Positions 1 to 32,975 of a stretch of DNA of 32,975 bases are shown piece by piece. The notes under the pieces were generated by a model, which was not told the origin of the DNA, ran no database searches, and worked only from the letters and a program-made list of their open reading frames with translations. This stretch comes from Spirochaetia bacterium (GTDB lineage Bacteria > Spirochaetota > Spirochaetia > PWKH01). The stretch lies in the NCBI GenBank assembly GCA_007116075.1, contig SKJE01000200.1:1-32975 (forward strand), read 5' to 3'. Positions within the stretch are counted from its first letter, which is position 1. Each line of letters begins with the position of its first letter. The position numbers were made by a program, and so were the translations under genes.

Positions 1-270
1 AGAAGAGAGGTCCTGGAGGAGTGCGGACTCCAAGTGGAACAGGCACAGATTGTCAACAGGACCTACTGGAATGAGTACACCTACGGCGGGATCACGTACT
101 TCACCCTTGATCTTGTGTACATATGCAGCATCATCCACTGGGAGGACCTGGCTGCTGATGGGAAAGAGGTAGAGACGGTACTGCTCCGCAGGGATGAAAT
201 CAACCCTGCGGAGATCGGTCTTGACTCCGTGAGAAGGGTCACCGAAGATTATCTGCAGTACCGGCTCTGA
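1..270 (+). CDS. Nudix hydrolase, C-terminal part (cut by left edge)
   Basis: The frame is open from base 1 to a TGA at 268-270, giving 89 visible residues. Visible residues 2-10 read REVLEECGL, which fits the second half of the Nudix box (RE-U-x-EE-x-G-U); the two adjacent Glu residues are the usual metal ligands of this family. Nudix enzymes hydrolyse nucleoside diphosphates linked to another group; the substrate cannot be told from this fragment. After the box comes a typical mixed strand/helix tail rich in aromatic residues (TYWNEYTYGG). The start codon and the first half of the box lie outside the window, so a GTG at 34 should not be taken as the start: it would cut off the catalytic motif. 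It ends 18 bases before the convergent RRM gene. The family call is good; the specific function is unknown. Confidence 0.8.
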   Translation, partial: RREVLEECGLQVEQAQIVNRTYWNEYTYGGITYFTLDLVYICSIIHWEDLAADGKEVETVLLRRDEINPAEIGLDSVRRVTEDYLQYRL

Positions 271-288
271 CTGATGTGAGGTGTTGAG

Positions 289-540
289 CTAGAACCGTTT
301 ACGTTCCCTGGCTTCATTAACCTTCAGGGGCCTTCCCATGAAGTCTGAGCCGTTGAGAGCTGATATTGCTGCCTGGGCAGCCTCATCGTCGGTCATTTCA
401 ACAAAACCAAATCCCTTGGAACGGTGGGTTTCCCGATCAGAGATGACGCGAGAGGATGCAACTTCACCATACTGGCGAAACAGATCCTCAAGCTCTTTTT
501 CCTGAGTATTGTAACTCAGATTTCCTACATAGATGTTCAT
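289..540 (-). CDS. RNA-binding protein with a single RRM domain
   Basis: This 83-residue protein is one RNA recognition motif with almost nothing else. RNP2 is visible as IYVGNL at residues 2-7 and RNP1 as KGFGFVEM near residues 42-49, both with the aromatic residues that stack on RNA bases. A short basic tail (ARERKRF) ends it. Bacterial single-RRM proteins of this kind are small cytoplasmic RNA binders, sometimes cold-induced, with mostly unknown targets. I chose the ATG at 538-540 because it starts right at the first beta strand (MNIYVG) and has a GGAG about 9 bases upstream; an upstream start at 681 would add 47 residues of non-conserved, low-complexity sequence. The gene is divergent from the MATE exporter and shares a 240-base intergenic region that contains repeated TACGGTT-like elements. 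Confidence 0.9.
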   Translation of the reverse strand: MNIYVGNLSYNTQEKELEDLFRQYGEVASSRVISDRETHRSKGFGFVEMTDDEAAQAAISALNGSDFMGRPLKVNEARERKRF

Positions 541-651
541 AGAAAATAACTCCAGATACGATAATAAATTCGGAGGGAAAAACGAAGGCGGCCAATGAAG
601 CAGAGATTCCTTAGGGTGATCAGCGACTGCTGTTCTTCTATCCGTCTTTAT

Positions 652-738
652 AACCGTAATACGGTTTGGGCTTTTTCGCAAGCTCTTTTTACGGTTATCT
701 GTACATACCGTATAGCTTAAACTACCCTTGATACGGGG
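652..738. repeat. Cluster of TACGGTT / AACCGTA elements in the RRM-MATE intergenic region
   Basis: Within 87 bases there are three exact copies of the heptamer TACGGTT: inverted at 652-658 (AACCGTA), direct at 660-666, and direct at 690-696. Two weaker copies follow: ACCGTA inverted at 707-712 and TACGG at 732-736. The first two form a palindrome with a single-base centre (652-666), and 690-695 with 707-712 form a second, wider inverted repeat. The last copy overlaps the -35 and spacer of the MATE promoter. This looks like an operator array for a regulator acting on one or both of the divergent genes. No regulator gene is adjacent, so the protein that binds is unknown. The repeats are seen directly; the operator role is inference. 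Confidence 0.5.
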
Positions 739-756
739 GGCTCTTTTCTATATGAT
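728..756 (+). promoter_or_regulatory. Sigma70-type promoter for the MATE gene
   Basis: TTGATA at 728-733 and TATGAT at 751-756 are separated by exactly 17 bases. Each box matches five of six consensus positions. Transcription would begin near 763, leaving a leader of about 18 bases that still contains an AAGAGG ribosome binding site (769-774) before the GTG start at 781. One TACGG element sits over the -35 and spacer. Confidence 0.6.
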
Positions 757-780
757 CGTTGTTCATATAAGAGGCATCCA

Positions 781-2178
781 GTGAAGCAGATTGAACACCC
801 TCCATCCCGATACAGCGATATGCTCGGCAGGGAACCCATCGGTTCCCTGCTGGCTAAACTGTCAATACCTGCCATGGCAGGCATGATTGTCAATTCGCTC
901 TATAACTTAGTAGATACCATTTTTGTGGGGCAGGCGGTGGGGCCTATGGCTATAGCGGGGCTCAGCATTGCCTTTCCAATTCAGACCATCATGGCTGCAG
1001 TTGCGATGACCTTCGGCACCGGTTCAGCATCAATCATTTCCAGAAGACTTGGAGAACGACGGGATGAGGATGCCGCCCTGGCCGCGGGGAATGCCCTGGT
1101 CGCTGTGCTGGTGCTCTCTTTGGCGGTCATGATCATTGGACACATGTTTCTTGATCCTATCCTCAAGCTCTTCGGTGCTGCCCCGGAGGTGCTTCCCTAC
1201 GCCAGGGAATATGTAGGCACTATCCTCTACGGTTCGGTTTTTCTCTCCATGGCTATGGGTTCCAACGGGATTATCAGGGCAGAGGGGCAGGCTCGGGTGG
1301 CCATGACCGTGATGATCACATCGGCGGGCCTCAATATTGTATTAGACCCGATCCTCATTTATCTTATTCCCCTGGGTATTCGAGGGGCTGCTTTGGCAAC
1401 CGTGATCAGTCAGGGGGCTGCTTGCATCCTGGTACTGTGGTTCTTCATATCGAAAAAAAGCACCCTGCCGCTGAACAGGGCCTCCTTCCGGCCAAATATA
1501 GCAGTCCTCAGGGAAACAGTCCTGCTTGGGCTGCCTGCTTTTGCCCGGCAGACAGGAACAAGCCTCACCATGCTGACCGCAAACAATATGCTGAATATCT
1601 ACGGCGGTGCACTGGCAGTTGCAGCCTACGGAATGATCCTCCGGCTTGTGATGTTTGTCTTTATGCCGATCTTCGGAGTAGTTCAGGGCTTTCAACCGAT
1701 TGCCGGATACAACTACGGGGCAAAGCAGTTTGATCGGGTACGGGAGCTGATTCGTCTCTCCTTCAAGGTAACCGTGCTCATGGGGACAGGGGCTTTTGTG
1801 GTGATTCAGTTGTTCCCGAGACTGATTCTCTCCATGTTTACCCAGGATGCACAGCTCCTTGATATCGCAGAACCTGCCCTGCGCCGGGTGTTTCTCACTG
1901 TTCCCCTTGTCGGGATCCAGGTGGTGGGGGCTACCTTTTTCCAGGCGATCGGTAAATCGGTTCCAAGCCTGCTGCTCACCCTTTCAAGACAATTTATCTT
2001 TCTGATACCCTTTTTGCTGCTCCTGGCTCCGATCTTCGGACTGCCGGGAATCTGGTCATCATTTCCCCTGGCTGATGTGGTGTCTACCCTCCTCACATCG
2101 ATCTGGATGATTCATGAACTTCGGCGGCAGTCAATCCTGGGTAACCAGAATCCGGCCTTGGGCACTACCGATGCATAG
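781..2178 (+). CDS. MATE family multidrug/sodium antiporter
   Basis: A 465-residue inner-membrane protein with the two-bundle pattern of about 12 hydrophobic segments expected for MATE exporters, which expel cationic drugs or metabolites using a Na+ or H+ gradient. The N-terminal part carries typical family sequence (LSIPAMAGMIVNSLYNLVDT around residues 27-46, then IFVGQAVGPMAIAGLS), and the second half repeats the pattern (GLPAFARQ..., then GVVQGFQPIAGYNYGA near residue 300). Length is normal for the family (440-480), closest in feel to the MepA/DinF-like group. The start is GTG, supported by AAGAGG six bases upstream. Its 3' end overlaps the convergent lipoprotein gene by 48 bases. A Na+-driven mode would fit the sodium-type redox pump further right, but the coupling ion cannot be read from the sequence. 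Substrate unknown. Confidence 0.92.
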   Translation: MKQIEHPPSRYSDMLGREPIGSLLAKLSIPAMAGMIVNSLYNLVDTIFVGQAVGPMAIAGLSIAFPIQTIMAAVAMTFGTGSASIISRRLGERRDEDAALAAGNALVAVLVLSLAVMIIGHMFLDPILKLFGAAPEVLPYAREYVGTILYGSVFLSMAMGSNGIIRAEGQARVAMTVMITSAGLNIVLDPILIYLIPLGIRGAALATVISQGAACILVLWFFISKKSTLPLNRASFRPNIAVLRETVLLGLPAFARQTGTSLTMLTANNMLNIYGGALAVAAYGMILRLVMFVFMPIFGVVQGFQPIAGYNYGAKQFDRVRELIRLSFKVTVLMGTGAFVVIQLFPRLILSMFTQDAQLLDIAEPALRRVFLTVPLVGIQVVGATFFQAIGKSVPSLLLTLSRQFIFLIPFLLLLAPIFGLPGIWSSFPLADVVSTLLTSIWMIHELRRQSILGNQNPALGTTDA

Positions 2179-3021
2179 CACCTGATCAGCTGCATCAATA
2201 CCGAGCACCACTACCTGGATATCCACCGGACCTGCACGATCGTAAGGCCAGTACGTGAGGGTCGGTTCTGAAGTAGTGAGAAAGGGCTGGTGATTGACAT
2301 ACCAGAGATATACCGGGGCGATAAGGGGATCGTCAGGAAGCAGTGATACCGCGGTGAAGGAGACGGGGCAGCCGAGGGGCACCTCCTGGCCGCTTCCAGC
2401 CAGTGCAGCAGACAGTTCTATATAGGGAATCCGCTGAGCCTTCAGGGATCCCTCAGGAGTGAGCAGGTAGGATGAACTTCCCCCCGGAAGAACCAGAACT
2501 GGACTGAACTGCTCATGCCCAGCTCCTGCAGTGAACAGCAGGTATGCCCCGGAGTATACCTGCAATGTATCCCCGTGGTGAAACTGCCGGACCAAGCGTC
2601 CATCGAGGGTGAGCAGCAGAGCCTGCATGGACGGTTCTCCCTTGAGGACCACCTCGCCGTATCCTGATAGGGGAGTGAAGGTGACTTCCCCTTGGACAGC
2701 TGCACCGGGAGCCGCTTCGATGAACAGCGGAACTGCATCTGCAGTCTGCGCATCGGCTGCATATCCCCGGGCTGAAATGTGCCATCTTCCAGCCGGCAGC
2801 TCCAGAACAAGGGGGGATTCCGGGATTCCTCCATACCGGGATGAGTACAATCTGCCTGTAGTGTCTGCTGCGGTGACTTCCAACTCCCTGATGAGGAGGG
2901 TACTCATGCCGGGTTCAGGAATCATATTCAACAGGACAGCCCCGGTCTCCTCTTCAGGAATAAGGTGGCTGCAGCCGGCGGACAGCACTGCAAGAATGAT
3001 CCATACTGCCGAGAATTTCAT
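2131..3021 (-). CDS. Putative lipoprotein with PKD/Ig-like C-terminal region
   Basis: The 296-residue product begins with a short lipoprotein signal peptide: positive start (MKFSAVW), hydrophobic core, and lipobox LSAGC with the acylated Cys at residue 17. The mature protein is predicted to be anchored to a membrane and exported. The middle (about residues 25-200) is beta-rich with repeated Gly/Pro turns. The C-terminal 90 residues (CPVSFTAVSLLPDDP ... YLWYVN ... LTYWPYDRAGPVDIQVVV) look like a PKD/Ig-type sandwich, a fold often used for surface binding. I chose the ATG at 3019-3021 because AGGAGG lies seven bases upstream; an earlier start at 3042 would put seven extra residues before the signal peptide and overrun that site. 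It lies 67 bases after the KamA-like gene on the same strand, so the two may be co-transcribed. Function not recognised. Confidence 0.75.
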   Translation of the reverse strand: MKFSAVWIILAVLSAGCSHLIPEEETGAVLLNMIPEPGMSTLLIRELEVTAADTTGRLYSSRYGGIPESPLVLELPAGRWHISARGYAADAQTADAVPLFIEAAPGAAVQGEVTFTPLSGYGEVVLKGEPSMQALLLTLDGRLVRQFHHGDTLQVYSGAYLLFTAGAGHEQFSPVLVLPGGSSSYLLTPEGSLKAQRIPYIELSAALAGSGQEVPLGCPVSFTAVSLLPDDPLIAPVYLWYVNHQPFLTTSEPTLTYWPYDRAGPVDIQVVVLGIDAADQVLCIGSAQGRILVTQD

Positions 3022-3088
3022 AGGTAAGCCTCCTATATCCATTCTACGGGAGGCAGAAGGCTTGAACCACGCCCCGGCAGGCGGAGCG

Positions 3089-5266
3089 TTACTGGGAGGG
3101 GAGTTCCAGATGCTTGAATGTTTGGGTTACCTTGAAGTGGTATCCCGGATACTCAAAGGTGGGCATCCTGGTCTCAAGGGAGCCGAGGGAGTACCCCCAT
3201 ATAGTGACATATTCACTGATCTGTTCCCCAAGCTCCTCCAGCTGATCCAGGTAGGTTCTGATGGACTTTGACTCAATGATGATTACCGCTTCCATATGGT
3301 CCACAATGGGGCTGTGGGGTCTGCTGTGGTCCTGCTCGAAGGAGAGGACCCGCCTGCCGTCCTCGGTTATTCCTATGGTTCGGAAGGTATTGCTTTTTCC
3401 TACACCCGGTAGATTGATCGTGTTCCGGTCTGTGGCAAGAAATGGGATAGAGGCTCCCTCACGGATGCTGTTGATCTGGCTGACCATTCCTTCTGCATAT
3501 TTTGAGAACTTCCTAATCTCGCTGTAGTATTTCGGATCCACCCGTCCGATGGATTTCTCCTCCACCTGTTCCTGGATGGATCGCGAATTGACCGAAAAGA
3601 GGGCAGAATTCTCCCGATAGCCCTTCACGGTAAAGGTATAGTAGGGCAGGACGCCGATGTCGTTAAGCACCTTCCGCAGCTTTGCCGTGTGGCCCCGGAG
3701 TGAACCGGGTACAATAAATACCTGCTGATTGGTGACCGTCCAGCCTGCAGCAATGAGTTTTCGTACCGCTTCGGCCGACTCCGGAGTTATTTCCATGGCG
3801 GTTGAGAAATGGGTCTGGATGACAAACTGCTTGATGCCGATCCTGGACGCCTTCTGCTTAAACTCATTCAGTATGGATGCACGCTTATCGGAAATTCGCT
3901 GGGGGAGGTAGATGGGAATCTTCGTTCCCAGCCGGACCCGGACAATCTCTGCATACTTCTCTCCGTTGGGACGGCTTTTATTTGCCCGCTGCTTTCGCTT
4001 TGCCATATCATAGACAGCATCAAGAATCTGCTTTAGAGACTGCACAGAGCTCATCATCGCATCCCCGCCGGTGATCAGGATGTCCTGGAGCTGGGGATCC
4101 TCTTCAAAGTAGCTCATGAGCTCCTCCAGCTGATTATCCCATTTTTTCTTCGGTTTCAGCTTATCCAGGTCAAAATTGAACCGTCCGTTCTGGAAATCAT
4201 ACATCCGCTGGCAATAGGCGCACAGCCCCCCGCAGGCCCGGCCCATGGTAGAGGGAATAAAAATAGCTACATTGGGATATCGGCGATGCACATTATTGGA
4301 GGGCAGCAGCCACCCCGCCGCATTGGGTTTGCCCGGTTCGATAAGGTCCTCCTTCTCCCATGCGCGGATCTGGCCGAATTCCTCCACCAGATCCCGGCTG
4401 TAGAGCACATACTGGCGAATAGCCGCATCGGCATACTTGTACTGCTCCGGGGGATCCGGAAGCAGCAGGGAGAGAAAATAGGGAGTGACGAATATGGGAA
4501 TATGCTTCTTCTCAGCCTCTTTCATGACCTGCACAGTCTGCTCATCAAGGGTGTTGCCCATCATGACCTGCAGTTCATCGGTGCTTTTTACAGCGTTCTG
4601 AAGATGAAAGAGGTCATCATCCCACCACTGTTCAAGCTGCTGTAGCTGCTCTTGCTCCGACATGCCCGGTGAAAACAGGAATTTGCCCCGTTTTTTGGTT
4701 CTGCTTTTCTCTGCGATTCTTTCCTGCAGCAGCCGGATGATACGTTCCCTGTTCTGTTTGCGCAGATGGACAATGATGGGGTCCAGCCCGGATGGGTGCC
4801 GGTCCATCCATACGGTTATCGAATCTTTCCTAGGTATTTTACGCTTTTCAATGCCGCTGAGCTGCCTGAAGAGGTGCAGCATATCCTCATAGAAGTCTGG
4901 AGTTCCCCCATAGATCCCTTCCTTCAGCGCCCTGCGCAGGATGTCAAAGGGGCGGGAGATGATCTCTGCCCCCTGAAGATTGGGGTCCTCAAAGGATGAT
5001 CCCTCATGGTTCAGATAATCAAGGACCCGGATAATAGCCAGGTCCTTCCATGAAAGCTTGTAGAAGGGGACCTCTCCCCGTTCCTCACCGCTGAAATACG
5101 CGAAGGCCTGGGGATGTTCCCGAAGCATCTGGAGGATTTTTTTCCGGTACTGAGTTGTAAATGTCTTGGTGCTTCGGGAACGAATCATCATGGATGCAAG
5201 TTCCGGCTGTTCTTCCCTGATCTGTGTTACTAGCTGTATGCAACTTTCTGAAATATGTTCATTCAT
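3089..5266 (-). CDS. KamA-like radical SAM protein, unusually long
   Basis: A 725-residue cytoplasmic protein, well above the usual 350-470 for lysine 2,3-aminomutase (KamA) relatives. Residues 345-352 contain the radical SAM cluster motif C-x3-C-x2-C (CGGLCAYC), which binds a 4Fe-4S cluster and SAM. ILITGGDA near residue 397 matches the KamA GGD motif. VLPYYTFTVKG and a later LPGVGKS (Lys622) resemble the KamA PYY segment and the PGGxGK loop that carries the PLP lysine. The first 230 or so residues have no motif I recognise and are the extra part. True aminomutases move an amino group between alpha and beta carbons; EpmB-type relatives modify EF-P. The substrate here is unknown. The start is the ATG at 5264-5266, six bases after GAAGGG; an in-frame ATG at 5272 would abut that site. 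The lipoprotein gene follows downstream. Confidence 0.8.
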   Translation of the reverse strand: MNEHISESCIQLVTQIREEQPELASMMIRSRSTKTFTTQYRKKILQMLREHPQAFAYFSGEERGEVPFYKLSWKDLAIIRVLDYLNHEGSSFEDPNLQGAEIISRPFDILRRALKEGIYGGTPDFYEDMLHLFRQLSGIEKRKIPRKDSITVWMDRHPSGLDPIIVHLRKQNRERIIRLLQERIAEKSRTKKRGKFLFSPGMSEQEQLQQLEQWWDDDLFHLQNAVKSTDELQVMMGNTLDEQTVQVMKEAEKKHIPIFVTPYFLSLLLPDPPEQYKYADAAIRQYVLYSRDLVEEFGQIRAWEKEDLIEPGKPNAAGWLLPSNNVHRRYPNVAIFIPSTMGRACGGLCAYCQRMYDFQNGRFNFDLDKLKPKKKWDNQLEELMSYFEEDPQLQDILITGGDAMMSSVQSLKQILDAVYDMAKRKQRANKSRPNGEKYAEIVRVRLGTKIPIYLPQRISDKRASILNEFKQKASRIGIKQFVIQTHFSTAMEITPESAEAVRKLIAAGWTVTNQQVFIVPGSLRGHTAKLRKVLNDIGVLPYYTFTVKGYRENSALFSVNSRSIQEQVEEKSIGRVDPKYYSEIRKFSKYAEGMVSQINSIREGASIPFLATDRNTINLPGVGKSNTFRTIGITEDGRRVLSFEQDHSRPHSPIVDHMEAVIIIESKSIRTYLDQLEELGEQISEYVTIWGYSLGSLETRMPTFEYPGYHFKVTQTFKHLELPSQ

Positions 5267-5353
5267 GATCATCCCTTCTCATTTGCGTCATTGTATTGTA
5301 TATATATGAATCAAGTATAGATAAGCGTAACGATGGTAATCACTTGTATGTCT

Positions 5354-5383
5354 AGTATACAAAGAGTAATAGAGATTGGTCAA
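5354..5383 (-). promoter_or_regulatory. Possible promoter for the KamA-like gene
   Basis: On the minus strand, TTGACC (5378-5383) and TATACT (5354-5359) lie 18 bases apart, each matching five of six consensus positions. This lies in the 144-base divergent region between the KamA-like gene and parE and would give a leader of about 80 bases. I see no equally good plus-strand promoter for parE; TTGTAT (5344-5349) with TAATAG (5367-5372) is a weak candidate. Confidence 0.4.
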
Positions 5384-5410
5384 CTGAAGCTTCAATAGTA
5401 GGACAGTGAG

Positions 5411-7219
5411 ATGAAGGCAAAACAAGCTGCAGCAGTGGTATATGACGAGAGTAAAATCAAGACCCTGAGCTCCCTTGAGCATATCAGGCTCAGGACAGGT
5501 ATGTACATCGGACGGCTCGGGGACGGAAGCAATATCGATGACGGTATATACATCCTGCTCAAAGAGGTCATTGACAACAGCATTGATGAGTTTATTATGG
5601 GATACGGCCGTGAGATCCGGATTGAGATCAAGGACAGCCGGGTGCGGATCCGTGATTACGGGCGCGGGATCCCCCTGGGCAAGGTGATTGACTGTGTATC
5701 AATCATCAATACCGGCGCTAAGTATAACGATGAGGTGTTCCAGTTCTCCGTTGGACTCAACGGGGTTGGAACCAAGGCGGTCAATGCCCTCTCCTCAGAT
5801 TTCCGTGTGGTCTCCTTCCGAAAAGGGGATTTCTTTGAGGCGAACTTTAAGCAGGGAATGCTGAAGAAAAAAAAACAGGGTAAAAGTCCCGATGAGGCCG
5901 ATGGTACCCTGGTAGAGTTTGTGCCTGACCCTGAGATATTCGGGGAATTCGCCTTTGATGATGAATATGTCGAAAAGCGTATCTGGAACTACGCATACCT
6001 GAATGCAGGATTAACTCTGGTGTACAACCGGAAACGGTATGTATCAAGAAACGGCCTGTATGACCTGCTGTCAAATGAAGTTGGATCCGACGGCCTCTAT
6101 GACATCATCCACTACAAGGGGCAGCAGTTGGAGTTTTCCCTGACCCACACCACCAATTACGGGGAGAACTACTATTCCTACGTAAACGGCCAGTATACCA
6201 GTGACGGAGGAACCCATCTGAGTGCATTTCGGGAGGGAATTCTCAAGGGAGTCAATGAGTATTTCAAGAAGAACTACTCCGGAGTCGATGTCCGGGAGGG
6301 TGTCGCCGGGGCGATATCGGTTAAGCTCATGAACCCGGTCTTTGAGAGCCAGACAAAGAACAAGCTGGGTAATACCGACATAAGGAGCTGGGTGGTTCAG
6401 GAGGTGAAGTCGGGTGTCCTGGATTTCCTGCTGAAACATAAAAAGGAAGCCGACAAACTGGCAGAAAAGATCGTCCAGAATGAGAAACTGCGCAGGGAAC
6501 TCAATGATGTGAAAAAGGGTGCCCGGGAGGCGGCAAAGAAGATCTCCTTGAAGATCCCCAACCTGAAGGACTGCAAGTACCATCTGGGGGATACCCATAA
6601 ACGCTCTGAGGAGACTATGATTTTTCTGACCGAAGGGCAGTCCGCCTCGGGATCTATGGTTTCAACCAGGGATGTATATACTCAGGCTATCTTCAGTCTC
6701 CGGGGAAAGGTGCTCAACGTCTTCGGCAAGAAACGGACCGAGATCTACAAGAACGAAGAGCTCTACAACCTCATGATGGCCCTGGGGTTGGAAAACGGTA
6801 TTGAGGGACTGCGGTATGCCAGGGTGGTGATTGCTACCGACGCTGACTACGACGGTTTTCATATCAGGAATCTGCTGCTGACCTACTTCCTGAACTATTT
6901 TGAGGATCTGGTAATCAGCGGGAGGGTCTGTATATTGGAGACCCCCCTTTTCAGGGTGCGGAACAAGAAGCAGACCATCTACTGCTACAACCAGAGTGAA
7001 CGGGAGACTGCGGTCAAGCAGCTCTCATCCCCGGAAGTAACCCGATTTAAGGGACTTGGAGAAATTTCCCCTAAGGAATTTGGTCAGTTTATCGGGAAGG
7101 ATATCCGGCTGGTGCAGGTGAACGTGAAGTCCATCAAAGATGTGAATGATACCCTGGGATTCTACATGGGTAAGAATACCCCGGATCGGAGAAGCTTTAT
7201 CATGGAGAACCTCATATAA
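5411..7219 (+). CDS. parE: DNA topoisomerase IV subunit B (ParE-type)
   Basis: The ATPase subunit of a type IIA topoisomerase, 602 residues. It has the GHKL ATPase fold at the N terminus (EVIDNSIDEF with the Mg-binding Asn, DYGRGIP, then the glycine-rich GLNGVGTKAVNAL), a transducer domain, and a TOPRIM domain with FLTEGQSASGS and the metal-binding ATDADYDG. TEGQSASGSM in place of the GyrB-like EGDSAGGS is a variant I associate with the ParE form in Bacteroidetes-like lineages. ParE with ParC decatenates daughter chromosomes. The start is supported by AGGA seven bases before the ATG. The stop TAA overlaps the ATG of parC by one base, so the two subunits are translationally coupled and very likely made in equal amounts. 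A gyrB identity is less likely because of the TOPRIM variant and the partner gene, but cannot be fully excluded. Confidence 0.9.
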   Translation: MKAKQAAAVVYDESKIKTLSSLEHIRLRTGMYIGRLGDGSNIDDGIYILLKEVIDNSIDEFIMGYGREIRIEIKDSRVRIRDYGRGIPLGKVIDCVSIINTGAKYNDEVFQFSVGLNGVGTKAVNALSSDFRVVSFRKGDFFEANFKQGMLKKKKQGKSPDEADGTLVEFVPDPEIFGEFAFDDEYVEKRIWNYAYLNAGLTLVYNRKRYVSRNGLYDLLSNEVGSDGLYDIIHYKGQQLEFSLTHTTNYGENYYSYVNGQYTSDGGTHLSAFREGILKGVNEYFKKNYSGVDVREGVAGAISVKLMNPVFESQTKNKLGNTDIRSWVVQEVKSGVLDFLLKHKKEADKLAEKIVQNEKLRRELNDVKKGAREAAKKISLKIPNLKDCKYHLGDTHKRSEETMIFLTEGQSASGSMVSTRDVYTQAIFSLRGKVLNVFGKKRTEIYKNEELYNLMMALGLENGIEGLRYARVVIATDADYDGFHIRNLLLTYFLNYFEDLVISGRVCILETPLFRVRNKKQTIYCYNQSERETAVKQLSSPEVTRFKGLGEISPKEFGQFIGKDIRLVQVNVKSIKDVNDTLGFYMGKNTPDRRSFIMENLI

Positions 7220-9153
7220 TGTCCTTTGTTCATACGCTGTTTAAGCACAATTTCCTGGAATATGCCAGTTATGTTATCAAGGAACGGGCCATACCTGACC
7301 TGAGCGACGGGCTGAAGCCGGTCCAGCGCAGGATCCTCCATTCCCTCTTCGAAGTGGATGACGGGAAATTCCACAAGGTGGCCAATATAGTTGGTCACTG
7401 TATGAAGTATCACCCCCATGGGGATTCCTCCATCTATGAGGCGCTGGTAAACCTTGCCCAGACAGACCTGTTCATCGATAAACAGGGAAACTTCGGAAAC
7501 CGCCTGACCGGCGATGAGGCATCGGCCGCCCGGTATATCGAATGCAGGGTACACCCCTTTGCAAAAAAGATCCTCCACAACCCGGAACTGACTGAATATA
7601 TCGATTCCTACGACGGCAGAAACCGGGAACCTGCATCCTTTCCTGCGAAAATTCCTGTCATACTTATCCATGGAGCCGAAGGTATTGCCGTCGGGATGTC
7701 CACCAAGGTGCTGCCCCACAATCTTTTCGAGGTGCTCGAGGCGATGAAGGCGAAGCTGACCGGCACCAGCGTATCCCTCTATCCTGACTTTATCGGCGGC
7801 GGCATCATGGATGTTTCCGAGTATGCCGACGGACAGGGAAAAGTGCTGGTGCGGGCTAAACTCAACACGAAGGATCCGAAACGGATCGTGATTGAGGAGA
7901 TCCCCTTCGGGACCACCACGGAAAAGCTGATTGCCTCAATCGAGTCTGCAGCCAAGAAGGGGAAATTCAAGCTCGCCGGCATTTATGACTATACCGGCGA
8001 GCGTGTGCAGATTGAAATTCACCTAGCCCGGAACACCTATACCCAGGATGTGGTGGATGCGCTCTATGCCTTCACCGACTGCGAACAGTCCATCTCTGTT
8101 AACCTGCTGGTAATCAGGGACAACGTTCCCGTCCAGATGACTGTCACGGAGGTGATCGAATCCCATACCGGACAGCTGCTTCGTATCCTGAAGGAGGAAC
8201 TGGACCTGGAGGCGAAGCAGTTGAGAGAACGGCTCCACGCCCGCACCATGGAACGAATTTTCGTGGAGCAGCGGATCTACAAGGGTATTGAGCAGATGCG
8301 CAGCAGGGATACGGTGATCAAAGCAGTCATTGACGGGTTTGTGCCCCACAGAAAAGAGCTGACCAGGGATGTTACCGTTGAGGATGTTGAGACCCTGCTG
8401 AAAATTCCCATCAGAAGAATATCCCTCTATGATATCGCAAAGTACCGGGAGGAGATCAGGGAGATCAACCGGCGGCTTAAGGAGATAGCCCATCACCTTG
8501 CCCACCTGCGGGAGTATGCCCTGGACTATATAGACAGCCTGATCAAAGATGCTGCAAAGTTTACCCCGAAACGGAAAACCAGGATTGTCTCCTTTGAGCA
8601 GGTGGATGTCCGGGAAGCCGTCGGCAGGGATGCAGAGCTCTGCTATGACAACGAAACCGGGTATATCGGTACTGCGGTGCGGGGCGGCAAGCCCCTGTTC
8701 CATGTGTCCCCCTATGACCGGATCCTGCTGATCCGTAAGGACGGTACATACTGTGTGATTCCCGTGCCTGACCGCTACTTTGTCGGTAAGGGAATGCAGT
8801 TCTGCTGCCTTGCCGATAAGGAGGTCCTGGAACGTCATATCATCTCGGCGGTGTATCAGGACAAGAAGAAATACCTTTATGTGAAGCGGACAAAGGTTAC
8901 CCAGTTTGTTACCAATAAGCAGTATGAACTGGTTCCGAAGGGATCCAGACTGCTCAAGATGACAACCCGCCTTTCGGCGGGGTTTCATGTGACCTACAAA
9001 GAAAAGCCGCGGCTTAAGGTGCTTGAAGAGACCTTTCCCGTCGCTGATTATCTGGTGAAGGGAAATAAAGCGGCGGGAACCCGGCTGACTACCAAGGAGG
9101 CTAAATCCATTCGGATTGTGACCGTACAGAAACAGGGAGATAACTATGCTTGA
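7219..9153 (+). CDS. parC: DNA topoisomerase IV subunit A (ParC-type)
   Basis: The DNA cleavage subunit, 644 residues. The winged-helix active site is AARYIECR with the DNA-linking Tyr at residue 106. The upstream quinolone-region segment HPHGDSSIYEAL has Ser70 and Glu74 at the positions equivalent to E. coli GyrA Ser83 and Asp87, i.e. the sensitive-type residues. It lacks the GyrA box (QxxRGGKG) that marks gyrase A subunits and has a short C-terminal domain, both favouring topoisomerase IV. A long coiled-coil segment runs through about residues 310-440 (rich in E, R and L). It starts at the ATG overlapping the parE stop, with GGAG 11 bases upstream, and its last 8 bases overlap the pseudouridine synthase gene. 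The three genes form a tight operon. Confidence 0.9.
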   Translation: MSFVHTLFKHNFLEYASYVIKERAIPDLSDGLKPVQRRILHSLFEVDDGKFHKVANIVGHCMKYHPHGDSSIYEALVNLAQTDLFIDKQGNFGNRLTGDEASAARYIECRVHPFAKKILHNPELTEYIDSYDGRNREPASFPAKIPVILIHGAEGIAVGMSTKVLPHNLFEVLEAMKAKLTGTSVSLYPDFIGGGIMDVSEYADGQGKVLVRAKLNTKDPKRIVIEEIPFGTTTEKLIASIESAAKKGKFKLAGIYDYTGERVQIEIHLARNTYTQDVVDALYAFTDCEQSISVNLLVIRDNVPVQMTVTEVIESHTGQLLRILKEELDLEAKQLRERLHARTMERIFVEQRIYKGIEQMRSRDTVIKAVIDGFVPHRKELTRDVTVEDVETLLKIPIRRISLYDIAKYREEIREINRRLKEIAHHLAHLREYALDYIDSLIKDAAKFTPKRKTRIVSFEQVDVREAVGRDAELCYDNETGYIGTAVRGGKPLFHVSPYDRILLIRKDGTYCVIPVPDRYFVGKGMQFCCLADKEVLERHIISAVYQDKKKYLYVKRTKVTQFVTNKQYELVPKGSRLLKMTTRLSAGFHVTYKEKPRLKVLEETFPVADYLVKGNKAAGTRLTTKEAKSIRIVTVQKQGDNYA

Positions 9154-9829
9154 TTGGGTACTCTATGAGGACAACCATTTTATAGCGGTGAACAAGAGCT
9201 CCTCCGAGATCGTCCAGGCCGATGAGACCGGCGATGAGACGCTTGCCGAGCGGGTTAAGACGTATCTGAAAGAGACCTACCGGAAACCGGGTAATGTGTT
9301 TCTCGGGATACCCCATCGCCTGGACCGGCCGAGCAGCGGGGTGGTGCTCTTTGCCAAGACCGATAAGGCCCTATCCCGGATCAGCACCATGTTCAAGGAG
9401 CGGCAGGTTCGAAAGATCTACTGGGTGGTACTTGATACTCCGCCGCCTGATCCTGAGGGAGTGCTTGTCCATCACCTGCTGCGGGACAGCAGTAAAAACA
9501 AGTCCTTTGCATACCCGAAACCCAGGGGAGGTACTAAGGAGGCCCGGCTTTCCTATCGGTTGATTGCAGCTACCAGCAATTACTATCTTGTGGAGGTGGA
9601 GTTGATCACCGGCCGGCACCACCAGATACGGGCCCAGTTCGCCAAGGTGGGATGCCATATTAAGGGGGACCTGAAATACGGCGCCTCCCGTTCCAACCGG
9701 GGAGGCGGTATTCACCTGCATGCCCGGAGCCTGCAGTTTGTCCATCCTGTGACCAAAGAGGAAACGGTCATCACCGCACCCCCGCCGGAAGAGAACCTCT
9801 GGAATGTGTTCAGGTCAATGGGGGATTAA
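9146..9829 (+). CDS. RluA-family 23S rRNA/tRNA pseudouridine synthase
   Basis: A 227-residue enzyme that isomerises uridine to pseudouridine in RNA. The catalytic loop IPHRLDRPSSG is at residues 55-65, with the nucleophilic Asp at 60. ELITGRHHQIRAQFA (about residues 152-166) is the second hallmark motif of the RluA family. There is no N-terminal S4 domain, which makes it a compact RluA/TruC-type member. The exact target nucleotide cannot be read from the sequence. The ATG lies inside the end of parC (8-base overlap), consistent with translational coupling to the topoisomerase IV genes. Its last 4 bases overlap the convergent MFS-HEAT gene. The family call is secure; the specific paralogue name is not. 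Confidence 0.9.
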   Translation: MLDWVLYEDNHFIAVNKSSSEIVQADETGDETLAERVKTYLKETYRKPGNVFLGIPHRLDRPSSGVVLFAKTDKALSRISTMFKERQVRKIYWVVLDTPPPDPEGVLVHHLLRDSSKNKSFAYPKPRGGTKEARLSYRLIAATSNYYLVEVELITGRHHQIRAQFAKVGCHIKGDLKYGASRSNRGGGIHLHARSLQFVHPVTKEETVITAPPPEENLWNVFRSMGD

Positions 9830-12180
9830 ATGGCTGGATGCTTCTTTGGCGGCTGGGGAGGTTTGTTTTTCCAGGCACGCCCATAGTATTTCAGGAAATA
9901 GAAACAGAGCAGTAACCCAACCTGTTCTATCGGGTCCTGTTCCCGGTGCTTCTCCAGCCATTGGAACAGGATAAACCCTGCATAGAGGTGGGGTTCCTGC
10001 TTAAACAGGGTTGAGCCCAACTGGGTGATGGTCGTGGTTTTCACATCCTCCCCCTGGAGCTCCACAAACCGGTAGAGCAGGTTGGAGACGATACTGTAGA
10101 GCTGGTCGAAGCACCCGTCGTAATCCCACTGCTCGTAACTTTCAATTGCTGAAGGAAGGATATCCTTTACTATGTGCTGTATGAATCCCTTATCGGATTT
10201 TTGGAGAATGCGTAAGTTTCTGTAGACCCCCCGGAAGAGTTTCTCCGACTCCTCTTCCCGATGCTCCTCAGTTCCGGTAAGCAGTGTATAGAATTCTCCC
10301 GGCCGTCCGAGCAGGTTTGCAATGGAAATGGCGAGCTGCTTACGCATAATAGGATTATTGGTCCGCTCCCGTATCTTGAGGATATCCTCCACAGCATTAA
10401 GATATCCCTTCTGGCTGATGGCCTGGGCACTGGTTACCTTGACCCTGAGGGTGCTCTCTCCGGTAATCAGCTTGATGAGCGCTTCGGATCCCCGGACGTC
10501 ATCAATATTTCCCAAGCCCCGGGCACAGGCTTCTGAGAAGTCCTCATCGGATGAGCTGAGTCCATCAATGAGGTACGGGACTGCCTGGGCCGATCCGATG
10601 GTGCCCAGTGCCCGGGCGCAGGCGGTCCTGATCAGGGAATCCTCATTGCTCAGATGGGCAATGAGAATCTCGATGGCCTGCTCGCCTCCGATTCTGCCGA
10701 GTGCCTTCACCGCCTCCTCTCTGATCTCCTCATCAGGATCATCCAGCCGCAGGGCTATCTCATTGAGTGCAATGCCGCTGGAGGAGCCGCTCATTCGTCT
10801 CAGTGCCCTGCCTACCCGCCGGGGAGATTCCGCCTTTGCAATATAGGGCATATTGTAGTAGGCCTTGACGATAGTTGGTGTAGTGATGGTGGGGAATACC
10901 CGGGAGAAGCGTTTTTCCTTCTTGATCTGCAGGTTGTCCATGAGCAGAAATGAACAGATAAGCAGTCCCAGGCTGGTGAGCACCACAAAACGGATATCTT
11001 GAGTGCTGTCCAGAAGCAGTCCTCCAAGGATAGGGCCGATGGCAGAAATGGTACCGAGCATCGCCCAGAACCAGGCGATGTAAATCGTGCGGTCCCGGCG
11101 GGGCAGCAGAACGAACATGATCTGGTTCAGGCCTTCATAAAGGGCCGGGGCAAAAAATCCCCAGACCAGCGCTGTTATGATCAGAACTGCCGGGTAGTTT
11201 GAGGGAGTGATAACAATATAACCCAGGAAGCTGAGGGCTGAGAGCATACCGAACATGGTAACCGGCTTTCTTCCGAACCGGTCCATCACGGTTCCCCAGA
11301 AGGGGACCAGCAGCACCCAGGAGAGCTGGGATATGGCATACATGATACCAAGCCAGATATTGGGAACTCCAATACGGGCGGGATCGGTGATATACGCCGG
11401 GAAAAAGGGGTTTGCCACGTTTATTGCCAGGATAGTTGTCCCTGCAATGAGGCAGAAGGATCGGTAGGTTTTTGATCTCAAAGGCGCAAAGAAGGTTCCC
11501 AGCTTCAAAGGTGTCCGCTCAGCCTGGTTGAGAGCTGATGCCGGTTCAGGGATGGGCAGATGAAGGGCGTGTTCCAATAGTCCGAGGATCCCAGCGGCTA
11601 GGTAGATGATACCGTAGACAATAAACACCTGGGAGGAGAAGATGTCCAGTGAAAACGTAGCGGCGAAGAAAAAGAATATGTTCATTCCCTGGGCAACGGC
11701 GCTTCTTTTACCGAAATAGCTTCCCATAGCCTGGGACGGCACCAGTTCATGGATCCAGGTCCACCATCCTGAACTTGCGGTGCTTCCGATGAAGAAGGTT
11801 GCCAGGGTAGCGCCCACGACGACTGCGAGGGCTGTGCTCCGGTCTCCCCCCATAGCTACATAGAAGGAACTGAAGGCAACCACGAAGGCCATGGAGCGGT
11901 GGATGAGACCTATGAGAAGCCAGAATGGTTTGATGGATTTACGTTTGTTATAGAAGAATATGGAGCCCAGATGTGCAAGACTTACGATGTTGAATGCTGC
12001 GATAAACAGCCCAAGCTGGGATGCGGTTGCTCCAAGGTAGTTTTTTACATAGACGGTAAGAATCTGCTGGGGAGATGCGAGGAGAAACCAGACAGCACCA
12101 AATCCGCCCCCAAACAGGCTGTAGCCCATTGAGCGGGTGATACGCCGTTTGGAAATCCGCTTCCCCTTGGTATCAAGCAC
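9826..12180 (-). CDS. MFS transporter fused to a HEAT-repeat domain
   Basis: A 784-residue protein with an unusual architecture. Residues 17-415 form an MFS carrier with about 12 membrane segments; MDRFGRKP at 299-306 is the central loop motif A. Residues about 465-600 contain at least three HEAT/PBS-lyase-like helical repeats, for example LDDPDEEIREEAVKALGRIG, then LSNEDSLIRTACARALGTIG, then a weaker third. Residues 600-784 are a further helical region with no motif I recognise, ending in a Lys/Pro-rich tail. HEAT repeats bind proteins, so the carrier is probably scaffolded or controlled by a cytosolic partner (inference). The GTG start at 12180 is supported by AGAGG six bases upstream. It is divergent from corA. 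Substrate unknown. Confidence 0.85.
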   Translation of the reverse strand: MLDTKGKRISKRRITRSMGYSLFGGGFGAVWFLLASPQQILTVYVKNYLGATASQLGLFIAAFNIVSLAHLGSIFFYNKRKSIKPFWLLIGLIHRSMAFVVAFSSFYVAMGGDRSTALAVVVGATLATFFIGSTASSGWWTWIHELVPSQAMGSYFGKRSAVAQGMNIFFFFAATFSLDIFSSQVFIVYGIIYLAAGILGLLEHALHLPIPEPASALNQAERTPLKLGTFFAPLRSKTYRSFCLIAGTTILAINVANPFFPAYITDPARIGVPNIWLGIMYAISQLSWVLLVPFWGTVMDRFGRKPVTMFGMLSALSFLGYIVITPSNYPAVLIITALVWGFFAPALYEGLNQIMFVLLPRRDRTIYIAWFWAMLGTISAIGPILGGLLLDSTQDIRFVVLTSLGLLICSFLLMDNLQIKKEKRFSRVFPTITTPTIVKAYYNMPYIAKAESPRRVGRALRRMSGSSSGIALNEIALRLDDPDEEIREEAVKALGRIGGEQAIEILIAHLSNEDSLIRTACARALGTIGSAQAVPYLIDGLSSSDEDFSEACARGLGNIDDVRGSEALIKLITGESTLRVKVTSAQAISQKGYLNAVEDILKIRERTNNPIMRKQLAISIANLLGRPGEFYTLLTGTEEHREEESEKLFRGVYRNLRILQKSDKGFIQHIVKDILPSAIESYEQWDYDGCFDQLYSIVSNLLYRFVELQGEDVKTTTITQLGSTLFKQEPHLYAGFILFQWLEKHREQDPIEQVGLLLCFYFLKYYGRAWKNKPPQPPKKHPAI

Positions 12181-12233
12181 ACTAGACCTCTTTTATGTAA
12201 CCAGTTTATCTGTCCCATATATGGATTTACCTG

Positions 12234-12239
12234 TATAAT
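12234..12239 (+). promoter_or_regulatory. Possible -10 box for corA
   Basis: A perfect TATAAT sits 20 bases before the corA start codon in the 79-base divergent gap with the MFS-HEAT gene. No good -35 hexamer is found at 16-18 bases upstream (TGTCCC at 12211-12216 is the best at 17). A self-complementary CCATATATGG lies at 12215-12224 between the two positions. Moderate to low support. Confidence 0.3.
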
Positions 12240-12259
12240 TACCTAACAGGGAGTATATC

Positions 12260-13321
12260 ATGATTAGTGATGGAAGAACAAGAATACGGCATCCATTGGG
12301 AGCACCTCCCGGAACCCTCATTCCCCTGGGAACAGGTGGAAGCGGGCCGGTCCGGATAGATGTGCTCTCCTTCGACGGGAAGGAAAGCGAGGAGCAGATC
12401 GGCATAGCAGTCGAGACAGCTGAGAAACACCTGAAGGATCCCCGGATGACCTGGGTGACTGTCGACGGAATTCATGATCCCCAGGTAATTCGGGAGGTGG
12501 GACAGGCTGCCGGAATTCATCCGATCTTCCTGGAGGACATCATGAATGCCATGATCAGGCCGAAGCTGGAAGTGCTGGATTCCCAGATCCTGGTGCTTAT
12601 GAAGACTCCTGTGTATGATGAGCAGAGCAAAGAGCTGGTGCTCAGGCAGGTCAGTCTTGTAGTCGGGCCGAGATATGTCATCACCTTCCTGGAGCAGCCG
12701 ACGGATCTTTTTTCCCCTCTCAAAAAGCGGATTACAACGCCCGGAAGTTCCATCAGCAAAAAAGACGCAGATCATCTGGCTTATGCGCTGATGGACATTC
12801 TCGTCGACCGCTATTATACCGTTTTGGATACTCTGGAAAGCCGTACAGAGGATATTGAACATGAAATTCTCGACAATTCCCGGGAGTCATTGAGTCTGGA
12901 TATCCACCGTATCAGGGGGCAGCTGATCATCCTGCGCAAGGTGCTCTGGCCTACAAGAGAGATTGTCCGGTCCCTGCTGCGGGATGACATTACCTCTCCG
13001 GAGAACCGGTTGTACTACAGTGATATCTATGATCATGTCATTCAGCTGATGGATCACGTGGATACCCTCAGGGAAATTGTCTCGGGGCTCATGGATATAT
13101 ACATGAGCAGCATCAGCAACAGGATGAATGCGGTGATGAAGGTCCTGACTATTATTGCCACAATCTTCATTCCCCTGACCTTTATTGCGGGTATCTACGG
13201 AATGAACTTCTCCCACATGCCTGAACTTGATTGGGCGTGGGGCTATTTTGCCGTACTCGGCATCATGGTGCTTGTTGTTGCGGGGATGCTCTACTTTTTC
13301 CGGCGGAAGGGGTGGCTCTAG
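12260..13321 (+). CDS. corA: CorA family magnesium/divalent cation transporter
   Basis: A 353-residue protein of normal length for CorA. The long N-terminal soluble region, with alternating strands and helices, forms the cytoplasmic funnel. Two C-terminal membrane segments follow, and the selectivity motif YGMNF is present with GMN at residues 314-316. The loop after it is acidic (PELDW), as usual for attracting divalent ions, and the C terminus is basic (RRKGWL). CorA forms a pentamer in the inner membrane and lets Mg2+ (also Co2+ or Ni2+) into the cell. AGGGAG lies six bases before the ATG. It ends one base short of the convergent receiver/ATP-grasp gene. No Mg2+-sensing leader is possible in the short upstream gap. 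Confidence 0.93.
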   Translation: MISDGRTRIRHPLGAPPGTLIPLGTGGSGPVRIDVLSFDGKESEEQIGIAVETAEKHLKDPRMTWVTVDGIHDPQVIREVGQAAGIHPIFLEDIMNAMIRPKLEVLDSQILVLMKTPVYDEQSKELVLRQVSLVVGPRYVITFLEQPTDLFSPLKKRITTPGSSISKKDADHLAYALMDILVDRYYTVLDTLESRTEDIEHEILDNSRESLSLDIHRIRGQLIILRKVLWPTREIVRSLLRDDITSPENRLYYSDIYDHVIQLMDHVDTLREIVSGLMDIYMSSISNRMNAVMKVLTIIATIFIPLTFIAGIYGMNFSHMPELDWAWGYFAVLGIMVLVVAGMLYFFRRKGWL

Positions 13322-13322
13322 A

Positions 13323-16265
13323 TCAGAGACAGATCAAGCCCTTCCCGGTTTTCCCGTCGATGCGGACGTCCAGGGCCTTGGGAAGCCGGACATGGCGGAG
13401 GTAGGCTGTCTCATGCTCTGCAGACAGTTCATCAAGCCGGTGATGGGTAAAGCTTCCCTGCTTCCTGGAAGGATTGATGGTCATGTAGGCGTTTCTCAGG
13501 GAAGTAAGATTCTGGAAAAAGTGTGTTCCCTGACTCGGCTCAACTTGAAAATGCTCCAATCCCATCTCAATGATGACCCGTGCATGTGAAATCTGTGACC
13601 AGGTGGTGGGAATTCCAAGCCAGGGATCACTGGAACCAAGCCTTCCGGCAACCACTAGGATGTATCCCTCACGTCGCTGGAGAAACTCCTCATTAAGTTC
13701 GCTGATTGTCCGTGCCATCTCTTCTGTATGAGCTGGATCAAAGGCTTCAGGCTTGATGTACACCACGTCCTGAAGGTCGTCAAATTTTCCGTTGCCCATA
13801 GCTTTCGTCGAGTAGATCAGGGCATCCTCGATGAGCTCCCGGGATATTTGGACATCCGAGGCCTCAAAACCTGCAACGATCGGTCTGATCTGCAGTACGC
13901 TAAATTCCGGCTGCATTGGCTGTTTATCCAGATTGCCGGCGAATTCTATTTCAATGGGCACATTGAGTACCTGTTCACCGAGTTTCAGCAGATCATGGAT
14001 GATCTGCGCAATGGGCAGCAGGTTGTACTTAAGCAGACCTGCAAAGGTGATAATCTTCCTGCCGCTGCCGGCGACGGAATCCCTGACCATAAAATTCTGC
14101 TCGTCATAGGTGGAGGCTATCAGTTTCATGGACCCGTCAGGTACAGCTTCCTGGATAGAGAGGCGGTTCACATTCTCCGTATTGCCCTCCAGGGGAGAGA
14201 AGGGTGAATTCATGTCCAGGGCATAGAAATGCTGCTGGGTGTTTTTCAGGGTGCTCCCCATCTCCGAGAGCTGCATGACCTTCTTCGGGTATTTCGGGGA
14301 GAAGCGCAGGGAGGTGCCCAGATCATCAACTACAGTCTTTCCGAACCCGAAGGCAATATAGGCGATGCCGTCCTCAGGCCGCTCATGCTCAATGGGATAG
14401 TAATTGAGCGACCGTGCAACCCCGGAGAAATTCGGGTAGCAGCGGTCCTTGTAGATGCTCCCGGTGATGCGCTGGATAACCACAGCCATCTTCTCTTCTT
14501 CAATCATGTGGTTGGTCGCCTTCAGGTAGTCCTTGCTGCTCTGGAAATAGGTGGAGGCATAGACGCACTTGACTGCATTCGACAGATCCTGCAGACGCTG
14601 TTCAAAATCGGACTGGTTGTTAGGTATCATGCAGGTCCCATATATTCCTGCAAAGGGCTGGTAGTGGGAGTCCTCAAGAAGGCTCGAGGAACGTACCGCC
14701 AGCGGAGTCGTCAGGACATTGAGTATTGCCTGGAGATTCTCCTTCAGATCCCTGGGGAGGGAGGCCTTCAGGAACCGTTCAAGAATTTCCTGGTCCGTGC
14801 GATCCTCCATGGCCTCGGCAATAAGCTTGTTTTCCTCCATGAAGACATCAAAAAGTTCCGTTGATATCACGATGGTGCGGGGGATGTTGATGTACATCTG
14901 GGGATAATCACTGCTCAGGCCGCTCTCCTTAAGCTGGAGATCCAGGAAGGCAAGTCCCCTGCCCTTGCCCCCGAGGGAGCCGGATCCGATTCTGCTGAAG
15001 AAGGTGAACTCGTCAAAGCTGTCCTTATTGAATCTGGCAATGATACCCCGCCCCTGCTGCAGGCGGTAGCTCCTGATAATCTGGACAAGATCCTGCCTCA
15101 TTTCCTCTTCAGAGGGGTAGTCGTCGATTGTCTTGGGCCTGATGAGCTGGGCGAGAGGAAAAAGCGCCCGTGCCTTGAGCCATTTGGAAAAATCATTGTG
15201 TCTCACGTGGTGGAGAAATGAGTCCGTGGGCAGCTCCGGGATAATGTACTGCAGATCCCTGAGGTCACACGCCCGGCCGACCTCCCTAGCTGTTTTTGGG
15301 TCCCTGAAGACAAAGTCCCCAAAACCATAGTTGATCCTGATATAGTCCCGCAGTTCAAGCAGAAGGGTCTTGGAGTGTTTGTGGATAAATGCCGCCCCCT
15401 GCTGGCGGGCAACATCAATGAGCTCTGCCTGGGTGGACTGCAGTAAAATAGGCAAGTCCTGATCTCTGCTTCTTATATGTTCGCAGAGGCGTATTCCGGC
15501 CTGCTGGTCTACCGTTCCCTCTCTTCGGTAGGAGATATCTGATATTACCCCGAGGACGCTCTCCTGATACCGTTCATAGAGTCCGACCGCTTCCTCATAA
15601 TTACGTGCCAGCAGGATCTTCGGTCTGCTTCGCATGCGCTGCGCCTGGGACCACTCGTTGAGACCCTCGGTCATCAATTCTCTGGCCTGCTGGATGAGGG
15701 TGGTGTAAATCATGGGAAGGTAGGTGGAGTAGTAGGCGATGGAGTCCTCCACCAGGATAATAGTCTGGACATCCCCGATGGCGATATCATGATCCACATT
15801 CATGGAGTCCTCTATCAGCTTCACAATAGCCAGGAGAATATTTGGGTTTCCCTGCCAGGCAAAGATGAAGTTCAGCAGGGCCGACCCCTCCTGGCGGAGC
15901 CGCCGGAGGGTCTGGTAGGTTGCAGCCGGGGTAAGGACGATGACCGGTTTCTGGGGGTACTGCTGCTTGATGGTCTTGGCCAGTTCCATCACGTCAACAT
16001 TTCCCACATTCACCATGGTAATTACCAGGTCGAAGTTCTGCTGTTCCATCAGTCTCAGTGCCTTCTGGGCTGAAGGGGCATGGGTGATCTTCGGTGGAGA
16101 GGTCAGTCCCAGGGCAATATAGTCCTGGAAGAGCAGCTCTTCGATACGTCCATCCTCTTCAAGCATAAACCGGTCATATTTACTGCAGATCAGTAAAATA
16201 TCCCTGATCCGGTTGGCCATGAGGTTGTGAAAAGGTGTCTCCGGAAAACTATGAAACTCACTCAT
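13323..16265 (-). CDS. Receiver-like domains fused to a PEP synthase-type ATP-grasp domain
   Basis: A 980-residue protein. Residues about 20-155 look like a response-regulator receiver that has lost its phosphoacceptor: the segment FDLVITMVNV has Met84 where Asp is expected, and the acidic pair is missing. Residues about 166-312 are a second receiver with all key residues: Glu173-Asp174, Asp243 (VISDISY), Thr278 and Lys296. From about residue 420 comes the PPDK/PEP synthase nucleotide-binding domain, with GSGSLGGKGRGLAFL, AVRSSSLLEDS, FAGIYGT and the closing VLQIRPI near residue 800. The last 170 residues are unassigned. The phosphohistidine swivel domain (TSHxAI-type motif) and the PEP/pyruvate barrel are absent, so it cannot run the full PEP synthase cycle. 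It may be a phosphorylation-controlled kinase or ATP sensor (inference). Ribosome binding at the ATG is weak. Confidence 0.75.
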   Translation of the reverse strand: MSEFHSFPETPFHNLMANRIRDILLICSKYDRFMLEEDGRIEELLFQDYIALGLTSPPKITHAPSAQKALRLMEQQNFDLVITMVNVGNVDVMELAKTIKQQYPQKPVIVLTPAATYQTLRRLRQEGSALLNFIFAWQGNPNILLAIVKLIEDSMNVDHDIAIGDVQTIILVEDSIAYYSTYLPMIYTTLIQQARELMTEGLNEWSQAQRMRSRPKILLARNYEEAVGLYERYQESVLGVISDISYRREGTVDQQAGIRLCEHIRSRDQDLPILLQSTQAELIDVARQQGAAFIHKHSKTLLLELRDYIRINYGFGDFVFRDPKTAREVGRACDLRDLQYIIPELPTDSFLHHVRHNDFSKWLKARALFPLAQLIRPKTIDDYPSEEEMRQDLVQIIRSYRLQQGRGIIARFNKDSFDEFTFFSRIGSGSLGGKGRGLAFLDLQLKESGLSSDYPQMYINIPRTIVISTELFDVFMEENKLIAEAMEDRTDQEILERFLKASLPRDLKENLQAILNVLTTPLAVRSSSLLEDSHYQPFAGIYGTCMIPNNQSDFEQRLQDLSNAVKCVYASTYFQSSKDYLKATNHMIEEEKMAVVIQRITGSIYKDRCYPNFSGVARSLNYYPIEHERPEDGIAYIAFGFGKTVVDDLGTSLRFSPKYPKKVMQLSEMGSTLKNTQQHFYALDMNSPFSPLEGNTENVNRLSIQEAVPDGSMKLIASTYDEQNFMVRDSVAGSGRKIITFAGLLKYNLLPIAQIIHDLLKLGEQVLNVPIEIEFAGNLDKQPMQPEFSVLQIRPIVAGFEASDVQISRELIEDALIYSTKAMGNGKFDDLQDVVYIKPEAFDPAHTEEMARTISELNEEFLQRREGYILVVAGRLGSSDPWLGIPTTWSQISHARVIIEMGLEHFQVEPSQGTHFFQNLTSLRNAYMTINPSRKQGSFTHHRLDELSAEHETAYLRHVRLPKALDVRIDGKTGKGLICL

Positions 16266-16436
16266 GTGTTACTCTATCATGGATTTACCTGCAGTTCCAC
16301 TGTCCTGAAAAAGTTTCCGGACTGATGTCTCTGTAGGTTTTATCGTTAAAAACATGTCATTAGATCAAAATAACCTTATATAATTTATAAATATATAAGT
16401 ATAGAGTAAAAATGTTGCCTCATACATAAATGAAAG

Positions 16437-16465
16437 TTGACATAGCAGATGAGTCGCGTTATGCT
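16437..16465 (+). promoter_or_regulatory. Sigma70-type promoter for gdhA
   Basis: A perfect TTGACA (16437-16442) is followed after exactly 17 bases by TATGCT (16460-16465). Just upstream, bases 16370-16420 are very AT-rich and could act as an UP element. Transcription would start near 16472, giving a 20-odd-base leader that carries the ribosome binding site. A TATAAT at 16379-16384 without a matching -35 is a weaker alternative. The whole gap from 16266 to 16494 holds no gene. Confidence 0.7.
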
Positions 16466-16494
16466 GAAGGTAAGCATCAAATCGGAGGAAATGT

Positions 16495-17832
16495 ATGTAC
16501 GATGTAGAAACCTTTATTGCGGAGGTGGAACGTAAGAATCCAGCCCAGCCGGAGTTTATTCAGGCTGTCAAGGAAGTGACGGAGACCATCATCGATGTAG
16601 TGAATGATAATCCAGCTTATCTGCATGGAAAAATTCTTGATCGTCTGGTTGAACCGGATCGGATCATAACGTTCAAGGTTGAATGGGAAAATGATAACGG
16701 TGAGGTCCAGGTGAACCGCGGTTATCGTGTGCAGTATAATAATGTCCTTGGTCCCTACAAGGGCGGTATTCGCTTCCATCCCAGTGTTACCCTGGGAACT
16801 TTGAAGTTTCTCGCCTTTGAGCAGACCTTCAAGAATTCTCTTACAACGCTCCCCATGGGCGGTGGTAAGGGAGGATCAGACTTCAATCCCAAGGGAAAGT
16901 CGGAGAATGAGATGAGGAGATTCTGCCGGTCATTTATGACCGAACTGCAGAAGTATATCGGTCCTGAGACAGATGTTCCCGCAGGAGACATCGGTGTAGG
17001 CGCCCGGGAAGTGGGCTTTATGTACGGTATGTACAAGCGGCTCAAGGATGATCATACCGGGGTGATCACCGGAAAGGGAAGGAACTGGGGAGGTTCGGTC
17101 ATCCGTCCTGAAGCAACCGGCTTTGGAGCCATGTACTTTGCCGAGGATATGGTAAAAGCCCAGGGGGATACCTTCGAGGGCAAGACAATTGCCGTATCAG
17201 GTTTCGGTAATGTCGCATGGGGAGCGGTCATGAAGGCAACTGAACTGGGAGCCAAGGTAGTGACCATCTCCGGGCCTGACGGGTATATTTACGATCCGGA
17301 TGGAGTGAATACAGAAGAGAAGTGGCGGTATATGGTCGCCCTGCGAGCATCAAACAACGATGTGGTGGAGCCCTATGCGAAGCAGTTCGGTGCTAAGTTT
17401 GTTCCGAATCGAAAACCCTGGGAGGTCCCTGTGGACATGGCCTTTCCCTGTGCCATCCAGAATGAGCTCAACGGTGAAGATGCCAAGACCCTTGTGAAAA
17501 ACGGAACCAAGTATGTGGTTGAGACCTCCAATATGGGCTGCACCGCCGATGCCTATACCGTTTTTAAGAACGCCCGGGTACTCTTTGCACCCGGTAAGGC
17601 GGCCAACGCCGGCGGCGTTGCTGTTTCGGGACTGGAGATGACCCAGAACTCCATGAAGCTCTCCTGGACCGAGGAAGAGGTTGATGAGAAACTCCAGAGG
17701 ATCATGAAGGAAATACATGCATCCTGCGTTCGGGAGGGCAGGGAGCCTGACGGGTTCGTGAATTATGCCCGGGGCGCAAATATCGCCGGATTCCGAAAAG
17801 TTGCCGACGCCATGCTTGACATGGGCTACTAA
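16495..17832 (+). CDS. gdhA: Hexameric glutamate dehydrogenase
   Basis: A 445-residue cytosolic enzyme that interconverts 2-oxoglutarate plus ammonia and glutamate using NAD(P)H. The active-site residues fall at the same numbers as in the well-studied Clostridium symbiosum enzyme: Lys89 (GPYKGG), Lys113 (TFKNSL), the catalytic Lys125 (PMGGGKGG) and Asp165 (VPAGDIGVG). A Rossmann domain follows, with VSGFGNVAWGA around residue 236. The length and these motifs place it in the small hexameric (GDH50) class. Coenzyme preference is not decided here; family resemblance suggests NADP. The ATG has GGAGG six bases upstream. The gene has its own promoter and a hairpin after its stop, so it appears monocistronic. 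It links ammonia handling to the fermentative genes nearby. Confidence 0.95.
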   Translation: MYDVETFIAEVERKNPAQPEFIQAVKEVTETIIDVVNDNPAYLHGKILDRLVEPDRIITFKVEWENDNGEVQVNRGYRVQYNNVLGPYKGGIRFHPSVTLGTLKFLAFEQTFKNSLTTLPMGGGKGGSDFNPKGKSENEMRRFCRSFMTELQKYIGPETDVPAGDIGVGAREVGFMYGMYKRLKDDHTGVITGKGRNWGGSVIRPEATGFGAMYFAEDMVKAQGDTFEGKTIAVSGFGNVAWGAVMKATELGAKVVTISGPDGYIYDPDGVNTEEKWRYMVALRASNNDVVEPYAKQFGAKFVPNRKPWEVPVDMAFPCAIQNELNGEDAKTLVKNGTKYVVETSNMGCTADAYTVFKNARVLFAPGKAANAGGVAVSGLEMTQNSMKLSWTEEEVDEKLQRIMKEIHASCVREGREPDGFVNYARGANIAGFRKVADAMLDMGY

Positions 17833-17852
17833 ATCCCCTCTTTATAGATATC

Positions 17853-17881
17853 TGCGGGCTGTCGACTATCGGCAGCCCGCA
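17853..17881 (+). terminator. Hairpin terminator after gdhA
   Basis: TGCGGGCTG (17853-17861) pairs perfectly with CAGCCCGCA (17873-17881) around an 11-base loop, 20 bases after the gdhA stop. The stem is nine base pairs and GC-rich, but no T run follows, so termination may be weak or may need another factor. Its last two bases overlap the first NrdR-like site. Confidence 0.5.
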
Positions 17882-17936
17882 ACTGTATATAGTGTCAAGT
17901 TAGGACATTATAAAAAAAAAGATCCATATCTAGTGT
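17880..17936 (+). promoter_or_regulatory. Two NrdR-box-like sites upstream of nrdJ
   Basis: Compared with the published NrdR-box consensus (acaCwAtATaTwGtgt), CAACTGTATATAGTGT at 17880-17895 matches 13 of 16 positions and GATCCATATCTAGTGT at 17921-17936 matches 11 of 16. Their right halves are nearly identical (TATAGTGT and TCTAGTGT). Centres are 41 bases apart, about four helical turns, which fits the known paired arrangement on one face of the DNA. NrdR is an ATP/dATP-sensing repressor of ribonucleotide reductase genes, and the gene downstream is nrdJ. The sites and spacing are seen; binding is inferred. No nrdR gene lies in the window. Confidence 0.55.
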
Positions 17937-17952
17937 TTTTCAACAAACCAAC

Positions 17953-17981
17953 TTGAAATCGCCAGGCATTCAGAGTATGCT
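17953..17981 (+). promoter_or_regulatory. Sigma70-type promoter for nrdJ
   Basis: TTGAAA (17953-17958) and TATGCT (17976-17981) are exactly 17 bases apart; the -10 is identical to that of gdhA. The promoter is framed by an eight-base inverted repeat, AACTTGAA at 17950-17957 and TTCAAGTT at 17981-17988, and an outer repeat GTGTTTT/AAAACAC at 17933-17939 and 17995-18001. The predicted leader runs about 125 bases to the nrdJ start. I do not see a cobalamin-riboswitch B12 box in it. Confidence 0.5.
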
Positions 17982-18114
17982 TCAAGTTAGTGATAAAACA
18001 CCAAAGAAATAAACTGCAGAATCATCCACAGCCTATGTTCCGGCGGTGGTATGTTCTGTTGCGCCTGTATAACAGCATGCAGTACAAAGATACAGATATG
18101 GAGTAATAAAAAGT

Positions 18115-20610
18115 ATGGAAAAACAGAAGAACCAGCTTAAGCCTCTGGGAAGGAAAATATTTCTTGACCGGTATGCCCTGAAGGATATGGAAAAAAAACA
18201 GCTTGCTGTGGGTGACCTGGTTGTGGTGGTGAGCAACATCCAGACAGGACAGCGGGAAATCGGCAGCATTACAGAGATGAGGGAAGCTGATATCTGTGTC
18301 GTCACTCTGGAGGATGGTTCGGACCTTACGGTATCCCGGGACTATCTGGATAAGCCGATTGAGCAGCAGCCCGAAGAGATGCTTGACCGGGTTTCCCGGG
18401 GTATTGCTGCCCGGGAAGAGGGTACCAAGCGGGCTCTCTGGGAAAAGAACTACCGATGGCTGCTGGATGACTGGAAGTTTGTTCCCGGGGGTCGAATTCT
18501 TACCGGAGCAGGGACTGATCAGAACCTGACCTACTATAACTGCTATGTTATTCCCTCACCAAAGGACAGCCGCGGCGGGATCATGCAGACCCTTACCCAC
18601 ATGACCGAGATTATGTCCCGGGGCGGCGGGGTTGGCCTCAACCTTTCATCCCTGAGGCCACGCCACGCCTATGTGAAGGGTGTCAACGGCCGGTCAAGCG
18701 GCTCGGTTTCCTGGGGCGGGCTCTACAGCTTTGTCACCGGTCTGATTGAGCAGGGAGGCAGCAGGCGGGGCGCCCTTATGCTGATCCTTGATGACTGGCA
18801 TCCGGACTTGCTTGATTTTATCAACAGTAAACGAGAGATGGGAAAGATCACCAATGCGAATATCAGTGTAGCGGTCTCCGATGCCTTTATGGAGGCGGTA
18901 AAGCAGGATGGGGCATGGGATCTCTATTTTCCCGATACCAGTGATCCTGCCTATGAGACACAATGGAATGGTGATATGCAGGCCTGGAAGGAGGCTGGAG
19001 GAAAAGTTATCCCATACCGAAGTATGAAAGCACGGGAAATCTGGAGCAATATCATAGAGAGCGCCTGGGCCTCAGCCGAACCGGGTATCTTTTTCGTGGA
19101 CCGCTACAACGCCTACAGCAACTCCTGGTACTATTCCCGGATCCGCTGCACAAACCCCTGCGGTGAGCAGGGACTGCCCTCCTGGGGGGTCTGCAACCTG
19201 GGTTCTCTGAACCTGGCGAAGTTTGCTTCCGATACCGGTGAGGTGCTCTGGGATGATTTGGGAAAGACGGTTCGGTATGCAGTGCGGTTTCTCGATGCGG
19301 TGATTGACGATACCCCCTATTTCTTTGAGGAGAACAAGAAACAGCAGCTAAGTGAACGGCGGGTCGGCCTTGGCTCCATGGGCCTTGCGGAGATGCTGGT
19401 CCGGCTGAAGATTCCCTACGGCAGCAGCAGGTGTATTGAATTCATTGATACGCTCTATAAGTTCATTGCAGTTGAATCCTATCGGGAAAGTATTGACTTG
19501 GCCGGTGAGAAGGGATCTTTTCCGCTGTTCGATGCGGATAAGTTCCTGCTCAGCGGATTTGTGCAGCAGATGCCTGATGATATCCAGAAGGGGATTAAGG
19601 AGAAGGGTATCAGGAACGTAACGCTGCTTACCCAGGCTCCTACAGGAACCACCGGGACCATGGTGGGAACCAGTACCGGTATTGAACCCTATTATTTCTG
19701 GGAATGGGAACGGGTCGGCCGGATGGGTACCCATATTGAGCGGGTGGATGTCTATGACGAATGGGTCCAGCAGCACGGTACGGAAAAGCTGCCGGATTAC
19801 TTTGTTACTGCTATGAGTCTCCCTCCGGAGGGACATGTGAAGGTCCAGGCTGCTATTCAGAAGTGGGTTGACTCGAGCATCTCCAAAACGGGCAATACCC
19901 CCGCGGAGTACACGGTGGAGCAGACCGCAGAACTGTACCAGCTTATGTACGACCTGGGATGCAAGGGGGGGACCACCTATCGGGACGGATCCCGGGATAC
20001 CCAGGTGCTTAACCTGAAAAAGGAGTCCAAGGAGCAAAAGCAGACCCAGGGAGAAGCTGCTGAGCAGATTAAGACCCGTGTACGGCCCACAGTCCTCAGG
20101 GGGACCACATACCGGAAGAGCACCCCCATCGGTACGGCATATATTACGATCAATTCCAACGGTGAGTTTTTCACTGAGCCCTTTGAAGTGTTCATTAACG
20201 TAGCCAAGGTGGGTTCAGACGTGGCTGCCGACGCTGAAGGCCTCGGCCGCCTGATCAGCCTCATCCTGCGCATGCCGAGTCCTCTGACACCTCAGCAGCG
20301 GGCGGAAACTGTCATAGCCCAGCTGAGGAGCATTGGTTCCGGTCGGCAGACCGGTTTCGGCAGGTACCGTGTCATGAGTCTTCCCGATGCGGTCGCCCAG
20401 GCCCTGGAGGAGCATATCGGAAGCGAGGGACATCTCTATCCTGCCCTGCCGGATGAGGAGGACGAAGTGCTTACATCTCAGCGAACCCTGCCCTTTGAGG
20501 ATGAAGCGAAGAGTGCACACGCTGATATCTGTCCTGTCTGCGGCAACGGAACCTTCATGAATATTGAGGGGTGTAAAAAGTGTTTTTCCTGCGGTTATAG
20601 CGAGTGTTAA
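18115..20610 (+). CDS. nrdJ: Adenosylcobalamin-dependent (class II) ribonucleotide reductase
   Basis: An 831-residue cytosolic enzyme that makes deoxyribonucleotides, using B12 to form the thiyl radical, with or without oxygen. The catalytic barrel has Cys143 (YYNCYV), Cys349 with Glu351 (NPCGEQ) and Cys360 (CNLGSLNL), followed by the PTGTTGTMVGTSTGIEP loop. Residues about 30-82 are a small beta insertion near the N terminus, known in some NrdJ proteins. The C-terminal tail carries a Cys-rich cluster (C806, C809, C820, C823, C826, C831) resembling the zinc ribbon and redox tail of this class. GGAG lies 11 bases before the ATG, slightly far. The start of nqrB follows after 50 bases on the same strand, so read-through into the nqr genes is likely. 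Paired NrdR-like sites lie upstream. Confidence 0.95.
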   Translation: MEKQKNQLKPLGRKIFLDRYALKDMEKKQLAVGDLVVVVSNIQTGQREIGSITEMREADICVVTLEDGSDLTVSRDYLDKPIEQQPEEMLDRVSRGIAAREEGTKRALWEKNYRWLLDDWKFVPGGRILTGAGTDQNLTYYNCYVIPSPKDSRGGIMQTLTHMTEIMSRGGGVGLNLSSLRPRHAYVKGVNGRSSGSVSWGGLYSFVTGLIEQGGSRRGALMLILDDWHPDLLDFINSKREMGKITNANISVAVSDAFMEAVKQDGAWDLYFPDTSDPAYETQWNGDMQAWKEAGGKVIPYRSMKAREIWSNIIESAWASAEPGIFFVDRYNAYSNSWYYSRIRCTNPCGEQGLPSWGVCNLGSLNLAKFASDTGEVLWDDLGKTVRYAVRFLDAVIDDTPYFFEENKKQQLSERRVGLGSMGLAEMLVRLKIPYGSSRCIEFIDTLYKFIAVESYRESIDLAGEKGSFPLFDADKFLLSGFVQQMPDDIQKGIKEKGIRNVTLLTQAPTGTTGTMVGTSTGIEPYYFWEWERVGRMGTHIERVDVYDEWVQQHGTEKLPDYFVTAMSLPPEGHVKVQAAIQKWVDSSISKTGNTPAEYTVEQTAELYQLMYDLGCKGGTTYRDGSRDTQVLNLKKESKEQKQTQGEAAEQIKTRVRPTVLRGTTYRKSTPIGTAYITINSNGEFFTEPFEVFINVAKVGSDVAADAEGLGRLISLILRMPSPLTPQQRAETVIAQLRSIGSGRQTGFGRYRVMSLPDAVAQALEEHIGSEGHLYPALPDEEDEVLTSQRTLPFEDEAKSAHADICPVCGNGTFMNIEGCKKCFSCGYSEC

Positions 20611-20660
20611 AATTTCATGGTATAGTATTTGAGTGACGTGAACAGAACAAAGGGGGACTC

Positions 20661-21617
20661 ATGGTGCAGATACAGAAACAACCGATCATGCTGAAGGTGC
20701 TCTATGGTCTTGCCCCGCTCGGCCTTGCAGGTCTCTACTGGTACGGCTGGCGGGTACTGCTGATCTATGCGATAGTCTTCGCCTTCGGGCTTGCATCAGA
20801 ATCACTGATGGCCAAGTATTTTAAGATGAAGACCAGTACCTCGGTGTTCGTCTCATGCGCACTCTATGCTCTTTCCCTACCGCCGACTGTACCCCTCTGG
20901 ATTGCAGCGGTGGGTATTGTCTTCGGTATAGTTTTCGGAAAAATGGTATTCGGCGGCTTCGGGAAGAACATCTTTAATCCCGCAATAACAGGCCGGGCTT
21001 TCATATACACGAGTTTCGGTGTTCCCATGACCAGCCAGTTCATACCGACCGCTGTGGAAGCACACGGCTGGTTTCCCGGCGGGTTCGGGGTGTACCTGCC
21101 CCGGGGTGTCGATGCAGTTGGGGCTGCGACTCCCCTGACGGTACAGGCTGAAGGTACTGCCGTCGGGTTTTTAGACCTGTTTATTGGAGTGGTGCCCGGT
21201 TCAATCGGGGAAGCCTCCGCTCTCTTGGTGCTCCTCGGAGGGCTCTATATCATCTGGAAGAAAGCTGCAAACTGGCGGCTTACGGTATCCTCCATAGCAG
21301 CATTTCTTGTAATGCAGACCATATTTTTTGCCGCCGGTGTTGATGGTGCGATCAATCCTGTCTACGCCCTGGTGAGCGGAAGTTTCCTCCTGGGAGCTTT
21401 TTTCATGATCACCGATCCGATATCAGCATCCCAGTCCACCAACCTGGGACGATGGATCTATGGAGCCACCTTCGGAGTACTCACCGTGCTGATACGGGTC
21501 TTTTCAAACTGGCCCGAGGCGATTTCCTTCTCTATTTTGCTGGTCAACATGTTTGCACCCCTTCTTGATCATCTCATAAAAATGTATAACACCAGACAGA
21601 AGGAGGTTCGGGAATGA
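20661..21617 (+). CDS. nqrB: Na+-translocating NADH:quinone reductase subunit B (NqrB/RnfD family)
   Basis: A 318-residue inner-membrane protein of the NqrB/RnfD family, the core subunit for Na+ passage and electron transfer. About ten hydrophobic segments are visible. GGFGKNIFNPAITGRAF (residues 98-114) is a family signature. The flavin site is VGAATPL with Thr157 at the position where FMN is covalently linked through phosphate. It is clearly shorter than usual NqrB (around 410) and nearer to RnfD, lacking the long N-terminal extension. The call as Nqr rests on nqrF at the end of the operon. GGGGGA lies a few bases before the ATG; a GTG three bases further on has better spacing and is an alternative start. 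Its stop overlaps the nqrC start (ATGA). No nqrA precedes it; nrdJ does. Confidence 0.85.
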   Translation: MVQIQKQPIMLKVLYGLAPLGLAGLYWYGWRVLLIYAIVFAFGLASESLMAKYFKMKTSTSVFVSCALYALSLPPTVPLWIAAVGIVFGIVFGKMVFGGFGKNIFNPAITGRAFIYTSFGVPMTSQFIPTAVEAHGWFPGGFGVYLPRGVDAVGAATPLTVQAEGTAVGFLDLFIGVVPGSIGEASALLVLLGGLYIIWKKAANWRLTVSSIAAFLVMQTIFFAAGVDGAINPVYALVSGSFLLGAFFMITDPISASQSTNLGRWIYGATFGVLTVLIRVFSNWPEAISFSILLVNMFAPLLDHLIKMYNTRQKEVRE

Positions 21618-22210
21618 AGAAAGACTCCTTTTTTGCCCTTCGGATATACCCCCTGCTGTTCATGGGAGCAGTTACGGTGATCTGTATAACCCTGGTGACC
21701 GGTATCTTCCTTTCCACTGAGGACCGGGTAAGGAGCAATGAACTGCTCTTTTTCCGTATAGCAGTCCTTGAAGCGGCGGGAGTGGAATTCTCCCCCGACG
21801 ACTACCTGCAGGTCCAGGAGATCTTTGAACAGCGGGTGGTTGAGGAACAAGGGTTTTACCGGGTAAATCTCCAGGACGGGGAGACTAGTTTCGTGATATC
21901 CGTCACAGGAGCTGGTCTCTGGGGACCAATTGAGATGATGCTGGGTTTCTTTGAGGATTTGGAGACTATGACAGGTATATCGATTCTCAGCCACAATGAG
22001 ACCCCAGGACTTGGAGCACGGATTGAAGAGGCCTGGTTTATTGAACAGTTCCGGGGCAAGCAGGGACCCTTAACTCTTGTGGCTGAGGGTACCGCAGATG
22101 CTCCCGATGAAATTGACGGTATAACAGGCGCAACCAGGACAACCGTTGCGGTCGGTGAGATTGTCAACAGGGGCATCCGACAAGTTCCTGGAACCATCAA
22201 GGAGGAATAA
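21614..22210 (+). CDS. nqrC: Na+-translocating NADH:quinone reductase subunit C (NqrC/RnfG family)
   Basis: A 198-residue protein with one N-terminal membrane anchor (about residues 11-34) and a large domain on the outer face that carries covalent FMN. The flavin motif is ITGATRTT with Thr174 as the attachment residue, matching the S/T-GAT-x-T pattern needed by the flavin transferase ApbE. ETPGLGARI (129-137) is another family hallmark. It is shorter than typical NqrC (about 255) and close to RnfG in size, while GAGLWGPIEMM has features of both. No apbE gene lies in the window, so the transferase must be elsewhere. AGGAGG is seven bases before the ATG, which overlaps the nqrB stop by four bases. 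Confidence 0.88.
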   Translation: MKKDSFFALRIYPLLFMGAVTVICITLVTGIFLSTEDRVRSNELLFFRIAVLEAAGVEFSPDDYLQVQEIFEQRVVEEQGFYRVNLQDGETSFVISVTGAGLWGPIEMMLGFFEDLETMTGISILSHNETPGLGARIEEAWFIEQFRGKQGPLTLVAEGTADAPDEIDGITGATRTTVAVGEIVNRGIRQVPGTIKEE

Positions 22211-22212
22211 CT

Positions 22213-22818
22213 ATGGCAAAAGGCGTTGTGAAGAAAACATTCCTCAAACCCCTCGGCAAGGACAATCCCGTGTTTGTGCAGATTCTGGGAATCTGTTCTA
22301 CCCTTGCGGTGACCAATAAACTGGAGAATACTGTGGTGATGTCCATGGGGGTCCTGTTTACCACAGCCCTCTCAGGCTTCACCCTCTCACTGATTCGCAG
22401 GTTCATCCCCGGACGGATCAGAATGATGGTGGAGACCATGGTCATTGCCACCTATGTCATCATTGTTGACATTGTTCTGAGGGCCTTCTATCCAGATATC
22501 TGGCAGCAGCTGGGGCCCTATGTCGGGCTGATCATTACCAACTGCATCATAATGGGACGGGCGGAGGCCTTCGCCCTGAACAATCCGCCGGGACTCTCCC
22601 TGGTGGACGGGATCTCAACCGGGATCGGCTATTCATACGTCCTGATAATCATCGCCTTCTTCCGGGAACTGCTCGGTACCGGGCAGTTATGGAATGTACA
22701 GATCTTCGGCGACTGGTGGACCAACTGGTCTATCATGGTCATGCCGCCGGGGGCGTTCTTCATGCTGGCCATATTTATTTGGATCGTGAAGGGTGCAGTG
22801 ATAAAGGAGGAGCAGTAG
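22213..22818 (+). CDS. nqrD: Na+-translocating NADH:quinone reductase subunit D (NqrD/RnfE family)
   Basis: A 201-residue inner-membrane protein with six hydrophobic segments, normal for the family. It has the two half-site cysteines that, with those of NqrE, hold the iron centre inside the membrane: Cys28 (LGICSTLAVTN) and Cys111 (ITNCIIMGRAEAFA). NqrD and NqrE are inverted-topology relatives that pair in the complex. AAGGAGG lies just upstream of the ATG, within the end of nqrC, leaving two bases between the genes. Confidence 0.92.
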   Translation: MAKGVVKKTFLKPLGKDNPVFVQILGICSTLAVTNKLENTVVMSMGVLFTTALSGFTLSLIRRFIPGRIRMMVETMVIATYVIIVDIVLRAFYPDIWQQLGPYVGLIITNCIIMGRAEAFALNNPPGLSLVDGISTGIGYSYVLIIIAFFRELLGTGQLWNVQIFGDWWTNWSIMVMPPGAFFMLAIFIWIVKGAVIKEEQ

Positions 22819-22819
22819 T

Positions 22820-23413
22820 ATGGAAAGCAGCTGGTATCCCATAGCGGTATTCTTTGCCGCAGTATTTACGAACAACATTCTACTGACAAACTATCTGGGC
22901 ATGTGTTCCTTTCTATCGGTAGCAAAGGATCTCAAGGCCTCGGTAGGTCTGGGCATAGCGGTCACCTTCGTCATGGCTACTACGACAGTGCTCAACTGGA
23001 TGGTATATAACCTGATCCTTGAGCCCTTCGGACTCGAGTACCTCCGCTTTATTGTATTCATCATCGTCATTGCGGCCTTTGTGCAGCTGGTTGAGATGAT
23101 TATTGAGCGGGTCAGTGAAGGACTTTATGCAGCCCTGGGAATATTCCTCCCGCTGATTACGGTGAACTGCGCCATTCTCGGAGTCAGCCTTTTTATGGTC
23201 ATCAGGGACTATGGTCTGATCACTTCCTTGTTCTTCGGCTTCGGAAGCGGGATCGGCTGGTTCCTGGCTATCCTCTCCATGGCGGGGATCCTGCAGAAAC
23301 TCAAGAAGGCACGGATTCCCAAGGGGCTTGAAGGAGCTGGAATCACCCTGATTATCACGGGAATCATGGCATTAGCATTTATGGGATTCTCGGGCATGCT
23401 GCAGATAGGATAG
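22820..23413 (+). CDS. nqrE: Na+-translocating NADH:quinone reductase subunit E (NqrE/RnfA family)
   Basis: A 197-residue membrane protein, the partner of NqrD. Cys29 (NYLGMCSFLSVA) and Cys117 (ITVNCAILGVSLF) are the expected iron-centre ligands. FTNNILLTNYLG near residues 16-27 is a strong NqrE/RnfA signature, and there are six hydrophobic segments. AAAGGAGGAG precedes the ATG and sits in the end of nqrD, from which it is separated by one base. Its end is nine bases before nqrF, with GGGAGG in between. Confidence 0.92.
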   Translation: MESSWYPIAVFFAAVFTNNILLTNYLGMCSFLSVAKDLKASVGLGIAVTFVMATTTVLNWMVYNLILEPFGLEYLRFIVFIIVIAAFVQLVEMIIERVSEGLYAALGIFLPLITVNCAILGVSLFMVIRDYGLITSLFFGFGSGIGWFLAILSMAGILQKLKKARIPKGLEGAGITLIITGIMALAFMGFSGMLQIG

Positions 23414-23422
23414 GGAGGTGCC

Positions 23423-24529
23423 ATGATTACAACGCTCTTAATCAGTGTAGGACTAGTCACCAGTATCTCAGTATTTCTTGCTCTGCTGATGGTGATTGCA
23501 GATGCAACGATTGCGAACTACGGAGAGGTGGGTATCAGTATCAATGAGGGCTCCAAGGAACTGACCGTTAAGGGCGGTCAGCCTCTTCTGAAGGCTCTCA
23601 ATGAGCAGGGAATCTTCATCCCCTCCGCCTGCGGAGGACGGGGTTCCTGCGGCCTGTGCAAGGTTCAGGTGCTCCAGGGCGGGGGACAGGTTCTGCCGAC
23701 CGAACTTCCCTGGCTCAGTGAGGAAGAGGTGCAAAACAATGTGAGGCTCTCATGCCAGTTCAAGGTCAAGCAGGATGTTGAGATCAAGATTCCTGAAGAG
23801 CTGTTTTTAGTAAAGGCATTCCAGACCAAGGTTGCAAGGATCCGGGACCTTACCTATGACATCAAAGAGGTGACCCTTGAACTGATTGACCCTCCGGAAA
23901 TTAACACCCAGGCTGGACAGTTCATCCAGTTTCAGGTGCCCGAGTATGAGCTGACCGATGAGGAGGTATACCGTGCCTACTCAATCTCGTCGGCCCCGAG
24001 TGACAACAAGCGGGTTGAGCTTGAGATCCGCCTTGTACCAAACGGCATCTGCACTACCTATGTGCATAAATTTCTCAAGGAGGGAGACACTGTCATGATC
24101 AACGGTCCCTACGGAGATTTCTATCTCCGGGATACCGAGCGTGAGATAATCTGTGTGGCCGGGGGGTCCGGCATGGCTCCCATCAAGTCTATCCTCCTTG
24201 ATATGGTAGATAACGGTATTTCCCGGAAGACCCGCTATTTTTTCGGGGCAAGAACGACCAAGGACATCTTTCTTCTTGATGAGATGAAGGAGCTGGAGGA
24301 AAAACTGCCCGATTTTACCTTTATCCCTGCGCTGAGTGATCCTCAGGATGATGAGCAGTGGAGCGGTGAAACCGGACTGATTACCGATGTGATAGATCGG
24401 ATGGTGGACAATGTGCAGGAAACTGAGGCCTACCTGTGCGGAAGTCCAGGTATGATAGATGCCTGTGTGAAGGTTCTGAAGAACAAGGGCATTCCGGAAG
24501 AGCTGATCTATTTTGACAAATTCGCATAA
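23423..24529 (+). CDS. nqrF: Na+-translocating NADH:quinone reductase subunit F (NADH dehydrogenase, 2Fe-2S and FAD)
   Basis: A 368-residue protein that takes electrons from NADH. Residues 4-26 are the single membrane anchor. A plant-type ferredoxin domain follows, with ligands Cys70, Cys76, Cys79 and Cys111 (ACGGRGSCGLC, then LSCQF). The ferredoxin-NADP reductase part has the FAD motif RAYS at 184-187, the NAD motif VAGGSGMAP around 245-253 and a C-terminal YLCGSPGM. It ends with FDKFA, as in NqrF. It is about 40 residues shorter than the usual 407, with no motif missing. NqrF is what separates this operon from Rnf, which has RnfB and RnfC instead. GGGAGG lies four bases before the ATG. Confidence 0.95.
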   Translation: MITTLLISVGLVTSISVFLALLMVIADATIANYGEVGISINEGSKELTVKGGQPLLKALNEQGIFIPSACGGRGSCGLCKVQVLQGGGQVLPTELPWLSEEEVQNNVRLSCQFKVKQDVEIKIPEELFLVKAFQTKVARIRDLTYDIKEVTLELIDPPEINTQAGQFIQFQVPEYELTDEEVYRAYSISSAPSDNKRVELEIRLVPNGICTTYVHKFLKEGDTVMINGPYGDFYLRDTEREIICVAGGSGMAPIKSILLDMVDNGISRKTRYFFGARTTKDIFLLDEMKELEEKLPDFTFIPALSDPQDDEQWSGETGLITDVIDRMVDNVQETEAYLCGSPGMIDACVKVLKNKGIPEELIYFDKFA

Positions 24530-24541
24530 GGGGGCTCTAGG

Positions 24542-25009
24542 ATGAAGCAATCACCGCTACTCCAGCATATACAGCAGCAGATGAAGCCCGGGGTTATTAC
24601 CCTAGACGGGTTTCTCGGTACCGACGAAAGAAACCTGATAGATATACTTATAGATGATGACGGGACAGTACGCCGGCTGGGGAGGACTCACCGGGCTATC
24701 GCCCGAAGGATGCAGTACTTTCGTGATGCAGGGTATGAAGGACTTGGAGAGTTCATCAAGGTGGATGATTATTACGAGGTACGGGTGGATTCAGTACGGG
24801 GAAAGCTTCCCTCCCCCTTCGGAGGCCCCGCACTCTACCAGAAGGTGAATTCCATCGTCCGGAACCTGAAACTCGGCAGGGAGATCGTCTATACTGATAT
24901 GCATATCCATTTTGCCCGGGATCACGGATTCTATGAGGGGAAGGGATCCCTGTTCAGAATTGAACCGGAAGACCTGATCACGATTCTTGAAGTCCCTCCG
25001 GAGGCGTAG
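24542..25009 (+). CDS. Unknown 155-residue protein at the end of the nqr operon
   Basis: I do not recognise this protein. It is soluble, with no signal peptide or membrane segment, and rather charged. The centre (about residues 15-50) reads VITLDGFLGTDERNLIDI then a DDDG turn, followed by GRTHRAIARRMQYFRDAG, a basic helix that could bind nucleic acid or phosphate. The second half has strands with KVDDYYEVRVDSVRGKLPSP and a histidine-bearing YTDMHIHFARDHGFYEGKGS. Its start is 12 bases after nqrF on the same strand, with a GGGGG tract upstream of the ATG, so it is almost certainly in the nqr transcript. It ends two bases before the convergent PII-like gene. Possible roles include assembly or regulation of the complex, but nothing in the sequence proves it. 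Confidence 0.7.
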   Translation: MKQSPLLQHIQQQMKPGVITLDGFLGTDERNLIDILIDDDGTVRRLGRTHRAIARRMQYFRDAGYEGLGEFIKVDDYYEVRVDSVRGKLPSPFGGPALYQKVNSIVRNLKLGREIVYTDMHIHFARDHGFYEGKGSLFRIEPEDLITILEVPPEA

Positions 25010-25011
25010 CT

Positions 25012-26064
25012 TTAGGATCCGAAGGAATAGGCCCGGGGTACTTCAAGCACCTCAATGGGGCCGACGGAGGAGCCGAGGGATCCCGATGCAGTGCTCAGGG
25101 CCTTCAGAATCTTAGCTGAACTGCCTTCAGCGGCTATGCAGGTGATCCGCTCCCAGGCGCCAAACTCCCCGATATCGGTTCGCTGCATACGGGTGATGGT
25201 GGCTCCGCCCGCCCCGGCATTCATGGCGGCTTTGATCAGGGTATTTGAGAGTCCCTCCATACATGAAATGGTAATCTCCCACTGCCTGCTCAGCAGCGGA
25301 AACTTCAGCAATTTCGGTTCTATGTAGCGCTTTCGCCAGGAGGTATCCCCCTTCAGGTCATCAACAGCAGCAATAATCTGTTCAATACTCGCCGCATATT
25401 CCTGGGGACCGATGATCATCCGTGAATCAACCACGCCCAGTTCGACCGGTGTCTGGTACAAGAATCCGCCCCCGGGACGGTCAAGATGCGCCTGCTCGAT
25501 GATCAGCTGCATGATTCCCCCAGCATCATGGGTCGGAACCACGCAGTGGACCAGCTCCTTTTCCGGCGGAATGGTGATGCGAAGCAGTCCGAGACGGTCC
25601 CTGATGCCGGTTCCGATTCCTCTTGTGACTACCGGAACTCCGATACCAAGGGCGAGGATCACCTCAGCGGTTTCTTCACCTGCTCCAGAATCGGAAAGGA
25701 TGCAGGTAATTTGGGAAAGTTTGGGGGATTTCATCTTCACCGGCTGGGGGGATTCCGGTGTGTAGATCTGAACCTGCTGCTGGATAATGCTCCCCCTTCC
25801 CGGCAGCTTAAGCTGGGCCTCCCTGGCCAGCAGATGGATAAGCTCTTCAGTATGATCGGATGAACAGAGAATGTGAAGTCGTTCTCCTGGTGCATCATCC
25901 AGGGTGCTGCGGACTCCCGGCAGACCAAAGGGCCTGGGACGGCGTACCTGACGTACATTTCTACAGGACTCAAGCAGTATCTGCTCAACCGGTGATCCGT
26001 CAAGGATTTTGATCAGGCGGGAGCTGATGCTGTGATGGACGGTACAGGTGACTCTACTGCTCAT
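25012..26064 (-). CDS. Protein of repeated PII-like signalling units
   Basis: A 350-residue soluble protein that looks like several PII (GlnB-like) ferredoxin-fold units in one chain. Unit one spans about 1-105 and ends with REAQLKLPGRGSIIQQQVQI; unit two spans about 116-212 and ends with HLDRPGGGFLYQTPVELG. The matching PGxG-strand ends show they are copies. A third unit (about 262-345) has the AGAGGATITRMQ segment seen in PII-type folds before its T-loop region, followed by a C-terminal strand. PII proteins sense ATP, ADP and often 2-oxoglutarate and switch partner proteins. The Lys/Arg-binding residues of classic GlnB are not evident, so the ligand is open. AGGAGG six bases before the ATG supports the start, which lies inside the upstream DUF1538 gene (11-base overlap). 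It probably regulates that transporter. Confidence 0.7.
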   Translation of the reverse strand: MSSRVTCTVHHSISSRLIKILDGSPVEQILLESCRNVRQVRRPRPFGLPGVRSTLDDAPGERLHILCSSDHTEELIHLLAREAQLKLPGRGSIIQQQVQIYTPESPQPVKMKSPKLSQITCILSDSGAGEETAEVILALGIGVPVVTRGIGTGIRDRLGLLRITIPPEKELVHCVVPTHDAGGIMQLIIEQAHLDRPGGGFLYQTPVELGVVDSRMIIGPQEYAASIEQIIAAVDDLKGDTSWRKRYIEPKLLKFPLLSRQWEITISCMEGLSNTLIKAAMNAGAGGATITRMQRTDIGEFGAWERITCIAAEGSSAKILKALSTASGSLGSSVGPIEVLEVPRAYSFGS

Positions 26065-28114
26065 CCGGGGCCTCCTGCTGAATCTCCTTCATGGTGCGCT
26101 TTTCCTTCAGCCTGATGAGAAAACCGTACACCTGTACCGAGAGAATGGGGCAAACCGATGCCATGGCAAGGATCCCGAATCCCTCTATACTCTGCATTGC
26201 TCCGCTCATTCCCAGACCCAGGGCCATCACCAGCGGTACGGTTACAGGGCCGGTGGTGACTCCTCCACTGTCCCAGGAAACACCGACAAAATCCCGGTCT
26301 GTCCAGACGGTCAGAGGAATAAGCAGCAGGTACAGGGGAACAATCAACAGGGTTATAGGTAGTTCATAGAGTATTCGCAGTACTCCAAGCACAAGTCCAA
26401 CACCGACACCTACGGATACCGCCCTGATAACCCCCCTGCGCCGGACGGTGCCGATAGTCATCTCCTCAACCTTTCTGCCCAGGGCGTTAAGTGCGGGCTC
26501 AGCAAGGGTCGAACCGTATCCAAGGCCGAAGGCGAATATCAGCACCACAGCAATGCCTAGGGCGGTGATTGCCGGAGCGGCTGGAAGTATTGTTCTGGTA
26601 TACGTATATACTGCAGTCTCCGGATCATGCCGGTCCGGTGCGTAGAGAACTCTTCTGGTCTCTCCGTTCTCCCTGAGATAAAAAAACTGCTGCCGTTCAC
26701 CTTCCAGGGAGATATCCTCATAGAGCAGCTGCTTGTCGAAACCGGTGATCGGTATGGACTGTTCGTGATCCTCTACCTGGTACATCCTGGGCAGCTGTCT
26801 GCCGAGGGTATCCCCCAGCGGGGCCAGACCGATGCGGATGCCTGTTGTGAGCAGTGCCATCCCTACAAGGGTAAGGGCGATACCGAGGAGAAATTCATCG
26901 GTGTACCTCGGCCGCTGTTTGAGCAGTACCAGCAGCACGAAGAGCAGCAGCCCGGTAAGGGGAATCACCGCCCTCAGGGCTGATACCGACTCCTCCTGCA
27001 GAAGTTCCGGGACTGGAATCTGGTAGGGATCTTTCCCTGAAGGAGATGATATCCCTTCAGCCTCCATGTATTTCCGCTCCTGTTCTGTTGCATGCTCAGC
27101 AAGCCATTGACTGAGACTCATCCCGGCGAGCAGGGAGTGGTTTTCCGCTAAGGATGAGAGTGCTTGCCGATAGGCCTGTTCATCTTCATAAAAAGCCCGT
27201 CTTCCATCCTCGCTGCCCCGGATATAAGCGTGCTGTTCCAGGGTTTGTTCATCGGGAAAGAACACCAGCGCCTGGTCCCGGTGCTCTGCTGAAAAAAAAC
27301 TGGTCTCATCCATGGGATCCGGCAGGGTCAGGGATAACCCGAAGGAGAGCAGCATCACGCAGAGCACTGGAAAGAGTGAGGCCAGAGCGATGCTTCCGAA
27401 TCCTGCAGATGTACCGTGCTGCTTCCCCGAAGCCCGGGCAACTCCAATACTCAGGGCAAGTACCAGAGGGACCGTGACCGGGCCGGTGGTCACTGCACCG
27501 GTATCCCAGGCGAGGGCAATAGTGCTGCTGAGCTTATCTGAAGTGGTGAACAGCAGGGTAACCCCCAGGACAATCGGCAGGGTTATAAGGATGAAGGGCT
27601 TGAGGCTGAATCCGTACTGGTAGCGGATGAGACTTGCGGCAACCGCCAGGCCAACGCCGACCCCGACAGATCCAATGAGCATACCGGGACTGCGTTCCAG
27701 CAGGTGGAAGAGCACAGGAGCTTCCCACACAGCGGTTTCAGAGCCTGCAGTTCGAAGGATACTGATTGCCGGTTCCGCCAGGGTTGAGATGAATCCGATG
27801 AGCAGACCGAAGATGATAACCTGAAAGAGCCTGCTTTTTCCCGGCAGCAGCAGCCCGACTGTTTCACCGAGAGGCATGAGGCCGAGGGTGAGTCCCTCCA
27901 TGAAAAGGGTGAGCCCGAGGATGACCGCGATAATTCCTAGTGTGATGCCCAGGGACATCCCCCCGGGAGAACCGAGAATGACCATCTGGAATGCCAGGAG
28001 GTAGATGATAATGAATGCAACAGATCGAACCTGCTCCCGAAATTTCCCGGTGACATACCGGGTCACCAGGGTGAGCATATATTGGGGGGGCAGGGTAATC
28101 CGTTGCTGCTTCAT
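26054..28114 (-). CDS. Doubled DUF1538 membrane transporter (UmpA/UmpB-like)
   Basis: A 686-residue inner-membrane protein made of two DUF1538 halves. Each half has the same three marks: G-L-x-P-L-G-x-T (MPLGETVG and APLGDTLG), STLAEPA, and a signature WD-[ST]-G-x-VTTGPVTVPL starting at Trp203 and Trp614. Two hydrophilic inserts (about residues 265-375 and 440-505) probably lie outside the membrane. In some bacteria the halves are separate proteins reported as a two-part Na+(K+)/H+ antiporter, UmpA-UmpB; here they are fused. The start is the ATG at 28112-28114 because the promoter -10 box lies at 28151-28156, so the GTG at 28150 cannot be used; GAGGAG is 11 bases upstream. The PII-like gene follows with an 11-base overlap. 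The transported ion is inferred from the family. Confidence 0.82.
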   Translation of the reverse strand: MKQQRITLPPQYMLTLVTRYVTGKFREQVRSVAFIIIYLLAFQMVILGSPGGMSLGITLGIIAVILGLTLFMEGLTLGLMPLGETVGLLLPGKSRLFQVIIFGLLIGFISTLAEPAISILRTAGSETAVWEAPVLFHLLERSPGMLIGSVGVGVGLAVAASLIRYQYGFSLKPFILITLPIVLGVTLLFTTSDKLSSTIALAWDTGAVTTGPVTVPLVLALSIGVARASGKQHGTSAGFGSIALASLFPVLCVMLLSFGLSLTLPDPMDETSFFSAEHRDQALVFFPDEQTLEQHAYIRGSEDGRRAFYEDEQAYRQALSSLAENHSLLAGMSLSQWLAEHATEQERKYMEAEGISSPSGKDPYQIPVPELLQEESVSALRAVIPLTGLLLFVLLVLLKQRPRYTDEFLLGIALTLVGMALLTTGIRIGLAPLGDTLGRQLPRMYQVEDHEQSIPITGFDKQLLYEDISLEGERQQFFYLRENGETRRVLYAPDRHDPETAVYTYTRTILPAAPAITALGIAVVLIFAFGLGYGSTLAEPALNALGRKVEEMTIGTVRRRGVIRAVSVGVGVGLVLGVLRILYELPITLLIVPLYLLLIPLTVWTDRDFVGVSWDSGGVTTGPVTVPLVMALGLGMSGAMQSIEGFGILAMASVCPILSVQVYGFLIRLKEKRTMKEIQQEAPDEQ

Positions 28115-28150
28115 AGATTCCGCGACTCCTCTTATTGGGTGTGTCCCCAC

Positions 28151-28179
28151 ATTGTACAGTTCAGCACAGGTGCTGTCCA
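28151..28179 (-). promoter_or_regulatory. Sigma70-type promoter for the DUF1538-PII operon
   Basis: On the minus strand, TGGACA (28174-28179) and TACAAT (28151-28156) are exactly 17 bases apart, each matching five of six consensus positions. Transcription would begin near 28144, between the GTG at 28150 and the ATG at 28114, which decides the start codon of the DUF1538 gene. Confidence 0.6.
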
Positions 28180-28327
28180 GATTATTGTTCCATCATATTC
28201 CCTTTGGATGCCCATGGAAGATGTTGTAAAGCTGTGATTTTTCGTGTTATACTTCCCCTGCTTTTGAATATCAGGCGGGGTCTTTTCTGGCTGAAGTTTT
28301 ACGTGAGTGCGTAGGTCCTGTCTAAAG

Positions 28328-28346
28328 TATAATTACTATCATTATA
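28328..28346 (+). promoter_or_regulatory. Fur-box-like palindrome over the -10 box of the PFOR gene
   Basis: TATAAT (28328-28333, a perfect -10 box) and ATTATA (28341-28346) form an inverted repeat with a seven-base centre. The 19-base element agrees with the classical Fur box (GATAATGATAATCATTATC) at 14 of 19 positions. A repressor bound here would cover the -10 box and the start of transcription. The -35 region is poor, so an activator or extended contacts may be needed. Iron or redox control of an iron-sulphur enzyme is plausible, but a Fur or PerR protein is not encoded in the window. Confidence 0.4.
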
Positions 28347-28359
28347 TGGAGTGTTTAAT

Positions 28360-31300
28360 ATGGGTAACAAGAAAATGATTACCATCGATGGCAACGCCGC
28401 AGCGGCTAATATAGCTTATGCATTTAGTGAAGTTGCTGCAATTTATCCTATTACTCCTTCTTCCACCATGGGCGAGTATGCCGACTCATGGGCAAGCAAG
28501 GGTAAGAAAAATGTTTTTGGCAAGACCGTAGAGGTCATCGAGATGCAGTCTGAAGCAGGAGCTGCCGGTGCAGTTCACGGTAGTCTCAGCGGAGGAGCAC
28601 TGACTACCACCTTCACCGCATCCCAGGGACTACTGCTCATGATCCCTAATATGAACAAGATTGCCGGAGAGATGCTGCCGGCGGTATTTCATGTATCTGC
28701 CCGTTCACTGGCGACTCAGTCTCTGTCCATCTTCGGGGACCATTCGGATGTGATGTCCACCCGCAACACCGGCTGGGCAATAACAGCAGCTGCATCAATC
28801 CAGGAGACCATGGACCTTGCTCTGGTTGCTCACCTTGCAACCCTGAAGTGCCAGATTCCCTTTCTAAGCTTCTTTGACGGATTCAGGACATCCCACGAAA
28901 TTCAGAAGGTTGAGGAAATTTCCTTTGATACCGTGAAATCGCTCATCGAACCGAAGTACATTGAACGGTTCAGGAACCGCTCCATGCGGCCTGAAAAACC
29001 GATCATCAAAGTTGCTGCCCAGAACCCCGATGTCTACTTCCAGGGGCGTGAAACCGTTAACCTGTACTACGATGCTGTTCCTGAAATTGTCCAGGAATAC
29101 ATGGATAAGGTAGGCAAGGCTGTCGGACGGTCCTATAAACTCTTCGACTATGTCGGTGATCCTGATGCTGAAAAAGTGATCATTTCCATGGGTTCATCCT
29201 GTGATACTATTGAGCATACCCTCAACTATCTGCGTAAGCAGGGTGAAAAGGTTGGAGTAATCAAGGTGCGGCTCTTTCATCCCTTCTCAGTAAAGCATTT
29301 TATTGAAGCACTGCCCGCATCAGTCAAGAAAATTGCTGTACTGGACAGGACCAAGGAACCGGGATCTCTCGGCGAGCCGCTCTACATAGCAGTAGTTGCA
29401 GCCCTGAAGGAAGCCGGCAGAACCGAACTCCAGGTGATCGGCGGTCGGTATGGCCTCTCCAGTAAGGAATTTACCCCCAGCCATGTGAAGGCTGTATATG
29501 ACCACCTTGATGGTGACGCATTCCACGGATTTACTGTAGGCATCAATGATGATGTATCAATGAAGTCTATTCCCGTGAAAGAACGGGTTGAGGTTGCTCC
29601 AGCGGATGTGAAATCCTGTATGTTCTGGGGTCTCGGGTCTGACGGAACTGTTGGTGCCAACAAGAACTCAATTAAGATTATCGGTGAGAATACCGACCTG
29701 AATGCCCAGGCTTACTTTGTCTATGACTCCAAAAAGTCCGGCGGTATTACCACAAGTCACCTGCGCTTCGGTAAGAGCTCTGTCAATATGCCCTGGCTGG
29801 TCCAGAATGCTGACTTTGTAGCATGCCATAACGCAGCGTACCTTGGTCGATATGATATGCTGGCCCCCCTCAAGGAAGGAGGAGTTTTCCTGCTTAACTC
29901 AGAGATTCCCACAAGTGAGGTCTTTGAGCATCTTACAGAGGCGGACCAGAAGCTGATCATTGAACGGAAGATCAGGTTCTATAATATTGACGCGCTGAAG
30001 ATCTCCGAAAAGGTCGGTCTTGGTTCACGGATCAATACAGTCATGCAGGCAGCCTTCTTCAAGATTTCCGGAATCCTTCCTGAGGATGAGGCGATCAAGC
30101 TGATCAAGGATGCTATCGAGAAATCCTTCAGCAGTAAGGGCGAAGATATCGTAGAGATGAACTGGGCTGCGGTTGATGTAGCTTCCGATGCGCTTGAGGA
30201 AGTACAGGTACCTGCAAAGAGTACCAAGTTTCTTGATCCGCCTAAGCTGATCAAGGATGATGCATCCGACTTTGCCAAGAATGTCATAGACAAGACGATG
30301 CACCTGAAGGGAGATGATATCCCTGTTTCATTGATGTCCTTTGACGGCACCCTGCCTCCCTCAACATCTAAACTTGAGAAGCGCGGTGTAGCCCCTCGGG
30401 TACCCCACTGGCTTCCTGAGAACTGTATCCAGTGTAACCAGTGCGCGCAGTCTTGCCCCCATGCGGCAATCCGGGTAAAGCAGATGTCGGATGATGATTT
30501 GAAGGATGCTCCTGAAAGTTTTGCAACCCTGAAGTCCAATACAAAGAATGACCGGGATCTGAAGTACAAGGTTCAGGTATATACCGAAGATTGTCAGGGA
30601 TGTTTTGTATGTGTTGAAACCTGTCCTGCAAAGGAGAAGGCGCTGGTCTACAGTACCCTCGAGCAGGAACGGGAACTCAATGAAGTTGAAAACGCTTCAT
30701 TTTTTGATGCACTACCTGAGAATGTGACCGACGGTGTGTCTGAAACTACCCTGAAGGGTACTCAGTTTAAACAGCCCCTGTTTGAGTTTTCCGGCGCTTG
30801 TGCGGGGTGTGGTGAGACTCCCTATATCAAGCTGGTAACTCAGATCTGCGGTGAACGGATGGTAGTGGCAAATGCAACTGGATGTACCTCGATCTACGGT
30901 GGAACATTCCCCGCAATTCCTTACTGCCAGCGGCCTGACGGTCGTGGTCCCTCATGGGGTAACTCCCTCTTTGAGGACAATGCTGAATACGGATTCGGTA
31001 TGAGACTGGCTGCGGACAGCAACAGAATCACCCTGAAGACGAACGTTGATCGGATCCTCGAACTTGGTACCACCAAGGAACTCACTGAAGCCCTGAAGCG
31101 CTCTATGGAGCTATGGAAGGATAAGAGCGAGGATGCCATTACAGCTCAGAATGCAGTTGGTAGTGTGATTGATGCAGCAGTTGAGAAGGCCTCCGGTGAA
31201 GCGAAGGAAGTGCTCGAAAAGATCCGGGAACTGAAGGACTATTTTGTCGACAAGAGCGTCTGGATTTTCGGCGGTGACGGTTGGGCCTATGATATCGGTT

Positions 31301-31890
31301 TCGGTGGTGTTGACCATGTTATTGCCTCCGGCAGAAACGTGAACATCCTTGTACTTGATACCGAGGTGTACTCCAATACCGGCGGTCAGTCCTCCAAGGC
31401 TACTCCCATTGGTGCCGTGGCAAAGTTTGCTGAAGCAGGCAAGTCCTTGGGTAAAAAGAATATGGGTATAATGTGCATGAGCTACGGCTATGTGTATGTT
31501 GCTTCCATTTCCCTGGGAGCAAACAGGAACCATGCTCAGAAAGCTTTGATGGAAGCTGAGGCCTATGATGGCCCCTCTATCGTCTTCTGTTACGCTCCCT
31601 GTGTTAACCACGGTATCGATATGAGATACTCACAGGTCGCGATGAAGAATGCAGTTGAGTCAGGATACTGGCCGCTGTACCGGTTTAATCCGGAGCAGGA
31701 GGAAGGAAAGCGCTTCAGCTTTGACGCCCGGGATCCCAAAAAAGATTACATTGAGTTCATCAAGGGAGAACGGCGATTTTCCTCACTGTATAATACCAAC
31801 CCGGATAATGCCGAGGAGCTTTTCAAGAAATCAGCCGAGGACGCCAAACGGCGCTGGGATATGTTTAAGAAGCTCGGCAGTATTATGTAA
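28360..31890 (+). CDS. nifJ: Pyruvate:ferredoxin (flavodoxin) oxidoreductase
   Basis: A 1176-residue single-chain enzyme that oxidises pyruvate with CoA to acetyl-CoA and CO2, passing electrons to ferredoxin or flavodoxin. The N-terminal pyruvate-binding domain has YPITPSSTMGEYAD. Two 4Fe-4S sites appear as CIQCNQCAQSC from Cys689 and CQGCFVCVETC from Cys745. The thiamine-linked cluster begins at Cys814 and Cys817 (GACAGCGE), and the TPP/Mg segment follows (GGDGWAYDIGFGG ... YSNTGGQSSKATP). Length matches the homodimeric PFOR family. I chose the ATG at 28360, six bases after GGAGTG; a GTG at 28351 lies within that ribosome site. The codon style is slightly different from its neighbours (more T-ending codons), as expected for a highly expressed gene. 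The central fermentation enzyme of this region. Confidence 0.96.
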   Translation: MGNKKMITIDGNAAAANIAYAFSEVAAIYPITPSSTMGEYADSWASKGKKNVFGKTVEVIEMQSEAGAAGAVHGSLSGGALTTTFTASQGLLLMIPNMNKIAGEMLPAVFHVSARSLATQSLSIFGDHSDVMSTRNTGWAITAAASIQETMDLALVAHLATLKCQIPFLSFFDGFRTSHEIQKVEEISFDTVKSLIEPKYIERFRNRSMRPEKPIIKVAAQNPDVYFQGRETVNLYYDAVPEIVQEYMDKVGKAVGRSYKLFDYVGDPDAEKVIISMGSSCDTIEHTLNYLRKQGEKVGVIKVRLFHPFSVKHFIEALPASVKKIAVLDRTKEPGSLGEPLYIAVVAALKEAGRTELQVIGGRYGLSSKEFTPSHVKAVYDHLDGDAFHGFTVGINDDVSMKSIPVKERVEVAPADVKSCMFWGLGSDGTVGANKNSIKIIGENTDLNAQAYFVYDSKKSGGITTSHLRFGKSSVNMPWLVQNADFVACHNAAYLGRYDMLAPLKEGGVFLLNSEIPTSEVFEHLTEADQKLIIERKIRFYNIDALKISEKVGLGSRINTVMQAAFFKISGILPEDEAIKLIKDAIEKSFSSKGEDIVEMNWAAVDVASDALEEVQVPAKSTKFLDPPKLIKDDASDFAKNVIDKTMHLKGDDIPVSLMSFDGTLPPSTSKLEKRGVAPRVPHWLPENCIQCNQCAQSCPHAAIRVKQMSDDDLKDAPESFATLKSNTKNDRDLKYKVQVYTEDCQGCFVCVETCPAKEKALVYSTLEQERELNEVENASFFDALPENVTDGVSETTLKGTQFKQPLFEFSGACAGCGETPYIKLVTQICGERMVVANATGCTSIYGGTFPAIPYCQRPDGRGPSWGNSLFEDNAEYGFGMRLAADSNRITLKTNVDRILELGTTKELTEALKRSMELWKDKSEDAITAQNAVGSVIDAAVEKASGEAKEVLEKIRELKDYFVDKSVWIFGGDGWAYDIGFGGVDHVIASGRNVNILVLDTEVYSNTGGQSSKATPIGAVAKFAEAGKSLGKKNMGIMCMSYGYVYVASISLGANRNHAQKALMEAEAYDGPSIVFCYAPCVNHGIDMRYSQVAMKNAVESGYWPLYRFNPEQEEGKRFSFDARDPKKDYIEFIKGERRFSSLYNTNPDNAEELFKKSAEDAKRRWDMFKKLGSIM

Positions 31891-31920
31891 TTGAATAACG
31901 TTCCATATATGGATTATAAA

Positions 31921-31941
31921 GGCCGCCCTAAAAGGGCGGCC
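31921..31941. terminator. Strong hairpin terminator after the PFOR gene
   Basis: GGCCGCCC (31921-31928) pairs with GGGCGGCC (31934-31941) around a five-base TAAAA loop: an eight-base GC-rich stem 30 bases after the stop. On the plus strand TGCTTTAT follows; on the minus strand TTTATAAT follows, so it may work in both directions and also close the hydrolase transcript arriving from the right. The remaining bases to 32094 show no gene. Confidence 0.75.
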
Positions 31942-32094
31942 TGCTTTATGTGGGAGGAGGATCCCGCCCTGTTCTCAGCTGTAATACCCCAAACCGGTTG
32001 CCCGGTCAAGCCGATGTGATACTGTTAATTATTATAGGTCAGATGTTGTCAGCAGAGAGGAACTGATACCCTCCACTGACGGGTAGGAGTCTTA

Positions 32095-32975
32095 TCAGGA
32101 TTGAGATGAAATAATTTCCCGGATCCAATCAGAGATATCGTTAAGAACTTGGGGATCAATGGTGGTGGCGATCGTCCCATATTCCTCAACCATCCCGGTT
32201 CTGGCGGGCTGAAAAAGGTGATTAAGTCCAGGATAGATTCTTACGGTGAACTGTTCATTTCCGGCTTCCTGAAGGTGTCTGGCAATAGCGGGAATATTTT
32301 CTTCAGCAATTATCTGAAGATCCCTGCTGCCGTTTAGTGCCAGAACTGGTACAGTTATGTTGGAAAGCACATCCCCCGGATCGTACCTGATAAAAAACTG
32401 AAACCAGGGCAGCATAATTGACGTAAGCTGCTGGGCAATCTGCTCATCGGTTACCCCGACTTCCCTCATCACCTGATATATCTCCTCAACCAGGAACTCC
32501 TCGGATTCGTGTTCTATAATAAGCTGGTATATCCGCTTATTGGTTTCGAGGGTTGTTTCAATGAGCGTTTCGGGAAGATTTTGTGACTTGAGAATGGCCT
32601 GGGATTGGCTCAGCAGCACCTGATCTCCCGGAAGGCCTGGTCCTGCCAGGAGCACCAGAAAGGATACCTCGTCCCGGCGGTCTGCGATCATAGGTGCTAT
32701 CAGGCCGCCTTCACTGTGACCGATAAGACCGATTGTCTGAGGGTCTATCTCATCCCTGCTCAGCAGATAGTTCAGTGCCCCTTCCCCATCAATGGAAAGG
32801 TCATGGGAGGTGGCACGGGTTCCATCCCCTTCTGATATTCCAGCGCCCCTGTCATCATAGCGCAGTACAGCAAACCCCTGACGGGTGAGGTGATCTGCAA
32901 TGACCAGAAATGGCCTGTGGCCGAAGAGTTCTTCATTACGATCATGGGCCCCGGAACCTGAAAGGAGAATCACTG
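32095..32975 (-). CDS. Alpha/beta hydrolase, N-terminus cut by right edge
   Basis: The frame is open to the window edge; 293 codons with the stop TGA at 32095-32097. The GTG at 32973 is only the first possible codon inside the window, and family members begin well before the SGSG segment, so the true start is outside. Visible motifs: LLSGSGAHDRNE, which forms the oxyanion-hole region; LRYDDRGAGISEG; the nucleophile elbow GHSEGG with Ser87 of the visible part; NGSRDLQI with the likely acid Asp; and GLNHLFQ with the catalytic His. This is the serine-hydrolase family often annotated as dienelactone hydrolase or S9-like peptidase/esterase. The substrate is unknown. A signal peptide may exist in the missing part. 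Confidence 0.85.
   Translation of the reverse strand, partial: VILLSGSGAHDRNEELFGHRPFLVIADHLTRQGFAVLRYDDRGAGISEGDGTRATSHDLSIDGEGALNYLLSRDEIDPQTIGLIGHSEGGLIAPMIADRRDEVSFLVLLAGPGLPGDQVLLSQSQAILKSQNLPETLIETTLETNKRIYQLIIEHESEEFLVEEIYQVMREVGVTDEQIAQQLTSIMLPWFQFFIRYDPGDVLSNITVPVLALNGSRDLQIIAEENIPAIARHLQEAGNEQFTVRIYPGLNHLFQPARTGMVEEYGTIATTIDPQVLNDISDWIREIISSQS

Follow-up and report, generated by a model that had tools for sequence, protein, structure and literature searches.

What kind of protein joins two receiver domains to the nucleotide-binding part of PEP synthase, and why should it be encoded divergently from a glutamate dehydrogenase (GDH)? The question is raised by a 980-residue protein encoded at 13323..16265 (minus strand) of a 32,975-nucleotide stretch of Spirochaetia DNA, analysed over its full length and referred to here as the window. 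Its ORF, Pfam matches and AlphaFold2 model give the order receiver 1, receiver 2, linker, ATP-grasp and a predicted, divergent swivel. Pfam reports Response_reg at residues 59-127 and PPDK_N (PF01326) at residues 430-805 (E 1.1e-39), and the full-length model (mean pLDDT 76.4, pTM 0.55, built on 11 sequences) contains two receiver folds, a helical linker, the ATP-grasp and a further domain that runs up to the C-terminus. The protein is a member of a real, widespread and diverse family, with pairwise core identities from 18% to 80%; the residue counts given below come from an alignment of 89 members, with the receivers scored on the 59 members of receiver type.

Both receiver folds of the full-length model match receiver structures (VIA Z about 13-15). 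Receiver 1 (residues ~20-163; 15777..16208, minus strand), delimited by such matches, is degenerate: position 84 (Met84, codon 16014-16016) is Met in 51, Thr in 5 and Gly in 3 members, and the phospho-acceptor Asp is found there in 0 of 59, in keeping with a first-pass annotation that had noted Met84 in place of Asp. Receiver 2 (residues ~165-318; 15312..15773, minus strand; VIA Z up to 15.4) is intact, with Asp243 (15537-15539) and Ser277 each in 59/59 members, Lys296 (15378-15380) in 58/59 (Arg in the remaining one) and an acidic pair at residues 173-174, so that Asp, acidic pair and Lys are all present, and the earlier description of it by Asp243 and Lys296 holds. The helical linker that follows (residues ~319-410; 15036..15311, minus strand) resembles DUF5752 below threshold: nine of 11 members match the profile at E<=0.1 (best 1.1e-05), and the window protein scores 16.2 bits, below the curated cut-off of 23. 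The genome has 28 HATPase_c matches, counting a topoisomerase subunit encoded in the window, and no histidine kinase is among the recurrent neighbour genes listed for the family loci.

The PEP-synthase/PPDK-type ATP-grasp (residues ~411-801; 13863..15035, minus strand; PF01326, VIA Z 25) carries the motifs VRSSS at 524 and LQIRP at 791. Lys434 and Arg525 are invariant (89/89 each), as are Glu774 and Gln792 (88/88 each), while position 794 is Arg in 79 members and Lys in 9; the protein thus has the catalytic Lys, Arg and Gln-x-Arg of PPDK_N. The annotation had read a PEP synthase-type nucleotide domain from VRSSS and LQIRPI, and the Pfam match and retained catalytic residues confirm it; since the receiver and ATP-grasp residues are kept across the family, its account of both was right and not due to chance. 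It was also correct that a PEP-binding barrel is missing: the 980-residue protein has no Pfam match to the PEP/pyruvate barrel (PF02896), and the chain, which ends at the predicted swivel, has no room for one.

The annotation had further stated that the protein lacks the rest of PEP synthase, including any phosphohistidine swivel in the last 170 residues. This stands for the barrel; for the swivel, structure prediction, set beforehand as the refuting test, probably goes against the claim, as in two models the final ~180 residues can be aligned to the swivel domain of PEP synthase, PPDK and rifampin phosphotransferase. An AlphaFold2 model of residues 400-980 (mean pLDDT 78.2, pTM 0.77, 10 sequences) aligns nearly from its start to its end with residues 4-465 of PEP synthase 2ols (364 residues, 4.3 A, Z 25.1), the full-length model aligns with the same structure over 360 residues (4.0 A, Z 25.0), and the 400-980 model aligns with the PPDK structures 1dik, 1kbl, 1ggo and 1jde over 328-353 residues (Z 16.6-17.6). 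With both models the latter alignments extend to PPDK residues 505-511, and with several PPDK entries in which the swivel is positioned otherwise the ATP-grasp aligns alone, over about 225-235 residues. In these enzymes the stretch between ATP-grasp and barrel is the phosphohistidine swivel.

The canonical swivel motif is absent from the protein, as the annotation had observed, and a new motif, S-x-G-x-H-F-F, takes its place around His915 (13521-13523). Gly913, His915 and Phe916 occur in all 86 members that reach the tail (in the other three this part is truncated or masked). The succession of strands and helices, on which the placement was based, sets the G-T-H-F-F of the tail at the T-S-H-A-A place of the swivel, and the end of the tail (VRIDGKTGKGLI) resembles the last strands of a swivel (DG..G); residues 910-919, around His915, are of low confidence in both models (mean pLDDT 45-49). 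Sequence profiles are silent here. A Pfam scan at E<=10 found no PEP-utilizers/swivel domain (PF00391) in any of ten members, and hhalign of 38 and of 81 family tails against 28 swivels, or subsets of them, gave no match, with E values of 0.05-0.16 for the 81 tails versus 6e-18 for a control of PPDK against enzyme I (EI) swivels. A profile search of the PDB found matches for the ATP-grasp; a spidroin hit was below significance and is dismissed as chance. His894, in a TSHAA-like context (SQISHARV), was considered as phospho-carrier and dropped, being His in just 11/86 members. Despite the silent profiles, we consider that the tail (residues ~802-980; 13326..13862, minus strand) is very probably a phosphohistidine swivel, as the model alignments indicate, and that His915 is, more likely than not, its phospho-carrier.

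Comparison with characterized systems places the protein close to PEP synthase (pyruvate, water dikinase; 2ols), with the same ATP-grasp catalytic residues and a swivel that, as predicted, follows directly (360-364 residues, Z 25), while it differs in having N-terminal receivers, no PEP/pyruvate barrel and S-x-G-x-H-F-F in place of the GG-x-TSHAA of the PEP synthase swivel. The ATP-binding part also has rifampin phosphotransferase (5hv1, 5hv3) among its best structural matches, and the alignment with 5hv3 reaches C-terminal residues 862-866 of that structure; unlike that enzyme, the 980-residue protein has no rifampin-binding domain and its tail comes directly after the ATP-grasp, and whereas rifampin phosphotransferase is tied to resistance, the present family is linked to GDH. 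HpeI (9goj, covering residues ~413-801) is a PEP synthase-type ATP-binding protein with no barrel in its chain; unlike it, matching the ATP-grasp part alone, the window protein has a predicted swivel in the same chain. Phenylphosphate synthase likewise uses a PEP synthase-type ATP-binding protein with the barrel not in the same chain. PorX and other receiver-enzyme proteins also set a receiver fold ahead of an enzymatic output, although the output domain is another one and the window protein has two receivers, the first degenerate. The nearest counterpart is WP_041525632.1 of Parabacteroides distasonis, annotated 'PEP/pyruvate-binding domain-containing protein', which has the same domains at 44% identity over 976 aligned residues, is encoded divergently from gdhA, and showed no difference from the window protein.

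The conserved unit of the family is the ATP-grasp plus tail. This unit stands alone in three loci (L014, L150 and L156), and elsewhere follows two receivers or, in L095, an N-terminus of ~300 residues with no Pfam or PDB sequence match; a KaiC-like N-terminus in relatives of ~870 residues, suggested by a motif, was abandoned after Pfam and PDB sequence searches came back empty. Stand-alone and longer forms lie next to each other, with GDH upstream, in L150, L153, L154 and L156-L158. A variant of ~1060 residues bears a C-terminal nucleotidyltransferase domain (PF01909; L150:4792-7995, L156:4828-7995) and, in both loci, adjoins the stand-alone ATP-grasp/tail gene and GDH; it suggests nucleotidylation as a second output in the control of nitrogen. 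Locus L086 holds two tandem family genes with no GDH nearby, one of them on a very long branch (3.65) and possibly a diverging paralogue.

In the window, GDH (PF00208, PF02812) is encoded on the plus strand at 16495..17832, and the 229 bases separating it from the family gene (16266..16494) would serve both as a common promoter region. This divergent neighbour, which the annotation had passed over, is the chief pointer to the target. The same divergent arrangement recurs in Parabacteroides, where the GDH is annotated gdhA, and in Phocaeicola. Other genes of the window include a 698-aa protein matching both UmpA and UmpB of the Na,Li,K/H antiporter, an apparent fusion (26054-28150, minus strand), a protein of 784 aa in which HEAT repeats follow an MFS transporter part (9826-12180, minus strand) and a 727-aa KamA-family radical SAM protein that scores under the cut-offs of all aminomutase models listed (3089-5272, minus strand).

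The association with GDH extends well beyond this locus. Eighty-three loci were taken and the family gene was found in 82, which were reduced to 78 at 85% identity; forty family places were fetched with wide flanks, picked by size class and genus and independently of their neighbours. L087, whose family gene the ORF filter missed, was left out, and tblastn places both family gene and GDH there. By tblastn, the fetched stretch contains a GDH in 67 of the 78 loci left after this reduction, at a distance of at most 1 kb in 60 of them and at most 3 kb in 62; clustering, which missed some of these GDHs, gives 61/78. The link is found in every size class, a locus being assigned to that of its longest family member: GDH is present in 39 of 48 loci of the ~960-1050 aa class (34 within 1 kb), 14 of 16 at 820-930 aa (13), all 6 at 1053-1075 aa (6), all 7 at 1280-1530 aa (6) and the single stand-alone locus of ~570 aa (1). 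The second commonest neighbour cluster, a topoisomerase subunit, occurs in 18/78 loci. By a rough estimate, chance would link the genes in about one locus in a hundred, given one or two GDH genes per 2-5 Mb genome.

It is important to note that this is not a single inherited synteny block: family gene and GDH occur in four arrangements (divergent, which accounts for 34/61 clustered loci, co-directional in both orders, and convergent), and the arrangement has changed at least nine times among the linked rows of the family tree. The link spans Spirochaetota, Bacteroidota and one KSB1 record. Twelve unlinked rows are scattered on the tree (12 changes for 12 rows); 11/78 loci, the Prevotella locus L079 among them, have no GDH nearby, and in the single-contig genome G281 the GDH is 57 kb from the family gene. 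The count of family-GDH distances, with the window, G380 and G488 left out, stands at no fewer than 47/58. A comparison of 297 genomes from the class found GDH in 156/163 that have the family versus 64/134 that do not (Fisher p 2e-22, a value that ignores the relatedness of the genomes), and the seven family-positive genomes in which no GDH was detected are drafts of 74-94% completeness. The genetic link of the family to GDH is strong. Such linkage is evidence of a shared process and not of a substrate, and we think it highly probable that the function of the family bears on GDH.

We hypothesize that the protein is a receiver-gated ATP-to-histidine phosphotransferase controlling GDH. A histidine kinase would phosphorylate Asp243 of receiver 2, receiver 1 being a structural or dimerising relic, and this would move the swivel with respect to the ATP-grasp, which would then charge His915 of the C-terminal domain by a half reaction like that of PEP synthase. 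The charged swivel, having no PEP/pyruvate barrel to visit, would meet an acceptor protein. The GDH of the adjoining gene is the likeliest one because of the gene linkage, and there the phosphate would toggle GDH activity with nitrogen or energy state. That GDH is the acceptor, like the sign of the effect on it, is something we infer. As a whole this reading is, in our judgement, evenly balanced between right and wrong; covalent modification of GDH itself falls slightly short of that balance, and the most specific form, in which the receiver-gated ATP-grasp/swivel writes phosphate on GDH, perhaps at active-site His95, with other sensors wired in by other lineages, is tentative and rather doubtful. 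The first-pass view of a signalling protein in place of a metabolic enzyme is favoured by the invariant receiver 2 and ATP-grasp, the lack of a barrel and the swapping of N-terminal modules, and is probably wrong in the part that relied on a missing swivel.

The genetic link would fit equally well if the protein bound GDH without passing it phosphate, the ATP-grasp and tail sensing energy charge and the state of the receiver setting binding, inhibition or activation of GDH. The lack of sequence support for the swivel speaks for such a regulator, which we nevertheless think unlikely, as an ATP-grasp catalytic set invariant in 88-89 members, together with the tail His, exceeds what binding alone would need. 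Alternatively, the substrate may be a small molecule from the metabolism around GDH, such as a compound related to glutamate or 2-oxoglutarate. ATP-grasp and swivel are a known pairing in small-molecule phosphotransferases such as rifampin phosphotransferase and phenylphosphate synthase, a precedent that favours this idea, as does the presence of rifampin phosphotransferase and HpeI among the nearest structures of the core; it is improbable, however, since the chain has no third domain to bind a substrate, either between ATP-grasp and tail or behind them, and freely exchanged N-terminal modules fit a regulator.

A further alternative keeps the phosphotransfer and changes the partner to another protein of nitrogen control (PII, a transcription factor or a PTS-like carrier) that has only its regulon in common with GDH. 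The divergent pairs could indeed share a promoter, and the genome does have PII and GOGAT; against this, no other nitrogen gene is prominent among the recurrent neighbours listed and the GDH linkage outlasts the rearrangements counted above, and we hold it to be a little more improbable still. Least probable of all, and only slightly credible, is the version of the first-pass annotation, in which there is no swivel and phosphate passes directly from ATP to protein or by way of a separate swivel protein. The absent canonical motif and the empty Pfam scan for PEP-utilizers favour it, but the structure alignments carry on until the swivel domain ends, and the only canonical swivels of the genome belong to PPDK and PTS enzyme I, which leaves none over for a separate protein.

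Returning to the phosphotransferase hypothesis, we considered which residue of GDH might mark a client. His95, which adjoins the PYKGG motif with the substrate-binding lysine, is present in 62/62 linked GDHs (every GDH >380 aa in the loci, second copies included) versus 10/20 GDHs of genomes without the family, the other ten carrying N, A or S. The carriers of His95 without the family include several GDHs closely related to that of the window, and E. coli, which is not known to have the regulator, also has this His in its GDH. A test on the tree was not significant (of five pairs, one or two pointed the same way and none the opposite), and His95 was set aside as a discriminating residue; at the sequence level its association with the family is only a hint. 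Since the genome encodes a second GDH as well as PII and GOGAT, the window GDH need not be the sole carrier of nitrogen assimilation.

GDH is a main entry of ammonia into glutamate, and its post-translational regulation in gut Bacteroidota is, to our knowledge, unsettled. Reversible inactivation of GDH occurs in Bacteroides, and in a 1996 study of Bacteroides thetaiotaomicron GDH a 3-kb segment downstream of gdhA was reportedly needed for activity. The title of that study, listed among the references of PMC4539542, speaks of a trans-acting gene that affects GDH activity in this species. The Parabacteroides family gene has a GDH gene on either side; it lies upstream of the one and, at a distance of three intervening genes, downstream of the other. 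BT1971 of B. thetaiotaomicron is a catalase (PMC12596196, PMC4595636), and the word 'phosphoenolpyruvate' was not found in a paper on Prevotella nitrogen metabolism (PMC5552732). No published description of the family was found in an open-licence literature collection.

The family is thus a concrete candidate regulator of GDH in Bacteroidota and Spirochaetota. Its link to GDH makes its role testable and suggests an unrecognised switch on bacterial ammonia uptake. If our proposal is true, a metabolic dikinase scaffold would have been repurposed as a signalling phosphotransferase, and one that writes on GDH would account for the reversible inactivation of the enzyme in Bacteroides.

Follow-up and report, generated by a model that had tools for sequence, protein, structure and literature searches.

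Why should the gene for a PII-like protein overlap the gene for a membrane transporter, and what could such a protein do there? This question is raised by a locus in a window of 32,975 nucleotides (the whole stretch of DNA that was analysed), which corresponds to contig 153 of the 2.2-Mb, 200-contig, 94% complete genome of a Spirochaetia bacterium. The nearest named relatives of this genome are Spirochaetaceae from sediment metagenome assemblies, whose isolate names we read as pointing to a soda lake. On the minus strand of the window, two open reading frames (ORFs) follow each other: (i) a 686-aa ORF encoding a fused two-half DUF1538 membrane protein (26054..28114 from its ATG start, or 698 aa from an alternative GTG start at 28150); and (ii) a 350-aa ORF encoding a three-unit PII-type protein, hereafter PII3 (25012..26064; identified from the ORF, the predicted structure and profile matches). 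Both genes share 11 bases (26054..26064), exactly as the initial annotation had it in coordinates, strands and overlap, and the second ATG is preceded by a GGAGG-type ribosome site.

PII proteins are textbook homotrimers (GlnK, for instance, is a homotrimer of about 112-aa chains), and in the pairs GlnK-AmtB and SbtB-SbtA a PII protein is known to control the transporter encoded with it; in the latter, SbtB is the PII-like regulator of the cyanobacterial bicarbonate transporter SbtA. The reading favoured here, with a probability of roughly two in three, is that the two ORFs form one module, composed of a DUF1538 cation/proton antiporter and a dedicated cytoplasmic PII-type regulator that gates it by ligand.

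Regarding the 350-aa chain, it is settled that it contains three PII units and not two, where at least two and probably three had originally been proposed. Searches with the single sequence were uninformative: at E<=10 it has no Pfam match, and hence it stays below the gathering score of PF00543; an NCBIfam search gave nothing useful; and a PDB search reached an E of about 0.05 at best. In consequence, the assignment required relatives and alignment-based searches. Of the 65 family members, 23 match PF00543 (P-II) at E<=0.01 (best 6.8e-9), and a two-unit relative, L017, passes it with 47.1 vs 25 bits. When a profile of the 65 homologues was compared with the PDB at E<=1, all 36 sequences retrieved were PII/GlnK, the best match being that of profile positions 6-107 (unit 1) to GlnK 6yc6 (E 8.2e-6); depending on the PDB target, the best-matching stretch was unit 1, 2 or 3. 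Furthermore, the AlphaFold2 model of PII3 (pLDDT 90.3, pTM 0.89) places the three units well relative to each other and displays three times the beta-alpha-beta-beta-alpha-beta order of the PII fold, which answers the proposal that structure prediction be used to look for three such folds. The best single-domain Foldseek matches of the model are GlnK/PII chains (probability 1.00, target TM-scores of about 0.6-0.7), and the units align with each other by hhalign (1 v 2, E 8e-14; 2 v 3, E 1e-9; 1 v 3, E 4e-5).

Along the chain, the following parts, all encoded on the minus strand, can be differentiated: (i) unit 1, aa 1-104 (25753..26064; model, hhalign and profile), with a conserved R35 and a B-loop-like G89-x-G91; (ii) unit 2, aa 113-212 (25429..25728; alignment), the conserved core, with the T-loop region GTGIRDRLGLLRITIPPEKE and a PGGG B-loop-like motif; (iii) a linker, aa 213-257 (25294..25428; model and conservation), with the near-invariant residues A225, S226, E228, Q229, A233, D235, W243 and R244 and low model confidence; and (iv) unit 3, aa 258-350 (25015..25293; model and hhalign), in which GAGGAT is conserved and the B-loop is lost.

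The 686-aa protein matches Pfam DUF1538 (PF07556) in two stretches (E 6.5e-109; 362.6 bits vs a curated cut-off of 22.6), so that the two halves recognized at the outset are borne out, as is the signature WD-[TS]-G-[AG]-VTTGPVTVPL, found in both. By Pfam and NCBIfam matches, the first half is UmpA-like (27344..28012, minus strand; signature WDTGAVTTGPVTVPL) and the second UmpB-like (26120..26953, minus strand; signature WDSGGVTTGPVTVPL). Two inserts on the same strand are predicted to be extracytoplasmic: an acidic helical one between the halves (aa 262-367, 27014..27331; 20 D/E vs 8 K/R) and, judging by charge and sequence, a beta-rich acidic one within the second half (aa 446-512, 26579..26779). 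UmpAB, a DUF1538 pair (NF041627/NF041628), is a Na+(Li+,K+)/H+ antiporter of Halomonas zhaodongensis, whose subunits UmpA and UmpB have seven predicted membrane segments each and act together (PMC5484666). The earlier statement that DUF1538 proteins have been reported as ion antiporters is known to hold for UmpAB of Halomonas only, the window protein being a distant relative that falls below the NCBIfam equivalog cut-offs for UmpA (207.4/490) and UmpB (148.2/500). It is best described as a putative sodium/potassium-proton antiporter.

As for its topology, positive charge lies in the N-terminus and in loops 91-100, 165-174, 396-406 and 552-561, and negative charge is in excess in both inserts. 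This pattern fits two transporter halves that would be oppositely oriented, with both inserts outside and the positive loops, together with the PII protein, inside; such an arrangement agrees with the seven predicted segments of UmpA and of UmpB (PMC5484666). An SbtA-like or other elevator fold was considered and rejected, since Foldseek returned nothing at E<=0.001 (best TM-scores of about 0.1-0.16) and, hence, no solved transporter resembling DUF1538 at that threshold. A PDB sequence search with the DUF1538 protein gave no real match either, its best hit being a ribosomal protein (E 0.39).

The proximity of both genes extends far beyond the window genome. A scan of 84,980 species genomes from the PII3 side yielded 70 loci encoding three PII units in one chain; they come from Spirochaetota, Bacteroidota, Cloacimonadota, Riflebacteria, Desulfobacterota/Syntrophales, PVC groups, Elusimicrobia and others. 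In 65 of them, the gene immediately upstream, on the same strand, belongs to DUF1538, and the spacing ranges from an 11-base overlap to a gap of about 130 bases; the remaining five are truncated by the start of the contig. Since these loci had been chosen by PII3, a reciprocal search from DUF1538 was run as well, on 57 distinct operons with at least 300 bases downstream. A script found a PII gene within 300 bases downstream in 55 of these operons, and inspection of the remaining two brought adjacency to 57/57; the exceptions to the usual layout are L177, where the PII gene is placed between two DUF1538 genes, and L094, where the PII units are in an overlapping frame. The latter survey comprised Spirochaetota, Desulfobacterota, one Bacteroidota order and a few plasmids, the last being the only source of Pseudomonadota and Bacillota, so that a general pairing means one within these groups. 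The neighbourhood is therefore conserved in other genomes, the point on which the initial annotation had made its proposal depend.

The next commonest neighbour family occurs in five loci, vs 66 and 63 for the two paired families. A wider conserved operon around the pair was looked for and discarded, as no third gene recurs. In the window itself, Nqr/Rnf-type genes B/D, C/G, D/E, E/A and F stand in a row on the plus strand (20661-24529) without nqrA. PF05896 (NQRA_N) has no match anywhere in the 94%-complete genome and, in consequence, this complex may be hybrid in nature or devoid of NqrA. Directly after nqrF, a 155-aa protein (24542-25009, plus strand) has no Pfam or NCBIfam match. A link of the pair to sodium bioenergetics through these neighbours is unsupported, because they are not recurrent near DUF1538-PII pairs.

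The number of PII units follows the transporter. In general terms, the following combinations can be distinguished: (i) in one clade, DUF1538 encoded by separate genes (about 240-270 aa) and a PII of one unit (about 112-115 aa); (ii) DUF1538 that is either separate or short and fused (about 480-560 aa), accompanied by a two-unit PII (about 205-245 aa); and (iii) fused DUF1538, for the most part of 600-735 aa and bearing two inserts, accompanied by a PII of three units (about 350-435 aa). On a quick maximum-likelihood DUF1538 tree, unrooted and with the insert columns excluded, each combination is set apart by a branch; the number of units changes twice, the minimum for three states, when the second operon of L176 is excluded as a contig-end case. 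DUF1538 lineage predicts PII form. Split and fused DUF1538 also require two changes, which implies that fusion (or fission) occurred more than once; an Elusimicrobia contig (L077) has split DUF1538 with three-unit PII. The idea that long inserts always accompany a three-unit PII is refuted by L181, L183, L184 and L186, where DUF1538 proteins of 495-545 aa have three-unit partners. Taken together, gene order and the matched evolution of both genes strongly support the PII-type protein as a dedicated partner of DUF1538 transporters.

Some individual layouts deserve mention. At L176 (2237-6676), two fused DUF1538 operons lie back to back and diverge; the PII has three units in one of them, and in the other it is a two-unit protein of 242 aa that stops 52 bases short of the contig end. 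In L177, a single two-unit PII gene (4404-5105) is flanked by two short fused DUF1538 genes (2883-4370 and 5098-6669), which suggests one regulator for two transporters, or a hetero-complex. Finally, in L043 (3823-5909) and L077 (890-2842), DUF1538 is found in two ORFs beside a three-unit PII, through a frameshift, a sequencing error or fission.

A near-obligate pairing could also mean that the DUF1538 transporter has in the PII-type protein a constitutive structural subunit or an assembly factor, whose ligand sites are relics and which conveys no signal. Sequence conservation has something to say on this. Positions conserved at >=90% number 24 in unit 2 and three each in units 1 and 3, where much of the conservation of unit 2 has been lost, and the B-loop residues of unit 3 are gone; both facts suit a structural role. 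The canonical B-loop GDGK is absent from PII3 (PGGGF in unit 2, PGRGS in unit 1, none in unit 3), and the lysine that follows the B-loop in PII (K90 of GlnB) is missing in units 1 and 2; given these losses, nucleotide binding by PII3, as judged from its residues, may have changed or disappeared. The uridylylation motif Y-[KR]-G-[AS]-[AE]-Y occurs in 0/65 family members, and the T-loop region of unit 2 is shorter than that of GlnB and without the modified tyrosine. However, the T-loop/B-loop region of unit 2 is strongly conserved between phyla and whether the protein has one, two or three units, which suggests a working ligand site; unit 2 can be aligned to the one-unit PII that accompanies split DUF1538 (E 3.5e-8). 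Moreover, transport does not strictly require a PII partner, since Halomonas UmpA and UmpB alone give antiport in E. coli (PMC5484666). A purely structural role is, in consequence, unlikely.

The nature of the signal leaves room for a further explanation, namely that the protein is a metal- or redox-responsive sensor of the CutA1/PII-NG kind, and not a nucleotide sensor. PII-NG proteins are encoded next to the proton/cation antiporters CzcABC, and, in this fold, the site for ATP corresponds to the metal site of CutA1 (PMC7726332). Nevertheless, the residues that are near-invariant in the family (R35, G89 and G91; the G127-G210 and A225-R244 sets; G284-G287) include no conserved Cys/His cluster, and we consider a metal sensor rather improbable. 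That the genes are merely co-transcribed and PII3 has its target elsewhere, for instance in an enzyme or a transcription factor, is the least credible explanation, for even if PII proteins elsewhere have many targets, no third gene recurs near the pair, unit number follows the DUF1538 clade, and the dedicated pairing spans several phyla.

Returning to the gated antiporter, PII genes stand beside essentially every such antiporter gene examined, and the antiporter is therefore probably switched by a signal inside the cell. Units 1-3 would form a pseudo-trimer within the single chain. In this scheme, a small ligand, probably a nucleotide, would bind in a cleft that involves the T-loop and B-loop regions of the conserved unit 2, and the ligand state would shift the T-loop region and the linker ASIEQIIAAIDELKGxTxWRKR; these would then dock on the cytoplasmic face of the antiporter, opening or blocking it, in a manner resembling that of GlnK with AmtB and of SbtB with SbtA. 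The core of that linker, residues 222-246, is the most conserved stretch of PII3 (mean majority fraction 0.72), yet its pLDDT is only 63-75, where the model is least sure, as expected of a segment that becomes ordered on a partner. The linker between units 2 and 3 is thus likely the best candidate for the element that docks on or gates the transporter. In the one-unit PII proteins of L131-L134 and L152-L154, a conserved C-terminal tail around GLESQMxRFK follows the PII unit, where three-unit proteins have their conserved linker; a docking role is possibly shared.

A plain single-chain trimer is complicated by the low conservation of units 1 and 3 and by the sister lineage, whose two-unit PII gives no simple trimer. 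PII3 is unlikely to be the general nitrogen sensor of the cell: the host has its own GlnB-like gene elsewhere, and two Bacteroidota genomes carry the module yet Pfam P-II finds nothing there, which makes the module independent of canonical nitrogen PII. The host also encodes a second PII-like protein (L123, G000:C149:1279-1593) of 115 aa, with a long, odd T-loop region and only a weak match to P-II (E 1.6e-4).

In a broader and more tentative form, for which the odds fall slightly short of even, these loci would represent a widespread class of PII-gated cation/proton antiporters, with one, two or three regulator units per chain according to transporter lineage. The three-unit form would be an asymmetric single-chain pseudo-trimer with one sensing unit (unit 2) and a new docking helix, acting on an antiporter without solved structural relatives. 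In a natural three-in-one PII chain single sites could be mutated one at a time, which is impossible in homotrimers, and the number of sites that have to be occupied before a transporter switches, an old question, would become directly testable. In addition, the poorly studied DUF1538 antiporters gain a probable regulator in several phyla, and 'nitrogen regulator' genes beside DUF1538 are suggested to be ion-transport regulators.

PII-transporter pairs, DUF1538 antiporters and database PII annotations next to DUF1538 are already known. In the open-access literature that was searched, no description was found of a DUF1538-PII link, nor any paper on three-unit, tandem or pseudo-trimeric PII, and the terms PII, P-II and nitrogen regulat- are absent from the UmpAB paper (PMC5484666).

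Among known systems, UmpAB resembles the window protein in that both of its halves are DUF1538; in the window protein, instead, the halves are joined in one chain, which has two long acidic inserts and does not reach the UmpA/UmpB cut-offs. GlnK-AmtB shares with the module a PII-fold protein encoded beside a transporter, control by PII3 being inferred, but PII3 has three diverged units per chain, no uridylylation motif, a shortened T-loop and an unrelated transporter. SbtB-SbtA is similar in pairing a PII-like regulator with one transporter, independently of nitrogen PII; nevertheless, SbtB is a one-unit chain, and DUF1538 is without a Foldseek match to solved transporters at E<=0.001. In PII-NG/CzcABC, a PII-type gene likewise adjoins a proton/cation antiporter, while PII-NG has one unit and CzcABC is an RND metal pump. 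The direct relatives of the module are the one- and two-unit P-II proteins beside DUF1538 (for example, WP_277367899.1 and WP_021431978.1, annotated only as "P-II family nitrogen regulator"), which differ from it in having fewer units and split or short fused DUF1538.
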